Assembly (NCBI GenBank): GCA_009773355.1
Contig: WRPG01000001.1
Location: 1 to 64,000 of the forward strand
From: Limisphaerales bacterium
GTDB lineage: Bacteria > Verrucomicrobiota > Verrucomicrobiia > Limisphaerales > SXTU01
Length of the DNA: 64,000 bases
Direction: 5' to 3'
The translations under genes were made by a program, and so were the position numbers. Every line of letters starts with the position of its first letter. Position 1 is the stretch's first letter. Shown here piece by piece: positions 1 through 64,000 of this stretch. Below the pieces are notes generated by a model. That model was not told where the DNA came from. It made no database searches and saw nothing but the letters and a program-made list of their open reading frames with translations.

Positions 1-36
1 GCCTCCTCCAGGCCCGCTAGGGCGGGAGTGTTCGCC

Positions 37-89
37 TTTGCTCGCACGCTTGTCCGGGTTTGCTCGCACACTGTTCACCTTTGCTCGCA
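37..89. repeat. Three direct TTTGCTCGCA repeats
   Basis: The decamer TTTGCTCGCA occurs three times, starting at 37, 59 and 80, so the period is 21-22 bp or two helical turns. The repeats lie in the 154-bp stretch before the stop codon of the first minus-strand gene, where I see no convincing gene. They could be a protein-binding array or a relic of a palindromic element; function unknown. Confidence 0.45.
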
Positions 90-154
90 ACGCGACAATC
101 CCAAAAGGGTGCCGCGACCCTTGCGCCAGGGCGGATGCTGCCGGCTGGCTGCCG

Positions 155-1864
155 CTAGGGAGACTTCCGGACAAACACCCGGATGGCTGACCCCGGCGGC
201 TCAGGCAGGAACATCCGCCCGGTCATCAATTCGCCGATGAAGCTGCTTCTCTCTGCGGCTGCGGTCCACTCGCGCCAGCCGCGATCTGTGGCAAACAAAG
301 CGAAGGCTGGCGATCCCCGGCGAACGAACACGACTTGCGCGCCCGCCTTCGAGAACTGTTCCGGCCCGGCCTGCGGATCATCCCCCAGCCATCGCCCGCC
401 CAGCAGGAACACCGTGTAAAGCCCCGTGCGCCCACCCGGCAGCGACGCGCTCCCCGCGAACGGCCCGGCGACCCTGTCAGCCTGCAATTGCGCCGCCAGC
501 TTGTGCGCCGCTTCGGCGGCCGGATTCGGCAGTCCGTGCAGCGCCGCCCCGCACAGCAGCACCGACGGAATTGCGAACGAAGCGGCAATGATCCGCCCGC
601 CTAACGACCGCGCCTCCCCGCGTGGCAGGGCGGCCAGCCCAGCCCGTGCCGTCAGCCACAGACACGGCCACACTGGATAGAAATACCGGTTGTCCTCGGC
701 CATCACGAAGAACGGCAGATACAAACCACCAAGCGCGACCACTGGCACCACCGCCCAGCACCAGCGTTCCCGTCGCAACCGGCACCGGCTCCTCACCACC
801 CAGCCGCCGGCGAGCAACACCGCCAGCCCGCTGATCCCCAGCCAGTCAAAGGTGCCCAGCCACCGCCGCCATGTCGGCATTTCGGTTTCGTCGAACCACA
901 TGCGCCACGGGTTCAGCCAGTCCCAGCAAACGCCAAGGTTCGATCTCATCACCGCGAGTTGATGCCGGAAGTTTTCCGCACCCGCGAACGGCGACCAAAA
1001 CCGATACGCCATCCGCGACGGCTCCTCCCACTGCGTCACCCGTCCCGCGTCGGGCTGGTGCAGCGTGACCATCGCCGGGTGGTAACGCGATTCCTCGCCC
1101 GGCCCCGCCAGCGCGTGTGCGATTGGCCCGGTTGTCGAGAACGTGAACTTCCCGTAGTGCAGTGACAGCACCGCCATCCACGGCCCGGCCACCAGCGCCG
1201 TGCAAAGCCAGACCAAGCCCAGCCTCTGCGCCATCTCCCGCCGCAGTTCTCCGCGTCCGCTCAAGGCAAACATCGCCCAGCCCGCCGTGGTCAGTGCCGC
1301 CAGGGGCAACGCCACCGCCTTTGCCAGATACGCCACGCCCCACCACACTCCCGCCGCTGTCGCGAGTCGGACCCGTTTATCGGCCGCGTGTTCCGCCTCC
1401 GCCCACCTCCGCCCGCGACACAGAAACAACTCCACCGTCGCGCTCACCGCCAGTCCCACCAAACCCGCCAGCAGCAAGTCCGGCGAGATGTTCCGCACCG
1501 ACCAGAACACCGACCAGCCCAGCGCAATCCCCGCGCCCGCCAGCAACGCCGCGCGCGGCAATCGAAACGCGCGAAACACCGCCACCGCGCCGGCCAGAAA
1601 CACCACGCCGGACAGGGCCATCACCACACGCGCGGCGACCAGCGGCGGCACGCCCGCCTTCAGCAGCGGCACCATCAGCCAGCTCAACAGCGGCCCCCAG
1701 TAGCCCGTCACCGCGAGGTCCCACTGTCCGGCCGCGTAGTAGCCCGCGATGCGCATGTAGGCGATGGCGTCGGGGTTGAGCTGGTGCAGGTTCCGCCACG
1801 CCGCGACCGCGAGCAGCACGGCTTGCGCGGCGAAAAGCCAGCGAAGGTGCAACCGTCCGCTCAC
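155..1864 (-). CDS. GT-C-type membrane glycosyltransferase (ArnT/PMT-like), 569 aa
   Basis: Polytopic membrane protein with about nine or ten hydrophobic helices separated by short loops. The first loop after helix 1 contains NPDAIAYMRIA, with an Asp near residue 32 where GT-C enzymes (ArnT, PMT and related families) carry their catalytic acid. Such enzymes transfer a sugar from a polyprenyl-phosphate donor to an acceptor on the outer face of the inner membrane; the substrate cannot be read here. I chose the GTG at 1864 because it overlaps the stop of the upstream methyltransferase (GTGA) and places helix 1 at the N-terminus. The frame stays open upstream to 2632 only as a shadow of that gene. 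The GT2 enzyme two genes upstream could supply the lipid-linked sugar donor. Family assignment is by topology and the acidic loop, not strong identity. Confidence 0.72.
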   Translation of the reverse strand: MSGRLHLRWLFAAQAVLLAVAAWRNLHQLNPDAIAYMRIAGYYAAGQWDLAVTGYWGPLLSWLMVPLLKAGVPPLVAARVVMALSGVVFLAGAVAVFRAFRLPRAALLAGAGIALGWSVFWSVRNISPDLLLAGLVGLAVSATVELFLCRGRRWAEAEHAADKRVRLATAAGVWWGVAYLAKAVALPLAALTTAGWAMFALSGRGELRREMAQRLGLVWLCTALVAGPWMAVLSLHYGKFTFSTTGPIAHALAGPGEESRYHPAMVTLHQPDAGRVTQWEEPSRMAYRFWSPFAGAENFRHQLAVMRSNLGVCWDWLNPWRMWFDETEMPTWRRWLGTFDWLGISGLAVLLAGGWVVRSRCRLRRERWCWAVVPVVALGGLYLPFFVMAEDNRYFYPVWPCLWLTARAGLAALPRGEARSLGGRIIAASFAIPSVLLCGAALHGLPNPAAEAAHKLAAQLQADRVAGPFAGSASLPGGRTGLYTVFLLGGRWLGDDPQAGPEQFSKAGAQVVFVRRGSPAFALFATDRGWREWTAAAERSSFIGELMTGRMFLPEPPGSAIRVFVRKSP

Positions 1865-2604
1865 GATGAAACCCCCGCGCCAGTTGCTTTGGCGGTCGGC
1901 GGCTGTGTCCCTCCGCCCAATTCCGCGTTCCTGAATCCGCGCTCCGCGTTTCGTCGCCCCACCCACATCAGCTTGCCCCAGCCGATGAACTTCCGCTCCG
2001 TCGCGAAGTTGTCTTCCAAGCATCGCAGCACCGCGTCCGGCTGCCGCAGCCATTGCTCGTAAGTCGTGAGTTCCAACTCCGTCATCGTCTCCAGCGCGTC
2101 CAGTTTGGCCCACGCCCGCCGTGCGACACGGAAACCGCCAACCCAATGCGCGAACCGCAGGAACGGCGTCCACCACGGCTCCACCACCATGAACCGCCCG
2201 CCCGGCCGCAGCACGCGATGCACCTCGCCAACGACGCGCTCCAAGTCGCCCGGCAGCTCTGGCAGGTGGTGCAGCCCGCCCTGCACGATGGCGATGTCCC
2301 GCGACGCAGCGGGGAAGGGGAGTTGCCGGCAATCCGCCACCACGCACTTCGCCGGCCCGGTGTATTTCGCCACCAACGCGGCGGACAGGTCCACGCCCTC
2401 CAGCCGCGTGAAGCCGAGGTGTTGCAGCGCGTTCAGCCCGTTGCCGCGCCCGCAGAACAACTCCACCACCTGCGCGTCCTTCGGCCAGGACTCCGCGCCC
2501 AGCTTGCGCAACCGGCGGAGAAACTTGCGCACCTCCTCCTCCGGCGTCTCGAAGCGCAGATAGGCGGCCTCCCACGCGGACTCGTTGGATTCGGTCGCGC
2601 TCAT
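1861..2604 (-). CDS. Class I SAM-dependent methyltransferase, 247 aa
   Basis: Rossmann-fold methyltransferase of the Methyltransf_11 type. Motif I is VELFCGRGNG (residues 47-56), the acidic residue after beta 2 is in GVDLS (70-74), and the post-motif region HRVLRPGGRFMVVEP (129-143) is typical. The ATG at 2604 overlaps the stop of the GT2 gene (ATGA) and the 3' end overlaps the GT-C gene (GTGA), so the three genes are translationally coupled. The position between two sugar transferases suggests it methylates a glycolipid, lipid carrier or glycan, which is inference. The last 30 residues (AERGFRNAELGGG and following) look like low-complexity add-on sequence rather than part of the fold. Confidence 0.85.
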   Translation of the reverse strand: MSATESNESAWEAAYLRFETPEEEVRKFLRRLRKLGAESWPKDAQVVELFCGRGNGLNALQHLGFTRLEGVDLSAALVAKYTGPAKCVVADCRQLPFPAASRDIAIVQGGLHHLPELPGDLERVVGEVHRVLRPGGRFMVVEPWWTPFLRFAHWVGGFRVARRAWAKLDALETMTELELTTYEQWLRQPDAVLRCLEDNFATERKFIGWGKLMWVGRRNAERGFRNAELGGGTQPPTAKATGAGVSS

Positions 2605-3794
2605 CTTCGATACCAGCCCAGCACCGCGACAAAGAAACTCGCCAGCACCGTTTGAAAGCCCAGCGCCGTCAGCGTCACGCCGGGGATCACCCAGCGCATC
2701 GTGTGCGCGTAGTCGAGCCGGCCGAAGCCCGCCGCCTGCCACTGCGCCACCGCCGCGAGCAGGAGGCCGACGCCGACAAGCAGCACCAGGCTGCCGATGA
2801 GCAGCCCGCGTTCGAGCGAAAGAACTTCGCGCAGCCGGCCCAGCAGCCTTGTCTCGGGCAAAAAACCTTCCCGGGCCGCCAGCGTCCGCGCCAGCCAGCC
2901 GAACAGCACCGCTTGATAACCCACCATCAACGCGAGGCTCGCGAACAGGAGCGTGTGCGCGTCGAACGTCGCGCCAAAGAACGTCAGCCCCGGCATCGCC
3001 ACGCCGAAGCCCAGCGCGCCCAGCGCCAGCAGCAGCAGGCCGGGATGCACAAACAGCCAGCGCGGACTGCAAATGAGGAAGAACCGCAGCGTGCGCCAGC
3101 CGTCGCGGAACGTGCGCAGATGCGGCGGATGCGCCGTGCGCCCGTCACGGTGCAGCACGATGGGCACCTCGTCGAGCCGCGCCCCGCGCAAACTCGCCTT
3201 GATGAGCATCTCGGTGGCGAACTCCATCCCCTCGCAGCGCAGGTCCAGCTTCGGGATCAGGTCGCGGCGGAAGCCGCGCAGCCCGCAGTAGATGTCATGC
3301 ACCGGCACGCGGAACATCCGGCGCGCGAGCGCCGAGAAGAGCGGGTTCCCCAGCCAGCGATGCGACGCGGGCATCGCGCCCGGCTCAATCGCCCCGCCGC
3401 CCGCCGGCAGCCGGCAGCCTTGCACGAGGTCCGTGCCCGCCCGCAGCTTCTCGACGAACGCGCCGAGCGCCGCGAAGTCGTAGCTGTCATCCGCATCGCC
3501 CATGATGACGAATTTACCGCGCGCCGCCGCGATGCCGCCGCGCAGCGCGTGGCCGTAGCCGCGCTCCGGCACGACCACCACGCGTGCGCCGAGTTGGGTG
3601 GCGATTTCCCGCGAGCCGTCCGTGCTGCCGTTGTCTGCCACCAGCACTTCGCCGGAGACCTTGTGCTCCCGCAGAAACCGCAGCGCCTTTCCGACGCACT
3701 GGGGCAGCGTCTCCGCCTCGTTCAGGCACGGCATCACGATGGACAGCTCCAGCTCGGAGCCGTCTGCCGGGCCGGAGTCAGCAGCATTGGGCAC
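2601..3794 (-). CDS. Family 2 glycosyltransferase with C-terminal membrane domain, 397 aa
   Basis: The N-terminal GT-A domain starts with ELSIVMPCLNEAETLP (residues 15-30) and has ADNGSTDGS around 53-61 and the metal-binding DADD at 100-103. This layout is typical of dolichyl-/polyprenyl-phosphate glycosyltransferases (DPM1, GtrB and related). The C-terminal third has about four hydrophobic helices. It probably loads a sugar from a nucleotide donor onto a lipid phosphate on the cytoplasmic face, which would pair with the GT-C enzyme downstream. First gene of the overlapping minus-strand trio. The 167-bp gap to the divergent gene at 3962 must hold its promoter; I see no clear box. Confidence 0.88.
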   Translation of the reverse strand: MPNAADSGPADGSELELSIVMPCLNEAETLPQCVGKALRFLREHKVSGEVLVADNGSTDGSREIATQLGARVVVVPERGYGHALRGGIAAARGKFVIMGDADDSYDFAALGAFVEKLRAGTDLVQGCRLPAGGGAIEPGAMPASHRWLGNPLFSALARRMFRVPVHDIYCGLRGFRRDLIPKLDLRCEGMEFATEMLIKASLRGARLDEVPIVLHRDGRTAHPPHLRTFRDGWRTLRFFLICSPRWLFVHPGLLLLALGALGFGVAMPGLTFFGATFDAHTLLFASLALMVGYQAVLFGWLARTLAAREGFLPETRLLGRLREVLSLERGLLIGSLVLLVGVGLLLAAVAQWQAAGFGRLDYAHTMRWVIPGVTLTALGFQTVLASFFVAVLGWYRR

Positions 3795-3961
3795 GCGCCA
3801 GTCTTACCAAGACGGAAAGGACGGCAACAGCGGATAGTGCCGCAAACCGTCCGCCCGACGGATGCGGCTGTGCGTCCCAATGCCCGATCCAGAGCCGAAA
3901 AGTCTTTTCACCTCGCCCGCAATGAAACCCCGGCCAACCTCGTCCAACGCCCCAGTTCACA

Positions 3962-6940
3962 GTGTTCCAACCCTTGAAACGAACTGGCCCAACCCTGTTT
4001 TTGCTGGCCGCCCTCGCGCTGTCGCGAGCGCCCGCTGCCCCGGCGGAAGGAATGGCCGGGGAGCTGTTTCGGAAGCGGATGGAGTGGTGGAGCCTGCAAC
4101 CCGTCCGCGCCGCCAGTCCACCAGCGGTGAGGCGATCCGCCTGGTGCCGCACGGACCTTGATCGCTTCATTCTTGCCCGGCTCGAAAAGGCCGCGCTCCC
4201 GCCCGCGCCGGAAGCGGACGCACGCACCCTTGCCCGACGCCTGAGCTTCGCGCTCACCGGCCTGCCGCCCAAACCGGAGGACGTGGAGAAGTTCGCGGCG
4301 GACAAATCGCCGCGCGCCTTCGAGGCGCTCGTGGACGCCCTGCTTGCCAGTCCGCACTTCGGCGAACGCTGGGCGCGGCACTGGATGGATGTCGTTCACT
4401 ACTCGGACACGCACGGCTACGAGTGGGACGCGCCGGCCAAGCACGCCTGGCGTTATCGCGACTACCTCGTGCGCGCCTTCAATGCCGACCTGCCGTTCAA
4501 GCAGCTCGTGCTCGAACAGCTCGCCGGTGATCTTCTCCCGCCGCGCGTGGACCCGCGCACCGGCTTGAACGAGGCCATCCTCGGCCCGATGGCCCTGCGC
4601 ATGGGCGAGCGCCGGCACGGCGACAACGCCTTTGCCGACGGGGTGACCCAGGAGGCGATGGCCAACATCATTGACACCGTCAGCAAGGGCTTCCTCGGCA
4701 CCACGGTCGCCTGCGCCCAGTGCCACGACCACAAGCTCGACGCCGTCTCCCAGCATGATTACTACGCGCTCGCCGGCATCTTCATGAGCACGCGCTGGAG
4801 CGTGCGCTGCGCCGACGCGGCGGACCCGAATCTCGAAGTGCTCGCCGAGCTGCGCCGCCACAAACAAACCCTCCGCGCGGAGTTGGCCAAACTCTGGCTG
4901 GCCTCCCGCGAGCCGGTGCTGGCAAAGCTCGCCGCACTCCCCGCCGACGAGAAACCTTCGCCCGCTTTCCCCGACTCGCTCGCGTCGGTCTGGCGGCAAT
5001 CGCTGCTCCGCTCGACCAATGGCACTGCCCTCGCCACCGCCTGGCCCAAACTGCGCGAAGAGTTTCAACGCGAGCGCGAGAAGCGTCTCGCCGCGAATCA
5101 GGCGAACCTGAAACTGCTCGCCGACTTCACCCGCACGGACAGCAACGGCGGCTGGCGCTGGGACGGCCTCGGCATGAAGCACGGGCTGGTGCGGGACGGT
5201 GAGCTGGTCGTGTCCGATGAGGGTCAGACCGCGCTGCTGCAACTCCTGCCGGCGGGCCGCTGGTCGCACGCGTGGTCCATGCGGCTAGCGGGCGCGGTGC
5301 GCAGCCCGCTCTTCGCGCCCGGCTCGGCGGACACGTTTTCCGCCGGTTTTGCGGCGGGCAATCATGCGGCCCGCGCGTTCATCGTGGACCAGTGCTTTCA
5401 CTCCGAGCGGCTCGCGTTTCTCAACCAGCCCCAGCCCGCCTGGCTCACCCTGACCGCCGGCAACTTCGACCGCCTCGCGGGCGGGCGGGACACCAACACC
5501 CAGCGACGCGTCTATCTCGAGCTGGTCACCAAGTCGCTGAACAATTACTTCCCCCCGCGCACCGGCTACGGCGGGCTGAAGGAAAGCGACGTGGCGGATG
5601 AACGGTCGTGGTTCGGGGTGACACGCGTCTATCAGCATCCCGCCGGCAAGCCGCCGCAGGACGAGTTGGGGCGGTTGGCTCCGCTCTTTGCCGGTGGCAC
5701 CGCGCCGGAATCGAAGGCGCAGCTCGCCGCGCGCTTCGCCGACACGCTGCTCGGCGCGATCAGCCGCTGGGCTGAAGACCGCTGCGACAGCGAGGACGTG
5801 CGCCTGCTCAACGAGGCGCTCGCCGCGAAGTGGCTGCCGAACGAAGCCACCAACGCCGCGCTTGGCCCGCTCGTCACCGCCTATCGCGCGGCCGAGAAGC
5901 GCCTCCAGCCCGACCGCACCATCGGCTCGGCGGACGATTGGAACGAGGCCCGCGACGAGCGGCTCAACGTGCGCGGCACCTACACGGACTTCGGCGACGA
6001 GGTGCCGCGCGGCAACATCCGGCTCCTTGGCGGCGCGGCGGCGCGGGACGCGCTTGATTCGAGCGGCCGGCTCGAACTCGCCCGCAGCATCGCGAGCGAG
6101 TCCAACCCGCTGACCGCGCGTGTCTTCGTGAACCGCGTGTGGCTGCATCTTTTCGGCGAGGGGTTGGTGCGCACGCCCGATGACTTCGGCCACCTCGGCG
6201 AAAGGCCCGTTCATCCCGAGCTGCTCGATCATCTCGCGGCCCGCTTCATGGCCGATGGTTGGTCGCTCAAGAAGCTGGTGCGGCTCATGGTCACGTCCGC
6301 GACGTGGCGGCAGGCCGGCACGACGAGCGCGGCGGCACGCACCAAGGATGCGGAGAACCGCCTGTGGCACCACCTGCCGCAGCAACGCCTTGATGCCGAG
6401 TCCGTCCGCGACGCGCTGCTCGCCGTGACGGGCCGGCTGGACCCGGCGCTCGGCGGCGAGCCGATTGACCCGTATCGCACCGCCCAGGACGCGGCGAAAC
6501 GGCTCTTCAGCGGTCCGCTCGACGGCCTTGGCCGCCGCAGCCTCTACCTGAAGATGACTTTGATGGAACCGCCCAAGTTCCTCGCGCTCTTCAACCAGCC
6601 GATTCCCAAACTCACCACCGGCAAACGCGACTTGACCAACGTCCCCGACCAGGCGCTCGCGCTGCTCAACGATCCGTTCGTCCTCGCGATGGCGAAGCAC
6701 TGGGGCGACCGCGTGCTCAAGGACGGCGCGGCTTCACCCGAGGCGCGGGCCAAGGCGATGTTCGCCACCGCCCTTGGCCGCCCGCCGCGCGCGGAAGAGT
6801 TGTCGCGGCTCGTGAAGCTGGCGGACCGCTCGGCGGAACTGCAAGGCCTCGCGCCCGGCGCGCTCATGGCCTGCGCGCCCGTCTGGCAGGACGTGGCCCA
6901 CGCGCTGTTCAACGTGAAGGAGTTCATCTATGTCCACTGA
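3962..6940 (+). CDS. Secreted DUF1549/DUF1553 protein with CxxCH motif, 992 aa
   Basis: A GTG start at 3962 gives a hydrophobic signal sequence (residues about 9-28). The N-terminal half matches the DUF1549 pattern (RRLSFALTGLPP, then HFGERWARHWMDVVHYSDTHG) and contains CAQCH at 251-255, a c-type heme attachment motif seen in this family. The C-terminal part matches DUF1553 (SNPLTARVFVNRVWLHLFG and DAESVRDALLAVTGRLD). These proteins are characteristic of planctomycetes and verrucomicrobia and are nearly always followed by a DUF1501 gene, as here with an 11-nt overlap. The biochemical role is not established; export plus heme motif suggest a periplasmic redox or polymer-degradation function. 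The first 8 residues could be trimmed if translation starts further in. Confidence 0.85.
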   Translation: MFQPLKRTGPTLFLLAALALSRAPAAPAEGMAGELFRKRMEWWSLQPVRAASPPAVRRSAWCRTDLDRFILARLEKAALPPAPEADARTLARRLSFALTGLPPKPEDVEKFAADKSPRAFEALVDALLASPHFGERWARHWMDVVHYSDTHGYEWDAPAKHAWRYRDYLVRAFNADLPFKQLVLEQLAGDLLPPRVDPRTGLNEAILGPMALRMGERRHGDNAFADGVTQEAMANIIDTVSKGFLGTTVACAQCHDHKLDAVSQHDYYALAGIFMSTRWSVRCADAADPNLEVLAELRRHKQTLRAELAKLWLASREPVLAKLAALPADEKPSPAFPDSLASVWRQSLLRSTNGTALATAWPKLREEFQREREKRLAANQANLKLLADFTRTDSNGGWRWDGLGMKHGLVRDGELVVSDEGQTALLQLLPAGRWSHAWSMRLAGAVRSPLFAPGSADTFSAGFAAGNHAARAFIVDQCFHSERLAFLNQPQPAWLTLTAGNFDRLAGGRDTNTQRRVYLELVTKSLNNYFPPRTGYGGLKESDVADERSWFGVTRVYQHPAGKPPQDELGRLAPLFAGGTAPESKAQLAARFADTLLGAISRWAEDRCDSEDVRLLNEALAAKWLPNEATNAALGPLVTAYRAAEKRLQPDRTIGSADDWNEARDERLNVRGTYTDFGDEVPRGNIRLLGGAAARDALDSSGRLELARSIASESNPLTARVFVNRVWLHLFGEGLVRTPDDFGHLGERPVHPELLDHLAARFMADGWSLKKLVRLMVTSATWRQAGTTSAAARTKDAENRLWHHLPQQRLDAESVRDALLAVTGRLDPALGGEPIDPYRTAQDAAKRLFSGPLDGLGRRSLYLKMTLMEPPKFLALFNQPIPKLTTGKRDLTNVPDQALALLNDPFVLAMAKHWGDRVLKDGAASPEARAKAMFATALGRPPRAEELSRLVKLADRSAELQGLAPGALMACAPVWQDVAHALFNVKEFIYVH

Positions 6941-8465
6941 CCGTGCCGGCGACTTGCAGTCGCCGTTCCACCCGCAGCGTAGCTCACCGACGGCGACTGC
7001 AAATCGCCGGCACGAGGCGCGGGCCGCGCACACAGCAAATCCCCTTTGCCCCGGCCGCCTTTCCCCCGTTGCCACTCGCCGAGATTTCCTCCAGCAGTCC
7101 AGCTTGGGCTTCGGCTGGCTCGCTTTCGCTGGCTTGTTCGGTCGGACGACGGCTTCTGCCATTCCGCACTCCGCACTCCGCACTCCGCATTTTCTTCCCC
7201 GCGCCAGGCACGTCATCTTCCTCTTCATGGATGGCGGCGTGTCGCATGTGGACACTTTTGACCCGAAGCCCGAGCTGACGAAGCGCACCGGTCAGTCCGC
7301 GCAGTGGCGGGCGGACGAGCTTTCCCAGAGCATCAGCCCCAGCCGCAAGTGGCTGAAGAACCTGTGGGAGTTCAAGCAGCGCGGCCAGTCCGGCCTCTGG
7401 GTGAGTGACCTGCTGCCGCACCTCGCGGGCGTCGCCGACGAACTCTGCGTCGTGCGCTCGATGGTCGGCGAGACGCCGCTGCACGGTGCTCAGAGTCTGC
7501 TGCTCCACACGGGCCGCAGCATCGGCGCAGCTCCAAGCTTGGGCTCGTGGGTGTCCTACGGCCTGGGCACCGAGAACGAACAGCTTCCCAGCTACATGCT
7601 GTTGAACAACGACTGGGTGCCCAACGGCGGCTCGCAGAACTTCGCCAGCTCGTTCCTTCCCGCGACCCATCAGGCCACGCCCGTCCGCGCGAAGGGCCGG
7701 CCCGTGGACAACATCACGCCGGCCGACCCCGCCGCGTTGCAGCGCGCGAAGCTGGACTTCCTCCGCGAGCAGGACTCGGCCACCGCGAAAGCCCTCGGCG
7801 GCTCCGACGCCATCGAGTCCGCCATCAAGAACTACGAGACCGCCGCACGGATGCAGTCACTGGTGCCCTTGCTCTGCGACGTGACCGGGGAAAGTCCCGA
7901 GACGCTCCGGCTCTACGGCGTGGACCGCGCGAATGACTACGAGAAGTTCTACGCGCTGCAATGCCTGCGGGCGCGCCGCATGGTCGAATCAGGCGTTCGC
8001 TTCATCGAAATCACCTGCCCGAACACGCACGGGAACAATTCACCGTGGGACCAGCACGGAGACTTGCGCCGACGTCACGAGGAGAACGCCCGCATCACCG
8101 ACCAACCCGTCGCCGCGCTCATCCGCGACTTGAAAGCGCGCGGATTGCTCGACGAGACGCTGATCCTCTGGGCCGGCGAGATGGGCCGCACGCCGCACTC
8201 CGCCGGCACCGACGGCCGCGACCACCACGTCAGCGGCTACACCATCTTCATGGCCGGCGGCGGTGTGCGCGGCGGGATGACCTATGGCACCACCGACGAG
8301 ATGGGCATGAGCGCGGTCGAGCGCCGGGTGGACATCCACGACCTGCACGCGACGATTCTCCACCAGCTCGGCATGGACCACGAGCGGCTCACCTTCCGTT
8401 TCGGCGGCCGCGACCAGCGGCTCACGGATGTGCATGGGCGGGTGATGAGCGAGATCCTTGCCTGA
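6930..8465 (+). CDS. DUF1501 family protein with TAT signal, 511 aa
   Basis: DUF1501 proteins belong to the alkaline phosphatase/sulfatase-like fold. Here VIFLFMDGGVSHVDTFDPKP and the C-terminal EMGRTPHSAGTDGRDHH supply the expected Asp/His metal ligands. A twin-arginine motif TRRDFLQQ followed by a hydrophobic stretch indicates export in folded form. The ATG at 6930 overlaps the end of the DUF1549/1553 gene. Residues about 5-28 are encoded by a palindromic element (6943-7013) and residues about 78-87 by a 7-bp tandem repeat, so the N-terminus before the TAT motif looks like inserted DNA that stayed in frame. An internal start nearer the TAT motif cannot be excluded. Substrate unknown. Confidence 0.85.
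   Translation: MSTDRAGDLQSPFHPQRSSPTATANRRHEARAAHTANPLCPGRLSPVATRRDFLQQSSLGFGWLAFAGLFGRTTASAIPHSALRTPHFLPRARHVIFLFMDGGVSHVDTFDPKPELTKRTGQSAQWRADELSQSISPSRKWLKNLWEFKQRGQSGLWVSDLLPHLAGVADELCVVRSMVGETPLHGAQSLLLHTGRSIGAAPSLGSWVSYGLGTENEQLPSYMLLNNDWVPNGGSQNFASSFLPATHQATPVRAKGRPVDNITPADPAALQRAKLDFLREQDSATAKALGGSDAIESAIKNYETAARMQSLVPLLCDVTGESPETLRLYGVDRANDYEKFYALQCLRARRMVESGVRFIEITCPNTHGNNSPWDQHGDLRRRHEENARITDQPVAALIRDLKARGLLDETLILWAGEMGRTPHSAGTDGRDHHVSGYTIFMAGGGVRGGMTYGTTDEMGMSAVERRVDIHDLHATILHQLGMDHERLTFRFGGRDQRLTDVHGRVMSEILA
6943..7013. repeat. Palindromic element, family A copy 1
   Basis: 71 bp with outer ends GTGCCGGCGA and TCGCCGGCAC that are exact reverse complements. Each arm is itself a hairpin: CGGCGACT-TGC-AGTCGCCG on the left and a near copy on the right. 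A second copy lies at 34497-34592. It falls in the first codons of the DUF1501 gene and keeps the frame open. Confidence 0.8.
7161..7188. repeat. 7-bp tandem repeat ACTCCGC
   Basis: One ATTCCGC followed by three ACTCCGC units, inside the DUF1501 gene between the TAT signal and the catalytic domain. Because the unit is 7 bp, copy-number changes would shift the frame. A related pattern of NTTCCGCGNTCC units is seen near 1920-1950 at the 3' end of the methyltransferase gene. Confidence 0.8.
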
Positions 8466-8731
8466 TGGCTGCGGAGTGGACGCATGGCCGGACTCCGATC
8501 TGAAACCCAAAACTCCAACGGACCAAAAGTCCGGCAAGCGTTCCGGGATTCTCCTGCCGGGCTTGCCACCTGGCGACCCTGCGCGCGGGAGAGGCGCGCG
8601 AACAGCGCGGGCTGGGATTTCGTCTGAGGCTCCGAACACGCCCGGACAGCAGGCCGCTGGTGCCTGCGGGTGGTGATGCCAGCAATGGCAAGTTTTCCAG
8701 TCTGAGGCTCAGGCCTGCTTGAAATGGAATT

Positions 8732-10570
8732 ATGAACACGAAGCAAGACGCGACGCGGCGGCAACCCGGCTCGCTCCGGTGGCTGGTCACTGGGCTGCTT
8801 TGCACGGCGGGGCTGGTCCTTGGCGCTCCGGCGGCCCAGGCGGCCACGGTCACTCTCTGGGACACCGGCGCGTCGTTGACCGGCGTCGGCATGCCGCAAA
8901 GCCGGACCGGCTGGCAGGCCGTGCCCACCGAACTGTTCGCATTTGAAGCCAGCCCGGCCAAGGCGGCTTCCGATCCCGGTTACTGGGGCCGCGAATACTC
9001 CTTCAGGGGCGACGCGGTCGTGGAAAACCAAAGCTTGCTCGCCGTGTTTTCGAAGGCGCGCGGCGGCGTGGAGATTTATGCGAAGGAAGGCGCACCAGGA
9101 CGACCGATAGCCCAAGTGATGCCGCTCACTTCCAACCCCGGCCCGTCAGCGACCATGCGCCGCGTCGCCATCGTGCGCAACGCGGGCGACGAGGTGGTCC
9201 TCAGCGTCACGTATGCCGGCGCGGGCGAGTCCGCGACATTTGCCTTCAGCCGGAGCGAGATCGTGGAGCTGAAACCCACCGGCAAGCTCACGGGACTGCG
9301 CCTGCTCAGTCCCCTGCAATACGGCATCCTGCCCGGCTTCGTCGGCGACGACCTCATCTACAGCCCGGCGGCGTATCCCGAGGCGAAGTCCATCGCCCTT
9401 CCCTCGGACAATCTCTTCGTCGGCCTGCAACCCGGCGGCGACCGGATGCTGGTCGTGACCTGGCCCAAGGGCCGGCAGCAGGTGCAGCTCGGCCTTGGCG
9501 GCGCGCCGGACCAGCGCCGCATCGAGTCGCTGGAACTCCAAGGCGACGGGCAGAGCTTCTTCCTCGCCTCACTCGCGGCACCGGGCATCTGGCACCGCGA
9601 GGAACTGAAGGCCGGCTTTCTGGAGAAGGATGTGACGCTGGCGTGGAAACGGCCCTTCCCAGCGAAGTGGAAGACGCAGTTATCCGAGGCCGGCGTGAGG
9701 ACGAGCTACGCCTTCCGCCAGACCAAGGGCACCGTCTGGCGCGGCGTGCCCGGCTCGTATGACTTTCCGGCGTGGTTCGAGGGCGAGACGGCGATGTTGC
9801 GCCTCGGCAAGAAAGTCCCGCCCAAGGGCGACGCGCTCATCTACTTCCTCGAAGCCCGCGAGACGCCCACGTCGGTCGTGACTCCCGTGGACATCCTCAA
9901 GGCCACGCTCGGCCGGCCCATGAGCGAGGCGATCCTTGATCCCGCCGGCCGCCAGCTCCGCACGCACCACAAGCGCGGTGGCGACAGCGTCCACCGCGCC
10001 TGCACCTGCGGCTACACCGAGGCGATTGAGGCGGTCTTCAAGGCCGGCGAGGAGACCGGCAAGAAGCAGTTCATCGCGGACGCCGTTGACGACATGATTT
10101 ACTTCGTCCGCTGCCACCTTGAGCGCATCGCCGACTACCGGAGCTTCGCCGAGAACCTGGCGAAGCAGCTTCGTGCGAAGGCACTGGCCGCGCCGGAGCT
10201 GAAGGCCTACTTGGAAAACCTCGAACAGATCGTCCAGCAGATCCCGCAGGAGTGCGAGGTGCAGAAGGAGAACATGAAGTCGCTCGACCACGCCGCCGAC
10301 CTGGCGAAGCAGACTCTGGCCCTGACGCTCAAGTCCGACCCCGACAACCTGAAGACCTACGCCGCGCTGCTCAAGGCGTGGCGCGGCATGGGCGGCGCGC
10401 AGGATTACGTGCTGGCCAAGTGCCACACGGTCACGCGCCAGCTCTTCCAAGACGCCGGCTACGGCTGTGCCGAACTGCCCAAAGCCGTCGCCGTGGCCGA
10501 AGAGATCCGCGCCCGCTGCCGGCAGATTCTCCGCAACCCGGATGGCTACGAAATCTGGGCGGACTATTGA
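8732..10570 (+). CDS. Secreted protein of unknown function, 612 aa
   Basis: A signal peptide is visible (hydrophobic core LVTGLLCTAGLVLGAPA, then AQAA, about residues 18-39). The first two thirds are rich in beta-type sequence without a family I recognise. The last 200 residues are helical and charged and contain a CTCGY motif at about 427-431 and further cysteines. It heads a same-strand run with the FGE-like lipoprotein, MBOAT and SGNH genes (gaps of 36, 35 and 1 bp), so it may act on or be modified with the same exported polymer; that is inference. The 266-bp gap before it (8466-8731) holds no gene that I can support, only short inverted repeats around GGCAAGC/GCTTGCC. Confidence 0.7.
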   Translation: MNTKQDATRRQPGSLRWLVTGLLCTAGLVLGAPAAQAATVTLWDTGASLTGVGMPQSRTGWQAVPTELFAFEASPAKAASDPGYWGREYSFRGDAVVENQSLLAVFSKARGGVEIYAKEGAPGRPIAQVMPLTSNPGPSATMRRVAIVRNAGDEVVLSVTYAGAGESATFAFSRSEIVELKPTGKLTGLRLLSPLQYGILPGFVGDDLIYSPAAYPEAKSIALPSDNLFVGLQPGGDRMLVVTWPKGRQQVQLGLGGAPDQRRIESLELQGDGQSFFLASLAAPGIWHREELKAGFLEKDVTLAWKRPFPAKWKTQLSEAGVRTSYAFRQTKGTVWRGVPGSYDFPAWFEGETAMLRLGKKVPPKGDALIYFLEARETPTSVVTPVDILKATLGRPMSEAILDPAGRQLRTHHKRGGDSVHRACTCGYTEAIEAVFKAGEETGKKQFIADAVDDMIYFVRCHLERIADYRSFAENLAKQLRAKALAAPELKAYLENLEQIVQQIPQECEVQKENMKSLDHAADLAKQTLALTLKSDPDNLKTYAALLKAWRGMGGAQDYVLAKCHTVTRQLFQDAGYGCAELPKAVAVAEEIRARCRQILRNPDGYEIWADY

Positions 10571-10606
10571 GCGGCGTGGACGTGGCTGTCAGGATTTCTT
10601 CCGAAA

Positions 10607-11497
10607 ATGAACCGATTCTTGCCCCTGCGCTGGCTGGTCTTGCTCGCCGTCGCCTTCACCGCGTGCGAACCCAAACCTGCCGCGCCAGTCGCCTCCGCGC
10701 CGCCGCCTGCATCAACGAAGGAAGCTCCTCCTGCGAAACCGGAACCCTCACAACCAAGTGCGACTGCCGTCTCCACCGCGCTCGTCCCGATTCCCGCCGG
10801 CAAGTTCATGATGGGCGACAAGGACGAGGTGGACGCCCCGCCGCATGAGGTGAGCGTGAGCGCCTTCCTCATGGACAAGCACCTCGTCACGCAAGACCAG
10901 TTCCAGAAGCTGATGGGCGCGAACCCCTCGCGCTGGAAGGGCGGGCAAAACCCCGTCGAACAGTTGCGCTGGTCCGACGCCGCGAAGTTCTGCAACAAGC
11001 GCTCCGAGGCCGAGGGCCTCAAACCCTGCTACGACCTCGCAACGCTCAAGTGCGATTTCTCCGCTGACGGCTACCGCTTGCCCACGGAGGCCGAATGGGA
11101 ATACGCCTGTCGCGCCGGCACCACGACGCCTTACTTCTTCGGCACGAGTCCAGCCAAGGCCGGTGACTACGCGTGGTTCGACAAGAACGCCGGCGGCAAG
11201 CCGCGCCCCGTCGGCCAGAAGCAGCCGAACCCGTGGGGCCTCTACGACATGGCCGGCAACGTCTGGCAATGGTGCAACGATTTCTACGAGGTCGAGTATT
11301 ACTCCAAGTCGCCGAAGCAGGATCCGCTCGGCCCGGCCGACGGGAAAAACAAGGTGCTGCGCGGCGGCGCGTGGCGCTTCAGCGCGGACAACTGCCGCTC
11401 CGGCTACCGCTACAACGAGCACCCCGGCTCCGCCGACGTCTGCTTCGGCTACGACATCTACGGCTTCCGCTGCGTCCGCCGGGCCACGCCGAAATGA
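10607..11497 (+). CDS. FGE-sulfatase domain lipoprotein (SUMF1-like), 296 aa
   Basis: N-terminal signal with lipobox AFTAC (Cys at about 20), a Pro/Ala-rich linker, then a complete FGE-sulfatase (SUMF1) fold: PAGKFMMGDKDE, RLPTEAEWEYACRAGT, MAGNVWQWCNDF and LRGGAWRF...YGFRC. In true formylglycine-generating enzymes two active-site cysteines lie after the LRGG segment. Here the first position reads Phe (AWRFSADNC) and only the second Cys seems present, so it may be a binding or scaffolding paralog rather than a sulfatase activator. Many SUMF1-domain proteins in these phyla are such paralogs. It sits directly upstream of the MBOAT gene. Confidence 0.82.
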   Translation: MNRFLPLRWLVLLAVAFTACEPKPAAPVASAPPPASTKEAPPAKPEPSQPSATAVSTALVPIPAGKFMMGDKDEVDAPPHEVSVSAFLMDKHLVTQDQFQKLMGANPSRWKGGQNPVEQLRWSDAAKFCNKRSEAEGLKPCYDLATLKCDFSADGYRLPTEAEWEYACRAGTTTPYFFGTSPAKAGDYAWFDKNAGGKPRPVGQKQPNPWGLYDMAGNVWQWCNDFYEVEYYSKSPKQDPLGPADGKNKVLRGGAWRFSADNCRSGYRYNEHPGSADVCFGYDIYGFRCVRRATPK

Positions 11498-11532
11498 GCG
11501 CGGGCATCGCGATGAGCTGATCCGCGCCCGCC

Positions 11533-13134
11533 ATGCTCTTCCACACCTGGACCTTCTTCGCCTTCCTGCTGGTCGTTGTGCCGGGTTTCCTGTTGCTGCG
11601 CAAGACACGGCTGTGGGTTCCGTGGCTGCTGGTCGCGTCCTACGTCTTCTACGGCTGGTGGAATCCCTATTACCTCATCCTGATTCTCTACTCGACGGCG
11701 CTGGACTACATCCTCGTCGCCTTGATGGACCACTGTCCGCGCGAACGGCCGGCGGCGGACCTGCGCACCCGGCTGTTGCGCCCGCAGCTCGACGACAAGG
11801 TGTTGAAGGTCGCCTTCGCCGTCGCGGGTCTCGGCACGCTGGGCTTCTTCGGCATGGCCGTGGCCGGCCTGCCCACGCTGCGACCGACGATGGCGGCGCT
11901 GGCCTTCATGTTCGCGCTGATGGCGGCGGGCGCGTGGTTCGCTAACCGGCAAGTCTGGCTCTGGGTGAGCCTCATCAACAACCTCGCCATCCTGCTCTTC
12001 TTCAAATACGCGCAGTTCCTCGTCGAGAACGGCAACCAGTTCCTCGCCCACTTCCGCGTCAACGCGGTGCTGCCCGACCCGGGGACGCTCATGCCGTTCG
12101 GCGCGGCTTACTTGCTACCGGTGGGCATCTCGTTCTTCACGTTTCAGTCGCTGAGTTACACAATTGATTTCTACCGGGGTGGAATCCATCGCGAGCGCAG
12201 CTTCATCCGGTTCGCGACCTTCGTGAGCTTCTTCCCGCAGCTCGTGGCCGGCCCCATCGAGCGCGCGTCGAACCTCCTCCCGCAGTTCAATCAGTTCCCC
12301 ACCATCCGCGCGCGCGACGTGACCGACGGCCTCTCGCTCTTCCTCGTCGGCCTGTTCAAGAAACTCGCGCTGGCCAACTACCTCTCCTACTACGTCGAGC
12401 GCGTTTACGACAACCCCAAGGCCTACGGCGCGCCCGCGCTGGTCCTCGCCACCATCGCCTTCGCGTGGCAGATTTTTTTCGACTTCAGCGGCTACACGGA
12501 CATGGCGCGCGGGATCGCGAAGACGATGGGCTTCCAGCTCATGCTGAACTTCAACAACCCCTACCTCGCCACCGGCCTGGGCGATTTCTGGAGCCGCTGG
12601 CACATCAGCCTCTCGACGTGGTTCCGCGACTACCTCTACATCCCGCTCGGCGGCAACAAGGAGGGTCTGCTCAAGACCTACCGCAACCTCTTCATCACCT
12701 TCTTCATCTCCGGCATCTGGCACGGCGCGGCGTGGACGTTCGTGATCTGGGGGCTGCTCCACGCGTTCGGCATCCTCGTCACCCGCGAACTGGAGCGCAC
12801 GCCCTTCTACCGCGACCGCGTGCCGCGCCTGCTCAAGCAGTTCGGCGTGTTCGCCTTCGTCTGCTTCGCGTGGATCTTCTTCCGCGCCGGCTCGCTCGCC
12901 GACGCGCTGCTCATCGTCCAGCGCATCTTCACCGCCGGCTGGTCCGACCCGGAAATGCCGGTGCTCATGATCCTCATCGTCGCGCTGATCTGGCTCTACC
13001 AGATGGCCTACGAATCCACGTTGCGGCCTGTGTTGCAGACGAGCTTCGCGCGTGTGGGCGGGGCGGTGTGCATGATCCTCTACCTGTTCCTCTGCTCCTC
13101 GGGCGGCGGGGCGTTCATCTACTTCCAATTCTGA
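11533..13134 (+). CDS. MBOAT family O-acyltransferase (AlgI-like), 533 aa
   Basis: Polytopic membrane protein with the MBOAT signature: LPVGISFFTFQSLSYTID, FPQLVAGPIERA and FWSRWHISLSTWFRDYLYIP. The invariant histidine lies in SGIWHGAAW (His at about 397). AlgI/DltB-type members pass acyl groups across the inner membrane to be attached to exopolysaccharide or cell-wall polymer. Length (533 aa) fits the AlgI group (about 470-520). The SGNH protein begins 1 bp after the stop, reproducing the AlgI plus AlgX/AlgJ arrangement. No alginate synthesis genes are in the window, so the polymer is unknown and I give no gene symbol. Confidence 0.92.
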   Translation: MLFHTWTFFAFLLVVVPGFLLLRKTRLWVPWLLVASYVFYGWWNPYYLILILYSTALDYILVALMDHCPRERPAADLRTRLLRPQLDDKVLKVAFAVAGLGTLGFFGMAVAGLPTLRPTMAALAFMFALMAAGAWFANRQVWLWVSLINNLAILLFFKYAQFLVENGNQFLAHFRVNAVLPDPGTLMPFGAAYLLPVGISFFTFQSLSYTIDFYRGGIHRERSFIRFATFVSFFPQLVAGPIERASNLLPQFNQFPTIRARDVTDGLSLFLVGLFKKLALANYLSYYVERVYDNPKAYGAPALVLATIAFAWQIFFDFSGYTDMARGIAKTMGFQLMLNFNNPYLATGLGDFWSRWHISLSTWFRDYLYIPLGGNKEGLLKTYRNLFITFFISGIWHGAAWTFVIWGLLHAFGILVTRELERTPFYRDRVPRLLKQFGVFAFVCFAWIFFRAGSLADALLIVQRIFTAGWSDPEMPVLMILIVALIWLYQMAYESTLRPVLQTSFARVGGAVCMILYLFLCSSGGGAFIYFQF

Positions 13135-13135
13135 G

Positions 13136-14293
13136 ATGAAAGCCCAAGTCCCCAAGGTTGGCATGGAAACGGTCTTCGTGAACGAACTGCGTTTGACCGG
13201 GCGGCAATGGCTGCTCGTGGGCGGCATCGTGCTCGCGTTCGTGCTGCTCGCGCCGCGCGCTTGGAAGCAGGCCGAGCGTTTCGACACCGGGCCGGACTAC
13301 CGTCTGCCCTACGCCTTGAGCAAGGACTACTGGCTCTACGAACGGCGACTTGGAGAAATCCCCGCGCCGAGCGCCGTGGTCATCGGCGACTCCGTGGTAT
13401 GGGGCGAATACGTGCTGCCCGACGGCACGCTCTCGCACTTCCTCAATCAAGCGGCCGGCCGGCCGGACGCCTTCGTCAACGCCGGCGTGAACGGCCTCTT
13501 CCCACTCGCGCTCGAAGGCCTGGCCGAGCACTACGGCGGCGCGCTCCGGAACCGGAAAGTCATCCTCCATTGCAATCTGCTTTGGATGAGCAGCCCCAAA
13601 GCGGACCTCTCGACGAAGAAGGAAGAGCGCTTCAACCACGCGCGACTCGTGCCGCAGTTCTCTCCGCGCATCCCGTGCTACCGTGCCGATGCCAGCGAGC
13701 GCCTCGGCGTCGTGATGGAGCGGAACCTCCCCGTGCTGTCGTGGGTCAACCATCTGCAATGCGTCAGCTTCAACCAGAAGAGCCTCCCCGACTGGACGCT
13801 GGAGCAGGGCAGCGGCGACCCGCCCGGCCACCCCAACGCCTACAAGAATCCGCTCGCCCAGCTCACCCTCCACGTCCCCGGCGCGCCCGCACTCGACCCC
13901 GAGCGCGGCCCGACCAGCGCCCGCCACAAGCCCTGGTCCACGGCTGGCGAAGGCACGACGCGCTTCGAATGGGTAGCGCTCGACGCCTCGCTCCAGTGGG
14001 CCGCCTTCCAGCGCCTGACCCGCCTGCTGCGCGAGCGCGGCAACGACGTGCTGGTGGTCGTCGGCCCGTTCAACGAACACTTGCTGGCCGGGGAAAATCG
14101 CGCGCCTTACCGCCAGCTTTGCGACAACATCGCCGTCTGGCTGAAGGAGAACCGATTCGAGTGCATCGTCCCCGAGCCACTGCCCAGCGCGCTGTATGCG
14201 GACGCCAGCCATCCCTTGACCGAAGGCTACCGCGTGCTCGCACAGCGGCTCCATACCGAGGCGACGTTTCAGCAGTGGAAATCGCGGCGATGA
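13136..14293 (+). CDS. Membrane-anchored SGNH/GDSL-like acyltransferase partner, 385 aa
   Basis: One N-terminal transmembrane helix (WLLVGGIVLAFVLLAP) anchors a periplasmic SGNH-type domain. The nucleophile elbow is VIGDSVVWG with Ser at about 86, and the catalytic Asp/His pair is in DASHPLTEGY (Asp about 356, His about 359). Proteins of this type (AlgX, AlgJ, DltD, PatB analogs) complete acyl transfer begun by an MBOAT protein. The ATG follows the MBOAT stop by one base, so co-translation is likely. It could also work as a deacylase, since SGNH folds do both. Confidence 0.82.
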   Translation: MKAQVPKVGMETVFVNELRLTGRQWLLVGGIVLAFVLLAPRAWKQAERFDTGPDYRLPYALSKDYWLYERRLGEIPAPSAVVIGDSVVWGEYVLPDGTLSHFLNQAAGRPDAFVNAGVNGLFPLALEGLAEHYGGALRNRKVILHCNLLWMSSPKADLSTKKEERFNHARLVPQFSPRIPCYRADASERLGVVMERNLPVLSWVNHLQCVSFNQKSLPDWTLEQGSGDPPGHPNAYKNPLAQLTLHVPGAPALDPERGPTSARHKPWSTAGEGTTRFEWVALDASLQWAAFQRLTRLLRERGNDVLVVVGPFNEHLLAGENRAPYRQLCDNIAVWLKENRFECIVPEPLPSALYADASHPLTEGYRVLAQRLHTEATFQQWKSRR

Positions 14294-14365
14294 GGCCCCG
14301 AGCGCGGGGCAGGCGCAACTTGACGCAATCCCGTGTTCAAGCGGGAGGATTGACGACGCCGGCCG

Positions 14366-15469
14366 TCAAGGCTGCAACCGCCGATGGCGTTCTTCCTTCG
14401 GCAGCTTCGTCAACGCGGTCACCTCGTGATAAAACGCCTCCAGATCACCGCCCTGCTCGCGCAGCAGACGATGGAACGCCGGCACGAGCCGGTAGTAGGC
14501 GTCCACGTCGTTCAGATGCGCGTTGTTCAGCGGACGGCTGAACCAGCGCGCGTAATCCGTGCGCCCGCCCCAGGTGGACTTCAACGCGTCGTAGTCGCGC
14601 TTGAGCTGGTCGAGGATGGCCTGTTTCTGCGCGCGCAAAGAGGCGGCCTTCTCAGCGGACAGTGATTTTCCCATACGCACGGATTGCGTGCTGGTGCCGG
14701 CATCATGGAAAAGCGCCGCCAGCCGGTCATGCGCGCCGGTGACGAGCCGGGTGAAGTCCGCCTTGCGCCGGAGATGCGCCTCGTATTCGGCCTCGGCGGC
14801 TGCGCCTCGCCTCGCCCGCAGCCAGCGCCGCGTCCCTTCCTCGCCCACCGCCTCGGCGAAGGCTTCGTTGAAATCCGTGTCTCCGCTGACGAACAACCGC
14901 TGGTGCGCCAGCTCGTGAAAAAGCAGTTCGGCCAGTTCGATCTCCGGCTCGTGAACAAACGTGTTCAGCACCGGATCGCGGAACCAGCCGAGCGTCGAGT
15001 AGGCGCGCACGCCGCCCACGTCCACGTCGAAGCCCTGGCGCGCCAGTTCGGCGGCCTGGCTCCGGGCTTCGCGCTCCACGAAGTAACCGCGATACGCCAG
15101 CCGCCCGACCACCGGATACCACCACTCCTTCGGCTGCATCGAAAACTCCGGCGTGGCCGTGACGTTCCACACCACGTAATTCCGCCCGAGGTCGGCGTAG
15201 CGGAGGTAGTGGCCGTTGATCGGCAGCTTGAGTTCCTGCTCGGCGAACCCGCGCATTTCCAGAATCAGCCGGAGCTTGGCTTTGAGCGGCTCGGGCGTCG
15301 GCGGCTGCTGGAGCAGCTCCGCGATGGGCTGCTGCCGGTGCATGATCTGCAAATGACCACGCACGGCCTGCCCGTAGTAACCAGCCGTCTGGCAGCCGGA
15401 GAGCAAGGGAAGCGCGGTCGCCAGCAGCACGAGGCTGGGGCAGCCGGGCGGAAGTCGCGGAATTTGCAT
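14366..15469 (-). CDS. Lipoprotein aminopeptidase-like protein (COG4324, DUF2265), 367 aa
   Basis: Starting at the ATG at 15469 gives a classic lipoprotein signal ending LLSGC (Cys about 26). The body matches the predicted aminopeptidase family COG4324, with the zinc-binding HELAH at 185-189 and NEAFAEAVGEEG at about 201-212 supplying the third ligand as in gluzincins. YSTLGWFRDPVLNTF just before HELAH is typical of this family. A longer start at 15526 exists but would place the lipobox internally. The gene is convergent with the SGNH gene. The 72-bp gap holds a hairpin (CAATCCCG/CGGGA-ATTG) without a T-run. Function of the family is predicted, not proven. Confidence 0.82.
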   Translation of the reverse strand: MQIPRLPPGCPSLVLLATALPLLSGCQTAGYYGQAVRGHLQIMHRQQPIAELLQQPPTPEPLKAKLRLILEMRGFAEQELKLPINGHYLRYADLGRNYVVWNVTATPEFSMQPKEWWYPVVGRLAYRGYFVEREARSQAAELARQGFDVDVGGVRAYSTLGWFRDPVLNTFVHEPEIELAELLFHELAHQRLFVSGDTDFNEAFAEAVGEEGTRRWLRARRGAAAEAEYEAHLRRKADFTRLVTGAHDRLAALFHDAGTSTQSVRMGKSLSAEKAASLRAQKQAILDQLKRDYDALKSTWGGRTDYARWFSRPLNNAHLNDVDAYYRLVPAFHRLLREQGGDLEAFYHEVTALTKLPKEERHRRLQP

Positions 15470-15622
15470 CGGATGGCTGGAGGATGCGGATTCTGTCCCG
15501 TCCGTGCAAACCGTCTTGGCCCGCAACGTCCGCCGGACGGCCCGAATGCATTGGACCGGCCAGCGTCAACCAAGGCAGTCTTTCACGGTCAACAGCGTGC
15601 GTTTGCAAACTCATTCATCAAC

Positions 15623-16063
15623 ATGACTCCCCAACAGCAAGCCGAGAGCCTCGGCCTCAAGTTCGAGAAGATCGCCCCCGGCTACCTCAACCTCTGCATC
15701 CGCAGCGGCAACCAACTCCTCTCCTCCGGCCACGTCAGCGACCTCAAGGGCAAGCTCGGCGCGGGCCTCACCGTCGAGCAGGGCTACGCCGCCGCCAAGA
15801 ATTGCGCGGAGAAAATTCTGCGCTCCGTCTGGCAGACGCATGGCACGCTCGACGGCCTGCGCGTCATCAAGGTGCTCGGCTGCGTGAACTCGACGCTGGA
15901 GTTCACCGACCAGCATCTCGTCATCAACGGCGCGTCCGACCTGCTGCACGCCATCTTCGGCAAGGAGGGTGATGGCTACCATGCCCGCAGCGCGCTGGGC
16001 TTCGCACAGTTGCCCACCGGCGCAGCCGTCGAGGTCGAGGCCATTTTTGAAATCAAGGGCTGA
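15623..16063 (+). CDS. RidA family protein, 146 aa
   Basis: Small protein of the YjgF/YER057c/UK114 fold. Hallmarks are LLSSGHVSD near residues 32-40, the central LRVIKVLGCVNS, and the C-terminal ARSALGFAQLPTGAAVEVE, where the Arg corresponds to the residue that binds the imine substrate carboxylate in RidA. RidA hydrolyses reactive enamine/imine intermediates from PLP enzymes. This longer sequence (archetype about 128 aa) resembles the divergent RidA subgroup, so exact substrate use is open. Start ATG at 15623 is the only one that gives the complete fold. A PQQ-propeller gene begins 3 bp downstream of the stop, an unexpected operon partner. Confidence 0.88.
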   Translation: MTPQQQAESLGLKFEKIAPGYLNLCIRSGNQLLSSGHVSDLKGKLGAGLTVEQGYAAAKNCAEKILRSVWQTHGTLDGLRVIKVLGCVNSTLEFTDQHLVINGASDLLHAIFGKEGDGYHARSALGFAQLPTGAAVEVEAIFEIKG

Positions 16064-16066
16064 CCG

Positions 16067-18943
16067 GTGAACCGGCGTTCTATTCTTGTCCTCGGCACCG
16101 CGCTGCTGGTCGGCAGCACTTCGTTGTCTGCTAGTGACTGGCCGATGTGGCGTGCGAATCCGGGCCGCACCGCCGCAGTCGCGCCCGCGTTGCCAGAGAA
16201 GCTGGCGGTGCTGTGGACCCGCGAACTCGGCCCGCTCAAGCCCGCCTTCCGCGACGTGCGGCTACAGTTCGACAAAGGCTACGAACCCGTCGTGCTGGGC
16301 AAGCAACTCTTCGTCACCTCGTCACGCGACGACAGTGTGACCGCTTTCGCGACGGACACGGGTGCGGTGTTGTGGAAGGTTTTCGCCGACGGCCCGGTGC
16401 GCTTCGCACCGGTGGCGGGCGACGGGCGCGTCCTCTTTGGTTCGGATGATGGCATTCTCCGTTGCGTCTCCGCCGCCACTGGCGAGCTGCTCTGGCAAAA
16501 GCGCGCGGTGCCGAACAACCGCCAGCTCCTCGGCAATGGCCGGCTCATCTCCGTGTGGCCGATTCGCGGCGGGCCGGTGCTGCACGCGGGGCGCGTGTAT
16601 TTCGCCGCCGGGGTCTGGCCGCTGGAGGGGGTCTTCATCTACTGCCTCGACGCCGCGACGGGCCGCGAAATCTGGCTCAACGACAGCGCGAGTTACATCT
16701 ATGGCGTCCACCCGCATCAGGCCGAGGCCTTCGGCGGCATCGCACCGCAAGGCTACCTGCTCGTGGATGGTGCGGATCTCGTGGTGCCGTGCAGCTCCGC
16801 GTATCCCGCGCGCCTCGACCTCGCGACGGCGAAGCTGAAGGACTTCGCGCTGCCTGCGGCGGGCCGGCTGCCGGGCGGCTGGTTTGCATCCACGACCGAA
16901 GACAAGGAACTCCAGCGCAAGAAACGCCTCGGCCTGCTCTTCGACAACGAGGTCAACGCCGTCCGCCACGAGGACAAGCCACGCGCCGAAGGCGACACCG
17001 GCGTGCGCCGCACCTTCCGCGCGGGCGGCAAGGAGTTGAGCTTCGACGGCCCGTGGCCGGGCGTGACCGGAAAGGTCCACAGCGTGCTCGCGGCGGACGG
17101 CAAGGTCTTCGTCGTGACCGAGGAAGGCCGACTCACCGCGCTCGTCGCCGCGCCCGGTAGGGCCGACCTGCTGGTCGGCCGGCGTGAACCTTCGCCAACC
17201 GAAGCCGCGCAGCAGCGCGGCCCTACCATGCTTCAGGCGAAGCGACTGCTCGCCGCCGCCGGCACCCCGCGTGGCTACGCGCTAGTGCTCGGCCTTGGTG
17301 AACCCGGCCTGCTCGAATCTCTTGCGCAGCAAAGCCAGTTCAAGTTCCTCGCGCTCACGGAGGACGCCGCGAAGCTCACCGCCGCCCGCCAGCGCCTCGC
17401 TGCGGCCGGCCTTTACGGCGAGCGCATCGCACTACGACAAGTCGCGCCGAAGGATTCCGGCTTTCCGCCTTACTTCGCGAACTTCATCGCGCTCGCCTCC
17501 GGCGCGGCGCTGCCGGACCCGACGGCGTTGAAACACATTTACGGCTGGCTGCGGCCTTACGGTGGACGGCTCGTCGGGCCGGAGTCGCTCGCCCGCATCG
17601 CTGAGGTCGCGAAGCTGCCGCAGGCCAGCATCAAGGTCGCGGATGGCTTCGCGGTGATCACGCGCGAGGGCGCGCTCGAAGGCAGCACGAACTACAAAGG
17701 TGACTTCCAGACCAGCCCGGACGAGTTGGTGAAGGCTCCCTTCGGCGTGCTGTGGTTCGACGACACGCTCGGGCACTTCAAGCGCTCGCCGCAGCCCAAG
17801 TTCATTGATGGCGTGATGGTCAGCGTGGACAAGAACTGGCTCGACATCACGAACCGCAAGGGCAAGCAGGATTACAAGCTTCAGCCCGCCGTGTTCAGTG
17901 ACGTTTACACTGGCCGCGTGCTGGACGCCGCCGAGGCTCCCGCGTCGAGCCAGAGTTTTTCGCAAGTGGACCGCGAGAAGGTGCAGCAGAGCCAGTATCG
18001 CCCGCCGACGCAGAAGGACGACTGGAAGCCCGCCGCGCCCGTGGCCGGCACGCGCGTCAACCCGCTCACGGGCGACTACGAGCCGCGCGCGTTCCCGAAG
18101 AGCTACGGCTGCGACGGCGGCTTCGACTACGGCCACCTCTACACGATGCGCTCGGGCACGGCGGCGTTTTACGACAAGCGGCTCGACAGCGGCACCATCC
18201 ACATCAGCGGCCCGCGTTCGGGCTGCACAAGCAGCGTCATCCCGGCGAACGGCGTGCTGAACGTGCCTTACTTTTACGAGGGATGCAGTTGCAGTTACCC
18301 GCTGCCGATGGCGCTCTCGCTGGTGAGCCTGCCACCGACGTTCGAGCAATGGGCCGCGTGGGGCAGCGTCGCGACGAGCAATCTCGTGGGCAAAATCGAG
18401 CGCATCGGCATCAACTTCGGCGCGCCCGGCGACCGCCGCACAGACGACGGCACGTTGTGGCTCGCATATCCCGCCGTGGGCGGGCCATCGCCGAAAGTGG
18501 ACGTGCGCACCGAGCCGGCGGCACCGGAATACTTCTATCGGCACTCGGTCTGGATTGAAGGCGGCGAAGGCTGGCCTTGGGTCGGCGCGTCGGGCGTGAA
18601 GGGTTTGCAGCGCGTAACCGTGGTCGGGTTGAAGCCGGGTAATTACACCGTGCGCCTCGTGTTCACCGAGCCGGACGCGATGGCGAAGTTGGGCGGCAGG
18701 AAATTCGCTGCGCGTCTGCAAGACCAGACCGTCGCGGAAAGCCTTGATGTCTTCGCCGAAGCCGGTGGTGCGATGCACGTGGTGACGAAGCAGTTTGCCA
18801 AGGTCGCCGTGACCGACGGCACGCTCACCGTGCAACTCGACGCGCAGTCCGGCGCGACCTTGCTCAACGGCCTCGAAATCATCCGTGCCGGCCTGACGCT
18901 GGACCCGCTGCCCAACCCCGCCCGCGTGCCGGGGAGGATGTGA
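16067..18943 (+). CDS. Secreted PQQ-like beta-propeller protein with embedded methyltransferase-like domain, 958 aa
   Basis: GTG start at 16067, then a signal peptide (ILVLGTALLVGSTSLSA). Residues about 20-360 are PQQ-like blades with repeated patterns such as AFATDTGAVLWK and CLDAATGREIWL. Residues about 403-530 switch to a Rossmann-like pattern: ALVLGLGEPGLLESLA, an acidic residue after beta 2 (ALTEDAAK), RQRLAAAGLYGERI, then HIYGWLRPYGGRL, as in class I methyltransferases. Propeller sequence then resumes, followed by a C-terminal beta domain ending near TLLNGLEII. Residues 364-387 are encoded by a 72-bp palindromic element (17156-17227) just before the methyltransferase-like part. A paralog with the same layout follows 52 bp downstream. 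Whether it binds PQQ or SAM is unknown. Confidence 0.82.
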   Translation: MNRRSILVLGTALLVGSTSLSASDWPMWRANPGRTAAVAPALPEKLAVLWTRELGPLKPAFRDVRLQFDKGYEPVVLGKQLFVTSSRDDSVTAFATDTGAVLWKVFADGPVRFAPVAGDGRVLFGSDDGILRCVSAATGELLWQKRAVPNNRQLLGNGRLISVWPIRGGPVLHAGRVYFAAGVWPLEGVFIYCLDAATGREIWLNDSASYIYGVHPHQAEAFGGIAPQGYLLVDGADLVVPCSSAYPARLDLATAKLKDFALPAAGRLPGGWFASTTEDKELQRKKRLGLLFDNEVNAVRHEDKPRAEGDTGVRRTFRAGGKELSFDGPWPGVTGKVHSVLAADGKVFVVTEEGRLTALVAAPGRADLLVGRREPSPTEAAQQRGPTMLQAKRLLAAAGTPRGYALVLGLGEPGLLESLAQQSQFKFLALTEDAAKLTAARQRLAAAGLYGERIALRQVAPKDSGFPPYFANFIALASGAALPDPTALKHIYGWLRPYGGRLVGPESLARIAEVAKLPQASIKVADGFAVITREGALEGSTNYKGDFQTSPDELVKAPFGVLWFDDTLGHFKRSPQPKFIDGVMVSVDKNWLDITNRKGKQDYKLQPAVFSDVYTGRVLDAAEAPASSQSFSQVDREKVQQSQYRPPTQKDDWKPAAPVAGTRVNPLTGDYEPRAFPKSYGCDGGFDYGHLYTMRSGTAAFYDKRLDSGTIHISGPRSGCTSSVIPANGVLNVPYFYEGCSCSYPLPMALSLVSLPPTFEQWAAWGSVATSNLVGKIERIGINFGAPGDRRTDDGTLWLAYPAVGGPSPKVDVRTEPAAPEYFYRHSVWIEGGEGWPWVGASGVKGLQRVTVVGLKPGNYTVRLVFTEPDAMAKLGGRKFAARLQDQTVAESLDVFAEAGGAMHVVTKQFAKVAVTDGTLTVQLDAQSGATLLNGLEIIRAGLTLDPLPNPARVPGRM
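17156..17227. repeat. 72-bp palindromic element, family B copy 1 (in-frame)
   Basis: Outer ends GGTAGGGCCG and CGGCCCTACC are exact 10-bp reverse complements. The left arm contains the perfect hairpin GGCCGACC-TGCT-GGTCGGCC and the right arm GCCGCGC-AGCA-GCGCGGC. Length is exactly 24 codons. It encodes GRADLLVG...EAAQQRGPT inside the PQQ protein; copy 2 at 59443-59514 has the same length and reading frame. Confidence 0.88.
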
Positions 18944-18995
18944 GCGAACCTCTGCCGAAACTAATTCCCCGCCCGCGCGTCTGTGCCGGGGCGCG

Positions 18996-21900
18996 ATGCG
19001 CTTGATGAAACTTGCCTTCCCCTCCGCCAGCTTGGCGCTGCTGCTCACTTTATTTGCGCAGCCCGCTGCTGCTGCCGATTGGCCGATGTGGCGCGCGGAC
19101 GCGAGCCGCTCCGCCGCGTCGCCCGAGGAACTGCCCGCCCAGCTCCACCTCCAATGGACCCGGCACTACTCGCCGCGCGTGCAGGTTTGGGACGACCCGC
19201 TCAACCACGACCTGATGCCCTACGACCGCATCTTCGAGCCGGTGGTCATGGGTGGGCGCGTGTTCATCGGCTTCAACGACACGGACAAAGTCGTCGCGCT
19301 GGACTTGCGCACAGGCAAGGAGCTTTGGGCATTTTACACCGATGGTCCGGTGCGCTTCGCCCCGGTGGCGTGGCGGGAGAAAGTCTATTTCACCAGCGAT
19401 GACGGCCACCTCTACTGCGTCAGCGCCGCGGACGGGCAGCTCAAGTGGAAGCTGCGCGGCGGGCCGTCCGAACAGAAAGTCCTCGGCAACCAGCGCGTCA
19501 TCTCCGCGTGGCCCGCGCGTGGCGGGCCGGTGCTGCGCGACGGGCGCGTGTATTTCGCGGCGAGCATCTGGCCGTTCATGGGCACGTTCATCTATGCGGT
19601 GGACGCCGAGACGGGCAAGGTCGCGTGGGTCAACGACGGCACCGGCGCGCAGTTCATCAAGCAGCCGCACAACGCGCCGAGCTTCGCGGGCGTCGCACCT
19701 CAGGGCGCGCTTGTGGCGACCAAGGACATTCTGCTCGTGCCGGGTGGGCGCTCCATCCCGGCGGCGTTTGACCGGCACACGGGCGAGTTCCTCCACTACC
19801 AGCTTGCGACCAGTGGCAAGGGCAACGGCGGCTCGTTCGTCGCGGCCAGCGAGACGGAATACTACGTCCACACTCGCCTGCGCGGCGTGCGCAACTATGA
19901 CTTGAAGACCGGCAAGGCCGGCAAGCTGACGAACAGCGAGCCGGTGCTGGACGGGGCGGCCTTCTACACCGCCGCGACGAACCGGAACGGCGCGGTGGTG
20001 CGTTCGTTGAATGGCGCAAACCTCCTGTGGGAAGTGAAGGCCGACGCGTCCGGCGACCTCATCAAGGCGGGCCGGAGGCTTTACGCAGCGGGGAGCAACT
20101 CGCTGACGGCCATCGAAGTGCCGACCGGCGTGCGCAATCCGCGCGTGGCGTGGACGCAGCCGCTCCCGGGCGGCGCGGAGCGGTTGCTGGCGGCGAACGG
20201 CGTGCTGCTCGCGGTCTCGCTCGACGGGCGTATCCGCGCGTTCGGTGGCGAAAAGGCGAAGCCCGCGACCTTGCGCGAAGAACCCAAAGCGTCGCAGCCG
20301 GACGCCGCAGCCGTGACAAAGGCGAAAGGAGTTTTATCCGAGGCGGACGCGAGCGAAGGCCACGCGCTGTGGTTCGGCGTGGACGACGGCGCAGTGTTGC
20401 AGGCGGTGCTTGCGGACTCGAAGCTGCACGTCGTCGCGGTGGACCCGGACGCGGCGAAGGTGGACCAGCTCCGTCGTCGGCTCGATGCCGCTGGTCTTTA
20501 CGGCACACGCGCGACGGTGCATATCGGCGATCCCGTGAGTTTCAAGGCTCCGCCGTATCTGGCGAACCTCGTCGTGGTGGGTGAGTCCTTCGCGGCGCGC
20601 TTGCGTGAGCCGGAGGTGCTGCGCGCGGCTTACAACTCGCTGCGGCCCTACGGTGGCACGATGTGGCTGCCGACGAGCGGCGAGGCGCAGGCGGAGATTC
20701 AGCGGCTGGCGGAGGCGGCGAAACTGGAGCGTGCGGTGGTGCGTGGAGCGCGGACGCCCACGTCCGCAGCAAGCTCGACCGGCCCGCGAGCTGACGCGGA
20801 CGTGGGCGTCCGCGCTCCAGTCGTCATCACCCGCGAAGGCCCGCTGCCCGACTCCGCCGACTGGACGCATCAATACGGCGACATCGGCAACACCGTGAAG
20901 TCGGACGACGCCCGCGTGCGCGCGCCGCTGGGCCTGCTCTGGTTCGGCGGCAACTCGAACCTGGAGGTGCTGCCGCGCCACGGCCACGGCCCGCCGGAGC
21001 AGGTCATCGGCGGACGCATGATTCTCCAGGGCATGAGCAGCTTCAGCGCGCGGGACGTTTACACGGGCCGGCAGCTTTGGAAGACCGAGTTCAAAGATCT
21101 CGGCACCTACGGAATCTACTACGACAAGAGCTACACCAACACGCCGTTGAGCACGGCTTACAACCAGAAGCACATCCCTGGCGCGAATGGACGCGGCGCG
21201 AACTACATCGCGACCGAGGACTCTGTTTATGTTGTCGTCGGCAGCGCGTGCCAGGTGCTCGACGCGCGCACGGGGAAGCTGCGGCAGACGATTCAATTGA
21301 CGCCGCGCGCGGGCGAGCGCACCGCGCCGGAGTGGGGTTTCATTGGCCTGCTCGACAACGTCCTGCTCGCGGGCGACGGCTTCGCGCACTACACGCAGCG
21401 CTTCGGCAGCCTGATGCGGACGAACACCATCGAGGATTTCTCCGCGAGCGCCGGGCTGGTCGCGCTGGACCGGCACACGGGCAAGATGCTTTGGCGCGTG
21501 GCGGCCCGGCACAGCTTCCTGCACAACGGCATCGTCGGCGGCAACGGACGCATCTACTGCCTCGACAAGCTGCCCACCAGCGCGGAGGACAAGCTCAAGC
21601 GCCGTGGCTCACCACTGCCCACCAACTACCGCATCGCCGCGCTCGACGCCATGACCGGCAAACTGCTTTGGGAGGAAACCAAAAACATCTTTGGCACCTG
21701 GCTGAGTTACTCGAAGCAACACGACGTGCTGCTGCTCGCGGGTGCAAAGGCGAGCGACCGCTTGCGGGACGAGGTCGGCGAAGGGATGGCGGCGTATCGC
21801 GGGGCGGAGGGGAAACTTCTTTGGCAGGACTTGAAGCGCAAATACACCGGCCCGTGCATCCTGCACAACGAACTGATTCTCACGAGCGCCAACTCCTATC

Positions 21901-22976
21901 AGGCCTCCAGCGGCGCGTTCAATCTGCTCGACGGCAAGCCGCACCTCGTCCGCAATCCCCTCACCGGCAAGCTGGAGCCGTGGCGCGTCTCTCGCGCTTA
22001 CGGCTGCAACAACATCGTTGCGAGCGAGAACCTGCTCACCTTCCGCTCCGGCGCGGCGGGCTTCTACGACCTGCTTTCGCAGAGCGGCACGGGCAATCTC
22101 GGTGGCTTCAAGTCCGGCTGCACGGCGAACCTCGTCGTCGCCAATGGCGTGCTCAACGCGCCGGATTACACGCGCACCTGCACCTGCGCCTACCAAAACC
22201 AGACCTCGCTCGCGCTGGTCCACATGCCCGAGATGGAGTTGTGGGCTTACACGCAGTTCGGCCTCGACGCGACGAACGGCGACCGTGTCGAGCGCGTGGG
22301 CATCAACTTCGGCGCGCCCGGCGACCGTCGCGCGGAGGACGGGACGATGTGGCTGGAGCATCCGTCGGTGGGTGGTGACTCGCCGGGCGTGCCGATCACC
22401 GTGACGGGCAAGGGGACGAATTACTTCCGCCGCCACGCTTCGCAGATGAGCGGTGCGGGCCTGCCGTGGGTCATGGCTTCGGGCCTGCGCGACTGCGAGA
22501 CCATCACCGTCACGCCGGAAATAGTTCGCCCGACTTTGACCAAGCCGCCGCGTTCGAAGGAGGACGACGAGGACGAGGGGCGCACGGGTTCCGGGAAATT
22601 CGCCAGTGCCAAGGAGAGCGCCACCACGCCAGCGGTCGCGGACGTCGCCACGGTGCTGTCCAAGGCCAAGAAAGCCGCGCCACGCGCGCCGCATCCGCCC
22701 GTGCCTTATACGGTGCGGCTGCATTTTGCCGAGCCGGAGGAACTGACCGCCGGCGAGCGCGTGTTCAGTGTCGCGCTGCAAGGCCGGCCGGTGCTGACGA
22801 ACTTCGACATTGTCAGCGTGGCTGGCGGAGCCCAGCGCGGCGTGGTGAAGGAATTCAAGGGCGTGGTCATCCAAAAGGACTTGAAGATCACACTCACCCG
22901 CGCGCCCGGAACTTTGGCCGGCCCGCTCCTCTGCGGCGTCGAACTCATCGCCGAAACGCTCACGGCTGGAAAATGA
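18996..22976 (+). CDS. Giant secreted PQQ-like beta-propeller protein with methyltransferase-like domain, 1326 aa
   Basis: Paralog of the preceding gene. Signal peptide LAFPSASLALLLTLFAQPAAAA, then ADWPMWRADASRSAA and blades such as VVALDLRTGKELWAFYTD and IYAVDAETGKVAWVND. A Rossmann-like segment (about 456-575) shows HALWFGVDDGAVLQAVL, the acidic end of beta 2 in VAVDPDAAK, RRRLDAAGLYGTRA and YNSLRPYGGTMW. Residues about 583-608 come from a palindromic element (20744-20819). A second propeller follows (VSAL-type blades through LALVHMPEMELW), then a charged linker and a C-terminal lectin-like beta domain ending in LLCGVELIAE. Likely periplasmic or surface located; ligand and activity unknown. 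The downstream gene overlaps its stop (ATGA). Confidence 0.82.
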   Translation: MRLMKLAFPSASLALLLTLFAQPAAAADWPMWRADASRSAASPEELPAQLHLQWTRHYSPRVQVWDDPLNHDLMPYDRIFEPVVMGGRVFIGFNDTDKVVALDLRTGKELWAFYTDGPVRFAPVAWREKVYFTSDDGHLYCVSAADGQLKWKLRGGPSEQKVLGNQRVISAWPARGGPVLRDGRVYFAASIWPFMGTFIYAVDAETGKVAWVNDGTGAQFIKQPHNAPSFAGVAPQGALVATKDILLVPGGRSIPAAFDRHTGEFLHYQLATSGKGNGGSFVAASETEYYVHTRLRGVRNYDLKTGKAGKLTNSEPVLDGAAFYTAATNRNGAVVRSLNGANLLWEVKADASGDLIKAGRRLYAAGSNSLTAIEVPTGVRNPRVAWTQPLPGGAERLLAANGVLLAVSLDGRIRAFGGEKAKPATLREEPKASQPDAAAVTKAKGVLSEADASEGHALWFGVDDGAVLQAVLADSKLHVVAVDPDAAKVDQLRRRLDAAGLYGTRATVHIGDPVSFKAPPYLANLVVVGESFAARLREPEVLRAAYNSLRPYGGTMWLPTSGEAQAEIQRLAEAAKLERAVVRGARTPTSAASSTGPRADADVGVRAPVVITREGPLPDSADWTHQYGDIGNTVKSDDARVRAPLGLLWFGGNSNLEVLPRHGHGPPEQVIGGRMILQGMSSFSARDVYTGRQLWKTEFKDLGTYGIYYDKSYTNTPLSTAYNQKHIPGANGRGANYIATEDSVYVVVGSACQVLDARTGKLRQTIQLTPRAGERTAPEWGFIGLLDNVLLAGDGFAHYTQRFGSLMRTNTIEDFSASAGLVALDRHTGKMLWRVAARHSFLHNGIVGGNGRIYCLDKLPTSAEDKLKRRGSPLPTNYRIAALDAMTGKLLWEETKNIFGTWLSYSKQHDVLLLAGAKASDRLRDEVGEGMAAYRGAEGKLLWQDLKRKYTGPCILHNELILTSANSYQASSGAFNLLDGKPHLVRNPLTGKLEPWRVSRAYGCNNIVASENLLTFRSGAAGFYDLLSQSGTGNLGGFKSGCTANLVVANGVLNAPDYTRTCTCAYQNQTSLALVHMPEMELWAYTQFGLDATNGDRVERVGINFGAPGDRRAEDGTMWLEHPSVGGDSPGVPITVTGKGTNYFRRHASQMSGAGLPWVMASGLRDCETITVTPEIVRPTLTKPPRSKEDDEDEGRTGSGKFASAKESATTPAVADVATVLSKAKKAAPRAPHPPVPYTVRLHFAEPEELTAGERVFSVALQGRPVLTNFDIVSVAGGAQRGVVKEFKGVVIQKDLKITLTRAPGTLAGPLLCGVELIAETLTAGK
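20744..20819. repeat. Palindromic element, family D copy 1 (inside CDS)
   Basis: A 24-bp perfect inverted repeat beginning TGGAGCGCGGACGCCC, with arms separated by 28 bp. Each arm can also fold on itself (GCGGACG-CCCA-CGTCCGC). The outer ends GGAGCGC/GCGCTCC recur in other copies (23079, 38111, 53308) while the inner stem sequence differs. It sits right after the methyltransferase-like domain of the PQQ protein. Confidence 0.85.
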
Positions 22977-24316
22977 ACTTGGAATCTCAACTGGCTGGTA
23001 AGGCGCGTCTGTTCCAGCGCGCCGGTTGGGCGTCCGCACAATTTCGCGGCGCACTGGGGACAGACGCGCCTTACCGCTGGAGCGCGGCCCTCCGGGCCGC
23101 AGCGGCAAGCTTGCTGAGAGTGCTGCGGGCTGTCGTGAGTGAACGTCCACCCAAGCCGCTGCGGCCCAGAGGGCCGCGCTCCGGGGGCCGGGTCGAGTTG
23201 TGTCCACTGTCGTCAGCTCACCGCTGGCTGCTCCGGTTCACCGTGCTGGCTGGGCTGTTTTCCGCCGTTTCACTCTGGGCCTGCTCCGTCCCCGTCTTCC
23301 GCTACGCGCTGGAGAAATGGCCGCCGGACACTTATCGCGCGACGGTCTTCCATCGCGGCCCGCTCTCGCCGGCCCAAGAAGCTCTCGCCCGTGACCTGAC
23401 GCGCGACGGCCTCGCCGGACGGCTCCACGCAAACGTCTCCCTCCAGACCGTGGACCTCGCGCAAAACCCCGCGCCCGAGTTGCTCGCGTTGTGGCAGCAG
23501 TTGGGCACGCCGACGCTGCCGTGGCTGATCGTGCGCTACCCGCAAGCGTCGCGGCTGCCGGACCACATCGTTTCCGGACCACTGACCGAGGCGACGTTGA
23601 AGCAGGCCTTCGACTCGCCAGCCCGTCAGGAAATCACCCGTCGCCTCGGCCACGGCGACAGCGCCGTCTGGGTGCTGCTGGAGATTGGCGACCGCAAGCG
23701 GGACGACGACACCACGAAGCTCATCGAGACGCGGCTCAATTACCTTGCGGGCGTGCTCAAGCTCCCGGCCATCGAGGCGCAGGACATCGCCGCCGGACTC
23801 GTCACCGTGCCAGAAGGCGGCTTGAAGCTGGCTTTCTCCCTCCTGCGTGTGTCGCGCACCGACCCGGCGGAGGCGGCCTTCATCCAGATGCTGCTCGGCT
23901 CCGAAGCCGACCTGCGCGAGATCAAGGAGCCGATTCTCTTCCCCGTCTTCGGTCGCGGTCGCGCGCTGTATGCGCTGGCGGGCAAGGGCATCAGCCACGA
24001 AACGCTCGACGAGGCGGCGACGTTCCTGATCGGCAAGTGCTCCTGCCAGGTCAAGGAACTCAACCCCGGTGTGGACCTGCTCCTCGCGGCAAACTGGGAC
24101 AAGCTGGTGAAAGCTCAGATCGCCACCGACCAAAGTCTGCCGACTCTGCCAACCCTCGCGGAGGTCGCCCCGGAAACCGTGACCATCACCGGCGGCGCGG
24201 ACAAGGCGACCGCCGGCTCTTCCAGCGCCACGCTCATGCCCTTCACGTTGCGTCTGGCCCTTGGCTTCGCCGCTGGCGGCGTGATCGTCGCAGCCTTCTG
24301 GATGCGGCGGAGATAG
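22973..24316 (+). CDS. Membrane protein of unknown function, C-terminal tail anchor, 447 aa
   Basis: The ATG at 22973 overlaps the stop of the giant PQQ gene (ATGA), so translation coupling is likely. Residues 9-70 are encoded by two adjacent palindromic elements (22997-23075 and 23079-23182). The apparent original N-terminus is the hydrophobic segment FTVLAGLFSAVSLWACSVPVF (about 90-110). The central part is soluble, with PTLPWLIVRYP (thioredoxin-like strand) and AVWVLLEIGDRKRDDDTTK. It ends with one transmembrane helix (LGFAAGGVIVAAFW) and MRRR. Possible function: a membrane partner of the PQQ proteins. The frame stays open upstream to 22466, but that is a shadow of the PQQ gene. Confidence 0.7.
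   Translation: MNLESQLAGKARLFQRAGWASAQFRGALGTDAPYRWSAALRAAAASLLRVLRAVVSERPPKPLRPRGPRSGGRVELCPLSSAHRWLLRFTVLAGLFSAVSLWACSVPVFRYALEKWPPDTYRATVFHRGPLSPAQEALARDLTRDGLAGRLHANVSLQTVDLAQNPAPELLALWQQLGTPTLPWLIVRYPQASRLPDHIVSGPLTEATLKQAFDSPARQEITRRLGHGDSAVWVLLEIGDRKRDDDTTKLIETRLNYLAGVLKLPAIEAQDIAAGLVTVPEGGLKLAFSLLRVSRTDPAEAAFIQMLLGSEADLREIKEPILFPVFGRGRALYALAGKGISHETLDEAATFLIGKCSCQVKELNPGVDLLLAANWDKLVKAQIATDQSLPTLPTLAEVAPETVTITGGADKATAGSSSATLMPFTLRLALGFAAGGVIVAAFWMRRR
22997..23075. repeat. Palindromic element, family E (inside CDS)
   Basis: 79 bp with ends GGTAAGGCGCGTCTGT and its reverse complement. The left arm also folds as GGCGCG/CGCGCC. It begins 24 bases after the start codon of the membrane protein gene and is followed 3 bp later by a family D element. 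Confidence 0.82.
23079..23182. repeat. Palindromic element, family D copy 2 (inside CDS)
   Basis: 104 bp. The 27-bp arms start GGAGCGCGGCCC and end GGGCCGCGCTCC with a single mismatch between arms. Each arm carries the small hairpin GCGGCCC/GGGCCGC. It lies in tandem with the family E element in the N-terminal coding region of the 22973 gene. Confidence 0.83.
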
Positions 24317-24412
24317 GGCATCAGTTCGAGGACCACGCGGCTGCCAGGCACTGACCGGAGACGCAATCCCGTGGCCAACGCAACGCCTGGGATTATCCAG
24401 GACTTTCCCCGC

Positions 24413-25876
24413 TCAGGCGATGATGGCCTTGATCGGCTCGCCGTGGTCCATCTCCAGGCGCTTGCGGCTGGGGATTTCGAGCTTGTGGGAGTCGAGGCCG
24501 AGCTGGTGCAGCGCGGTGGCGTGAATGTCGGTGACGTAGTGGCGGTCCTCGACGGCGTGGAAACCCAGCTCGTCCGTGGCCCCGTGCTGGACGCCGGGTT
24601 TGATGCCGCCGCCGGCCAGCCACGCGCAGAAGCCCTGCGGATGATGGTCGCGCCCGTCGCCCTGCGCGCCGGGCGTGCGGCCGAACTCCGTGCCGAAGAC
24701 GACCAACGTGTCGTTGAGCAGGCCGCGTTGCTTGAGGTCTTTCAGCAGGCCGGCGATGGGCTTGTCCACCTGCGTCGAGAGGTTGGTGTGGTTGGACTTG
24801 ATGGCGGAATGCGCGTCCCACGCACCGCCGCCACCGCCGCCGTGGAAGACCTGCACGAAGCGCACGCCGCGCTCGACCAGTCGCCGCGCGACAAGGCATT
24901 GCTCGCCGAAGGTCTTCGTCTCGGAGCGGTCCATGCCGTAAAGCTGGCGCGTTGCCTCGGTCTCGCGCTCCAACTGCAACGTCTCCGGCACGCTGCTCTG
25001 CATCTGGAAGGCCAGCTCGTAGGACTTGATGCGGGCGCGGAGGTTTTGGTCGTCGGGGTAGTCAATGCCGGCGAGGCGGTTCAACTTGCCGAGCAGGCTC
25101 AGGTTCCGCACCTGCTCCTCCTGCGTGATGCTCCCGGCGGGCGGCGCGATGAAGGGCAGCGGCTTCTTTGGGTCGGTGCTGAAACGCACACCGCCATGCT
25201 CGGGTCCGAGATAGGACGCGCCGTAGGTGAACGTGCCACCGCAGCAATCGCCTGTGGGCGTGCCGAGCACGACATACTCGGGCAGGTTCTCGTTCAGCGA
25301 GCCGAGACCGTAGCTCACCCAGCCGCCGAGCGTCGGGTGCTCCAACTCGCGCGGATGCCGGCCCGTCTGCCATGTGAGCTGCGCGCCGTGGTCGTTGTGA
25401 ATCGTCCACAGCGAGCGCACCACCGCGAGGTCGTCCGCGCAGGTGCCGATGTGCTTGAACCAGTCTCCCACCACCAGCCCGCACTGCCCGTAAGTCTGGT
25501 GGCCGGTCTGAAGCGGCATGATGACCTTGCGGTTTCCGTGGCTGGGATTGCCGCCGATGATGTTCTTGCCCTCGCTCTCCAGCACCTTCGCGTAAGGCGT
25601 CTCGGCGATGGACTTGCCGGCGTATTTGTTCAGCTCCGGTTTCACATCGAAGCTCTCCAGATGGCTGACGCCGCCGCAGAGAAAAATCCAGATGACCGAC
25701 TTGGCGCGCGGCGCGAAATGCGGCAGGCCGCTCGGTGGCAGCCCGGCGGAAGGCGCCGCAGCACGGGCGTCGCGGAACAGCATCGCGCCGAGGGCCAGTC
25801 CGGTGAAGCCCATGCCAGTGTCGGCGAGGAACGAGCGGCGGGTGACACCGGGGCAGGAGGAAGAGTGATGCTTCAT
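24413..25876 (-). CDS. DUF1501 family protein with TAT signal, 487 aa
   Basis: Start set at the ATG at 25876 because it directly precedes a twin-arginine motif (TRRSFLADTGMGF). The longer open frame up to 26008 is translated from a palindromic element. The mature part shows the DUF1501 pattern: SVIWIFLCGGVSHLESFD, HNDHGAQLTWQTGRHP, then VVFGTEFGRTPGAQGDGRDHHP near the C-terminus with metal-ligand-type Asp/His residues of the alkaline phosphatase fold. It follows the DUF1549/1553 gene in the same orientation (gap 184 bp, filled by a repeat element), the usual arrangement. Role unknown beyond export in folded form. Confidence 0.87.
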   Translation of the reverse strand: MKHHSSSCPGVTRRSFLADTGMGFTGLALGAMLFRDARAAAPSAGLPPSGLPHFAPRAKSVIWIFLCGGVSHLESFDVKPELNKYAGKSIAETPYAKVLESEGKNIIGGNPSHGNRKVIMPLQTGHQTYGQCGLVVGDWFKHIGTCADDLAVVRSLWTIHNDHGAQLTWQTGRHPRELEHPTLGGWVSYGLGSLNENLPEYVVLGTPTGDCCGGTFTYGASYLGPEHGGVRFSTDPKKPLPFIAPPAGSITQEEQVRNLSLLGKLNRLAGIDYPDDQNLRARIKSYELAFQMQSSVPETLQLERETEATRQLYGMDRSETKTFGEQCLVARRLVERGVRFVQVFHGGGGGGAWDAHSAIKSNHTNLSTQVDKPIAGLLKDLKQRGLLNDTLVVFGTEFGRTPGAQGDGRDHHPQGFCAWLAGGGIKPGVQHGATDELGFHAVEDRHYVTDIHATALHQLGLDSHKLEIPSRKRLEMDHGEPIKAIIA

Positions 25877-25907
25877 GGCGAAACGGGTTCGAGTTGGCAG
25901 GCGCGTC

Positions 25908-26045
25908 TTGGAGTGCGGTGGCAGAGCGCAGCGGCGACACCGCTTTTTAGTCCTGCGGAGCGGCCGGACGATGCAACAAACCCGACGCGCGGCTCCGCCG
26001 GACGCCAAAGCGCCGTCGCCGCTGCGCTCTGCCGGCGCAGTCCAA
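25908..26045. repeat. Palindromic element, family F, intergenic
   Basis: 138 bp. Left arm begins TTGGAGTGCGGTGGCAGAGC and continues CGCAGCGGCGAC. The right arm is its reverse complement with a few mismatches, ending CGCAGTCCAA. It fills the spacer between the DUF1549/1553 gene and the DUF1501 gene and would form a long hairpin in their shared transcript. Confidence 0.82.
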
Positions 26046-26060
26046 AATTGCGCGTCGCCT

Positions 26061-28772
26061 TCATCGCACGGTCACGAAGTCGTTGTGGTTGAGTAGCACG
26101 AGCACGAAGTTCTCGCGGGCGCGGTCCTTGGTGCTTGCGGCGAGAAACTCCCGGCCCAAGCGCGTTTCCTCCGCCGTCGGACGTCGGGCAAGGATTTGCG
26201 CAAACGCACTGCGCACGAATGCTTCGTCATCGTCAGTCGCGAGCTGCTTCGCCAACCGCCGCGCTTCGGCCTGCGCCAACTCGCTGTTCGCCAACGCCAG
26301 CGCCTGCTGCGGCATCACGCTGGGGCGGCGCTCGTAGCACTCGGTCACGGCGGGACCATCGAAGATTTTCAGGAACTCGACCTCCTTCTCAGCGGCGAGG
26401 CGCAGGTAAACGCTGCGGCGCTTCGAGGACAGGCCGAGGTTGTGGTCAATCTCCGGCCCGCCCATCGCCAGGTCGAGGCTGCCGCAGACGAAGAGCAGGT
26501 TGTCGCGCACGGCCTCGGCTTCTAGGCGGCGCGAGTTCATGCGCCAGAGGAAGAAGTTGTCCTGGTCCAGCTTCGCGCTCGCCGCGTCCGGCGTGGAAGC
26601 CATGCGATAGGTGCTGCTGGTCACGAGCAGGCGGTGGATGGCCTTCATGCTCCAGCCGCGCGCGACAAACTCCGACGCGAGCCAGTCGAGCAACTGCGGA
26701 TGCGAAGGCGGGCGGCCGTTGCGCCCGAAGTCGGCGGGCGTCGGCACGATGCCGCGCCCGAAATGCCGAAGCCACATCTGGTTCACCGCCACGCGCGCGG
26801 TGAGCGGGTTCTGCGCGTCCGCCACCCACTGCGCGAAGGCGAGCCGTCGGCCCGTGCTTGTCGCGGGATACGACTCAACGCTGCGCGGCTTGAAGGCGGT
26901 GGCGGGCGCAGCGGACAAATCCTTCTCGGCGGTGGCGAGGGCTTTCTCGTTGTCGGCTAGTTGCTTTTTTAGCGTCTCGGGGTCGGTGGTCTTTGCGCCC
27001 TTCTTCGCCGGGGCTTTCGGTTCGGCGGGCTTGCTGGCTTCGGCCTTCTTCAGCGCAGCGGTGAGCGTGGTTTGGGTCTGGTGCAGTTTGAGCCGCGCGT
27101 CGGCGACGGCCTGCTGGCGTTGCGCGGTGACAGCCTCGGTGGCGGCGCGCTTCCAGCCGTCGGAGTCCTTGCCGCCCGCGAGTTCGAGTTTCTCCGCGCG
27201 AATCACTGCGGCCAGCGCGGCGTGCTTGGCTTCGGTCGCGGCCACGGTGAGCTCCTGTTCGCGGAGTTTCTCCGGCGCAGTGGCAGAATTGGTCTTCAAC
27301 TTTGCGAACGCATCGCGCGCATCCGCCAAGCCGCGCTCGCTTGCGGCCAAGGTGTCTTGGAAGACGAACTCCCGCTGGTCCGGTTGCGCGGCGAACAATG
27401 GCAGCTTCACCGGCTCCACCGCCAGCTTGCCACCGGTGCGCGCGGCGCTGGTCAGCCCGCACAGCGCAAAGGGCACGCCCGCTTCCATGACCTTGTTCGT
27501 GTCCGGCGTGCGCTCGTCGCCGCGGATGAGCAAATGCGTGCGCCGGTCGGGCTGCTTGTCGAACGCGCGCACGAGGCCGTCCTTCGCCGTATCAAGCTGG
27601 CCGGGGATGCGGTCGGTGCGGACATCATGCGGGTCGAACACGGCGCGGAGCTGGTAATACTCGCGCTGCGAAATCGGGTCGGTCATGTGGTCATGGCACT
27701 TCGCGCAGCCCATCGTGACGCCGAGAAACGCCTGCGACGTGTGCTTGAGCGTGTCCTCCATCCACTGCTCCCGACTGAGCATCTTGAAGTTGCGGACGAG
27801 AAAGCCGGTGGCGCGCAGGGCGTCGGTGTCGAGCGGCGCGAGTTCATCGGCGGCGAGCATCTCCAGCACCATGCGGTCGTAGCCCTTGTCCTTGTTGAGC
27901 GACTCCACGATCCAATCCCGCCAGCGCCAGATGTGCGGCTTGCTGTCGCGGATTTGGTTGCCGCCGCTCCAGCCGGCCCAGTCGCTGTAACGCCACACGT
28001 CCATCCAATGCCGGCCCCAGCGCTCGCCGTGGCGCGCATCGTCGAGCAGTCGGTTGACGACCTTCTCGTAAGCGTCGCTGCTCGTGTCGGCGAGGAACTG
28101 CCGCTGTTCCTCGGGCGTCGGGTTGAGGCCAATCAAGTCGAGATAAACGCGGCGCAGCAAAACTTCCTTTGTCGCCTCGGGCCGGGGCTTCAACCCGCGC
28201 GCCTCATGCTCGGCGGCGACGAACGCGTCCACGGGGTTCCGCACCCAGATCGCGTTCTTCACCACCGGCACCGTCGGCCGCTGAACCGTCTCGAAGGGCC
28301 GCCAGCGGTAGGCTGCGAGGAGGTTGGCGAACTCCGCCTGCCTCGCGCTCGCCTTGGAAAGCTCCTTCACCGCCGGCTTGTCCTTCGCATCGCCGGGATT
28401 CTTGCCGAGCAGCAGCTCCACCTCGTTCGCCACGCCGTCGCCATCGCTGTCCTCACGCGCCGCGAGTTCGAGGCGGGCGTCGAGACTCGACGGCTTGCCG
28501 GCAGCGGTGAGTTCCCTGCCCAACTCGTGCAGGCGTTTGCCAAACGCGTTGTGCGGAAACTCTTCGAGGGACTTCGGCTCTTTGCGCTCGCTGGGCAGGT
28601 GGCAGGTCATGCAGCGGTTCAGCTCCTTGGCAAGGAACCGGTCGTAGTGGTGCTCCAGCGCGGCGCGATTCGCTGGTGTGGCGCGGGCCAACATGATGCC
28701 GACCAGCAGTCCGCCCAGCGCTGCCAGTGGTTGGGCTGCCTTGAACGACTGCGATCTGAAGCGGACTGGCAT
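26061..28772 (-). CDS. Secreted DUF1549/DUF1553 protein with two CxxCH motifs, 903 aa
   Basis: Hydrophobic signal segment near residues 13-29, then a CMTCH motif (54-58) in a short N-terminal cytochrome-like region and a calcium-binding-type loop EDSDGDGVANEVE (about 110-122). The DUF1549 part (RRVYLDLIGLNPTPEE, HGERWGRHWMDVWRYSDWAG) carries a second motif CAKCH around residue 350. A Lys/Ala/Glu-rich coiled-coil region (about 500-630) separates it from DUF1553 (QNPLTARVAVNQMWLRHFGRG). Compared with the copy at 3962 it has the extra N-terminal heme motif, dockerin-like loop and coiled coil. Forms an operon with the DUF1501 gene downstream. Confidence 0.87.
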   Translation of the reverse strand: MPVRFRSQSFKAAQPLAALGGLLVGIMLARATPANRAALEHHYDRFLAKELNRCMTCHLPSERKEPKSLEEFPHNAFGKRLHELGRELTAAGKPSSLDARLELAAREDSDGDGVANEVELLLGKNPGDAKDKPAVKELSKASARQAEFANLLAAYRWRPFETVQRPTVPVVKNAIWVRNPVDAFVAAEHEARGLKPRPEATKEVLLRRVYLDLIGLNPTPEEQRQFLADTSSDAYEKVVNRLLDDARHGERWGRHWMDVWRYSDWAGWSGGNQIRDSKPHIWRWRDWIVESLNKDKGYDRMVLEMLAADELAPLDTDALRATGFLVRNFKMLSREQWMEDTLKHTSQAFLGVTMGCAKCHDHMTDPISQREYYQLRAVFDPHDVRTDRIPGQLDTAKDGLVRAFDKQPDRRTHLLIRGDERTPDTNKVMEAGVPFALCGLTSAARTGGKLAVEPVKLPLFAAQPDQREFVFQDTLAASERGLADARDAFAKLKTNSATAPEKLREQELTVAATEAKHAALAAVIRAEKLELAGGKDSDGWKRAATEAVTAQRQQAVADARLKLHQTQTTLTAALKKAEASKPAEPKAPAKKGAKTTDPETLKKQLADNEKALATAEKDLSAAPATAFKPRSVESYPATSTGRRLAFAQWVADAQNPLTARVAVNQMWLRHFGRGIVPTPADFGRNGRPPSHPQLLDWLASEFVARGWSMKAIHRLLVTSSTYRMASTPDAASAKLDQDNFFLWRMNSRRLEAEAVRDNLLFVCGSLDLAMGGPEIDHNLGLSSKRRSVYLRLAAEKEVEFLKIFDGPAVTECYERRPSVMPQQALALANSELAQAEARRLAKQLATDDDEAFVRSAFAQILARRPTAEETRLGREFLAASTKDRARENFVLVLLNHNDFVTVR

Positions 28773-29111
28773 GGGGTCGGGGGGAAAGTGCGGCAGGGGG
28801 CATCCCGGCTCTGGCTGATTGGTTCAGCTTTTCACTCGCATGGTGGTTGGTTTGTCCTTAACCGACGGCAGAACGGGGTGTCGAGTTCGATCAATGTTGG
28901 CGTGGAGCGAGGTTTTCGGTCGGTTTGACCGGCCCCTGTGCTCAAGCGGACTTTTCCCTTCCCATCACTACCGCCGCCGGTATCTTCTCGCGGTCGCTGC
29001 GGTCGCAGCGGGCCGATTCGTTGGTCTCCACCCGTCAGCGCAGGGCAGGGCAGGGGAGAGGCGTCGGCTGATAAGCAAGCCCAGGACCAGGATTACGAGC
29101 AAGAGTTACTG
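28773..29111. other. Divergent intergenic region before lepA
   Basis: 339 bp without a supported gene between the divergent DUF1549 gene and lepA, so both promoters should lie here. It contains CCGCCGGTATCTTCTC at about 28972-28987, very like CCGCCGGTATTCTCC upstream of leuB (about 38855), possibly a shared promoter-type element. The last 22 bases before the lepA start include AGGATTACGAGCAAGAG (29090-29106), one half of the palindromic element at 47947-48030. Confidence 0.5.
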
Positions 29112-30902
<1,791 letters not shown>

Positions 30903-30937
30903 GCGAGGGAACAGCCAGGATGAAACAAAGCGATTAC

Positions 30938-31024
30938 ATCATGTTGCGTGTTGGGTGTTGCGTGTGGGCCGAAGGCGTCCGAATCCCGTTTTCTACACGC
31001 AACACGCAGCACGCAGCACGCGAT
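30938..31024. repeat. Palindromic repeat between lepA and lepB
   Basis: Left arm ATGTTGCGTGTTGGGTGTTG and right arm ACACGCAACACGCAGCACGC form a long imperfect hairpin built from short GTGTTGCGT-like units. It is followed by GGGGCAGGGGAGGG just ahead of the lepB start. It is open in the lepB frame but probably untranslated. Confidence 0.75.
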
Positions 31025-31047
31025 GGGGCAGGGGAGGGCGACTGCTC

Positions 31048-32253
31048 GTGAGCGTCCTGCTGCAATGGTTCCTCTCCGGCACGGTGCGGCACGCCTGCGA
31101 CTTGCGGAAGCATGTGCTGAACCTGGTCGCGGCGCAGCGGGACCTGCTGCCGGCGGAGGGAATTGCCGGTATTGAGGAGGCGTGTGCGAAGCTGCGCGTG
31201 GCGGTCGGGGCCGGGGCGGAGAAGAAGGCTTTGCTCGCCGAGATGACGAACGTCGAGACGGTCGCGAACAAATGGCTCAAGGCGTATCCGCACGCGAACT
31301 GGCGCGAGAACGTCGAGGTGCTGCTGGTGGCGATTGCCGTCGCGATGGCGATTCGGACGTTCTTCCTCCAGCCGTTCAAGATTCCCACCGGCTCGATGCA
31401 GCCGACGCTCTACGGCATCACGCACGAGAATTTCCGGGGCCGTGACGATGTGAAGTTCCCGACGGGCCTGGATGCGTTCGTGGACTCGTGGTTCCGGGGC
31501 GTGTCGTATTTCCACGTCGTCTGCGAGGAGGACGGGGAGTTGCGCGAGGTCGAGTCGCCCAAGACGGTCATCCCGCTCATTGTGAAGAAGCAACGCTTCC
31601 AAGTGGGCGCGCGGACATACACGGTGTGGTTTCCGCCGGACCAGCTCTTCGGCGGCAACTCCCATCGCTCCGGCCTGTTTCCCGGCCAGCAATTCCGCAA
31701 AGGCGAGGACATCATCAAGCTCAAGGTCATCAGCGGCGACCATCTGTTCGTGGACCGGCTCAGTTACAACTTCCGCAGGCCCGAGCGCGGCGAAATCATC
31801 GTCTTCGAGACCAAGGGCATCAGCGGCCTGCCGCAGGACCAGTTCTACATCAAGCGCATGGTGGCGATGGGCGGCGAGCGCGTGGCCATCGGCGACGACC
31901 GGCACCTGCGCATCAACGGCCGGCGCCTCGACGCCAGCACCCCGCGCTTCGAGAACGTCTATCATCTTACCGGGCCGCCCCAGGACAGCGTATTCTCGGG
32001 CCACGTCAACGAGGCGGTTGCCAACCTGAACCAGAAGGGCGGGCTGGCGCCGCTGTTTCCGCACGGCAAGGCCGAGTTCGCCATCCCGCCCAAGCACTAC
32101 ATGGTCATGGGGGACAACACCATGAACAGCCTCGACTCCCGCGCCTGGGGCGATTTCGCGCAGGCGAGCGTCATCGGCAAGTCCGCTTTCGTTTACTGGC
32201 CATTCCTGAGCCAGGATGGCCGTCCGGGTCGTTTCGGCTGGTCGCACCGCTGA
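31048..32253 (+). CDS. lepB: Signal peptidase I, 401 aa
   Basis: S26A signal peptidase. The membrane segment VLLVAIAVAMAIRTFFLQPF is followed by the catalytic serine in KIPTGSMQPTL (Ser about 116) and the general-base lysine in YIKRMVAMGGERV (Lys about 269). The box MGDNTMNSLDSRAWGDF matches the conserved GDN..NS.DSR.WG region. It is longer than E. coli LepB (324 aa) because of an N-terminal cytoplasmic extension and an insert between the Ser and Lys boxes. I chose the GTG at 31048, preceded by a purine-rich GGGGAGGG. The frame opens at 30955, but that part is palindromic repeat. Downstream of lepA on the same strand. Confidence 0.93.
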   Translation: MSVLLQWFLSGTVRHACDLRKHVLNLVAAQRDLLPAEGIAGIEEACAKLRVAVGAGAEKKALLAEMTNVETVANKWLKAYPHANWRENVEVLLVAIAVAMAIRTFFLQPFKIPTGSMQPTLYGITHENFRGRDDVKFPTGLDAFVDSWFRGVSYFHVVCEEDGELREVESPKTVIPLIVKKQRFQVGARTYTVWFPPDQLFGGNSHRSGLFPGQQFRKGEDIIKLKVISGDHLFVDRLSYNFRRPERGEIIVFETKGISGLPQDQFYIKRMVAMGGERVAIGDDRHLRINGRRLDASTPRFENVYHLTGPPQDSVFSGHVNEAVANLNQKGGLAPLFPHGKAEFAIPPKHYMVMGDNTMNSLDSRAWGDFAQASVIGKSAFVYWPFLSQDGRPGRFGWSHR

Positions 32254-32277
32254 ACCAGCCGCAGCCCGCGACTTCGT

Positions 32278-33564
32278 TCAGCGCGCCATCAGATCTTCAA
32301 TCTCCTCCGCCTCGACTGGCGTGTTCACCATCAAGTCCACCGGGCCGTCCGGCGTGACGACGATGTCGTTCTCCAGGCGCACGCCGAAACCCTCCTTCGG
32401 AAGGTAGATGCCCGGCTCTACGGTCAGCACCCAGCCGGGTGCGAATGGCTCAGTAGTGAAGCCCACATCATGCACATCCAGCCCGAGCGGGTGACCGAGG
32501 CCGTGCATGAAATACTTCCGGCACGCCGGTTCGTCCTCGGTCTGCTTCTTGATGTCGGACTTCTTCAGCAGGCCGAGCGCGAGCAGTTCCTCGTTCATCA
32601 TCGCCTGAGATTCCTTGAGCCAGTCGCGCGAGAGCTTGCCGACCGTCGCGCCCTTGATGCTGGCGCGCATGACGCGCAGCACGGCGTTGTAGACCGCCTT
32701 CTGCCGGCGCGTGAAGCGACCGCTCACGGGAATCGTGCGCGTGAGGTCGGCATTGTAGTTCGCGTGGCAGGCGGCCACGTCGAGCAAGAGCAGGTCGCCC
32801 TTCTTGCACGGCTGGTCGTTTTGGTTGTAATGCAGCACGCAGGCGTTGGCCCCGCTGGCGATGATGGGGTTGTAGGCGAACTTCGCGCGGCGGCGGGTGA
32901 ACTCATGGATGAGTTCGGCCTCGACTTGGTATTCCATCACGCCGGGTTTCACGAATCTGAGCAGCCGGCGGAAACCCTTCTCCGTGATGGCGACCGATTC
33001 TTTCAGCAGCGCGATTTCCGCGTCTGTCTTCACCACGCGAATCCGGTGCATCAACCGCGCGAGCCGGTGGTAGGTGTGCAGCGGGAACTGCCGCTGGACC
33101 GCGCGCGTGAAGCGGGTGTCGCGCGTCTCGACCTCGACGTGGGCGCGCTTGTGCTCGTTCGAGTTGAGCCAGACGTGCTCCTGCTCGCACATGAGGATGC
33201 GGAAGATGACGGGAAACTCGGAGAGCCACTTGACCTGCTTGATGCCGGAGATTTTGGTGGCCTCGTCCTTCGAATGCTTGTGGCCCTCCCAGATTTTCAG
33301 GTGCTCGCTCGGCTCGCGCAGAAAAAGGATTTCGCGGTGCTTCGGCTCGTGGGCGTCGGGCGCGAGGAGCAGAATGCTTTCCTCCTGCTCGATGCCGGTG
33401 AGGTGGAACAGGTCGGAGTTCGGGTGCAACGGGAGCGAGCCATCGGCGTTGGTGGGCAGCGCATCGTTGGCGTTGACGACGGCGAGGGACTTGGGCGGGA
33501 GGAGCTTCTTCAACCGTTCGCGGTTCTCCGTGAACAGCTTCGAGTCAATCGGGGCATGGCGCAT
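32278..33564 (-). CDS. M24B Xaa-Pro aminopeptidase, 428 aa
   Basis: Has an N-terminal AMP_N-type domain and the pita-bread fold of the M24 family. All five metal ligands can be placed: Asp 262 (LLLDVA), Asp 273 (NADLTRTIPVSG), His 358 (HGLGHPLG), Glu 383 (TVEPGIY) and Glu 398 (VRLENDIVV). It removes N-terminal residues preceding proline using two metal ions; probably cytoplasmic since no signal is visible. Start ATG at 33564 begins MRHAPIDSKLFTENRERL; the frame extends to 33711 but with Arg/Pro-rich sequence typical of noncoding. It is convergent with lepB. Confidence 0.93.
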   Translation of the reverse strand: MRHAPIDSKLFTENRERLKKLLPPKSLAVVNANDALPTNADGSLPLHPNSDLFHLTGIEQEESILLLAPDAHEPKHREILFLREPSEHLKIWEGHKHSKDEATKISGIKQVKWLSEFPVIFRILMCEQEHVWLNSNEHKRAHVEVETRDTRFTRAVQRQFPLHTYHRLARLMHRIRVVKTDAEIALLKESVAITEKGFRRLLRFVKPGVMEYQVEAELIHEFTRRRAKFAYNPIIASGANACVLHYNQNDQPCKKGDLLLLDVAACHANYNADLTRTIPVSGRFTRRQKAVYNAVLRVMRASIKGATVGKLSRDWLKESQAMMNEELLALGLLKKSDIKKQTEDEPACRKYFMHGLGHPLGLDVHDVGFTTEPFAPGWVLTVEPGIYLPKEGFGVRLENDIVVTPDGPVDLMVNTPVEAEEIEDLMAR

Positions 33565-33635
33565 GGGCGGAGTGTGGCAGGGCGGGGGCGGGAAGGGAAG
33601 CCGGCGAGCTGGTTCCGCGTTCCGAGTTGGAAGGG

Positions 33636-35840
33636 TCAGAGACTCCTCACGTCGTCTCCTACGTGGAAGGCGGCGAGCACGGCCTGCGCGGCAGCCGGGT
33701 CGTTCAGGCACACTGCGCCGCTGCGGATGCGGGGAACTGGCTCACCTTCGAGTCGCAGGGGGAAGCGTCCGCGCAGCTGGGCCGCGTAGCTGGGAAAGTC
33801 GGTGAAGCCCTCTGCCCGCAGCCCGGCCGCGTTCACGAGCCGGAACTTCCCGCCCGCGCCGGGCGCGACGCGCTGCATCAGCTCCAGCGTCAGCCGGCCC
33901 ATCGTGTAACGCGGGTTGATTTCCACGACGGGCTTGAGCCGCGCTCGGCCGGCGGCGTCGCGATAGACAAAGGCGTCCACGCCGACGGGACCGAGGTAGC
34001 CGGCGGCTTTTAGCTCGGTTTCCAAGGACTTGAACAGCGAGGCGAACAGCTCCCGCAGCCAAGCTGCGGCCCCGCGTTGCCCGCGGAAGCAATCCAGCAC
34101 GGCGGGCGGGACTGAGCGTGCGAAGTTCGGCGCGGCGGTGTTGGCGAGGAACTGGCCGCGCGCGTCCGTGAGCAGGCCGGTGTAGCCCAGCAGGCGCAGG
34201 CCGGCCGTCTCCATCTCCAACTGCGCGGAGAAGTCCACCACGCGCTCCAGCCACGGCTCGACGACGAGTTGCCGGCCGTTTTGCAACGACTTCTCCATCC
34301 ACCGACGCTGCGTGTCCAACAGCTTCGGCTCCCACAGCCGCAGCGCGTTGTGTCCCGCGAGGCCGAAGGCCTGCTTCACCACGACCTTGTGGTGCCCGCG
34401 CTGGCGAATCGCAGTGATGGCGGCGAGCGCGTCTTCCAGCGAGCCGACTGCCACGCCAACTTCATCCACCGAGCAAAGCGGGAGCGCACCGTCGGCGTGC
34501 CGGCGGCTTGCAGCCGCTGTCTGTGGCTGTCGTTCGTGAGCGAGCGCGTCGTGCGGGCCACCCGCAACGCGGCGACTGCAAGTCGCCGGCACAGGCGCGA
34601 CGTCCGCATTGTCCCCGCTGAGAAACGTGCGCAGAAGCTCCGCGCTCCACGCCTTCGAGTAGAGCGGGCGAATGCGCTCGTTGAAGGAGGTCTCCGCCGT
34701 GCGCGTTTCGCCGGTGAGGCTGGCGAAGAGCGGCGCGAACAACTCCACGCTGTCCTGCCCCCACGCCCACGGGCGCAGGCGGCCGAGCTTGCGCTGCGCG
34801 AGGGCGACGCAGTCCTTGCGCTGCACGAACTCCGGCAGCGGGAAACCCGCCTGCTTCAGCCCGCTGAGGAACGCGACGGCGGGCCGCTCTTCCACGAGCA
34901 CCACGTCGTCTTGCCGGCCCAGAAACATCGGCAGCGCAGCGAGGTCGTGCGCGAGCTGCGCCTGATGCTTCACCGGCGTGAAGGACTTCCCCTGAGCGAT
35001 GCGGCCCTCGGCGAACGGGTTGAAGACGAAGACACTTGGCGTGCGGCCCTTCGACTGCGCATACACGTCCAGCTCCGCGATGAATGTCGCGTCGAGTCCC
35101 GCCGCGCGCCGACCTTCGACATTAAGCGCGATGCCCTTGGCCCGCTGTGGCGAGAGGGGGAACTTGAGCTGCGTGCAGAAGGCCTCCCAATCGCTTTGCC
35201 CCGGCTGCTTCCAGCGGCGGAACCACTTCAGCCCGTAGGCGACGTGGGCGATTTCGTCGCGGTAAATCCGGTCGAGCAGCTTGGCCGACTCCGTATCGCC
35301 AGCCGTCGCAAAGCCGCGCGCGAAGTGGCGGGCGAAGTCGAGGTTAGCCTGCTCGAAGGTCAGGCTGAGGCCGGCGACGTAGTCCATCGGGCTGCTCATG
35401 CCCGACACCGCGCGCCAGAAGTAGCCGCTCACCGGCAGCTCGCCGAACGCGATGCCGCACGCGCGCATCCGGGTCAGATACCAGCGCGTGTGCTCCTGTT
35501 CGTCGCGCAGCGTTTGGAGCACGCCGCGACGGAAGGCGGGGGGCGCATCGGGAAAGCGAAGGAGCACCAGCGCCATCAGCTCCGTGGCGAGCAGCTCGTG
35601 GTTTGCGAAGAAGTGCAGCAGGCGGCCGCGCTCGCGCTCGTCGTCGAGGCGGTGGAGGCCGGGGAACTCGGCTTTGGGGGAGCCAGCGGGCTTGAAGACA
35701 AGTTCCGCCGGACGACCGGGCATCGCAGGCGCAGCGAGCGCGGAGCCGGGGCGATCGTCCGTGACGAAGGCGGGGCACTGGAGCTTCTCCTCCAGTGTCG
35801 TCGCGAAGAGCACGCGTTCGGCAAGTTCACGCAGTTCCAT
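33636..35840 (-). CDS. DUF455 ferritin-like / ATP-grasp fusion protein, 734 aa
   Basis: Residues 1-265 match DUF455, a ferritin-like four-helix family. Candidate iron ligands are HELLATE (81-87), DEQEH (113-117), Glu about 163 and DEIAH (195-199). The rest looks like an ATP-grasp ligase: KVVVKQAFGLAGHNAL (485-500) with the ATP-binding lysine and glycine loop, VVEPWLERVVDF (526-537), and the Mg-binding VEINPRYTMG (639-648). Residues 417-448 are encoded by a family A palindromic element in a probable loop. The fusion suggests a di-iron oxidation or hydroxylation coupled to ATP-dependent ligation, for instance of an amino acid or peptide; that is inference. The start at 35840 (MELRELAERV) skips an upstream stretch lying in a repeat. 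Confidence 0.82.
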   Translation of the reverse strand: MELRELAERVLFATTLEEKLQCPAFVTDDRPGSALAAPAMPGRPAELVFKPAGSPKAEFPGLHRLDDERERGRLLHFFANHELLATELMALVLLRFPDAPPAFRRGVLQTLRDEQEHTRWYLTRMRACGIAFGELPVSGYFWRAVSGMSSPMDYVAGLSLTFEQANLDFARHFARGFATAGDTESAKLLDRIYRDEIAHVAYGLKWFRRWKQPGQSDWEAFCTQLKFPLSPQRAKGIALNVEGRRAAGLDATFIAELDVYAQSKGRTPSVFVFNPFAEGRIAQGKSFTPVKHQAQLAHDLAALPMFLGRQDDVVLVEERPAVAFLSGLKQAGFPLPEFVQRKDCVALAQRKLGRLRPWAWGQDSVELFAPLFASLTGETRTAETSFNERIRPLYSKAWSAELLRTFLSGDNADVAPVPATCSRRVAGGPHDALAHERQPQTAAASRRHADGALPLCSVDEVGVAVGSLEDALAAITAIRQRGHHKVVVKQAFGLAGHNALRLWEPKLLDTQRRWMEKSLQNGRQLVVEPWLERVVDFSAQLEMETAGLRLLGYTGLLTDARGQFLANTAAPNFARSVPPAVLDCFRGQRGAAAWLRELFASLFKSLETELKAAGYLGPVGVDAFVYRDAAGRARLKPVVEINPRYTMGRLTLELMQRVAPGAGGKFRLVNAAGLRAEGFTDFPSYAAQLRGRFPLRLEGEPVPRIRSGAVCLNDPAAAQAVLAAFHVGDDVRSL
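34497..34592. repeat. Palindromic element, family A copy 2 (inside CDS)
   Basis: 96 bp with the same outer ends as the copy at 6943 (GTGCCGGCG...CGCCGGCAC) and arm hairpins CGGCTTGCAGCCG and GGCGACTGCAAGTCGCC. The spacer is longer and unrelated. It is read on the opposite strand and in another frame than copy 1 yet leaves the fusion protein open. Confidence 0.82.
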
Positions 35841-35906
35841 GCGGGAGAAATGCGTAACAGGGCAGCCCGGGGGAGGCGAGCCGCCATGTAGGACAGCAGT
35901 GTGCCA

Positions 35907-35982
35907 GTAGCTCGACATTCCAATGTCGAGACCGGCTTGTCCCTCCGATGCCGTGGCACTCGACATTGGAATGTCGAGCTAC
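35907..35982. repeat. Palindromic element, family C copy 1
   Basis: 76 bp. Left arm GTAGCTCGACATTCC-AATGTCGAG and right arm CTCGACATTGG-AATGTCGAGCTAC are exact reverse complements, and each arm is a hairpin (CTCGACATT/AATGTCGAG). It sits in the divergent spacer between the DUF455 fusion gene and the GlcD-like gene. Copies 2 and 3 are at 38728 and 61203. Confidence 0.9.
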
Positions 35983-36066
35983 TTGGGCGGGAGCTGGACA
36001 ATGGAAGGACAGGCGGGACGCACCGTCCTACTTTGCAACGGCGCGCTGCCCCGCTACGCTCCGCCC

Positions 36067-37521
36067 ATGCATAGCCACGCTCCCGTCGTCGTGCCTGACT
36101 CCGTCATCGCGGAGCTGCGCACGCTGGTCGGCGCAGAGAACGTCCTTTCGCACGGGCACGAGCTGCTCGTGTATGAGTGCGACGCTTACACGCTGGAGAA
36201 GCACCTGCCCGGCGTCGTGGTGCTGCCGCGCACGACGGAGGAGGTCGCCGCCGTGGTGAAGCTCTGCGCCCGGCACGAGCTGCCCATCATCCCGCGCGGC
36301 GCGGGCACGAGCTTGAGCGGCACCGTGCTCGCCAGCACGGGTGGCGTGATGATTGCGCTCACGCGGATGAACCGCATCCTCGACCTCGACGTGCGCAACC
36401 GCCGCGCGCTCGTCGAGGCGGGCGTGGTGAACGCCCTCGTCACGCAAGCCGCGAAGCCCCACGGCCTCTTCTACGCACCGGACCCGTCGTCGCAGCCGGC
36501 CTGCACCATCGGCGGCAACGTCGGCACGAACTCCGGTGGGCCGCACACGCTCAAGAACGGCGTCACCACGAACCACGTCCTCGGCTGCGAAGTGGTTTTG
36601 CCCGACGGCGAAGTGGTCTGGCTCGGCACTACGCCGGACGGCGGCGAAGACGTGCCCGGCTACGACTTGCGCGGCGCGTTCATCGGCAGCGAGGGGATGT
36701 TCGGCATCGCCACGCGCGTGCTCGTGCGGCTCGTGCGCGCGCCGCAGGCCTTCAAGACGCTGCTGGGCATCTTCGAGTCCGTGGATGACGCGAGCCAGAC
36801 CGTCAGCGACATCATCGGCGCGGGCATGGTGCCGGGCGCGCTGGAGATGATGGACCAGATGATCACGCAGGCCGTCGAGGCGGCCTATCACTTCGGCTTC
36901 CCGACGGACGCGGGCGCGGTGCTGATTGTGGAACTCGACGGCCTTGCCGCCGGACTGGAGGAGCAATCCACGCGCGTGGTCGAGATTTGCCGGCGGAACA
37001 AGTCCCGCGAAGTGCGCGTGGCGAAGGACGACGCCGAGCGCGCGGAGATATGGAAATGCCGCAAGCGGGCGTTTGGCGCGATCGGCCGCCTCAGCCCGAA
37101 CTTCCTCACGCAGGACGGCGTGGTGCCGCGCTCGAAGCTCCCGGAGATCATGCGCTTCATCCGCGCCACGAGCGAGCGGCACGGCCTGCGCATCCCGAAC
37201 GTCTTCCACGCCGGCGACGGCAACATCCACCCGCTCATCCTCTACGATGAGCGCGACCCGGCGCAGGTGAAGCGCGCGGTGCAGGCGGGCGAGGAGATTC
37301 TGGAGAAGTGCGTGGCGCTGGGCGGCAGCGTGACGGGCGAGCACGGCATTGGCGTGGAGAAGGCGGACATGATGGCGCGGCAGTTCACGCCCGACGACCT
37401 GGAGGCGATGAAGATGCTCCGCCGCGTCTTCGACCCCGCGCAGCGCTGCAACCCGCACAAGATGTTCCCCGGCGCGAAACGCTGCGCGGACTTTGCGCCG
37501 AGGAAGCAAATTGCGGCGTGA
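36067..37521 (+). CDS. FAD-binding glycolate/D-lactate-type dehydrogenase (GlcD-like), 484 aa
   Basis: PCMH-type FAD domain with PIIPRGAGTSLSGTVLAS and the typical CTIGGNVGTNSGGPHTLKNGVT, then the FAD-oxidase C domain with VFHAGDGNIHPLI and GGSVTGEHGIGVEKADMM, whose histidines are active-site residues in GlcD and D-lactate dehydrogenases. Length is close to E. coli GlcD (499 aa). It oxidises a 2-hydroxy acid to the 2-keto acid and passes electrons to quinone or to partner subunits. glcE/glcF partners are not nearby, so substrate is uncertain. I chose the ATG at 36067 (MHSHAPVVVPDSV); the open frame upstream lies in the family C repeat. Confidence 0.92.
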   Translation: MHSHAPVVVPDSVIAELRTLVGAENVLSHGHELLVYECDAYTLEKHLPGVVVLPRTTEEVAAVVKLCARHELPIIPRGAGTSLSGTVLASTGGVMIALTRMNRILDLDVRNRRALVEAGVVNALVTQAAKPHGLFYAPDPSSQPACTIGGNVGTNSGGPHTLKNGVTTNHVLGCEVVLPDGEVVWLGTTPDGGEDVPGYDLRGAFIGSEGMFGIATRVLVRLVRAPQAFKTLLGIFESVDDASQTVSDIIGAGMVPGALEMMDQMITQAVEAAYHFGFPTDAGAVLIVELDGLAAGLEEQSTRVVEICRRNKSREVRVAKDDAERAEIWKCRKRAFGAIGRLSPNFLTQDGVVPRSKLPEIMRFIRATSERHGLRIPNVFHAGDGNIHPLILYDERDPAQVKRAVQAGEEILEKCVALGGSVTGEHGIGVEKADMMARQFTPDDLEAMKMLRRVFDPAQRCNPHKMFPGAKRCADFAPRKQIAA

Positions 37522-37582
37522 ACGGTCGGAGCGGGGAATCAGAAAGCCAGCGCGCAGCCTATCAAGTGGTTAGCCGTCATGG

Positions 37583-37993
37583 TCATTTGACAACCTCATA
37601 ACTCGTCATCAATCCGACGGGGACTTCGCGCCTGCCGTCGCGCTTCCGTGACGACCTGATGAACCGCTCCACCGCTGCATCAAGCTGCTGCTGGCTCGAC
37701 GCTGTGATAAGTGTGCCGCCGGCCTGATGAAGGATGATGTAACCGTCAGTGCCGGGATTCGGCCGCCAGCCCCGCAACTCCAACCAGACACAGCAAACCG
37801 GATTCGTGTCGAGCGTGCTGACGGTGATACCAAACTCTCGTCCCAATTTCTCGGCGGCTGCACGCTGCTCCGCTGTGGCACTCTTGGGAATAGCAATCAT
37901 CGGGAAGGGGCGCGCATACTCTGTGGCTGCTGCGGCGACAACAGTGCAAAGCAACATCCCTGCTGCTAAGAGAGAGCGAAACGATGTCGTCAT
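37583..37993 (-). CDS. Small secreted protein, possible glycoside-hydrolase N-terminal-like domain, 136 aa
   Basis: Clear signal peptide (FRSLLAAGMLLCTVVAAAATE). The mature part alternates beta and alpha and ends GYIILHQAGGTLITASSQQQLDAAVERFIRSSR, which resembles the non-catalytic N-terminal domain of GH20/GH67-type proteins (a conserved 'ITA...L..GV..F' pattern). No catalytic domain is attached, so it may be a stand-alone or decayed domain. The gene is AT-richer than its neighbours, suggesting different origin or weaker constraint. No operon partner. Confidence 0.6.
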   Translation of the reverse strand: MTTSFRSLLAAGMLLCTVVAAAATEYARPFPMIAIPKSATAEQRAAAEKLGREFGITVSTLDTNPVCCVWLELRGWRPNPGTDGYIILHQAGGTLITASSQQQLDAAVERFIRSSRKRDGRREVPVGLMTSYEVVK

Positions 37994-38110
37994 AGCTGAT
38001 GGTGTGAATGACGGCTAACAGTTAGTTGACTGCGGATGCCGCAGTTTATCAGAGCTGGTATGGGAGAGTGGGCTGGACGCAACGGATTGTCCAGCACACG
38101 CCATCACACC

Positions 38111-38175
38111 GGAGCGCCGAGCATTGCTCGGCAGGAGGGCGGGCCTGCTCAAGGCCGAGCAATGCTCGGCGCTCC
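38111..38175. repeat. Palindromic element, family D copy 3
   Basis: 65 bp with 22-bp perfect arms starting GGAGCGCCGAGCATTGCTCG; each arm is a small hairpin (CCGAGCA/TGCTCGG). It lies in the divergent spacer between the 37583 gene and the 38240 gene. Confidence 0.88.
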
Positions 38176-38239
38176 ACGGCTTCACGCGCATTCCCGTCCG
38201 CTTGACTTGCCCGCGCCTCCGCCGGACGCTCCCGGCCCG

Positions 38240-38722
38240 ATGCAGCAGCCGGACAACATTCTCAAGCACTTCGCCCTCGTGGGCGTCATCGCGGTGGTGG
38301 GCTACTTCAGCCTCTACGCGCTGGACACCCACCTGCGCGCGCGCAAAGGCCCGTGGGAGGTGACCTTCGCGGCGGAGACGAACGGCACGCCCTACCTCGT
38401 CGTGAACCAGCCCGCGCTCGGCGTGCGCGACGTGAAGGTGCGCTTCCCCGGCGAGACCAACCCGCTGACCAACGCGCCGGTGACGGTGCGGTTCACGGAG
38501 CCGAACACGAAGCCGGCCTTCGGGGAGCTGCGCTTCCAGGACGCGACGTATCTGCCGGGAACGGTGACGTTGCTGGCGTTCAATCACGAGGTGGAGTTCA
38601 TCCCGCGCGGGCTTTCGCTGGACCGCCGGGAGCACGCCTGGCAGCCGGGCCTGTCGCTGGACCTCTCGCCCACCAACCAGGCGCCGCCGGTGCGCGTGAA
38701 GGCACGGAAGCGAAATTACTGA
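38240..38722 (+). CDS. Membrane-anchored protein of unknown function, 160 aa
   Basis: One N-terminal transmembrane helix (HFALVGVIAVVGYFSLYAL, about 9-27) then a short beta-rich extracytoplasmic domain (VTFAAETNGTPYLVVNQPAL, VTVRFTEPNT). I start at the ATG at 38240, just before the helix. The frame is open back to 38036, but that part covers the repeat at 38111. A family C repeat follows, then leuB. No family recognised; the fold looks like a small Ig- or carbohydrate-binding-type domain. Confidence 0.7.
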   Translation: MQQPDNILKHFALVGVIAVVGYFSLYALDTHLRARKGPWEVTFAAETNGTPYLVVNQPALGVRDVKVRFPGETNPLTNAPVTVRFTEPNTKPAFGELRFQDATYLPGTVTLLAFNHEVEFIPRGLSLDRREHAWQPGLSLDLSPTNQAPPVRVKARKRNY

Positions 38723-38727
38723 GCGTT

Positions 38728-38802
38728 GTAGCTCGACATTCCAATGTCGAGAACTGGCGGGGTGCCTGGGTTTCCGCACTCGACATTGGAATGTCGAGCT
38801 AC
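38728..38802. repeat. Palindromic element, family C copy 2
   Basis: 75 bp with the same arms as copy 1 (GTAGCTCGACATTCC...GGAATGTCGAGCTAC) and an unrelated spacer. It begins 5 bp after the stop of the 38240 gene and ends 75 bp before the leuB start, so it would be in the 5' leader if leuB has its own promoter. Confidence 0.9.
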
Positions 38803-38877
38803 GCGCGCATCCGTGCCGTCCGAGCTGGCCGACTTTCTTCTTCACTCCGTTTCCCCCGCCGGTATTCTCCGCGCCCT

Positions 38878-40029
38878 ATGTCAAAGACGTTCAAGGTCGC
38901 CGCGCTCGCCGGCGACGGCATCGGTCCCGAAGTGATGCGCGAGGCCGTCAAGGTTTTGCGCGCGGTGGCAACGAAGTTTTCCCTGAGTTTCCAAATCACC
39001 GAGGCGCCCGTGGGCTGGGCGGGCATTGACGCCGCCGGCAAGGCGCTGCCGGACACGACGCTCGCTTTGTGCAAGCAGAGCGACGCCATCCTGTTCGGTT
39101 CGGTGGGCCTGCCCGACCGCGACCCGACCATCCCGAAGGAGGAGCGGCCCGAGCGCGCGGCGCTGCTGCGCATCCGCAAGGAGTTCGGCCTCTACGCGAA
39201 CCTGCGCCCCGTGCAGCTCCCCAAGGCGCTGGCGCACGCGTGCCCGTTGCGCCCGGAGCGGCAGGGCGAGGGCATTGACATCCTCGTCGTGCGCGAGCTG
39301 ACGGGCGGGATGTATTTCGGCCAGCCGAAGAAGACGGAGGATTATTTCCACGAGGAGGCGCAGGCGGACGTGAACGCGACGGTCATCATGAAGCGCTGCC
39401 AGCGGGCGATTGACACGATGGTCTATACGACGCCGGAGATCGAGCGCATCGCCCATGTGGCGTTCAAGGCCGCGTCGCTCCGGCGCCGGAAGGTCACGAG
39501 CATTGACAAGGCGAACGTGCTGGAAAACGGCGTCCTTTGGCGCGAGGTGGTGACGAGGATCGGCAAGCAGTATCCCGACGTGGCGCTGGAGCACATGTTC
39601 GTGGACAACGCCGCGATGCAACTGGTGCTGCGGCCCACGCAGTTCGACGTGATGCTCTGCGAGAACATGTTCGGCGACATTCTCAGCGACGAGGCGGCGG
39701 CGCTCGCGGGTTCGCTCGGCATGTTGCCCAGCGCGAGCCTCGGCAAGGCGAGCGGGGAACTCACGTTCGGCTTCTTCGAGCCGGCGGGCGGCACCGCGCC
39801 GGACATCGCAGGCAAGAACCTCGCGAATCCCATCGCGCAAATCCTCTCCTCCGCGCTGATGCTGCGCTACAGCTTCGGCCTCAACGAGGCGGCGAACGCC
39901 ATCGAGGCCGCCGTCGGCAAAGCCATTGCCGCCGGCCTCCGCACCGGCGACATCTACTCCGCCGCTGACGCGAGCGCGAAGCTGGTTGGCACGCGCGAGA
40001 TAGGCGACGCGATCGCGGCGGCGGTCTAA
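38878..40029 (+). CDS. leuB: 3-isopropylmalate dehydrogenase, 383 aa
   Basis: Beta-decarboxylating dehydrogenase with N-terminal VAALAGDGIGPEVMREAV, the leuB-type VVRELTGGMYFGQPK, substrate/metal residues in DNAAMQLVLRPTQFDVMLCENMFGDILSDEAA, and the NAD-binding EPAGGTAPDIAGKNLANPIAQILS. It converts 3-isopropylmalate to 2-oxoisocaproate in leucine biosynthesis, in the cytoplasm. I set the ATG at 38878 (MSKTFKVAALAG); the open frame upstream is a shadow. It is somewhat longer than the usual 355-365 aa because of an extended loop around LPDRDPTIPKEERPERAA. The GlcD gene and deaminase nearby are not leucine genes. Confidence 0.96.
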   Translation: MSKTFKVAALAGDGIGPEVMREAVKVLRAVATKFSLSFQITEAPVGWAGIDAAGKALPDTTLALCKQSDAILFGSVGLPDRDPTIPKEERPERAALLRIRKEFGLYANLRPVQLPKALAHACPLRPERQGEGIDILVVRELTGGMYFGQPKKTEDYFHEEAQADVNATVIMKRCQRAIDTMVYTTPEIERIAHVAFKAASLRRRKVTSIDKANVLENGVLWREVVTRIGKQYPDVALEHMFVDNAAMQLVLRPTQFDVMLCENMFGDILSDEAAALAGSLGMLPSASLGKASGELTFGFFEPAGGTAPDIAGKNLANPIAQILSSALMLRYSFGLNEAANAIEAAVGKAIAAGLRTGDIYSAADASAKLVGTREIGDAIAAAV

Positions 40030-40083
40030 TCGCGCATCCTCGCCGCAGTTGCCGCGAATGTTCCCACGCGCTACAAGTGGCGC

Positions 40084-40521
40084 GTGGACCCATTTCTCCA
40101 AGCTGCCGTGGCCGAGGCGAAGCAGGGGCTGGCCGAGGGCGGCATCCCCATCGGCTCCGTGCTCGTGTGCGACGGGAAGATCATCGGGCGCGGACACAAC
40201 CAGCGCGTGCAGCGCGGCAGCGTGATTCATCATGGCGAGATGAACTGCCTCGAAAACGCCGGCCGCCTGCGCGCGGAGGTGTATCGCCGCAGCGTGCTCT
40301 ACACGACGCTTTCACCCTGCCCGATGTGCAGCGGGGCCATCGTGCTCTACCGCATTCCGCGCGTGGTCGTCGGCGAGAATACGACCTTTCTGGGGGCGGA
40401 GGATTACCTGCGCGCGCAGGGCGTGGTGGTCGAAGTGCGGCAGGACGCGGACTGCATCCGGCTGATGCGCGAGTTCATCGCCGCGCGCCCGGACTTGTGG
40501 AACGAGGACATCGGCGTGTGA
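40084..40521 (+). CDS. Fcy1-type cytosine deaminase-like protein, 145 aa
   Basis: CDA-fold deaminase. Zinc ligands and proton-shuttling Glu lie in HHGEMNCLENAGRL (HGE) and SPCPMCSGAI (PCxxC). Sequence along the whole length resembles yeast Fcy1: EGGIPIGSVLV, GRGHNQRVQRGS, LYTTLSPCPMC, RIPRVVVGENTTF and the ending RPDLWNEDIGV, which in Fcy1 is RP..W.EDIGE. This is unlike the bacterial CodA (amidohydrolase) or tRNA adenosine deaminase TadA. Probable reaction is cytosine to uracil. The GTG at 40084 fits the Fcy1 N-terminus. The TPR gene follows 1 bp after the stop. Confidence 0.88.
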   Translation: MDPFLQAAVAEAKQGLAEGGIPIGSVLVCDGKIIGRGHNQRVQRGSVIHHGEMNCLENAGRLRAEVYRRSVLYTTLSPCPMCSGAIVLYRIPRVVVGENTTFLGAEDYLRAQGVVVEVRQDADCIRLMREFIAARPDLWNEDIGV

Positions 40522-40522
40522 C

Positions 40523-41032
40523 ATGAAGCCGCCCGCCGACGTGACTCCCGAGGCCCTGCTGGCCGCCGCGAACGAGCACCAGAACGCGGGTGATTCCGCC
40601 GCCGCGCTCGCGGCGTATGAGCGCGCGCTGCCGCTGCTCACCCCCGCTGAACACGCGCCCGCCCGCGGCCGCGCGCTCTTCCAGATGGCCCAGCTCGCCC
40701 GGATGGAAGGCCAGATTCCCCGGGCCTTCGCGCTTTACGACGAGTTGCTTCCGCTCGCTGAGAAGCTGGGCGACCACCGCGCTCACGGCCTCGGCGTGGC
40801 CATGCGCGGTCAACTGGAGTTCATGCAGGGGGACAAGCCGGCGGGGATTCAGGCGATGGTTCGCGGCCTGGAGGAGTTGCGTCGCTGCGGCGCGACCGAG
40901 GCGGAACATCTCACCTGCCACACGCGCTTCTTCAGCCGCCGCCTGCCGCGCGCGGAGTTTGAGAGCAGCGTGCAGGCTGCCACGACGGACCCTGAACTGC
41001 GCCGGCTGTTGCTGGCGGCGGAAGGCTGCTAG
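40523..41032 (+). CDS. TPR-like helical repeat protein, 169 aa
   Basis: Made of about three tetratricopeptide-like helix pairs: LLAAANEHQNAGDSAAALAAYERAL, GRALFQMAQLARMEGQIPRAFALYDELLPLAEKLGD and GLGVAMRGQLEFMQGD. No signal peptide or catalytic motif. Likely a cytoplasmic adaptor with unknown partner. It is packed between the deaminase (1-bp gap) and YjbQ (9-bp gap), so co-transcription is likely, without a clear functional link. Confidence 0.75.
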   Translation: MKPPADVTPEALLAAANEHQNAGDSAAALAAYERALPLLTPAEHAPARGRALFQMAQLARMEGQIPRAFALYDELLPLAEKLGDHRAHGLGVAMRGQLEFMQGDKPAGIQAMVRGLEELRRCGATEAEHLTCHTRFFSRRLPRAEFESSVQAATTDPELRRLLLAAEGC

Positions 41033-41041
41033 CCTCGCGGC

Positions 41042-41461
41042 ATGAAATCGCTCACCGAGCAGCTTTGGTTTGAAGTGCCGGGCCGGCGCGGCTTCGTGAA
41101 CATCACGGACACGGTCGAGTCGCTCGTGCGCAAGAGCGGCGTCAAGGAGGGCCTCTGCCTCGTGAACGCCATGCACATCACGGCCAGCGTCTTCATCAAC
41201 GACGAGGAGTCCGGGCTGCACCACGATTACGAGGTCTGGCTGGAGCGGCTGGCTCCGCACGCCCCCACCACGCAGTATCATCACAACCGCACGGGCGAGG
41301 ACAACGCGGACGCTCATCTCAAGCGGCAAATCATGGGCCGGGAAGTGGTCGTGGCCATCACGAAAGGCAAGTTGGACTTCGGCCCGTGGGAGCAAATCTT
41401 CTATGGCGAGTTCGATGGCAACCGACGCAAGCGCGTGCTGGTGAAAATCATCGGGGAGTAG
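41042..41461 (+). CDS. YjbQ family (UPF0047) protein, 139 aa
   Basis: Matches the YjbQ/UPF0047 family over full length (about 138 aa): [35 protein letters not shown]-type HLK segment, and [13 protein letters not shown]-like C-terminus ([12 protein letters not shown]). Conserved His residues in HITAS, HHNR and AHLKRQ are probable metal ligands. Members can complement thiamine-phosphate synthase weakly, but the physiological role is unsettled. Last gene of the leuB-side plus-strand run. Confidence 0.92.
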
Positions 41462-41468
41462 GGCGCGG

Positions 41469-41545
41469 GGCGATGGAGTGATGGAGTAGTGGAGTGTTGT
41501 CGCCCACACAAAACCATTGCTCCATCACTCCATTACTCCACCGCC
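41469..41545. repeat. Palindrome between convergent genes
   Basis: Left arm GGCGATGGAGTGATGGAG and right arm CTCCATCACTCCATTACTCC can pair imperfectly over about 25 bp. It fills the spacer between YjbQ and the convergent DUF4404 gene, so the RNA hairpin may also act in transcript termination for both, although no T-run is evident. Confidence 0.7.
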
Positions 41546-41549
41546 TGCC

Positions 41550-41879
41550 TCAGATGCCGAGGTTCGACAGCGTGGTGCAGATGCGGTTGACGATGTCCAC
41601 CAGGCGCGGGTGCGACTTCTCGAAACCATCCACGGACGCCGCCAGACCGCCGAGTGAATGCTTCACCAACTCCGGGTTCGGCTCCTCGCGCGTTGCTTCA
41701 TGCGTGGAAACCTCCGTGAAGCCCGCGATGCTCTGCGCCTGCTCGCCGTGCGTCTTGGACAGCTCGGCGACCTCGGACTTGAGCGTGCCCAGCAGCGTGA
41801 GCAGCTCGGCCTTGGACTCGTCCTTCACAGCGGACTGTCCGATGCGGGCTTCAATCTTGGAGAGGGTGTCTTGAATCAT
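41550..41879 (-). CDS. DUF4404 family protein, 109 aa
   Basis: Short, helical, acidic protein (ESKAELLTLLGTLKSEVAELS then HPRLVDIVNRICTTLSNLGI at the end), fitting the small DUF4404 family. No membrane segment or catalytic motif. Starts at the ATG at 41879; the frame open further upstream runs into the repeat at 41974. Function unknown. Confidence 0.75.
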   Translation of the reverse strand: MIQDTLSKIEARIGQSAVKDESKAELLTLLGTLKSEVAELSKTHGEQAQSIAGFTEVSTHEATREEPNPELVKHSLGGLAASVDGFEKSHPRLVDIVNRICTTLSNLGI

Positions 41880-41973
41880 GGCCGGTTTGTTGTCGTGGGA
41901 AGACGATAGTCCGGCCCGCCGGAAAACAAAGCCGGGAATTGGCGGCGAGACAACCGGCGTTGCGCTGCCCCGC

Positions 41974-42042
41974 CGGAGCGCAGGTGTCCAACTTGCGCGA
42001 AAGTGCGGGTGTCGAGCGCGCCGGTTGGACACCGGCACTCCG
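41974..42042. repeat. Palindromic element, CGGAGCGC/GTGTCCAAC type
   Basis: 69 bp. Left arm CGGAGCGCAGGTGTCCAAC, right arm GTTGGACACCGGCACTCCG: reverse complements with two mismatches. It lies in the spacer between two minus-strand genes (end of the esterase at 42056 and start of DUF4404 at 41879). The ends recall family D. Confidence 0.8.
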
Positions 42043-42055
42043 ATGGCAAGCGACC

Positions 42056-44140
42056 TCACGCCTTCCCCGGCACCGCGCCCCACGGCTCGACTTGGCGGAG
42101 CTGCTTCGCGGCGAGCGCGCCGTAGCAGTCCGGCAGGTCGAAATGCTTGAGCACATCCGGCAGCAGCGCGGAGAGCGGCCATTTGTAATGCTCAGTTTCG
42201 GCCAGCGTCGCGTAGGAGGTCAGCGCGTTCTTGAGCGTGACTTGTTTCACCGACGCGGAGAGCAGCGCGGCGAAGGCGGTGGGAATGGCACCCCAACCCT
42301 TGCCGGCGAGATGCACTTCCGTGTGGCCCTGCGCGGCGAGCCAGTCCAGCACGCGCAGGAGGTCGTGCGTCTTCCGGCCCACATACGGCTCGTCCAGCAT
42401 CACGCCGTGGATGGCGTAGAAGTAGTCGCAGCCGTAGGGGCTGAGGAAGCTGTCCTGGCCGCAGGTGTTCGGACGCGACTCGCCGATGCCGCGCACGTCG
42501 CACGCGTAGAACGCGGCCTGCGGCTCGGCCTTCAGCAACTCGGCGACGAGCGGTTCGTCGCGCAGTTCGGCGTCCGCGCTGTGGTGCGAGACGTAGAGCA
42601 CCGCGCGTTCGGGGCCGCGCGGCGGGCGCGAGTAGTGCGATTCACCCGACAGGCGATACACCAGCGCGTGAACGCCCGGCTCCGTCTCGACGGCGTAGGC
42701 GGTGAAGTGCGGCTTGGGGAAGCGTCGCCCGCCAATCACGCGCAGGATGCGGTAGTCGGGCACGCCCGCGCGGGGCGGGAGCTTGAGCGTGGCGGAGACA
42801 ACGTCCTTCAGCTTCTCGCCGGTGAGCTTCGGACGCTTTGCCGCCAGTTGCCGGGACAAGTCGCTCGTGAACGAGAACACCGTGCGCGACTTGAGGTCGG
42901 CGACCTGGCCCTTGGGCGTGCATTGCAGCGTCTCGTCCTTCTCGATGGTGAGCGCCGGTTCCGCCTGCGCGGTGGAGACCTTCGTCACGCGGTTGAACCA
43001 GCGATACATCGCTTCGCGGTTCTCCTGGCTGTAGCCGTGGGGCGTGGGGCCGATGAAGAGGCTGATGTTCTCCTCCGCACCGAGCAGCCGGTAAAGCTTC
43101 TTGAGCCGCGCGAAGGCTTCCTCGATGCCGCGCGCGTCGAAGTAATCCTTCTCCTTGCCCAGCAGCACGACGGGCTTGGGCGCCATCGCGGCGATGAAGT
43201 CCGCGTGGTCCAACCCGAGGGCGAGCGCGCGGGGCGGGCATTGCTCGGTGTCGGCGGGCAGCTCGTTCTCCAGGTTCCGGCGGAACGTGGTCACGAAGCA
43301 GCTCGGCGCGGCCATCGTCCAGCGCGGCTCCACGCCGCAGAGCCAGGTGGTCATCGTGCCGCCGCCGGAGTTGCCGGTGATGCCGACGTGGCGCGGGTCC
43401 ACCTCGGGGCGCGTGAGCAGGTAGTCGAGCGCGCGGATGCCATCCCAAGCGCGCCAAGAGCCGAGGAACTCGCCGACAAGGAACTGCTGGTTGCCCGCGT
43501 GCAAATGCTCCTGCACGCCCACGCCGACGCGGGACTTCAGCCGCTCGTCCGCGTATTGCAGCCGCTCGCCCTGGCCGATGGGGTCGAAGAGCAGCACGAC
43601 GTAGCCCTGCCGCGCCAGCCCCTGCGCGAAGGATTGGTAAGCGTCAATGGCCTTGCCCGTCGCCGAGTGACCGCACGAGCCGACCACTCCGGGCGCGGGC
43701 AGCCTGCCCTTCGGCACATACAAGTTCGCCGTGACGAGAAAGCCGGGCCGGCTCTCGAAGATGACGTTCTCGATGCGATACGTGTCGCGCTCGACGGTGC
43801 GGGTGACGCGGGCGTTGAGCGGCGTCTTCTCCGGCCACGGGCCGAAGCTCTGCTGGATTCGCGCACGCACATCGCGCACGTAAGCCTCGGCGTCGGCCTT
43901 GGTCTGGAGCGCATCGCGACGCTGGTTCGCGCGGGCCTCGACATCGCGGAGCCGCCGCACGAAATGCTCTTGCACCATGCGGGGGAAGCGGTTCAGCGGC
44001 ACGAGCGGCGCATCGGCGGCTTTCGCTTTCGGCGAGTCGGCGGCGGAAGCAAAGTGTGGCAGCGCGAGGCCAAGCGTGCCGAGGCCGGCGGCGTGGAGCG
44101 CGGCGCGGCGGGAGACTTGCAGGTGAGTCGAGTCGGGCAT
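42056..44140 (-). CDS. Two-domain alpha/beta hydrolase (acetyl xylan esterase-like) with TAT signal, 694 aa
   Basis: N-terminal twin-arginine motif (VSRRAALHAAGLG) and hydrophobic stretch. The first alpha/beta hydrolase domain has GVVGSCGHS, VLLFDPIGQGER (oxyanion-type strand), the nucleophile elbow GITGNSGGGT (Ser about 258), an Asp in GKEKDYFDARG (Asp 332 or 335) and His in PTPHGYS (about 368). The second half (about 440-690) is another hydrolase-like domain (AVLYVSHHSADAEL, VRGIGESRPNTCG, LAGKGWGAIPTAFA) where the Ser elbow appears to be GKGWGA, lacking Ser. Secreted esterase of the AXE1/abhydrolase_7 type, probably deacetylating plant or algal polysaccharide; divergent from the sulfatase gene, which fits polysaccharide breakdown. 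Confidence 0.87.
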   Translation of the reverse strand: MPDSTHLQVSRRAALHAAGLGTLGLALPHFASAADSPKAKAADAPLVPLNRFPRMVQEHFVRRLRDVEARANQRRDALQTKADAEAYVRDVRARIQQSFGPWPEKTPLNARVTRTVERDTYRIENVIFESRPGFLVTANLYVPKGRLPAPGVVGSCGHSATGKAIDAYQSFAQGLARQGYVVLLFDPIGQGERLQYADERLKSRVGVGVQEHLHAGNQQFLVGEFLGSWRAWDGIRALDYLLTRPEVDPRHVGITGNSGGGTMTTWLCGVEPRWTMAAPSCFVTTFRRNLENELPADTEQCPPRALALGLDHADFIAAMAPKPVVLLGKEKDYFDARGIEEAFARLKKLYRLLGAEENISLFIGPTPHGYSQENREAMYRWFNRVTKVSTAQAEPALTIEKDETLQCTPKGQVADLKSRTVFSFTSDLSRQLAAKRPKLTGEKLKDVVSATLKLPPRAGVPDYRILRVIGGRRFPKPHFTAYAVETEPGVHALVYRLSGESHYSRPPRGPERAVLYVSHHSADAELRDEPLVAELLKAEPQAAFYACDVRGIGESRPNTCGQDSFLSPYGCDYFYAIHGVMLDEPYVGRKTHDLLRVLDWLAAQGHTEVHLAGKGWGAIPTAFAALLSASVKQVTLKNALTSYATLAETEHYKWPLSALLPDVLKHFDLPDCYGALAAKQLRQVEPWGAVPGKA

Positions 44141-44222
44141 GGTCCGCGTTGGACGCGCGGGCGGGAGAATCTTTCACGGGTGAAACCTCGCTTCCCTGCA
44201 GCCGCGTCTGCAAAGTCATCGC

Positions 44223-45704
44223 ATGAAACCCGCCTTGTTCCTCCTCGCCCTCACCGCGCAACTCGCATTTGGCGCGCCGCGCACGCCCAACATCATCTTC
44301 ATCATGGCCGACGACCTCGGCTACACGGACGTCGCGTGCTTCGGCAGCAAGTATTACGAGACGCCGAACATTGACCGGCTCGCGACGCAGGGCATGAAGC
44401 TCCTCAGCCACCACCACTGCCAGAACTGCACGCCCACGCGCGCGGCGCTCATGAGCGGCCAATACGGCGCGCGCACCGGGGTCTATACCGTCGGCGGCAT
44501 TGACCGCTTCGACTGGAGCAAGCGCCCGCTGCGCCCGGTGGACAACGTCACCAACCTCCCGCTCGACCGCGACATCATCCCCAAGCAACTCAAGGCCGCC
44601 GGCTATGCGACCGGCATGTTTGGCAAGTGGCACATCGGCGAGGGCGGCGACTACCATCCCGGCAAGCGCGGCTTCGACGAGGCCATCTGTAGCGCCGGCG
44701 TTCACTTCGACTTCAACACCAACCCGAAGACCGACTATCCCAAGGGCCAATACCTCGCCGACTTCCTTACCGACAAGGCCGTGGACTTCATCACGCGGCA
44801 CAAGGACAAGCCCTTCTTCCTCTACCTCCCGCACTTCGGCGTTCACTCGCCGCATCAGGCGAAGGCCGACCTCATCGCGAAGTTCAAGCCCAAGCCCGGC
44901 GTCGGCGGCCACAACAACCCGACCTACGCCGCCATGATTGCCAGCGTGGACGAGAGCGTGGGCCGCGTGATGAAGACCCTCGACGACCTCAAGCTCGCCG
45001 ACAACACCGTGCTCATCTTCACCAGCGACAACGGCGGCGTGGGCGGCTACGGCGGTCCGCTTGGCCTTCTCCGCGAGCCAGGCATGGAGGGCAAGGGCAA
45101 AAAGGCCAAAGGCGGCGATGAAGGTGGCGGCGGCATCACGGACAACGCCCCGCTCCGCAGCGGCAAGGGCAGCCTCTACGAAGGCGGCACGCGCGAGCCG
45201 TTCATCGTGCGCTGGCCCGGCGTGACCAAGCCCGGCTCCACCTGCGACGTGCCGACCGCCCATGTGGACATCTTCCCGACCTTCCTCGAACTCGCCGCCG
45301 CGTCGAAGCCCCGCCAGGTCCTCGATGGCGAGAGCCTCGTGAAGCTCCTCCGCAACCCCGCCGCGAAGCTCCAACGCGACGCCATCTACCAGCACTTCCC
45401 CGGCTACCTTGGTTCCGGCCCCGGCCTCTGGCGCACCACGCCCGTGAGCCTCATCCACGCCGGCGACTGGAAGCTCATGGAGTATCTCGAAGATGGGAAA
45501 CTCGAGCTCTACAACCTCCGCACCGACCTCGGCGAATCCAAGAACCTCGCCAAGGAAATGCCCGACAAGGCCAGGGAACTCCACGCCCGCCTCGTCGCCT
45601 GGCGCAAGGAAGTCAACGCCCCGATGCCCACGCCCAACAAGCCCGGCGAAACCCCGCCCGCCGAGCCAAAGGCCAAGAAGGGCAAGAAGAAGCAGGACAA
45701 GTAA
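44223..45704 (+). CDS. Secreted sulfatase, Cys-type, 493 aa
   Basis: Signal peptide LFLLALTAQLAFGA, then NIIFIMADDLGYTDVACFG with the metal Asp pair at about 30-31. The signature CTPTRAALMSGQYG has Cys 69 in CxPxR, the residue converted to formylglycine by an FGE. Further ligands appear in GKWHIGEGGD and IFTSDNGG. It cleaves sulfate esters, probably of a polysaccharide. The C-terminal 20 residues are Lys-rich (KAKKGKKKQDK). A canonical FGE is not in this window; the SUMF1-like gene at 10607 is a poor candidate. Followed by a BD-FAE-like esterase, consistent with a degradation cluster. Confidence 0.95.
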   Translation: MKPALFLLALTAQLAFGAPRTPNIIFIMADDLGYTDVACFGSKYYETPNIDRLATQGMKLLSHHHCQNCTPTRAALMSGQYGARTGVYTVGGIDRFDWSKRPLRPVDNVTNLPLDRDIIPKQLKAAGYATGMFGKWHIGEGGDYHPGKRGFDEAICSAGVHFDFNTNPKTDYPKGQYLADFLTDKAVDFITRHKDKPFFLYLPHFGVHSPHQAKADLIAKFKPKPGVGGHNNPTYAAMIASVDESVGRVMKTLDDLKLADNTVLIFTSDNGGVGGYGGPLGLLREPGMEGKGKKAKGGDEGGGGITDNAPLRSGKGSLYEGGTREPFIVRWPGVTKPGSTCDVPTAHVDIFPTFLELAAASKPRQVLDGESLVKLLRNPAAKLQRDAIYQHFPGYLGSGPGLWRTTPVSLIHAGDWKLMEYLEDGKLELYNLRTDLGESKNLAKEMPDKARELHARLVAWRKEVNAPMPTPNKPGETPPAEPKAKKGKKKQDK

Positions 45705-45730
45705 ACTTTGTTGCCCGTAGAATCACCGTC

Positions 45731-46540
45731 ATGCGCTCCTTCATCGCCCTGCTGCTGCTGGCTTCAACCGCGTTCGCCGAACTCAAGACCGACATCGAGT
45801 TCGCCAAGGTGGGCGAGGTGAGCCTCACTCTCGACGCGAATGTGCCAGACGGTGCGGGGCCGTTTCCCACAGTCATCCTCGTGCATGGCGGCGGGTGGCG
45901 GAACGGGGACAAGAACAAGTTCATCACGCCGCTCTTCGCGCCGATGACGAAGGCGGGCTTCACCTGGTTCACCATCAACTACCGCCTCGCGCCCGCGCAC
46001 CGCTGGCCCGCCTGCGCGGACGACGTGGAGCGCGCCATCCGCTGGGTGAAGGCCAACGCGGCGCAATACAAGGCCGACCCGAAACGCATCGCGCTCGTGG
46101 GTGAGTCGGCGGGCGGGCACCTCGTGTCGTATGTCGGCGTGCGTGGGGATGGCGACACGCGCGTGGCGGCGGTGGTGCCGATTTACGCGCCGCATGACTT
46201 GGAGTTTCACGCGAAGAACCGAAATGCCCTCGGGCCGTCGCTCTCCGCGCTGTTCAACCTGACCGAGTTGAACGACGACGCGGCGAAGGCCCTGCGGGCG
46301 GCGTCCTCGACGGCTTACCTGCGCAAGGGCCTCCCGCCATTCCTGCTGATGCACGGCACGAAGGACGCGCAGGTGGACTACGCGCAGTCCGTGAAGTTTC
46401 AGGAGCGGATGAAGGCCCTCGGCAACACCTGCGACCTCATCACCATCCCCGACGGCGCGCATGGCATGGGCGGCTGGGGCATGCTGGTGCCGGACTACGC
46501 GGACCAGCTCACCGCATGGCTGCGCAAGACGCTGAAGTGA
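45731..46540 (+). CDS. Secreted alpha/beta hydrolase (BD-FAE/esterase type), 269 aa
   Basis: Signal peptide FIALLLLASTAFAE. The oxyanion motif is HGGGWRNGDK (about 53-62) and the nucleophile elbow GESAGGHL (Ser about 126), as in the HSL/BD-FAE esterases; the catalytic Asp is in HGTKDAQVDY and His in DGAHGMGGW. It starts 26 bp after the sulfatase stop, so the pair likely forms an operon. Probably removes acyl or aryl esters from polysaccharide. Confidence 0.9.
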   Translation: MRSFIALLLLASTAFAELKTDIEFAKVGEVSLTLDANVPDGAGPFPTVILVHGGGWRNGDKNKFITPLFAPMTKAGFTWFTINYRLAPAHRWPACADDVERAIRWVKANAAQYKADPKRIALVGESAGGHLVSYVGVRGDGDTRVAAVVPIYAPHDLEFHAKNRNALGPSLSALFNLTELNDDAAKALRAASSTAYLRKGLPPFLLMHGTKDAQVDYAQSVKFQERMKALGNTCDLITIPDGAHGMGGWGMLVPDYADQLTAWLRKTLK

Positions 46541-46596
46541 GCACGCGCCAGTTCATCGTTGCGAATTTCATCCGCATACGTAACGTCCGTCCCGCC

Positions 46597-47889
46597 ATGA
46601 CAAAAACGACCTTCATCTTCGCCACTTCGCTCGCCGCCGCGCTCACCGTCCACGCTGCCGACTGGCCACAGTATCGCGGGCCGAACCTGGACGGCTCCAC
46701 GTCGGAAAAGATTGCCACCAAGTGGCCCGCCGGCGGCCCAAAGGCGCTGTGGAAAGTGCCTGCGCTGGACGGGTTCAGCTCGCTCACGGTCAGCGGCGGA
46801 CAGGCGTTCACGCTGGTGATGCGAGAGGTTGCAGGCGGCCCGCAGGAAGTCTGCGTGGCACTCGATGCGAACACCGGCAAGGAGCAGTGGATGGCTCCGC
46901 TTGGCCCGCTCAAACTCGGCGACGGCGGCCAGTCCGGCACGAAGGACAACGGCGGCGGCGACGGCCCGCGCTCCACGCCGACCGTGAGCGACGGCAAGGT
47001 CTATGTGATGTCCGCGAAGCTCGTGTTGAGCTGCTTCGACGCCAAGTCCGGCAAGGCGGTCTGGCAGAAGGATCTGATGAAGGACTTCGCCGGCCGCAAC
47101 ATCAGTTGGCAGAACGCCGCGTCGCCGCTCATCGAAGGCAGTCTGGTTTACGTCGCCGGCGGCGGCGCGGGGCAGTCCATTCTCGCCTTCAACAAGCAGA
47201 CCGGAGCCGTGGCTTGGAAGGCCCACGACGAGACCATCACCCATTCCACGCCGGTGGCCGCGACGATTCACGGTGTGCGACAGGTCATTTTCTTCTGCAA
47301 GAGCGGTCTCGTCTCCGTGGACGCGAAGGACGGCAAGCTCCTGTGGAAGCGCCCGTTCAAGTTCGCCGTCTCCACGGCCATGACGCCCATCGTGGCGGGC
47401 GACTTGGTGTTCTGCTCCGCCGGCTACGGCGTGGGCGGCGGCGCGGCGCGCATCACCAAGGGCGCGGGCGGCTGGAAGGCGGAGGAGACGTGGTTCGTGT
47501 CCGGCCACGCCGGTCCTGATGCGGTGGCGAACCACTGGAGCACGCCGGTGCTCAAGGACGGCCACCTCTACGGCATGTTCCAGTTCAAGGAATACGGCTC
47601 CGGCCCGATGAAGTGCGTCGAGCTGGCCACCGGCAAGGTCAAGTGGAGCAAGCCCGGCTTCGGCCCCGGCAACGTCATCCTCGTCGGCAACCACGTCGTC
47701 GGCCTCTCGGACGCCGGCGAGCTGGTCGTCGTGGAAGCCACGCCTGCCGGCTACAAGGAAGTCAGCCGCGCGAAGGCCGTCGCCGGCAAATGCTGGTCCA
47801 CGCCCGTCGTGAGCAACGGCCGCATCTACGTGCGCAGCACGAAGGAGGCGGCCTGCCTCGACGTGTCGGCCAAGAGCGCGCAACGCTGA
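46597..47889 (+). CDS. Secreted PQQ-like beta-propeller protein, 430 aa
   Basis: Start at 46597 gives the signal peptide MTKTTFIFATSLAAALTVHA followed by ADWPQYRGPNLDG, a typical opening of this family. Repeating blades (VALDANTGKEQWMAP, CFDAKSGKAVWQKDL, SVDAKDGKLLWKRP, ELATGKVKWSK) build one complete propeller without the extra methyltransferase-like insert of the 16067 and 18996 proteins. Possibly a scaffold or quinoprotein-like periplasmic protein. A strong hairpin terminator follows. Confidence 0.9.
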   Translation: MTKTTFIFATSLAAALTVHAADWPQYRGPNLDGSTSEKIATKWPAGGPKALWKVPALDGFSSLTVSGGQAFTLVMREVAGGPQEVCVALDANTGKEQWMAPLGPLKLGDGGQSGTKDNGGGDGPRSTPTVSDGKVYVMSAKLVLSCFDAKSGKAVWQKDLMKDFAGRNISWQNAASPLIEGSLVYVAGGGAGQSILAFNKQTGAVAWKAHDETITHSTPVAATIHGVRQVIFFCKSGLVSVDAKDGKLLWKRPFKFAVSTAMTPIVAGDLVFCSAGYGVGGGAARITKGAGGWKAEETWFVSGHAGPDAVANHWSTPVLKDGHLYGMFQFKEYGSGPMKCVELATGKVKWSKPGFGPGNVILVGNHVVGLSDAGELVVVEATPAGYKEVSRAKAVAGKCWSTPVVSNGRIYVRSTKEAACLDVSAKSAQR

Positions 47890-47905
47890 ACAACTTCCTT
47901 TCCAC

Positions 47906-47946
47906 AGGCGGGCTTGGTCCAAGTGACCGGCCCGCCTTTTTCTTTT
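47906..47946 (+). terminator. Rho-independent terminator after PQQ gene
   Basis: Outer stem AGGCGGGC/GCCCGCCT (8 bp) enclosing GGTC/GACC, followed by TTTTTCTTTTCC. Strong intrinsic-terminator shape 16 bp after the stop codon. Confidence 0.85.
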
Positions 47947-48030
47947 CCTGCTCCTAATCTTAATCCTAATCCTGCTCCTCTTCACGTTTCCGAAGGGAGC
48001 AGGATTACGATTAGGATTACGAGCAAGAGG
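47947..48030. repeat. Palindromic element of TAATCCTAATCC units
   Basis: Left arm CCTGCTCCTAATC...CCTGCTCC and right arm GGAGCAGGATTAC...GATTACGAGCAAGAGG are imperfect reverse complements. The segment AGGATTACGAGCAAGAG recurs exactly at 29090-29106 before lepA. It separates the terminator from the ECF sigma operon. Confidence 0.8.
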
Positions 48031-48060
48031 GCAGTCACTTTGCGCTTCATCATCTTCCCC

Positions 48061-48085
48061 GTAACCGCCTACGCTTCCGCGCGTC
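48061..48085 (+). promoter_or_regulatory. Possible ECF-type promoter (GTAAC-N16-CGTC)
   Basis: GTAAC at 48061-48065 and CGTC at 48082-48085 with 16 bases between them resemble the GGAAC-N15/16-CGTC pattern of many ECF sigma factors, 35 bp upstream of the sigma gene. This would make the operon autoregulated. Proposed by eye only. Confidence 0.35.
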
Positions 48086-48120
48086 ACCAGTTCCGTGCTG
48101 GTTCGGTGTCCAGATGACTT

Positions 48121-48714
48121 ATGGGTGAGCAGCCCGGCTTGGATGTCGCGGTTTGCCTGGCGCGCGTGCGCGAGCGTGATGAGGACGCCGCCCGTGCGCT
48201 CGTTGACCATCTCTACCCGCTCGTCATCAAAATCGTCCGGGCGCATCTGCCCCGGCGGCTCGACGAGGAAGACCTGGCGCAGGAGATTTTTATGAAAGTG
48301 TTCGCCAACGCCGCGCAGTATCGGGGCGAGGTGCCCTTCGAGCACTGGGTTTCGCGCGTCGCCGTGAGCACCTGCCTTGACCGGCTCCGCGCGCAGAAGC
48401 GCCGGCCCGAGTGGCGCTGGGCGGACTTGTCCGAGCGCGAGGCCGAGGTGCTCGACGCCGTCCTGCACTCCGAGCACGAGCCGCATCCGTCGCAGGCGGC
48501 GGACGCGGGCGAACTGGTCGGCAAGCTGATGCAAACGCTCAACCCCGAGGACCAACTCGTCATCCGGCTGCTGGATTTGGAAGAGCGCTCGGTGGCGGAA
48601 ATCGCCGCGCAGACCGGCTGGAGCCAGACGCTCGTGAAAGTCCGTGCCTTCCGCGCGCGTCGGAAACTGCGGAAGCAGCTTGAGCAACTCGAAAAGCAAA
48701 AACGCCATGAGTGA
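48121..48714 (+). CDS. ECF-family RNA polymerase sigma factor, 197 aa
   Basis: Two-domain ECF sigma. Region 2 is ALVDHLYPLVIKIVRAHLPRRLDEEDLAQEIFMKVF...HWVSRVAVSTCLDRLRAQKRR, with the DEEDLAQEIF core. Region 4 is LVIRLLDLEERSVAEIAAQTGWSQTLVKVRAFRARRKLRK, the -35-binding helix-turn-helix. It is directly followed, with an 8-nt overlap, by a small membrane protein and then a CpxP-like protein, the layout of extracytoplasmic sensing modules. Probably directs transcription of the following four genes. Confidence 0.93.
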   Translation: MGEQPGLDVAVCLARVRERDEDAARALVDHLYPLVIKIVRAHLPRRLDEEDLAQEIFMKVFANAAQYRGEVPFEHWVSRVAVSTCLDRLRAQKRRPEWRWADLSEREAEVLDAVLHSEHEPHPSQAADAGELVGKLMQTLNPEDQLVIRLLDLEERSVAEIAAQTGWSQTLVKVRAFRARRKLRKQLEQLEKQKRHE

Positions 48715-49006
48715 ACCGAGAGACAACTGGCAGAAACTCGCGCGGCTCGCACGACAGGCTCCGAAGCCCGTCGAGGCCGCTGTGCCCTTCGGCTTCGCGA
48801 CGCGCGTAGCCGCGCGCTGGGCGGGCGGCGAGTCGCCCGCGCCGTCCGCGTGGGATGTGTTGGAAGCCTTTTCGCTGCGCAGCCTTGTCGTCGCGGGCGC
48901 GCTGATGGTCGCCGTGCTGTTCACCAGCTACGACATCGCGACGCCCGGCTGGACGCAGCAATACACCGTGGCCGACGCGACCTTTGACCCGATTTTCGAG
49001 GAATGA
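48707..49006 (+). CDS. Small single-pass membrane protein, candidate anti-sigma, 99 aa
   Basis: Cytoplasmic N-terminal half (NWQKLARLARQAPKP) and one transmembrane helix (SLVVAGALMVAVLFTSY), short external tail. Position between the ECF sigma gene and the periplasmic CpxP-like gene (overlaps both) is that of an anti-sigma factor, but no zinc-anti-sigma motif is visible. Start ATG at 48707 overlaps the sigma gene by 8 nt. Confidence 0.7.
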   Translation: MSEPRDNWQKLARLARQAPKPVEAAVPFGFATRVAARWAGGESPAPSAWDVLEAFSLRSLVVAGALMVAVLFTSYDIATPGWTQQYTVADATFDPIFEE

Positions 49007-49485
49007 GCTGGCTCCGACATTGGAAAGTGGTGCTCGCGCTCGTCGCGCTCTTCGCGTTCGGCGCGGCGACCGGCACGGTCATCACGCTCAAGGTCGTCAA
49101 GCGCGTCATCGAGGGCCGCACCAACCCGGAGCGGATGTCCCAGAGCCTGCTACAGGAGTATCAGCGCCGGCTCCGGCTTACGCCCGAGCAGGCCGACAAA
49201 ATCCGCCCCATCCTCCAGCGCACTGGGCGCGAGATGTGGGAACTGCGCACCGAGATGGCTGGCCGCACGTTTCAGGTCATCCGCGCCTCGCACGAGGAAA
49301 TCGCCGCCGAGCTGACGCCCGAGCAGCGTGAGGAGTTCGCGCGGTTGAACCGGGAAATGCGCGAGCGCCTTCGACTGCAAGGCCCGCCGGGACCGAAGGG
49401 GCTGCCGCCGATGAAGGGACCGGGAGTGTTCAGCGCACCGGCTCCCAAGGGCGAGCCGAAGCGCTTGAAGGAGGGTGATAAGTGA
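49003..49485 (+). CDS. CpxP/ZraP/Spy-like periplasmic protein, 160 aa
   Basis: N-terminal membrane anchor (VVLALVALFAFGAATGTVITL) then a helical hairpin with two LTPEQ-type motifs: LRLTPEQADKIRPIL and AAELTPEQREEFARLNREM. This is the LTXXQ/heavy-metal-resistance-like pattern seen in CpxP, Spy, ZraP and CnrX, which sense metals or misfolded proteins in the periplasm and restrain sigma factors or kinases. Ends with a Pro/Gly-rich tail. Overlaps its neighbours (ATGA before, GTGA after). Confidence 0.82.
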   Translation: MSWLRHWKVVLALVALFAFGAATGTVITLKVVKRVIEGRTNPERMSQSLLQEYQRRLRLTPEQADKIRPILQRTGREMWELRTEMAGRTFQVIRASHEEIAAELTPEQREEFARLNREMRERLRLQGPPGPKGLPPMKGPGVFSAPAPKGEPKRLKEGDK

Positions 49486-50192
49486 GCCTTTCCCGCCAGT
49501 CAGTCACGGTTCGTGCCACCGCCGGGAAGAGCGGCGCTGAAGCGACCGCAGTCCAGACGCTTCGCGAGGTTCGTGGCGGCTGGAGTTTCGCGCCAGCGTC
49601 TGGACTGCGGTCGCTTCAGCGCCGCTTTTTCGTGTCCATGCTCACGGCATTGGCTGCGACCTGTTTCGCCGGCGAGTCGCCGAAACTGGCCGACGTTGAC
49701 GGCAAGCTTCACGACCCGCTCAAGGCCAATGCCCGCAAAGCCACCGTCGTCATCTTTACCTTGCCCGACTGTCCCATCGCCAACGCCTTCGCGCCGGAAA
49801 TCAACCGGCTCGTCGCGGACTACTCGGCCAAGGGTGTTGGCTTCTACCTCGCGCACGTGGACCGCGACCTGACCGCAGCCGACGCCCGCAAGCACGCGGC
49901 GGATTACAGCCTACGTTGCCCGGTGCTGCTCGATTCCCAGCACGCGCTCGTGAAGGCCCTCGGCGCGACGAAGACTCCACAAGCCTTCCTGCTCGATGCT
50001 TCGGGCAAAACCGTTTATCACGGTCGTATCAACAATCTTTTTGCTGACTACGGCACGCGCCGCCAGACCGTCACTCAGCACGACTTGCGCAACGCGCTCG
50101 ACGCCGTGCTCGCCGGCAAACCCGTTCCGCAGCCCGTCACCGAGGCCATCGGCTGCCACATCCAGACCACTTCCCAAACCAAGACCCCATGA
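49482..50192 (+). CDS. Redoxin/thioredoxin-like secreted protein, 236 aa
   Basis: AhpC/TlpA-like thioredoxin fold with VVIFTLPDCPIANAFAPEINRL, a CPIAN variant of the CxxC site with one cysteine, then GVGFYLAHVDRDLTAADARKHAADYSLRCPVLLD and the cis-Pro strand TPQAFLLDASGKTVYHGRI. The GTG at 49482 overlaps the CpxP-like gene stop. However, residues 17-49 are encoded by a 97-bp palindromic element, and a signal peptide (MLTALAATCFAGES) starts only at 49638, so the true start may be 49638. Located before the cytochrome/copper-oxidase-like gene, it may deliver or maintain the redox state of its cofactor. Confidence 0.8.
   Translation: MSLSRQSVTVRATAGKSGAEATAVQTLREVRGGWSFAPASGLRSLQRRFFVSMLTALAATCFAGESPKLADVDGKLHDPLKANARKATVVIFTLPDCPIANAFAPEINRLVADYSAKGVGFYLAHVDRDLTAADARKHAADYSLRCPVLLDSQHALVKALGATKTPQAFLLDASGKTVYHGRINNLFADYGTRRQTVTQHDLRNALDAVLAGKPVPQPVTEAIGCHIQTTSQTKTP
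49530..49626. repeat. Palindromic element with 31-bp perfect arms (family G)
   Basis: 97 bp. Arms of 31 bp (starting AGCGGCGCTGAAGCGACC) are exact reverse complements around a 35-bp centre. It is followed by a T-run (CGCTTTTTCG). It lies between the CpxP-like gene and the start of the redoxin signal peptide, in the middle of a tightly packed operon, where it could form a strong mRNA hairpin and reduce expression of the last genes. Confidence 0.92.
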
Positions 50193-51565
50193 AACTCCGC
50201 CTCCTGCTCGGCCTTGCCCTCGTCGCGTTACTGGCCCTAGCCGTCCCGCGTGCGAAGTCCAACCCCAGACCCAAGACGCCAGACCCTAAGCCCTTGGTCT
50301 ATTCCCCGCGCCCCGCGAACACGCTGACCTTCACGAAGGACGTTGCGCCGATTCTCTTCGCAAACTGCGCCTCGTGCCATCGCACCGGGGAAGTCGCGCC
50401 GTTCACGCTCACGAGTTATGCCGATGCCGCCAAGCGCGCGAAGACCATCGCCAGCGTCGTCGAGAAGCGCGTCATGCCGCCGTGGAAGGCCGCGCCTGGT
50501 CCGGCCTACGTGGATGAGTGCCGGCTGACCGACGACCAGATTGGCCTCATCAAGCAGTGGACCGCCGAAGGCGCGAAGGAAGGCAACCCCGCAGATCTGC
50601 CCGCGCTGCCGAAGTTCCCCGACGGCTGGCGCAACGGCGAACCCGACCTCGTCATCGAGATGCCGGAGCCTTACACCGTTCCCGCCGAGGGCCGCGACAT
50701 CTACCGCAACTTCGTCATTCCGACCGGCTTCAAGGAGGACAAATGGCTCTCCGCCGTTGAGATTCACCCTGGCAACCGCCGCGTCGTCCACCACGTCCTC
50801 GTCCACCTCGATGTCTCCGGCAAGGCCAGCGAGTTGGACGCCAAGGATCCCGGCCCCGGCTATCGCACCGGCGGCGGCGTGGGCTTTCCGAGCGCGGGGC
50901 AAATCGGCGGCTGGGCGCCCGGCAACGTCGCGCGCCGCTCGCCCGATGGTATTGGCGTGAACGTGCCGAAGAACTCCGACATCGTCATCCAGGTCCACTA
51001 CAACTTGAACGGCAAGGCCGAGACCGACCGCACGAAGATCGGCCTCTACTTCGCCAAAGGCCCCGTGGACAAGCGCGCCCGACTCTTCCCGCTCGCCAGC
51101 CGCATCAGCATCCCGGCGGGCGATGACAACTATCGCGTCACCTCCTCCATGCCCGTGCCCTCGGACGTGACGCTGCGCAGCGTCATGCCGCACATGCACC
51201 TGCTGGGCCGCGAGATGAAGGTCTTCGCCACGCTGCCCGATGGGACGGAACTCCCGCTCGTCCATGTGCCGGAGTGGGACTTCAACTGGCAGATGGGCTA
51301 CGCGTTCAAGGAGCCGGTGAAGCTCCCGCGCGGCTCGAAGGTCACGCTCGAAGCCCGCTACGACAACTCCGCCGACAATCCGCGCAACCCCAACTCCCCG
51401 CCCAAGCCCGTCCGCTGGGGCGAGCAGACGACGGACGAGATGTGTCTCGCCTACCTGAACTTCACCGTGGACAGCGAGAGCCTCACGCAAGGCAAGACCG
51501 TCCCCAGCGTGACGGACTATCTCCGCAAGGCAGGCGAAGCGCGGAGGAAGAAGCAGGAGAAGTAG
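50189..51565 (+). CDS. Periplasmic cytochrome c / copper monooxygenase-like protein, 458 aa
   Basis: Signal peptide (LLLGLALVALLALAVP), then an N-terminal cytochrome c-like module with CASCH at 60-64 and PPW at 98-100. The rest resembles the copper type II ascorbate-dependent monooxygenase (PHM/DBM) fold: VVHHVLVH (His about 201, 202, 206), QVHYN (His about 270), PHMHLLGREM (HxH about 335-337), and DEMC with a possible Met ligand. Such proteins hydroxylate or oxidise substrates with two copper sites. ATGA overlap with the redoxin gene, so it is the likely target of the ECF module. Confidence 0.87.
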   Translation: MKLRLLLGLALVALLALAVPRAKSNPRPKTPDPKPLVYSPRPANTLTFTKDVAPILFANCASCHRTGEVAPFTLTSYADAAKRAKTIASVVEKRVMPPWKAAPGPAYVDECRLTDDQIGLIKQWTAEGAKEGNPADLPALPKFPDGWRNGEPDLVIEMPEPYTVPAEGRDIYRNFVIPTGFKEDKWLSAVEIHPGNRRVVHHVLVHLDVSGKASELDAKDPGPGYRTGGGVGFPSAGQIGGWAPGNVARRSPDGIGVNVPKNSDIVIQVHYNLNGKAETDRTKIGLYFAKGPVDKRARLFPLASRISIPAGDDNYRVTSSMPVPSDVTLRSVMPHMHLLGREMKVFATLPDGTELPLVHVPEWDFNWQMGYAFKEPVKLPRGSKVTLEARYDNSADNPRNPNSPPKPVRWGEQTTDEMCLAYLNFTVDSESLTQGKTVPSVTDYLRKAGEARRKKQEK

Positions 51566-51731
51566 GTAATTCCGGCCTACTGGCGAGCTGTGAGTAAAAC
51601 TTGACGTTGAGCGGCGAGACGCCAGAACTCGTGGACATGGTCATTTCAATCTCATAGGCTGCGCCCATCAACCTTCGATCAGGTGGCAAGTCTGCCGCTT
51701 GGCCGGTTGTCAGAGCCAAATCACCGCACCC

Positions 51732-52148
51732 ATGAAACTAACAAAAACCGGCTTCATCTTGGCGTCATGTCTTACCCTGTTCGGGTGTGCCACAGGAAAA
51801 CACGCTTCTGAGTCGGGGCCAAAACTCCTGCGTATCACGGCGCAGGTGGACGGCAGCGGTCGGTTCATTTTTACTCCGGAGAGCTTGCTGTATCAGCATC
51901 GGACCTGGGGGCACCCGGTGGAAGTGACCTTCGACGGAGCGCACTGGAGCAAGCTGGACCAGAGTCCCTCCGGCTGGGTTGCACTGGGCAGCCGCTTGGA
52001 TTTGCGCAAGGCGACCATCGTGCAACGGAAGGGACGGGACACCATTGCGCTCGAACGCACGACGGCGGGATTTGACCTCTATCTAAGTGACGCGCCGAAT
52101 GGAGCGGCAGACTACGAGGTGACCCTCTCCGTTCCCTGGAAGAAGTGA
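51732..52148 (+). CDS. Small lipoprotein of unknown function, 138 aa
   Basis: Lipoprotein signal MKLTKTGFILASCLTLFGC (lipobox LFGC) sets the start at 51732. The mature part is beta-rich (ITAQVDGSGRFIFTP, VEVTFDGAHWSKLD, DYEVTLSVPWKK). No family recognised. It is AT-richer than its neighbours. The 166-bp gap before it contains only a weak GTAGG/CCTAC inverted repeat. Confidence 0.7.
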   Translation: MKLTKTGFILASCLTLFGCATGKHASESGPKLLRITAQVDGSGRFIFTPESLLYQHRTWGHPVEVTFDGAHWSKLDQSPSGWVALGSRLDLRKATIVQRKGRDTIALERTTAGFDLYLSDAPNGAADYEVTLSVPWKK

Positions 52149-52202
52149 CCACCCGCCTCTGCGAGCTTCGGAGTCGCGGAATGTTGGTTTTCCCCGACGG
52201 GG

Positions 52203-52706
52203 TTAGAGCTGCCCGCACTTCTGGATGACGACCGGCTGCGAGGTCTGGCCGCTCCGCGAACCGACGCGCTCCACCTGCTCGACGACGTCGTAGCCCTCGA
52301 CCACCTTGCCGAAGACGACGTGCTTGCCGTCCAGCCAGCTCGTCACCACGGTCGTGATGAAGAACTGCGAGCCGTTGGTGTTCGGCCCCGCGTTGGCCAT
52401 CGAGAGGAGGCCCTTGCCGGTGTGCTTGAGCTTGAAGTTCTCGTCCGCGAACTTGGCCCCGTAGATGGACTTGCCGCCGGTGCCGTTGTGGTTGGTGAAG
52501 TCCCCGCCTTGCAGCATGAACTGCTGGATCACGCGGTGGAACGAGGAGCCTTCGTAGCCGAAGCCCTTCTCGCCGGTGCAGAGCGCGCGGAAGTTTTCCG
52601 CCGTCTTGGGGGTGACATCGGCGAAGAGTTCCATGGTGATGCGGCCCGCCGGCTTGCCGCCGATGGTGAGGTCGAAGAAGACTTTCGGATTGGTCGTGTT
52701 TTCCAT
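52203..52706 (-). CDS. Cyclophilin-type peptidyl-prolyl isomerase, 167 aa
   Basis: Compact, full-length cyclophilin A-type domain: [40 protein letters not shown] and [18 protein letters not shown]. Catalytic Arg (FHR) and substrate residues (QFFI, H in GKHVV) are present. No signal peptide, so cytoplasmic. Start ATG at 52706; a longer frame upstream reads unlikely sequence. Confidence 0.96.
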
Positions 52707-52793
52707 GGGCAAAGATTTGAGGGAGCGGGGCAGGGTGTCAATCCCGCACGGGGCGGGCTTGTGCTGCGGCGGGTCGCACGCTTTCATCGCGGG

Positions 52794-55100
52794 GTGACTC
52801 ATTTGCGTGCTTTGGTTCTGGGTGGGCTGGTCTTCGTTCAAGCCGTCTGCGCGGCTGAGGAGCAGTCGCTGGACGCGGACCTGCTCATCGTCGGCGGCAA
52901 TGAGTCCGGCTGCGCCGCCGCCGTGCAGGCCGCGCGGCTGGGCGTGCAACGCATCGTGCTGGTGAACGACATCGAGTGGCTCGGCGGGCAGTTCAGCGCG
53001 GAGGGCGTGGGGTGCATTGACGAGTGGACCACGGTGCGCGGCAAGCGCGTGAACTTCCCCCGCTCCGGTCTCTTCCTCGAAGTGATGCAGCGCATCCGCG
53101 CGCACAACTCCAAGAAGTTCGGCCTCGCCACGCCGGGCAATGCCTTCTGCGGCACGGACACCATCGAGCCGGCGGCGGCAGCGCGCATCTTCGAGGAGTT
53201 GCTTGCACCTTACGCAGGGCAGGGGAAGCAAATCCAAATCCTGCGCGGCTGGGAGCCGGTGAAGGTGAGTGTGGAGGGGAAGCGGGTGACGGGAGTGACG
53301 TTTGCGAGGAGCGCGGCGTTCACGCCGCAGGAACGTCCCTCGCGCGAGGCGGCTGCCAGCGGCATGAATGCCGCGCTCCTCAGCGTCCGCGCCAAGCTCA
53401 CGGTGGACTCCTCCGACTGGGGCGATGTCATCCGCTTCAGCGGCGCCAAGTATGCCGCCGGGCCGGACTTGAAGTCCCGCTTCGGCGAGGCGAGCGCACC
53501 GGAGAAGCTCACTGGCGAGGAGCGCAACGAGATGAACCCGCTCTCGTGGTGCGTGGTGCTGCGGGAGGCCGGGCGCGTCGCAACCATCCCCGCGCCCGTC
53601 GGCTACGACCCGCGCAGCTTTGCCCAGCTCGACAAGACGCCGCCCTGGGTGGACAGCGCGATGACGGACGGGATTTACTCGCCGGCCGGCTGGAGTGTCT
53701 ACACGCATCGCCGGCTCGTGGACCGCTGGCACAATGGTTTTCCCGTCGGCACGGAGAAGACGCTGCTGAACTGGCCGGTGCAGGATTACCCGCTGTTCAA
53801 CTATCCGAAGCGCGTGGCCGACGCGCTGGAGGCGACGGAAAAGGGAGCTTCGCAGAAGAACATCGCCGCCATGACGCCCGCGCAACGGCGCATCGTGTTT
53901 GCCGACGCGAAGGCGCACGCGCTCGGGCTGGTGCATCACTTGCAGACGCAGGTGCATGACCGCGTGGGTGATTTCCCGCAGAGCTTCCGCCACATGGAAC
54001 TGACCGACGAGTTCGGCACGCCGGACCGCCTGCCGCCCAAGCCCTACGTGCGCGAGGGCTTGCGCCTCGAAGCGCTCTACATGCTGCGCGAGCAGGACAT
54101 CCGCGCCGCCGACCGGAACCCGCGCTGGGCGAAGGTGATGGTGCCCGATGCGGTATTCGGCTTTCAGTTCAACATAGATTTCCACCCGACTCGGCGAAAG
54201 TTCCTCACCGAGGATCTCAACGGCCCGTGGCAATTCGTCCACACGCCCACGCGCAACTGGCACACGGACACGGACCGCGGGATGTTTCCCTATCGCAGCT
54301 TGGTGCCGGTGGAGCGCGACGGTCTCTTCGGCTGCTCGAAGAACGTGGGCTACTCCAGCGTGGTGAGCAGCGCGGTGCGGCTGCACGGGCACATGATGCT
54401 CGTGGGGCAGGCCGTCGGCACGGCGGCGTGGCTTTGCTTGCGAGACGCAATTCAGCCGCGCGACATCGCCCGCGACTGGCCTCGCATCCGCGAGCTGCAA
54501 CTGCGGCTCGTGCGCGGTGCCGGCGGGCCGGGCGTGCTGCTCTGGCCGTTCCACGACCTCGCGCCGGATGACCTGCACTTCGAGGCCGCGAACCAGCTCG
54601 CGGTGCGCGGCATCTGGCAGGCGGACGCCGACAATCTGGACTTCAGCGCGTGGAAACCGGTGACGCGCCGCGAGCTGGCGCGGGCCTTGTATCGGCTGAA
54701 GCTCGCGCTGGCCGACACGCGCGGCGCGCCTGCGACGAACGCCGCGCCGCGCCATCGCGATCTGCCGCTGACGGACCCAGACCGCGTGGCCGTGGAAGGC
54801 ATGGTGGCGTTCGGCGAGTTCGGGCCGCAGCAGGAGACGTTTGGCCCGCAAGGCGAGGTGAATTGGGGCACGCTGCACCGCTGGCTCACGGCGCTGAAAC
54901 TGCCGGCGAATGCCGGCTTGGCGCGGCAGAAGGACTTGCCGCTGACGCGCGCGGAACTGGCCACCCATCTCTGGGCCGTGCTCAAGTCCCAGCGCGAGTG
55001 GCTGCCCGACATGGCGAAGTTCCTGCAATCCGGCAGCGACCTCGACGGCGACGGCGTGCCGGACTTGGAGGATGGGCTGCCGCTGCCGAGGAGGTTTTGA
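52794..55100 (+). CDS. Secreted FAD-dependent oxidoreductase with SLH-like C-terminus, 768 aa
   Basis: GTG start at 52794, signal peptide [19 protein letters not shown]. The FAD-binding Rossmann start [22 protein letters not shown] (GGxxxG) is that of the FAD_oxidored family (PF12831), with NIDFHPTR and [25 protein letters not shown] further in. Residues about 172-196 are encoded by a family D palindromic element (53308-53379). The C-terminal 170 residues resemble three S-layer homology-like segments ([35 protein letters not shown]), and it ends with a TSP3-like calcium loop [13 protein letters not shown]. Probably periplasmic or cell-surface; substrate unknown. Confidence 0.83.
53308..53379. 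repeat. 72-bp palindromic element, family D copy 4 (in-frame)
   Basis: Arms starting GGAGCGCGGCGTTCACGCCG are reverse complements with few mismatches, and the outer ends match family D copies at 20744, 23079 and 38111. Length is 72 bp, 24 codons. It encodes an Ala-rich loop ([11 protein letters not shown]...) in the FAD protein. Confidence 0.82.
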
Positions 55101-55104
55101 AGCG

Positions 55105-55162
55105 TAGTCACAACCTTCAGGTTGCGAGCAAGGCACTGCGCAGGCTGAAGCCGACGGCTACG
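55105..55162. repeat. Palindromic element between convergent genes
   Basis: 58 bp, ends GTAGTCACAACCTTCAG...CTGAAGCCGACGGCTAC (imperfect arms). It fills the 64-bp spacer between the FAD oxidoreductase and the convergent M23 gene and may double as a bidirectional terminator hairpin. Confidence 0.75.
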
Positions 55163-55164
55163 GG

Positions 55165-56178
55165 TCAGTCCGTCAGCAAGTCAAGATGCTGGAGCGCCTC
55201 GGGCGTGAGCGCCCACTTGCCGTTCTTCTGCGTGAGGAACTTGCGGCAGCCGTGTTTCTTCTGCTCGGAGTCGTTCACCGAGAGCAGATGGACCTTGGCG
55301 GCGTAGCCCTTCACCTCGGAGGGCGCGCGCGGAATGAGCTGGCAGGGGACGCCGTTGAAGTTCAGCACGAGTTCGTAGGCGGCGACGCCTTCCTTCTCCG
55401 TCGCCTGGTTCGTTCGGACAAGCCGGCGGTTCTCGCGGACGAAGGCGAAGTCCGTCTTCCGCACCAGCACGCGGCATAACTCGGTCTGCGATTGGATGAA
55501 ACGCAGCAGGCTGAACTTCCCGCCCTCGGCGCGCTGCTGTAGCAGGACGGCACGCGGATCGAGGCCGAGCAGGTTGCGCCCGTTCCAGTTGCCGTGGTCG
55601 TTGCGGAGGCCTTTGAGGTTGGCCTCGTGCCACGCGGCGTAACGGTCGCTGGCCACCAGGGCGATCTCGAAGTGCAGGTGCGCCCGCTCGGCTCCGATGC
55701 GGGTCTTGGTGTTCGTCGTGCGGCCCATGACGCCGAGCTTTTCACCGGTCTTGACCTTGTCGCCCCTCTGCAAGTCCTCGCGGATGCTGGCGAGGTGGGC
55801 GTAGAGCGTGCAGATGTCCAGCCCGTCAATGCGATGACGAAGGATGAGGTAGTTGCCGTAGTTGGACAGGCCGGACTTGCGGTTGACGTAGGCGACGGTG
55901 CCCTCGGCGGCGGCGGTGACGGGATCGGTCGGTTCGCCTTTCTTGTCGCGCTGGGTCCAGAGGATGTCTATGCCTTCGTGGAGTTGGTGGCCGTCGGAGC
56001 GGACGCAGCCGAACGCGCCCGCAGTCCAGGTCTTGCCCGGCGTGGGGGCGAAGTATTTCTCCTCGGCACCGGACTGAAAGAGCGCGCGATTCGGGGTCGG
56101 TAGTTGGAACGGCTGGCCCAGGGCGGCGAGGGAATTAAGGACCAGCAGGGCGATGGCGGGGCAGGGCAGGGGGCGCAT
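55165..56178 (-). CDS. Secreted M23 metallopeptidase (LytM), 337 aa
   Basis: Signal peptide IALLVLNSLAALGQ. The M23 (LytM) motifs are QLHEGIDI (HxxxD with His about 67 and Asp about 71) and RAHLHFEIAL (HxH), with GRTTNTKTRIGAE in between. It likely cuts peptidoglycan cross-links or acts as an amidase activator. A start at 56178 fits the signal peptide and overlaps the stop of the upstream lipoprotein gene (TGATG). The C-terminal 100 residues (KWALTPEALQHLDLL) are not part of the peptidase domain. Confidence 0.88.
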   Translation of the reverse strand: MRPLPCPAIALLVLNSLAALGQPFQLPTPNRALFQSGAEEKYFAPTPGKTWTAGAFGCVRSDGHQLHEGIDILWTQRDKKGEPTDPVTAAAEGTVAYVNRKSGLSNYGNYLILRHRIDGLDICTLYAHLASIREDLQRGDKVKTGEKLGVMGRTTNTKTRIGAERAHLHFEIALVASDRYAAWHEANLKGLRNDHGNWNGRNLLGLDPRAVLLQQRAEGGKFSLLRFIQSQTELCRVLVRKTDFAFVRENRRLVRTNQATEKEGVAAYELVLNFNGVPCQLIPRAPSEVKGYAAKVHLLSVNDSEQKKHGCRKFLTQKNGKWALTPEALQHLDLLTD

Positions 56179-56705
56179 CAATCCTTGTATTTCTTGAGCT
56201 TCGCCACGGTGTTGTTGAGCAGGCGGACCATCTTCTCCGTCTCCTCGCGCGTGGCGTCCGGGCGGAAGAGCAGGGTGCCGTCCGCGATGCGACGCTCCAT
56301 GCGCACGGTGCCGATCCAACGCGGGTCCGGGAACTGGCCCCCGATGGCGAGGCGCTTGCCCCGGTAGGACATGGACAGCATTTCGAGCGCGCGCATTCCC
56401 TCACGGTCAAATTGCAGGTGAACGGCGAACTCGCCGGGGTTGCCATCCCAGATTCGTGCTGCGGCAAGACTCTCCTCGCTCAACACCGGTGCGGTGACGG
56501 AGAAAGTCTGGGCTGGCTCGCGTCCCACCGTGATTTGCCGGCTCAAGCCCAACGTGTCCGCGTGCGTCTCCAAGTGGATCCGCAAGGTGGCGACATTCGA
56601 CGCGGCTTTCGTCGAGCCGCCCGGGTTGGTGGTTTCGCACGCCGCGAGCATGGCGGCGACGAGCATGAACAAATAGGAGTTGAAGCGCACCGGGCGGAAC
56701 TTCAT
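56178..56705 (-). CDS. Small lipoprotein, 175 aa
   Basis: Lipobox LAAC (MLVAAMLAACETT) puts the start at 56705. The remaining 150 residues (LRIHLETHADTLGLSRQITVGREP, WDGNPGEFAVHLQFDREGMRALEML) look like a small alpha/beta domain similar to SecDF-P1-type or preprotein-translocase head folds; I cannot assign it. Translationally coupled to the M23 gene by TGATG, so it may be an envelope partner. Confidence 0.72.
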   Translation of the reverse strand: MKFRPVRFNSYLFMLVAAMLAACETTNPGGSTKAASNVATLRIHLETHADTLGLSRQITVGREPAQTFSVTAPVLSEESLAAARIWDGNPGEFAVHLQFDREGMRALEMLSMSYRGKRLAIGGQFPDPRWIGTVRMERRIADGTLLFRPDATREETEKMVRLLNNTVAKLKKYKD

Positions 56706-56749
56706 AGTCCCGCCAGCCAACAAAACCAGTTCGGCAAAGTAAAGAAGTT

Positions 56750-56854
56750 ATGGGCAAACAATCCAACAAAGTGCAGAAGCGGGCGCGTCGCAAAAGCTAC
56801 AACAAGCGCAAAACGGAAGCGGTCAAGGCGAAGGTCAAGGCCAAGAAGGCCTGA
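56750..56854 (+). CDS. Small highly basic protein, 34 aa
   Basis: ATG at 56750 preceded by AAGAAG. The protein is about half Lys/Arg (motifs KRARRKSYNKRK and VKAKVKAKKA). Followed 21 bp later by a strong terminator, so it is a monocistronic small gene. The composition suggests RNA or ribosome binding (comparable in size to small ribosomal proteins such as bL36 or Thx, without their motifs). Too short to be sure, but promoter-like region, RBS and terminator support a real gene. Confidence 0.7.
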   Translation: MGKQSNKVQKRARRKSYNKRKTEAVKAKVKAKKA

Positions 56855-56875
56855 GCGCGCCACCGCAGATTTCAC

Positions 56876-56905
56876 GCCGCCCGGAAACGGGCGGCTTTTT
56901 GTTTT
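56876..56905 (+). terminator. Rho-independent terminator after the small basic protein
   Basis: 8-bp stem GCCGCCCG/CGGGCGGC with GAAA tetraloop followed by TTTTTGTTTT. Textbook intrinsic terminator. Confidence 0.95.
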
Positions 56906-57078
56906 CGGCGCGAGGAGTTTCCACCGGTCTTGTTCACAAACGCTGTTCTCCGACGCGATGATACGTGTGCGGAGATGTTGGCCGGCAGCAACAGAGGCCG
57001 GTGAACATTGATGGTTTTCAACTTCCCCTCTTCCGGCGCTCAAAAACCCCCGGTGAACAAGCTGTGCATATGAATTCG

Positions 57079-57106
57079 TTGTCGGGCGGGCGACTCGTGA
57101 TAATCT
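57079..57106 (+). promoter_or_regulatory. Possible sigma70-type promoter of the large RNA
   Basis: TTGTCG at 57079-57084, 16-bp spacer, TAATCT at 57101-57106 in an unusually AT-rich patch of a GC-rich region. Predicted start of transcription about 57113. Reading by eye; not tested. Confidence 0.4.
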
Positions 57107-57112
57107 CATCGC

Positions 57113-57985
57113 AGTTCATTGAAAGAACCGGAGCGGGTGCGGCGGACGAAAGAAAGCCGAGGAAGTTCCGAGGATAATCCCAGGTGACTGGGGAAAGGTC
57201 AGGACAGGCTGGTTGGCCTGGCCCCTCTGAAACGCGATGCCGCAAGGCGCGCGCGGGGAGGCAGAATTCACCAGCTCCTCTGGCGGGCGTCGCAGCCCGT
57301 CACACGCGATTGAGGAGCTTGGCAGCGAGGGGCGATTAGAAGCCGCCCCGAGTTGAGTCAAGTAGCGCCGGCTGGTTTCGGGCCGGTGTGAATCGCGGTT
57401 ACCCAGAGGGTAATCGGTTGCTACCGTGAATCAGCACGGGGCGGGCAGCTCTGGCGGTCGTCGCGAGACGGCCGGCAGTCAAAGCCACCGAAAGGTGGAC
57501 AAAACAAGCGCCCGCACCGGGAAGGACACGCGGCCTCGGCAAGGCCCGTGAAAACCTTCCGCAATGTCGGCGATGCTACAAACGGCACCGCTGGCCTGTG
57601 AGCCAAACGCAACCTGAGAGTTAAGAGGCGAGACCCGTGGCACGGGGCAAACGCGCTGCCAAAAGCGGCGGCTGTCCCTGCGCTAAGTGGTCAAGACGCG
57701 GACCGCAAACATAGTCGTGTCTTGACCTGGTTCGCGGGCCGGTGGCGCAACCACCAGCCCAAGCGAGCTGAAAAGCCTCACTCGAAATCCAGTGGCCGCA
57801 AGGTGCTGGACGGCCCTGCTGCGAGGCCGGAGACTCCGCTTGCCGTGGAGAACAGCGTCGGGAAGCCGGCAGCCCCGCGAGGGCGCGCCTAATGCCGGTC
57901 CGGGAAAGAGAGCTTGGCGCACTCCCATCCCCCGTTTTGCCCCCGTCGGGCCGCAAGGTCTGGCGGGGGCATTCCGTTTTCATCG
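57113..57985 (+). ncRNA. Candidate large structured noncoding RNA, about 870 nt
   Basis: No credible gene covers this stretch. It is packed with short, stable hairpins capped by tetraloops, several GNRA: 57456-57473 (7-bp stem, GCGA loop), 57485-57498 (CCACC-GAAA-GGTGG), 57532-57546 (GGCCT/AGGCC), 57634-57646 (CCCG/CGGG), 57736-57760 (GGGC-GGTGG/CCACC-GCCC with CGCAA loop), 57789-57809 (GCAA loop) and the 14-bp terminal hairpin 57939-57970 (GCAA). A-rich unpaired segments (CAAAACAAGC, AGAGTTAAGAGGCGAG) link them. Some features recall RNase P RNA (GAGGAAGTTCCGAGG near CR-I; CCGTGGCACGGGGCAAAC like the P12 region), but the universal CR-I GAGGAAAGTCCG and CR-V are missing. Class unassigned. Confidence 0.55.
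57939..57980 (+). terminator. 14-bp GCAA-capped hairpin at end of the RNA
   Basis: Stem GCCCCCGTCGGGCC / GGTCTGGCGGGGGC pairs over 14 positions including G-U pairs, GCAA loop, then ATTCCGTTTTC. Strong hairpin, modest T-run; may be the 3' end of the ncRNA. Confidence 0.65.
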
Positions 57986-58093
57986 CCTCATTTTTCCCTG
58001 GGCTGCCGGTCGTCGTCTTTTTTCTGTCGCGTCCCAAGGCTTTGAGGCAAGGTGTTCCGCGTTCTGTTTGCGGGCCGTTTCGACAAGCCACCC

Positions 58094-58612
58094 ATGATGG
58101 ACCGGGTCAAAGTCATTCAGGGCGACATCACCAAGCAGGCCGTGGACGCCATCGTCAACGCGGCGAACACCACCCTGCTTGGTGGTGGCGGTGTGGATGG
58201 GGCCATCCACCGCGAGGCAGGCCCGCATCTGGTCTGGGAATGCCGCAAGCTCGGCGGCTGCCCCACCGGCGGCGCGCGCATCACCAAGGGCTACTACCTT
58301 CCCGCGAAGCACGTCATCCACGCCGTCGGCCCCATCTGGCAGGGTGGCAACTGCGGTGAGGAGGAACTGCTCGCCCGCGCCTATCGCAGCGCCTTCGACT
58401 TGATGGTGCAGCACGGCATCACCAGTGTCGCCCTCCCAGCCATCAGCACTGGCGCGTATCGTTTCCCGCTCGACCGCGCCACGCGCATCGCCGTGCGCGA
58501 GACCCGCGCGTATCTGGAGCGGCACCCCGGTCTCAAGCTGGTCATCTTCTGCTGCTACGAACGCCCCGCCTACGACGCCTACGTCGCCGCCGTGGCGGAG
58601 ACGTTTGGGTGA
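58094..58612 (+). CDS. Macrodomain protein (O-acetyl-ADP-ribose deacetylase-like), 172 aa
   Basis: Complete macrodomain: RVKVIQGDITKQAVDAIVNAANTTLLGGGGVDGAIH, with the Asp and Asn of the ADP-ribose pocket, then CPTGGARITKGYYLPAKHVIHAVGP, and SVALPAISTGAYRFPLDRATRIA. This is the MacroD/YmdB group, which removes O-acetyl-ADP-ribose or ADP-ribose from protein side chains. ATG at 58094; an extension upstream to 58052 is unlikely. Gene order: ncRNA, macrodomain, nuclease-like gene 22 bp downstream. Confidence 0.93.
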   Translation: MMDRVKVIQGDITKQAVDAIVNAANTTLLGGGGVDGAIHREAGPHLVWECRKLGGCPTGGARITKGYYLPAKHVIHAVGPIWQGGNCGEEELLARAYRSAFDLMVQHGITSVALPAISTGAYRFPLDRATRIAVRETRAYLERHPGLKLVIFCCYERPAYDAYVAAVAETFG

Positions 58613-58634
58613 AGGGAGATTTGCAGGCACACGC

Positions 58635-59081
58635 ATGAAAGTCCCTTCACTCTTGGCAGGCGTGGCTGGCGAATACTTCGTCGCTGCGGAACTCTCTCGA
58701 CGGGGCTACATCGCCTCCATCTCATTACGCAACACGCGTGGGATTGATATTCTCGCCACAAACCAACAGGCGTCTCGTTCCGTCACCATCCAGTGCAAGA
58801 CCAACCAAACAAACCGGAAGGTTTGGATACTGAACGACAAATGCGAAGGTTTTTACTCCGACGAGCATTTCTACGTGTTCGTTGCGCTCGGCAACTTGGC
58901 GGAGCGCCCGAACTATCACATCGTTCCCAGCCGCATAGTGGCTGAACGCATCTCGCGGTCGCATCGAGACTGGTTGCGGACACCAGGGCGCGGCGGACGA
59001 GAACACGCCGACTCGGCAGTGCGAAATTTCTCGGATTCCAAGGGCGAATTCTTGGAGCGGTGGGACTTGCTTGGACTGTAA
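58635..59081 (+). CDS. PD-(D/E)XK nuclease-like protein, 148 aa
   Basis: Starts AGVAGEYFVAAELSRRGYIASISLRNTRGIDILATN and continues VTIQCKTNQTNRKVWIL, fitting the Glu ... Asp ... Q/E-x-K pattern of the small PD-(D/E)XK family (motif Q-C-K instead of E-x-K). No signal or membrane part. It is visibly AT-richer than neighbouring genes, a hint of horizontal origin. Function could be DNA repair, restriction-like or unknown; catalytic competence depends on Gln replacing Glu, which occurs in related Holliday-resolvase-like members. Confidence 0.68.
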   Translation: MKVPSLLAGVAGEYFVAAELSRRGYIASISLRNTRGIDILATNQQASRSVTIQCKTNQTNRKVWILNDKCEGFYSDEHFYVFVALGNLAERPNYHIVPSRIVAERISRSHRDWLRTPGRGGREHADSAVRNFSDSKGEFLERWDLLGL

Positions 59082-59319
59082 TGGTGCTGTCCCTCTTTTG
59101 TTCAGAAGAAGCCAAGGTCAGTAGCCATAGGTTGAGTTCCGCTTCATTCGTGGCTACTCGCGTGTGATTGGCGTTTGCCTTTGGTCAACGCTCCTCACGC
59201 ATCACGCGCCATTTTCGCGCTTCCGGTCAGTCGTTGAGCCGGTTTTCCAAGGGAATTCCCGCTGGCCCGCGCAATGCTCCCGAGGGATTCACCAACCCTC
59301 AACCCTACGGAGGCATTCC

Positions 59320-61182
59320 ATGAACCCTCATGAGTCCGCGCCCGTTCCCCCCGCCACCGAAGCCACCGCGCTCCCGCTACCCAGCGATGCCGTGGTTTTC
59401 CCACCCACCCTGCCGCTCGTGATGAGCACGGAGGACAACCCCGGTAGGGCCGACCTGCTGGTTGGCCTTACGGCATCATTGGCAAACGAAGCCGCGCAGC
59501 AACGCGGCCCTACCGAAGCCGCAGAAACACCGCCGCCGCCACTGCCGCCCGTCACCCTCGAAGACCTCTGGCAGCGCATCCTCGCCCGCCTGCGCCGCCT
59601 GCCGCTCGCGCCCGCCGGGAAGTGGCTGCTCACCGTCAACCCGTTCTACCTCGCCAGTGCCGTGATGATGCTCTACGGCCTCTACCTCGTGAGCGTGGAC
59701 ACGCAGTTGCTCGGCCAGGAAACCTCCCAGCTCGCCTTCAACTTCAGCTCGCTCCAGCTCTACGAATGCCTGCTCGTCGTCACCGCCGTCGTGCTCGCGC
59801 GGCGGCGGATTTGGTATGACTCCACGCTGCTGGTCATCTTCGAGAACCTCTTCGCCGTCGTGCCGTTCATCCTCATCAGCCAGGCCAGCTTCATCAGCGC
59901 GGACTGGAAATGGGCCGCCTGCGCCGCCGCCGTCGCGCTGCCGCTCGCGCGCTTCACCATCCTCCATCGCCGACTGCCCGAGCTGAACCTCCCGCTCAAC
60001 GTCCTCGCGCTCGGCGCGTGCCTGTTGCTCGTCAACCTCGCCTTCCCGCTGCTCTACCGCGAAGTCATCGAGCACGACAACGACTGGTGGCTCGCCATCG
60101 CGCGGCAGTTCTGGCTCGGGTTGCTGCCGCTCCCGATGCTCGCGCTCAACTGCTTTCCGCCCCTCGCGAATCGCGGCGACGGCCCCGCCGGCTGGGCGCG
60201 CTGGGCCTTCATCTTCCCCGCGCTCTGGCTCGGCGCGACGGTCGCGCACCTGCACTCCATCGCCTACGTGGATGGGCAAAAATTCTCGCCGCACCTCGCC
60301 TCGCCGCTGCTGTGGGCCTTCGCGTGGACGCTGCGGAACAAGGTCACCGAAGTCATGCCCTTCCTCGCGCCCGCGTGGCGCAACCGCCTGCTCATCCTGC
60401 CGCTGCTCGCCACGCTGCCCGCGCTCGGGGCTAAGGACACCGCCGTCTTCCTCGTGCTCACGCTGCTGAACGGCGTCGTGCTCACGCGCCTTGCCCTGCG
60501 GCATCGCGACGAACCGTGGTTCGAGCCGCTGGCCGTTGCCTCCTCCTTCGCTCTCCTCGCTGGCCTGCCGGAGTTTCTGGGCAACGCCTACATTCCCGAG
60601 TTCAGCCGGGGCAAGGCCGTGCAACTCGCCCTCGCCGGCTTCGCACTCTTGCAGGCGACGCGTTCCGCGCGCATCAAGCACGGCTTGCTCGGCGCGCTGC
60701 TCGTCGGCCTCGGCACGCCCGTGCTGTTCACGCGGCTGGATTACGTCGGGCCGTTCGCGCTTCAAAACGCGCTGCTCTACCTGCTGCTCCACAGCTTCCG
60801 CTGGCGCGACACGCAGGTGTGCAGCGCGCACGCCATCCGCTTCGCCGTCGCGCTCATGTGGCTGCCGCACTCCGTCGTCTGGCTGCGCATTGCCGGGCCG
60901 GCGGCCGCGTCCACCATCGCGCTCGGTGCGCTGCTGGTGCTGGCGTTCAGCGTGCTCTTCCACCTGCTCGACAGCCCGCCGCCGAAGCTCGTCGTCGGCC
61001 TCGCGCTCGCGAACTTTGCCTTCGTCCCGGCCAACTGGACCTTCGAGGCGCTGCGCATCACGCCCATCGGCTACCTCGTCGTGCTCGTGAGCTTCCTGCT
61101 GTTCGGCGCCGGCACCGCGCTGGCCTTGCTGCGGGCAAGGTGGCTGTCACCGAAAGCGCCGCCTGACTTGGCGACCGGGTGA
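59320..61182 (+). CDS. Polytopic membrane protein of unknown function, 620 aa
   Basis: Good RBS (CGGAGG, 7 nt before ATG 59320). N-terminal 85 residues are Pro/Ala-rich and soluble; residues 42-65 are encoded by the 72-bp family B palindrome (59443-59514). The rest is a series of about 14 transmembrane helices (for example FYLASAVMMLYGLYLV, LLLVNLAFPLLY, LLGALLVGLGTPVLF). No transporter or transferase motif recognised. The 238-bp gap before it (59082-59319) contains an 8-bp inverted repeat AGTAGCCA/TGGCTACT (59120-59158), probably the end of the preceding gene's transcript. Confidence 0.78.
   Translation: MNPHESAPVPPATEATALPLPSDAVVFPPTLPLVMSTEDNPGRADLLVGLTASLANEAAQQRGPTEAAETPPPPLPPVTLEDLWQRILARLRRLPLAPAGKWLLTVNPFYLASAVMMLYGLYLVSVDTQLLGQETSQLAFNFSSLQLYECLLVVTAVVLARRRIWYDSTLLVIFENLFAVVPFILISQASFISADWKWAACAAAVALPLARFTILHRRLPELNLPLNVLALGACLLLVNLAFPLLYREVIEHDNDWWLAIARQFWLGLLPLPMLALNCFPPLANRGDGPAGWARWAFIFPALWLGATVAHLHSIAYVDGQKFSPHLASPLLWAFAWTLRNKVTEVMPFLAPAWRNRLLILPLLATLPALGAKDTAVFLVLTLLNGVVLTRLALRHRDEPWFEPLAVASSFALLAGLPEFLGNAYIPEFSRGKAVQLALAGFALLQATRSARIKHGLLGALLVGLGTPVLFTRLDYVGPFALQNALLYLLLHSFRWRDTQVCSAHAIRFAVALMWLPHSVVWLRIAGPAAASTIALGALLVLAFSVLFHLLDSPPPKLVVGLALANFAFVPANWTFEALRITPIGYLVVLVSFLLFGAGTALALLRARWLSPKAPPDLATG
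59443..59514. repeat. 72-bp palindromic element, family B copy 2 (in-frame)
   Basis: Same ends (GGTAGGGCCG...CGGCCCTACC), same 72-bp length and same reading frame as copy 1 at 17156. Encodes GRADLLVG...NEAAQQRGPT. The central 15 bp differ between copies while the flanks are almost identical. Confidence 0.9.
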
Positions 61183-61202
61183 AGCGCGGGCGCTCCCACA
61201 CA

Positions 61203-61271
61203 GTAGCTCGACATTCCAATGTCGAGTCGGCGTCGCGACACGCAAACCTCGACATTGGAATGTCGAGCCAC
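61203..61271. repeat. Palindromic element, family C copy 3
   Basis: 69 bp. Left arm GTAGCTCGACATTCC... as in copies at 35907 and 38728; the right arm ends GAGCCAC instead of GAGCTAC. It lies in the 144-bp spacer upstream of the hydrolase gene at 61327. Confidence 0.88.
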
Positions 61272-61326
61272 GTTCTGCGGCGAATTTCCTCGAAATGCCG
61301 GGCTTGCCGCGTAGCGTCGCGGGCGC

Positions 61327-62511
61327 ATGAAACTTCGCTGGCTGCCGTTGCTCGCCGCGCTCGTCCTCGCCCATGCGGCGACCGCCGCCCCGCGCAACAC
61401 CGGCCCGTGGAACCTCGCCGCGCTCAAGGCCGTGCCGAAGGCCGAGTGGGGCGAGCGCACGAATCTCGTCCAGTCACTCTACTACGAAGGCGAGCCGTTC
61501 AACGGCCAGCCCACGCGCGTTTTCGCCTACTACGGTCGTCCCGAAGGTCCCGGCCCGTTCCCCGCCATGGTTCTCGTGCATGGCGGCGGTGGCAAAGCCT
61601 TCCCTCTGTGGGCCGAGCACTGGGCCAAGCGCGGCTACTGCGCCATCGCGATGGACCTGGCCGGCAATGGCCCGGCCGGACGGCTCCCGGACGGCGGTCC
61701 CGACCAGGGCGACGTCGCGAAGTTCCGCGACTTCACTGATGCCGACGCGAAGGACATGTGGACTTATCATGCTGTCGCAGCGGTCTTGCGCGGCCACTCG
61801 TTGCTCGCGTCGCGGCCTGAAGTGGACAAGAACCGCATTGGGGTCACGGGCATCAGTTGGGGCGGCTATCTGACGTGCATCGTGGCGGGCATTGACGACC
61901 GGCTGAAGGTCGCCGTCCCGGTCTATGGCTGCGGCTTCCTGCACGAGAACAGCGTCTGGCTGGAGCCGCGCATCTCGAAAATGACGCCGGAACACCGCGA
62001 CCGCTGGGTGAGCCATTGGGACCCCTCGCGCTACCTCGCCGGCGTGTCCTGCCCGATTCTCTTTCTCAACGGCTCGAACGACTTCGCCTACCCGATGGAC
62101 AGCTACAAGAAGTGCTACCAACTCGTCGCCGAGCGGCTGCGCAAGGTGTCGGTGAAAATCAAGCTGCCGCACGGCCACATCTGGACTTTCGGCGAGGTGG
62201 ACCAGTTCGTGGACAGCCATCTCAAGGGCGGCTCGCCGCTCGCGACCCTCGACGCGATGCGGATTGCCGGCGAAAGCGTCACCACCAAAGTCACCGCGAC
62301 CGTTCCTGTGACGAAGGCCGAGTTCCACTTCACGACCGACTCCGGCCCGTGGCAGAAACGCAACTGGCAGACCGTTCCCGCGCAGATGGCCGACGGGCGC
62401 GTCACCGCGAAGCTCCCGACCGAACGCCCGCTAACCTGTTATCTCTCCGTCACCGATTCGCGCGGCGTGGCCGTCAGCACGCAGCACGAGGAACTCGCCG
62501 TCGCTAAGTAA
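61327..62511 (+). CDS. Secreted alpha/beta hydrolase (acetyl xylan esterase/dienelactone hydrolase-like), 394 aa
   Basis: Signal peptide LPLLAALVLAHAATA. Oxyanion motif VLVHGGGGKAF, nucleophile elbow GVTGISWGGY (Ser about 182), Asp in GSNDFAYP and His in LPHGHIWTFG. The C-terminal beta part (SVTTKVTATVPVTKAEFHFTTDSGPW) resembles the C-terminal domain of PhoPQ-activated (AprA-like) hydrolases. Ends on the same base triplet that precedes the YhbY start, so probably co-transcribed. Confidence 0.88.
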   Translation: MKLRWLPLLAALVLAHAATAAPRNTGPWNLAALKAVPKAEWGERTNLVQSLYYEGEPFNGQPTRVFAYYGRPEGPGPFPAMVLVHGGGGKAFPLWAEHWAKRGYCAIAMDLAGNGPAGRLPDGGPDQGDVAKFRDFTDADAKDMWTYHAVAAVLRGHSLLASRPEVDKNRIGVTGISWGGYLTCIVAGIDDRLKVAVPVYGCGFLHENSVWLEPRISKMTPEHRDRWVSHWDPSRYLAGVSCPILFLNGSNDFAYPMDSYKKCYQLVAERLRKVSVKIKLPHGHIWTFGEVDQFVDSHLKGGSPLATLDAMRIAGESVTTKVTATVPVTKAEFHFTTDSGPWQKRNWQTVPAQMADGRVTAKLPTERPLTCYLSVTDSRGVAVSTQHEELAVAK

Positions 62512-62811
62512 ATGAACGCCCCGCTCTCCAACTCCACCATCAGCAAACTCAAGGGCCTCGCGCAGCGGCTCGAACCCGTGCTCGCGCTCGGCAAGGCCGG
62601 TGCGACGGACGCCTTCATCAAGAGCCTCGGCGAAGCGCTCGCCCAGCACGAGCTGGTGAAAATAAAGTTCGCCGCCTTCAAGGACGAGCGGAAGACCATT
62701 GCCCCGCAGCTTGCCGAGAAGACCGGCAGCCAGCTCATCTGGATTGTCGGCCACGTCGCCGTCTTCTACCGCCAGCAGCCCGATGCGGCGAAGCGCAAGG
62801 TGGTGGTCTGA
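62512..62811 (+). CDS. yhbY: YhbY family CRM-domain RNA-binding protein, 99 aa
   Basis: Single CRM domain: STISKLKGLAQRLEPVLALGKAGATDAFIKSLGEALAQHELVKIKF then GSQLIWIVGHVAVFYRQQ, with the GKxG-like turn (LGKAG). YhbY binds the pre-50S ribosomal subunit. ATG directly follows the stop of the hydrolase gene (TAA ATG). Full length for the family (about 97 aa). Confidence 0.95.
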   Translation: MNAPLSNSTISKLKGLAQRLEPVLALGKAGATDAFIKSLGEALAQHELVKIKFAAFKDERKTIAPQLAEKTGSQLIWIVGHVAVFYRQQPDAAKRKVVV

Positions 62812-62825
62812 CTGGACTGACTACT

Positions 62826-62890
62826 AATTACTGAACACTGGATACTCGGTATGCGAGTAGCCGGTGGGGCAGGGGAGGGCAGTAATCAGC
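62826..62890. repeat. Imperfect inverted repeat before the last PQQ gene
   Basis: ATTACTGAACACTGGATACT on the left and CAGTAATCAGCGTTCAGT on the right can pair imperfectly, with GGGGCAGGGGAGGG between them. The same GGGGCAGGGGAGGG string occurs before lepB (31025-31038). Confidence 0.55.
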
Positions 62891-62958
62891 GTTCAGTTTT
62901 CAGTTCAAGCCTCAGCGCTTGCCTTCCGTCCAACGCCCGACAATATCCGCCGCACACT

Positions 62959-64000
62959 ATGAATCGCCTCCTGCTCACCACCGCGCTCGCACTGACTTCG
63001 CTCTCCGTTCTCGCTGAAAACTGGTCCAACTGGCGCGGCCCGCTCCACAACGGCTCCAGCCCCGAGAAGGGTCTGCCGGCGACCTTCAGCAAGACCGAGA
63101 ACGTGAAGTGGGCCGTCGCGCTGCCCGGCGCGTCCGCCGCCACGCCCGTCATCTGGGGCGACAAGGTCTTCGTCACCGCCGCCGACAAGAACGCCGGCAA
63201 GCAATACGCGCTTTGCCTCGACCGCAAGACCGGCAAGGAGCTGTGGCGCTCCGAAATCAGCGACTTCGTCTCCGATGGGCAGGGCAGCAACTCCTGCTCG
63301 CCCTCGCCCGTGACCGACGGGAAGCTCGTCGTGTTCTTCTATGGCACCGGCGACCTTGTGGCCTTCGACTTCACGGGGAAGAAACTTTGGGGCCGAAACA
63401 TTGGGCCGTTCGCCTTCCTCTGGACCTTCTCCACCAGCCCGCTGCTGGACGACGGTCGCCTCATCATGCAGGTCTTGCAGCGCGACACCGCCGTGAGCGG
63501 ACGCGGCAAGCCGGAGGGCAACGAGTCCTTCCTCCTCGCGATTGACCCGAAGACCGGCAAGGACCAGTGGCGGCAAGTCCGGCCCTCCGAGGCGAAGAGC
63601 GAATCGCTCGAAGCCTTCAGCACGCCGCTGCCTTTCACGCACAATGGCCGCAAGGAGTTCATCATCGTCGGTGGCGACTGCATCACCGGCCACGAGCCCG
63701 CCACCGGCAAGGAACTTTGGCGCTGGGGCACGTGGAACCCGAAGCAAATCCCCCACTGGCGGCTCGTGCCTTCGCCCACCGTCGGTGCGGGCGTCATCCT
63801 CGCCTGCGGACCGAAGGGCGCGCCCGTTTATGCGGTGAAGGCCGGCGGCAGCGGCACCCTGAACAACAAGTCACTCGCCTGGCAGAGCCATGTGCAATCC
63901 ATCGAGGACGCCGCAACCGCCGCGCCTTCGCCCAACGAGAAAGACCTGACCACCGACGTGCCCACGCCGCTCTTCTACGACGGCAAGTTTTATGTGCTGA
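62959..64000 (+). CDS. Secreted PQQ-like beta-propeller protein, truncated by the window end
   Basis: ATG at 62959 opens a frame running off the edge without a stop (347 codons). Signal peptide LLLTTALALTSLSVLAE, then NWSNWRGPLHNGSSPEKGLPATF, typical of this family (compare ADWPQYRGPNLDG at 46597). Blades such as CLDRKTGKELWRSE and AIDPKTGKDQWRQV follow. The gene continues beyond 64000, so full length is unknown. It is the fourth PQQ-propeller gene of the window. Confidence 0.9.
   Translation, partial: MNRLLLTTALALTSLSVLAENWSNWRGPLHNGSSPEKGLPATFSKTENVKWAVALPGASAATPVIWGDKVFVTAADKNAGKQYALCLDRKTGKELWRSEISDFVSDGQGSNSCSPSPVTDGKLVVFFYGTGDLVAFDFTGKKLWGRNIGPFAFLWTFSTSPLLDDGRLIMQVLQRDTAVSGRGKPEGNESFLLAIDPKTGKDQWRQVRPSEAKSESLEAFSTPLPFTHNGRKEFIIVGGDCITGHEPATGKELWRWGTWNPKQIPHWRLVPSPTVGAGVILACGPKGAPVYAVKAGGSGTLNNKSLAWQSHVQSIEDAATAAPSPNEKDLTTDVPTPLFYDGKFYVL

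Follow-up and report, generated by a model that had tools for sequence, protein, structure and literature searches.

The usual account of REPs makes them extragenic elements. Di Nocera et al. 2013 (PMC3733652) likewise place most of them between genes, but list intragenic GTAG REPs as well, which among the GTAG-bearing species occur most often in Opitutus terrae; in their account these are frequent in repair genes, and may be neutral where they fall in a flexible linker or loop. Rickettsia palindromic elements (RPEs; Ogata et al. 2000, 2002, via PMC10969869), the first of which were about 150 bp long, lie in frame in unrelated protein genes and add a peptide to their products; according to PMC10969869, the conserved peptide falls in unrelated metabolic genes. 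Intragenic ERIC and MITE reading frames (Delihas 2007, via PMC10969869) are a further case in which a small mobile repeat gives codons to host genes. In REPtrons (a REPIN and its RAYT), a variable spacer separates the two inverted REP hairpins of the REPIN.

The element described here has features of each. Like the GTAG REPs of PMC3733652, it has a GTAG foot, a short-stem hairpin and inverted dimers, and contributes 20–30 codons within genes; the hosts reported there, likewise in a verrucomicrobium, include uvrA, DNA ligase, RNA helicase and tRNA synthetase genes. Unlike the REPs described in that paper, about 56% of the paired copies here are in genes. The family, from an uncultured subdivision-3-like genus, is probably new. 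As intragenic GTAG REPs are already known, what is added is this sequence family, the test of frame bias with a target control, the orthologue series and the synonymous-site test. With RPEs the element shares the in-frame palindrome in unrelated genes; it differs in its GTAG REP-dimer anatomy, of which the RPE accounts in PMC10969869 report none. The ERIC and MITE frames, as covered in PMC10969869, belong to other repeat families and have no REP hairpin. The arrangement is that of the REPINs of REPtrons, but neither the genome nor its congeners yielded a RAYT with this REP at its flanks. The element works like an RPE, but has the anatomy of a GTAG REP dimer (REPIN).

A REP dimer in two unrelated proteins

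The original prediction placed two 72-bp copies of a palindrome at 17156–17227 and 59443–59514 of the window (the whole 64,000-nucleotide stretch that was analysed), and a check of the sequence found both there at that length. They are identical at 59 of 72 positions (left arm 24/25, right arm 26/27, middle 9/20). Both ends of the element open with GGTAGGG followed by a hairpin, the right one of which, read inward from the right, is GGCCGCGC-TGCT-GCGCGGC (Table 1). The 25-nt arms have 8- and 7-bp stems and 4-nt loops, which fits the 20–40-bp palindrome and 6–13-bp stem of GTAG REPs, and nearly all copies carry the GTAG foot as G-GTAG-GG at either end, with some GCAG variants. In the PQQ copy, arm 1 alone folds at −10.8 kcal/mol (z = −5.5 against shuffles) and arm 2 alone at −11.2 kcal/mol (z = −3.6). 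Neither arm was matched in dinucleotide-shuffled sequence, and a chance origin of the arms was rejected on that ground. Because the GTAG foot and hairpin occur twice, inverted, the element is a REP dimer (REPIN): two GTAG-tagged hairpins in inverted orientation with a variable spacer between them.

Table 1. Coordinates of the two element copies in the window and of their host genes
Feature	Position	Strand	Description
Host gene, PQQ/beta-propeller and malectin protein	16067..18943	+	958 aa; insert at aa 364-387
REP arm 1, PQQ gene	17156..17180	+	GGTAGG foot (contains GTAG) and hairpin GGCCGACC-TGCT-GGTCGGCC
Variable middle, PQQ copy	17181..17200	.	9/20 identical to the copy in the membrane-protein gene
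REP arm 2, PQQ gene, inverted	17201..17227	-	GGTAGGGCCGCGC-TGCT-GCGCGGC...
Host gene, predicted membrane protein	59320..61182	+	Insert at aa 42-65, counted from the ATG at 59320; Pro-rich N-terminal segment
REP arm 1, membrane-protein gene	59443..59467	+	
Variable middle, membrane-protein-gene copy	59468..59487	.	
REP arm 2, membrane-protein gene, inverted	59488..59514	-	

Pfam identified PQQ_2 (47–157) and malectin (853–931) domains in the first host protein, whose orthologues are 80–86% identical within the genus, and did not confirm the methyltransferase-like domain that had been read after the insert; no Pfam domain matched the membrane protein. As predicted, both copies are read in the same frame from codon 1 (GGT AGG GCC GAC CTG CTG ...), as GRADLLVGRREPSPTEAAQQRGPT and GRADLLVGLTASLANEAAQQRGPT. 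The chance of a shared frame, first put at one in three per strand, is corrected to about one half for sharing an open frame, because the TAG within GTAG closes one of the three frames, which leaves two open on the gene strand. The sole congeneric orthologue of the membrane protein lacks the insert. In the PQQ gene, several sisters carry an unrelated linker of similar length where the insert sits; the insertion was therefore not a simple addition, and came with loss or replacement of the linker.

Copies in the genome

The genome from which the window derives (6.16 Mb in 162 contigs, 95% complete) lies near the uncultured Verrucomicrobia subdivision 3, as judged from MutS relatives (best match 73% identical). 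Pattern searches gathered about 41 paired copies, 50–146 bp from end to end with a modal length of 72, besides single arms. The copies are dispersed over many contigs with their inverted arms as one unit, as is characteristic of GTAG REPs and REPINs. Copies were assigned to genes by scoring codon usage, with the window as training set, and by an open frame to either side, followed by Pfam; codon usage, homology and open frames are the basis of the gene calls. About 23 of the 41 pairs (about 56%) are inside genes and the remainder are intergenic, so that the usual, mostly extragenic distribution of GTAG REPs fails here. All of the in-gene pairs are open, and the pattern that would have spoken against the original prediction, with most copies between genes or in random frames with stop codons, is absent. 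Judged from frame scores, none of the copies was seen to disrupt an evidently coding gene.

Most of the in-gene hosts have Pfam domains. Paired copies occur in the PQQ protein, the membrane protein, YdjC, Ppx/GppA, two PSCyt2/PSD1 proteins, a DUF7133 protein, a DeaD-type RNA helicase, MutS (two inserts), RecG, a laminin-G protein, a DEAD/Suv3-like helicase, an exosortase, an FtsK/SpoIIIE protein, a thioredoxin-fold protein, RsmB, LigA, IleRS, two protein kinases, UvrA and DnaX; single arms occur in an ABC-F ATPase, MutL and an aminotransferase. The YdjC copy (L097:5001) is in an N-terminal extension whose codon usage is poor, and the true start may lie downstream of it. A 239-bp ‘pair’ in L106 was discarded as spurious. 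A query of family-typical arms with one spacer matched nothing in plasmid records, and a plasmid origin was rejected.

Six of the approximately 24 in-gene hosts in this genome act in replication or repair (MutS, MutL, UvrA, LigA, RecG and DnaX), an excess with P = 0.0003–0.002 against an assumed background of 4–6%. In relatives, the element is also found in UvrD-type helicases. The repair-gene excess repeats an earlier observation.

Several individual copies have further features. Two kinase paralogues (L127:5001-5060 and 9525-9584) each carry a 60-bp copy between the DFG and APE-like motifs, in the activation loop, and their spacers differ. In IleRS (L126:3535-6978), an MshEN domain (type II secretion ATPase N-terminal) occurs at aa 540–620, just after the REP insert, and the IleRS of congener G001 has a region similar to this stretch. 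Several intergenic copies (L092:5001-5072, L135:5001-5072 and L137:5001-5072) are bordered by GAACYT or ARGTTC, hinting at a longer palindromic unit or a target.

Orthologues and loop positions

Congeneric orthologues were aligned for 16 insertion sites, plus the two window sites. Whether orthologues lack the insert, a question raised with the original prediction, has a mixed answer: some are without it, some share it and some hold other sequence at the same loop. It is absent, for example, from orthologues of the membrane protein, Ppx, FtsK, RsmB and LigA (congeners G001, G006, G008, G009 and G010). It is shared at the same site in the exosortase (G002 and G007), helicase (G002), UvrA (G001), LigA (left arm, G007), MutL (G002 and G004), PQQ protein (G007) and MutS site 1 (G006). 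The insertion sites in MutS, LigA and UvrA are short loops or alignment gaps, with few or no residues, in solved homologues.

Some of the other sequences found at the same loops recur in unrelated genes: NAECGMRNAE in MutS and IleRS, RAGGLQPP in LigA and DnaX, and AGVPPAVEPG in MutL and the aminotransferase. These three peptides occur at L201, L202, L295, L297, L212, L213, L266, L275, L276 and L288, and their presence in loops of unrelated proteins of the genus suggests further in-frame repeat families. Apparent orthologues of one protein (L184:1501 and L317:1153 versus L114:5001) have REP inserts at different sites, depending on the species.

Conservation at synonymous sites

We consider it likely that the element is a selfish REPIN that is tolerated in surface loops when it is in a harmless open frame. 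The conservation of shared inserts was measured with a codon test on six orthologous pairs, with 120 codons on each side as flanks. Fourfold-degenerate sites are identical at 57/61 positions in the arms (93%) versus 514/765 in the flanks (67%; P = 4e-6), and are somewhat raised in the spacers (29/34; P = 0.025). Amino-acid identity is 83% in the arms versus 85% in the flanks. What is preserved or homogenised in the shared inserts is thus DNA rather than peptide, a pattern that could arise from constraint on the DNA, from homogenisation among copies, or from inserts being younger than their host genes.

DNA-level constraint would follow if the arms in genes were kept as DNA or RNA elements (hairpins with an effect on mRNA decay, supercoiling or repair), with the frame retained only to spare the protein. 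The arms exceed their flanks in fourfold-site conservation and fold stably, as this reading requires, but gene conversion or recent spread yields an identical fourfold-site pattern, and the element is degenerate in some orthologues (the exosortase and MutL, both in G008/G009); we regard it as unlikely. The synonymous conservation could also reflect gene conversion, transfer from one species to another or parallel insertions at a single site, in place of constraint.

Reading frame and length

The GGTAGGG end can be read in three ways, as GGT AGG (open), GTA GGG (open) or with a TAG stop. Among the in-gene pairs of the window's own genome, 18 are in the canonical frame (GGT AGG GCC GAC CTG...) and five have GTA GGG on the left (Ppx, RecG, MutS site 1, RsmB and IleRS). 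At the DNA level the canonical frame is GGT-AGG...CCT-ACC; it encodes GRADLPVG...AAQQRGPT, or GRDALPRV...ADQQVGPT in the opposite orientation. Over 11 genomes (this one and ten congeneric), with orthologues merged into independent gene clusters, 29 of 34 in-gene clusters are in the canonical frame and five are not. Length is also biased, and is divisible by three in 20/23 in-gene pairs versus 9/18 intergenic pairs (Fisher P = 0.016). Three of the five non-canonical clusters measure 1 mod 3 (79, 88 and 94), lengths that clean insertion fails to explain. The TAG frame cuts the protein short. The non-canonical open frame gives peptides that bear Cys or Trp (VGPTCW..., VGPRCC...), and this content is plausibly the reason why that frame is avoided.

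A choice of target could in principle set the frame before any selection, if insertion favoured pyrimidine^purine sites, which are common at codon boundaries of GC-rich genes (the RNY pattern). In-gene copies do have a pyrimidine before the element in 22/23 cases and a purine after it in 22/23, and intergenic copies likewise prefer A/G outward. We modelled this with the flank preferences of 30 intergenic pairs, which are under no frame constraint, applied to 25 genes of the window. Depending on the depth of flank considered, the model places 33–44% of insertions at codon boundaries and 51–59% in the canonical one of the two open frames, versus 85% observed; the probability of 29/34 canonical clusters is 8e-5 under single-base preferences and 1e-3 under six-base preferences, the most generous version. 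Next to intergenic copies, moreover, the favoured base is an outward-strand A (0.59; a T ahead of the element), and third codon positions here seldom hold A or T. With the intergenic-flank model too weak, target phase is largely refuted as the source of the frame, and we hold it to be distinctly improbable.

Because intergenic flank preferences predict so few canonical copies, the bias points to selection after insertion, presumably purifying, as its simplest cause. That the encoded peptide is itself useful, as a loop or binding module maintained by protein-sequence selection, is the least probable reading and was rejected: one peptide in one frame does recur in many proteins and several species, with six replication and repair proteins among the hosts, but the codon test indicated conservation at the DNA level, the reverse of the synonymous and amino-acid pattern that peptide selection predicts, with dN in most shared inserts about equal to or above that of the flanks and synonymous sites unusually conserved, and sister species either lack the insert or fill the loop with unrelated sequence. 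The original prediction of selection for an open frame, as with RPEs, is accordingly upheld in part. A palindrome dispersed in genes, with a genus-wide frame bias (29:5) beyond target preference, agrees with it; selection for the peptide itself is unsupported, as the arms are kept at synonymous sites and the peptide changes at a normal rate.

Proposed origin and mobiliser

If the element is a tolerated selfish REPIN, a non-autonomous mobile REP dimer would spread through the genome, presumably mobilised by a tyrosine (Y1/RAYT-type) transposase acting on single-stranded hairpins. Most copies landing in a gene would kill or impair the host. Survivors would sit in surface loops or linkers, have a length that is a multiple of three and be read as GGT AGG ... 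CCT ACC, a frame that lacks the TAG stop of the foot and avoids the Cys/Trp-bearing peptide. Host proteins would then carry a mostly harmless loop of 17–45 residues, which may persist through speciation with its arms staying near the family DNA sequence. We infer both the transposase-driven mobility and the neutrality of the peptide; as no transposase flanked by this REP was found, the former is deduced from the dispersal of the copies and the differences between orthologues.

The genome has three genes of the Y1-transposase type, one IS200-like and two that resemble REP-associated tyrosine transposases (L140, above the NCBIfam cut-off, and L141, below it). None of the three, and none of the Y1 genes of the congeners, is flanked by the GGTAGGG element in these incomplete assemblies. 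A RAYT can disappear from a genome or work in trans. The RAYT-like L141 is flanked on both sides by a different REP, GTAGCTCGACATTCCAATGTCGAG, and was rejected as the cognate RAYT for that reason. This second GTAG REP forms three dimers in the window (35906–35983, 38728–38802 and 61203–61271), and it and L141 are a plausible REP/transposase pair.

Implications

With over half of a REPIN family in genes and in one frame, and ten congeneric genomes as a natural comparison, the long-standing question of why palindromes survive inside proteins, and of why repair genes so frequently receive them, becomes testable. Insertion bias, peptide function and filtering after insertion differ in their predictions, the first two of which can already be tested from sequence alone.

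We raise, as a tentative possibility, that in this genus REPINs and several other dispersed repeat families continually supply core proteins, especially those of DNA repair, with in-frame loop insertions, so that the same loops (in MutS, LigA, IleRS, MutL and the exosortase) hold different repeats from species to species. If this were true, repeat insertion would be a main route of linker evolution in these proteins, possibly changing repair or the mutation rate.

Follow-up and report, generated by a model that had tools for sequence, protein, structure and literature searches.

The BesA/BesC pathway pairs an ATP-grasp ligase with a di-iron enzyme. Such partners are known to cooperate as products of separate genes in natural-product clusters: PMC13185094 describes at least 25 distinct gene clusters in which a di-iron oxidase of the heme-oxygenase-like (HDO) fold accompanies an ATP-grasp amino-acid ligase, with 1447 HDO sequences lying near a ligase and mangotoxin MboA being paired with MboC/MboD. 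For DUF455 (PF04305) a passage of PMC4520260 assigns a possible fold class only. The literature that we searched, which covers the field in part, contained no described function for DUF455, no DUF455 together with an ATP-grasp enzyme and no ferritin-like/ATP-grasp fusion.

The window, which is the whole stretch of 64,000 nucleotides from a Limisphaerales bacterium analysed here, encodes on its reverse strand a protein in which both parts are joined (Table 1). Its reading frame opens with an ATG at 35840, ends with the stop codon at 33636–33638, and M1 is nearly invariant among the relatives in a 70-sequence alignment. DUF455 scores 167.7 bits in the window protein, above its cut-off of 34.3, and is found in 70/70 aligned relatives, whereas the ATP-grasp half of the window protein hits no Pfam family above the cut-off; among the relatives PreAtp-grasp is matched weakly in 17/70 and DUF3182 in 19/70, both below the cut-off. 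The profile PF18604 (PGM1/PreAtp-grasp) does not match the window protein at E 0.1 and reaches 13.7 of the required 27.5 bits in the homologue L153, and the LdmS profile NF047900, equally without a match in the window protein at E 0.1, is seen weakly in 10/70 relatives with a best E of 1.4e-4, far below its 475-bit cut-off. A search with the MiaE profile (PF06175) gave no match in the window protein. Compared with close relatives dN/dS is low (~0.1 in the N half, 0.2–0.3 in the C half; against L009 0.067/0.62 and 0.167/0.59, respectively), so that the reading frame represents a real coding gene.

Table 1: Position of the fusion gene, its domains, predicted active-site residues and internal repeat within the window.
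Feature	Position	Strand	Basis
DUF455/ATP-grasp fusion gene	33636..35840	-	734 aa ORF, Pfam, alignment
DUF455 (PF04305) ferritin-like domain, residues 33–254	35079..35744	-	Pfam, E 4.6e-49
First predicted di-iron half-site (E82, E114, H117)	35490..35597	-	invariant in 110/110 fusions
Second predicted di-iron half-site (E163, E196, H199)	35244..35354	-	invariant in 110/110 fusions
Complete ATP-grasp ligase, residues 265–734	33639..35048	-	structural alignment to 3wvr
Dispersed palindromic repeat (REP-doublet-like), encoding residues ~417–449	34496..34592		genome DNA matches
K489, predicted ATP-binding lysine	34374..34376	-	invariant in 110/110 fusions and in 8/8 rows without the N half
E528 (EPWLER motif)	34257..34259	-	invariant
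VEINPRYTMGR, residues 639–649 (E640 and N642 predicted Mg ligands; R644)	33894..33926	-	invariant residues

A PDB sequence search gave no significant match. The folds were taken from an AlphaFold2 model of all 734 residues, built from the 70-sequence alignment, with a mean pLDDT of 91.2 and a pTM of 0.88, in which residues 412–450 are the only stretch with a pLDDT below 50. The ligase half, with a pre-ATP-grasp part at residues ~265–410 and the ATP-grasp part at ~455–734, aligns best to 3wvr_A (VIA Z 28.0, 368 residues, 3.1 Å, 17% identity) over model residues 268–734, followed in the Foldseek and VIA comparisons by 8ynd_H (Z 26.2), BesA (8yi6, 24.3) and 7r8q (23.6), and purine-type ATP-grasp enzymes rank below these peptide ligases with Z 19.6 and lower. 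At the level of the model this half is thus confirmed as an ATP-grasp fold that Pfam does not recognise. Residues 1–264 modelled alone reached a pLDDT of 93.7, and in the model the N-terminal helices 68–95, 101–127, 151–179 and 183–210 form a four-helix bundle. No Foldseek match was obtained for this domain at E <= 0.001, and its VIA Z values of 13.5–15.1 to Dps-like, bacterioferritin and aldehyde-deformylating oxygenase folds, with rubrerythrin also among the closest, are near background for helical bundles, which can match without kinship. The scores for Dps-like PA4880 (Z 15.1, 141 residues), aldehyde-deformylating oxygenase (Z 14.7, 186 residues) and a mini-bacterioferritin (Z 14.5) are tied, and because these values lie near background the ferritin-like assignment leans on the ExxH motif as well. 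Pfam and the structure model hence agree with the initial annotation, which had read the gene as a DUF455 ferritin-like domain fused to an ATP-grasp ligase and had made this reading depend on a structure prediction that returns both folds.

The residues expected for both chemistries are present without exception. Two ExxH motifs, E114-Q-E-H117 and E196-I-A-H199, are accompanied by E82 and E163, and each of these six residues is invariant in 110/110 fusions, that is the window protein and 109 relatives, with a spacing E82–E114, H117–E163 and E163–E196 of 31/45/32 in 108 of them and of 32/45/32 in the other 2. The same holds for K489, E528, D622, E640, N642 and R644 of the ligase half, of which K489, E528, D622, E640 and N642 are also found in all 8 rows that align without DUF455. 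K489 we take to be the ATP-binding lysine and E640 and N642 the Mg ligands. From this full di-iron-type set and full ATP-grasp set we infer iron and ATP binding. The ExxH residues, the ATP-grasp lysine and E640, N642 and R644 of the VEINPRY motif, read earlier from the window alone, are shared by all 110 fusions, and none of these homologues lacks a ligand. The DUF455 half is also the more constrained one, with a mean share of the commonest residue of 0.77 against 0.60–0.62 elsewhere and a dN of 0.067 against 0.167 in the C half (window versus L009), and to judge from this conservation it matters where it is present.

The disordered stretch of the model has an origin of its own. A 97-bp repeat, built from two arms of which one is the reverse complement of the other, lies in frame within the fusion gene and supplies ~33 residues, which fall into the segment of low pLDDT and correspond to a gap in ~95% of 95 alignment rows. 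It gives 56 DNA matches in its own genome at E<=1e-3, a count that takes in the repeat itself as well as partial and one-arm matches, and the same-genus loci L015, L009 and L010 carry it at the same place with 75–80% DNA identity over a 180-base query. The repeat also accounts for additional protein matches in the own genome; these were rejected as paralogues, as they cover residues ~368–486 around the repeat. Such an in-frame repeat is reminiscent of the Rickettsia palindromic elements.

Many Verrucomicrobiota, from different classes, possess the fusion. The protein is matched in 33/97 near relatives, and at E <= 1e-10 the ligase half is found in 150/320 genomes of the order and in 80/154 of the good assemblies. 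A PF04305 match of whatever strength occurs in 30/288 genomes drawn from the phylum, and all 14 strong ones (143–171 bits, window genome G000 included) are fused to the ligase, both halves having been confirmed in G000, in L119 and in the 12 loci L120–L131; in this draw no split gene pair and, among the 14 strong matches, no DUF455-only descendant was seen. In a scan of genome contigs, from which 80 of the 131 relatives were taken further, Limisphaerales, Opitutales, Pelagicoccus and Roseibacillus are among the named holders; the cultured Pelagicoccus mobilis has the fusion at L108. Records titled 'Klebsiella' and 'Akkermansia' look like mislabelled MAGs, several of which fall within the clade of the window. 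Phage and virus collections gave no match to the fusion protein, and 15 plasmid records match one half only, over 13 to 25% of the query; the fusion itself is absent from them. Stand-alone DUF455 genes lie directly 3' of a peroxiredoxin gene on Sinorhizobium and Sphingomonas plasmids (L149 5183–6495 and L151 5201–6477). Proteins of ~450–515 aa at L132–L141, in genomes of the class, with a weak DUF455 match (47–54 bits) apparently consist of two ExxH-rich helical halves; judging from the few inspected these are different ferritin-like proteins without a ligase. A Parabacteroides hypothetical protein of 402 aa (L148 5479–6687) shows a weak LdmS match (E 8.4e-8) and 27% identity to the ligase half and is devoid of DUF455.

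ORF clustering around the 80 loci revealed no conserved partner gene beyond close relatives, so that the neighbourhood survey called for by the initial annotation yielded no gene cluster and inference of a pathway from the neighbourhood was dropped. In the window the fusion gene is followed on the same strand by what reads as an M24 (Xaa-Pro aminopeptidase-like) gene, its likely ATG lying ~70 bases downstream. This gene is common to 4/80 loci (cluster c35), all of them close relatives, and other loci share different genes in small numbers. An ORF for a predicted iron/manganese transporter, VIT/CCC1-like by reading, lies 24 bases upstream of the Opitutaceae fusion frame (L105 7188–7943), and a relative of it is found near the ligase-only gene of L115.

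The ligase also occurs without the iron domain. Six genomes, G022 (L152), G077 (L153), G541 (L184), G543 (L185), G554 (L187, the same protein as L115 from a second source) and G557 (L186), carry a ligase gene of 449–520 aa that lacks the bundle, and PF04305 is absent from all six, which are drafts with a completeness of 89, 98, 98, 86, 93 and 87%, respectively. Two further loci were not counted as proven ligase-only: L097, which is cut by a contig end and was excluded from the tree, and L188, which was kept in the tree and whose match starts within ~30 bases of a contig end, its genome G553 showing only a weak PF04305 match below the cut-off. The ligase-only genes start with remnants of the N-terminus of the fusion, as in L187 with MELRDLAEPVLFATTLDDKLQSPA compared with MELRELAERVLFATTLEEKLQCPA in the fusion, where the N-terminal 24 residues equal the fusion start at 19/24 positions. 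The remnant score was equalled by none of 300 shuffles for L187, L184, L185 and L152, by 1/300 for L153 and by 5/300 for L186, the remnant of which comprises only five residues. For the ligase half, a tree of 116 rows (quick IQ-TREE with SH-aLRT) needs two changes to explain the ligase-only rows, at least two being forced by starred branches. Six of these rows group with a support of 98; L186 sits by itself at the end of a long branch (1.1), which makes its separate loss the less certain of the two. The ferritin-like part has thus probably been excised in two lineages, leaving N-terminal scars, and these scars together with the nested tree position led us to reject the ligase-only genes as ancestors from before the fusion. 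What is left behind is not decaying: K489, E528, D622, E640, N642 and R644 are all retained, and dN/dS values of ~0.24, 0.22 and 0.19 (0.127/0.53, 0.213/0.99 and 0.097/0.52, the last pair including L188), similar to those of the fused ligase half, indicate that these genes are under purifying selection. Since catalytic residues are kept under selection, the ligase would be useful alone and the iron domain dispensable in some lineages, and as these lineages deleted the iron domain and kept the ligase, it is apparently the ligase that forms the core of the enzyme. Closely after four of the ligase-only genes, on the same strand, a miaA gene is located (L152 2245–3165, L153 4322–5236, L184 3504–4394 and L185 2791–3684); miaA is near none of the 80 loci of the contig scan, and the adjacency may be plain synteny, the four carriers forming one starred subclade.

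We propose, at roughly even odds (about 0.5), that the fusion is an ATP-dependent amide or peptide ligase with a separable di-iron oxidase or oxygenase that tailors its substrate or product. The C-terminal two thirds (residues 265–734) would use ATP to phosphorylate a carboxylate and couple the activated carboxylate to an amine, yielding a dipeptide or amide together with ADP and phosphate. In the DUF455 bundle (residues ~61–260) two irons would be bound by E82, E114, H117 and E163, E196, H199, and this centre would activate O2 for the oxidation of either a ligase substrate or the ligase product, the ligase being the core and the oxidation a separable tailoring step. The O2 chemistry, the peptide or amide bond formation and the order of the steps are inferred. 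The initial annotation had already suggested that oxidation could be coupled to the formation of a bond driven by ATP. This is a plausible combination, with a parallel described in PMC13185094 for di-iron oxidases of another fold, but no conserved cluster accompanies the fusion and, because the ligase persists without any DUF455 in six genomes of probably two lineages, the fused steps are not obligatorily joined. Against tailoring counts that none of the 80 loci offers a conserved neighbour hinting at a pathway and that, if the oxidised compound were the sole substrate of the ligase, the ligase-only forms should have decayed; in addition, the stronger conservation of the DUF455 half is hard to reconcile with a mere accessory, and the ligase-only genes come from drafts. 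A more specific version is offered tentatively and is on balance somewhat doubtful: a single-chain oxidase-ligase would supply Verrucomicrobiota with a metabolite that is lineage-wide and not tied to a gene cluster, an oxidised dipeptide or amide (e.g. N- or C-hydroxylated), and some lineages would have dropped the oxidation and make the plain amide.

With bacterioferritin and Dps-like matches equal to those of oxygenases, ferroxidase or sensor roles remain among the candidate functions suggested by the model, and the bundle might be an iron- or oxygen-responsive module (ferroxidase-like, redox-sensing or peroxide-scavenging) that protects or regulates the ligase. The presence of rubrerythrin among the closest folds, the peroxiredoxin gene adjoining stand-alone DUF455 in 2/3 neighbourhoods examined and the retention of the ligase without DUF455 would all fit such a module; yet one would expect a regulator to be more variable than what is the most constrained part of the protein, and at tied Z the aldehyde-deformylating oxygenase aligns over more residues (~186 versus ~144), so that we regard this explanation as unlikely. 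Sequential action on a macromolecule, with the ATP-grasp part adding an amino acid to a protein side chain or tRNA that DUF455 then hydroxylates, would agree with a weak match of the stand-alone DUF455 at L149 to the tRNA hydroxylase MiaE (E 0.0036, below the cut-off) and with the miaA gene following the ligase in 4/6 ligase-only genomes. The lack of miaA at all 80 scanned loci and its restriction to one subclade, where it is maybe plain synteny, weaken this point, and the structures that align best are peptide ligases acting on small molecules, which leaves a macromolecular substrate very unlikely. That the halves are separable would also be expected if they had unrelated jobs and were held together only by chance and descent, but the fusion is retained across classes and was never seen here as two genes, none of the 14 strong matches is a DUF455-only descendant and the two-domain model has a pTM of 0.88, making an accidental union more improbable still.

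Cluster mining would overlook an unclustered, fused version of the oxidase-ligase partnership that is spread through a whole phylum, and such a version would suggest a novel conserved metabolite. For DUF455 the fusion provides a concrete partner reaction, and comparison with the naturally occurring ligase-only forms offers a direct way to see what the iron domain contributes. New in our analysis is this natural loss of the ferritin-like half with retention of the ligase, probably in two lineages.

Compared with described proteins, the ligase half resembles the PGM1-type ligase (3wvr/3wvq) and Streptomyces 8ynd in its whole ATP-grasp architecture (residues 268–734, Z 28.0 and 26.2), but the identity is 16–17% and those chains have 414–433 residues and no ferritin-like domain; 3wvr, entitled 'ATP grasp protein', is presumably PGM1 of pheganomycin biosynthesis. 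The L-aspartate-L-methionine ligase LdmS (NF047900), which we take 7r8p/7r8q (entry title SAOUHSC_02373) to be, shares the fold (Z 23.6), whereas the fusion has the extra N-terminal domain and its family scores far below the 475 bits of the profile. On the other side, stand-alone DUF455 proteins belong to the same PF04305 family (7.5e-96 in Sinorhizobium versus 4.6e-49 in the fusion) but have ~275 aa and no ligase. The helical bundle of aldehyde-deformylating oxygenase is like the N-terminal domain (Z ~14.1–14.7 over ~185 residues) at only 10–13% identity for the cyanobacterial rows, and the oxygenase likewise possesses two E/ExxH half-sites. Counterparts in concept are BesA (8yi6, Z 24.3) with BesC and mangotoxin MboA with MboC/MboD, where an ATP-grasp amino-acid ligase likewise goes together with a di-iron oxidase; there, however, a gene of its own within the cluster encodes the di-iron enzyme, which has the HDO fold, whereas in the fusion described here it is predicted to be ferritin-like and is part of the same chain.
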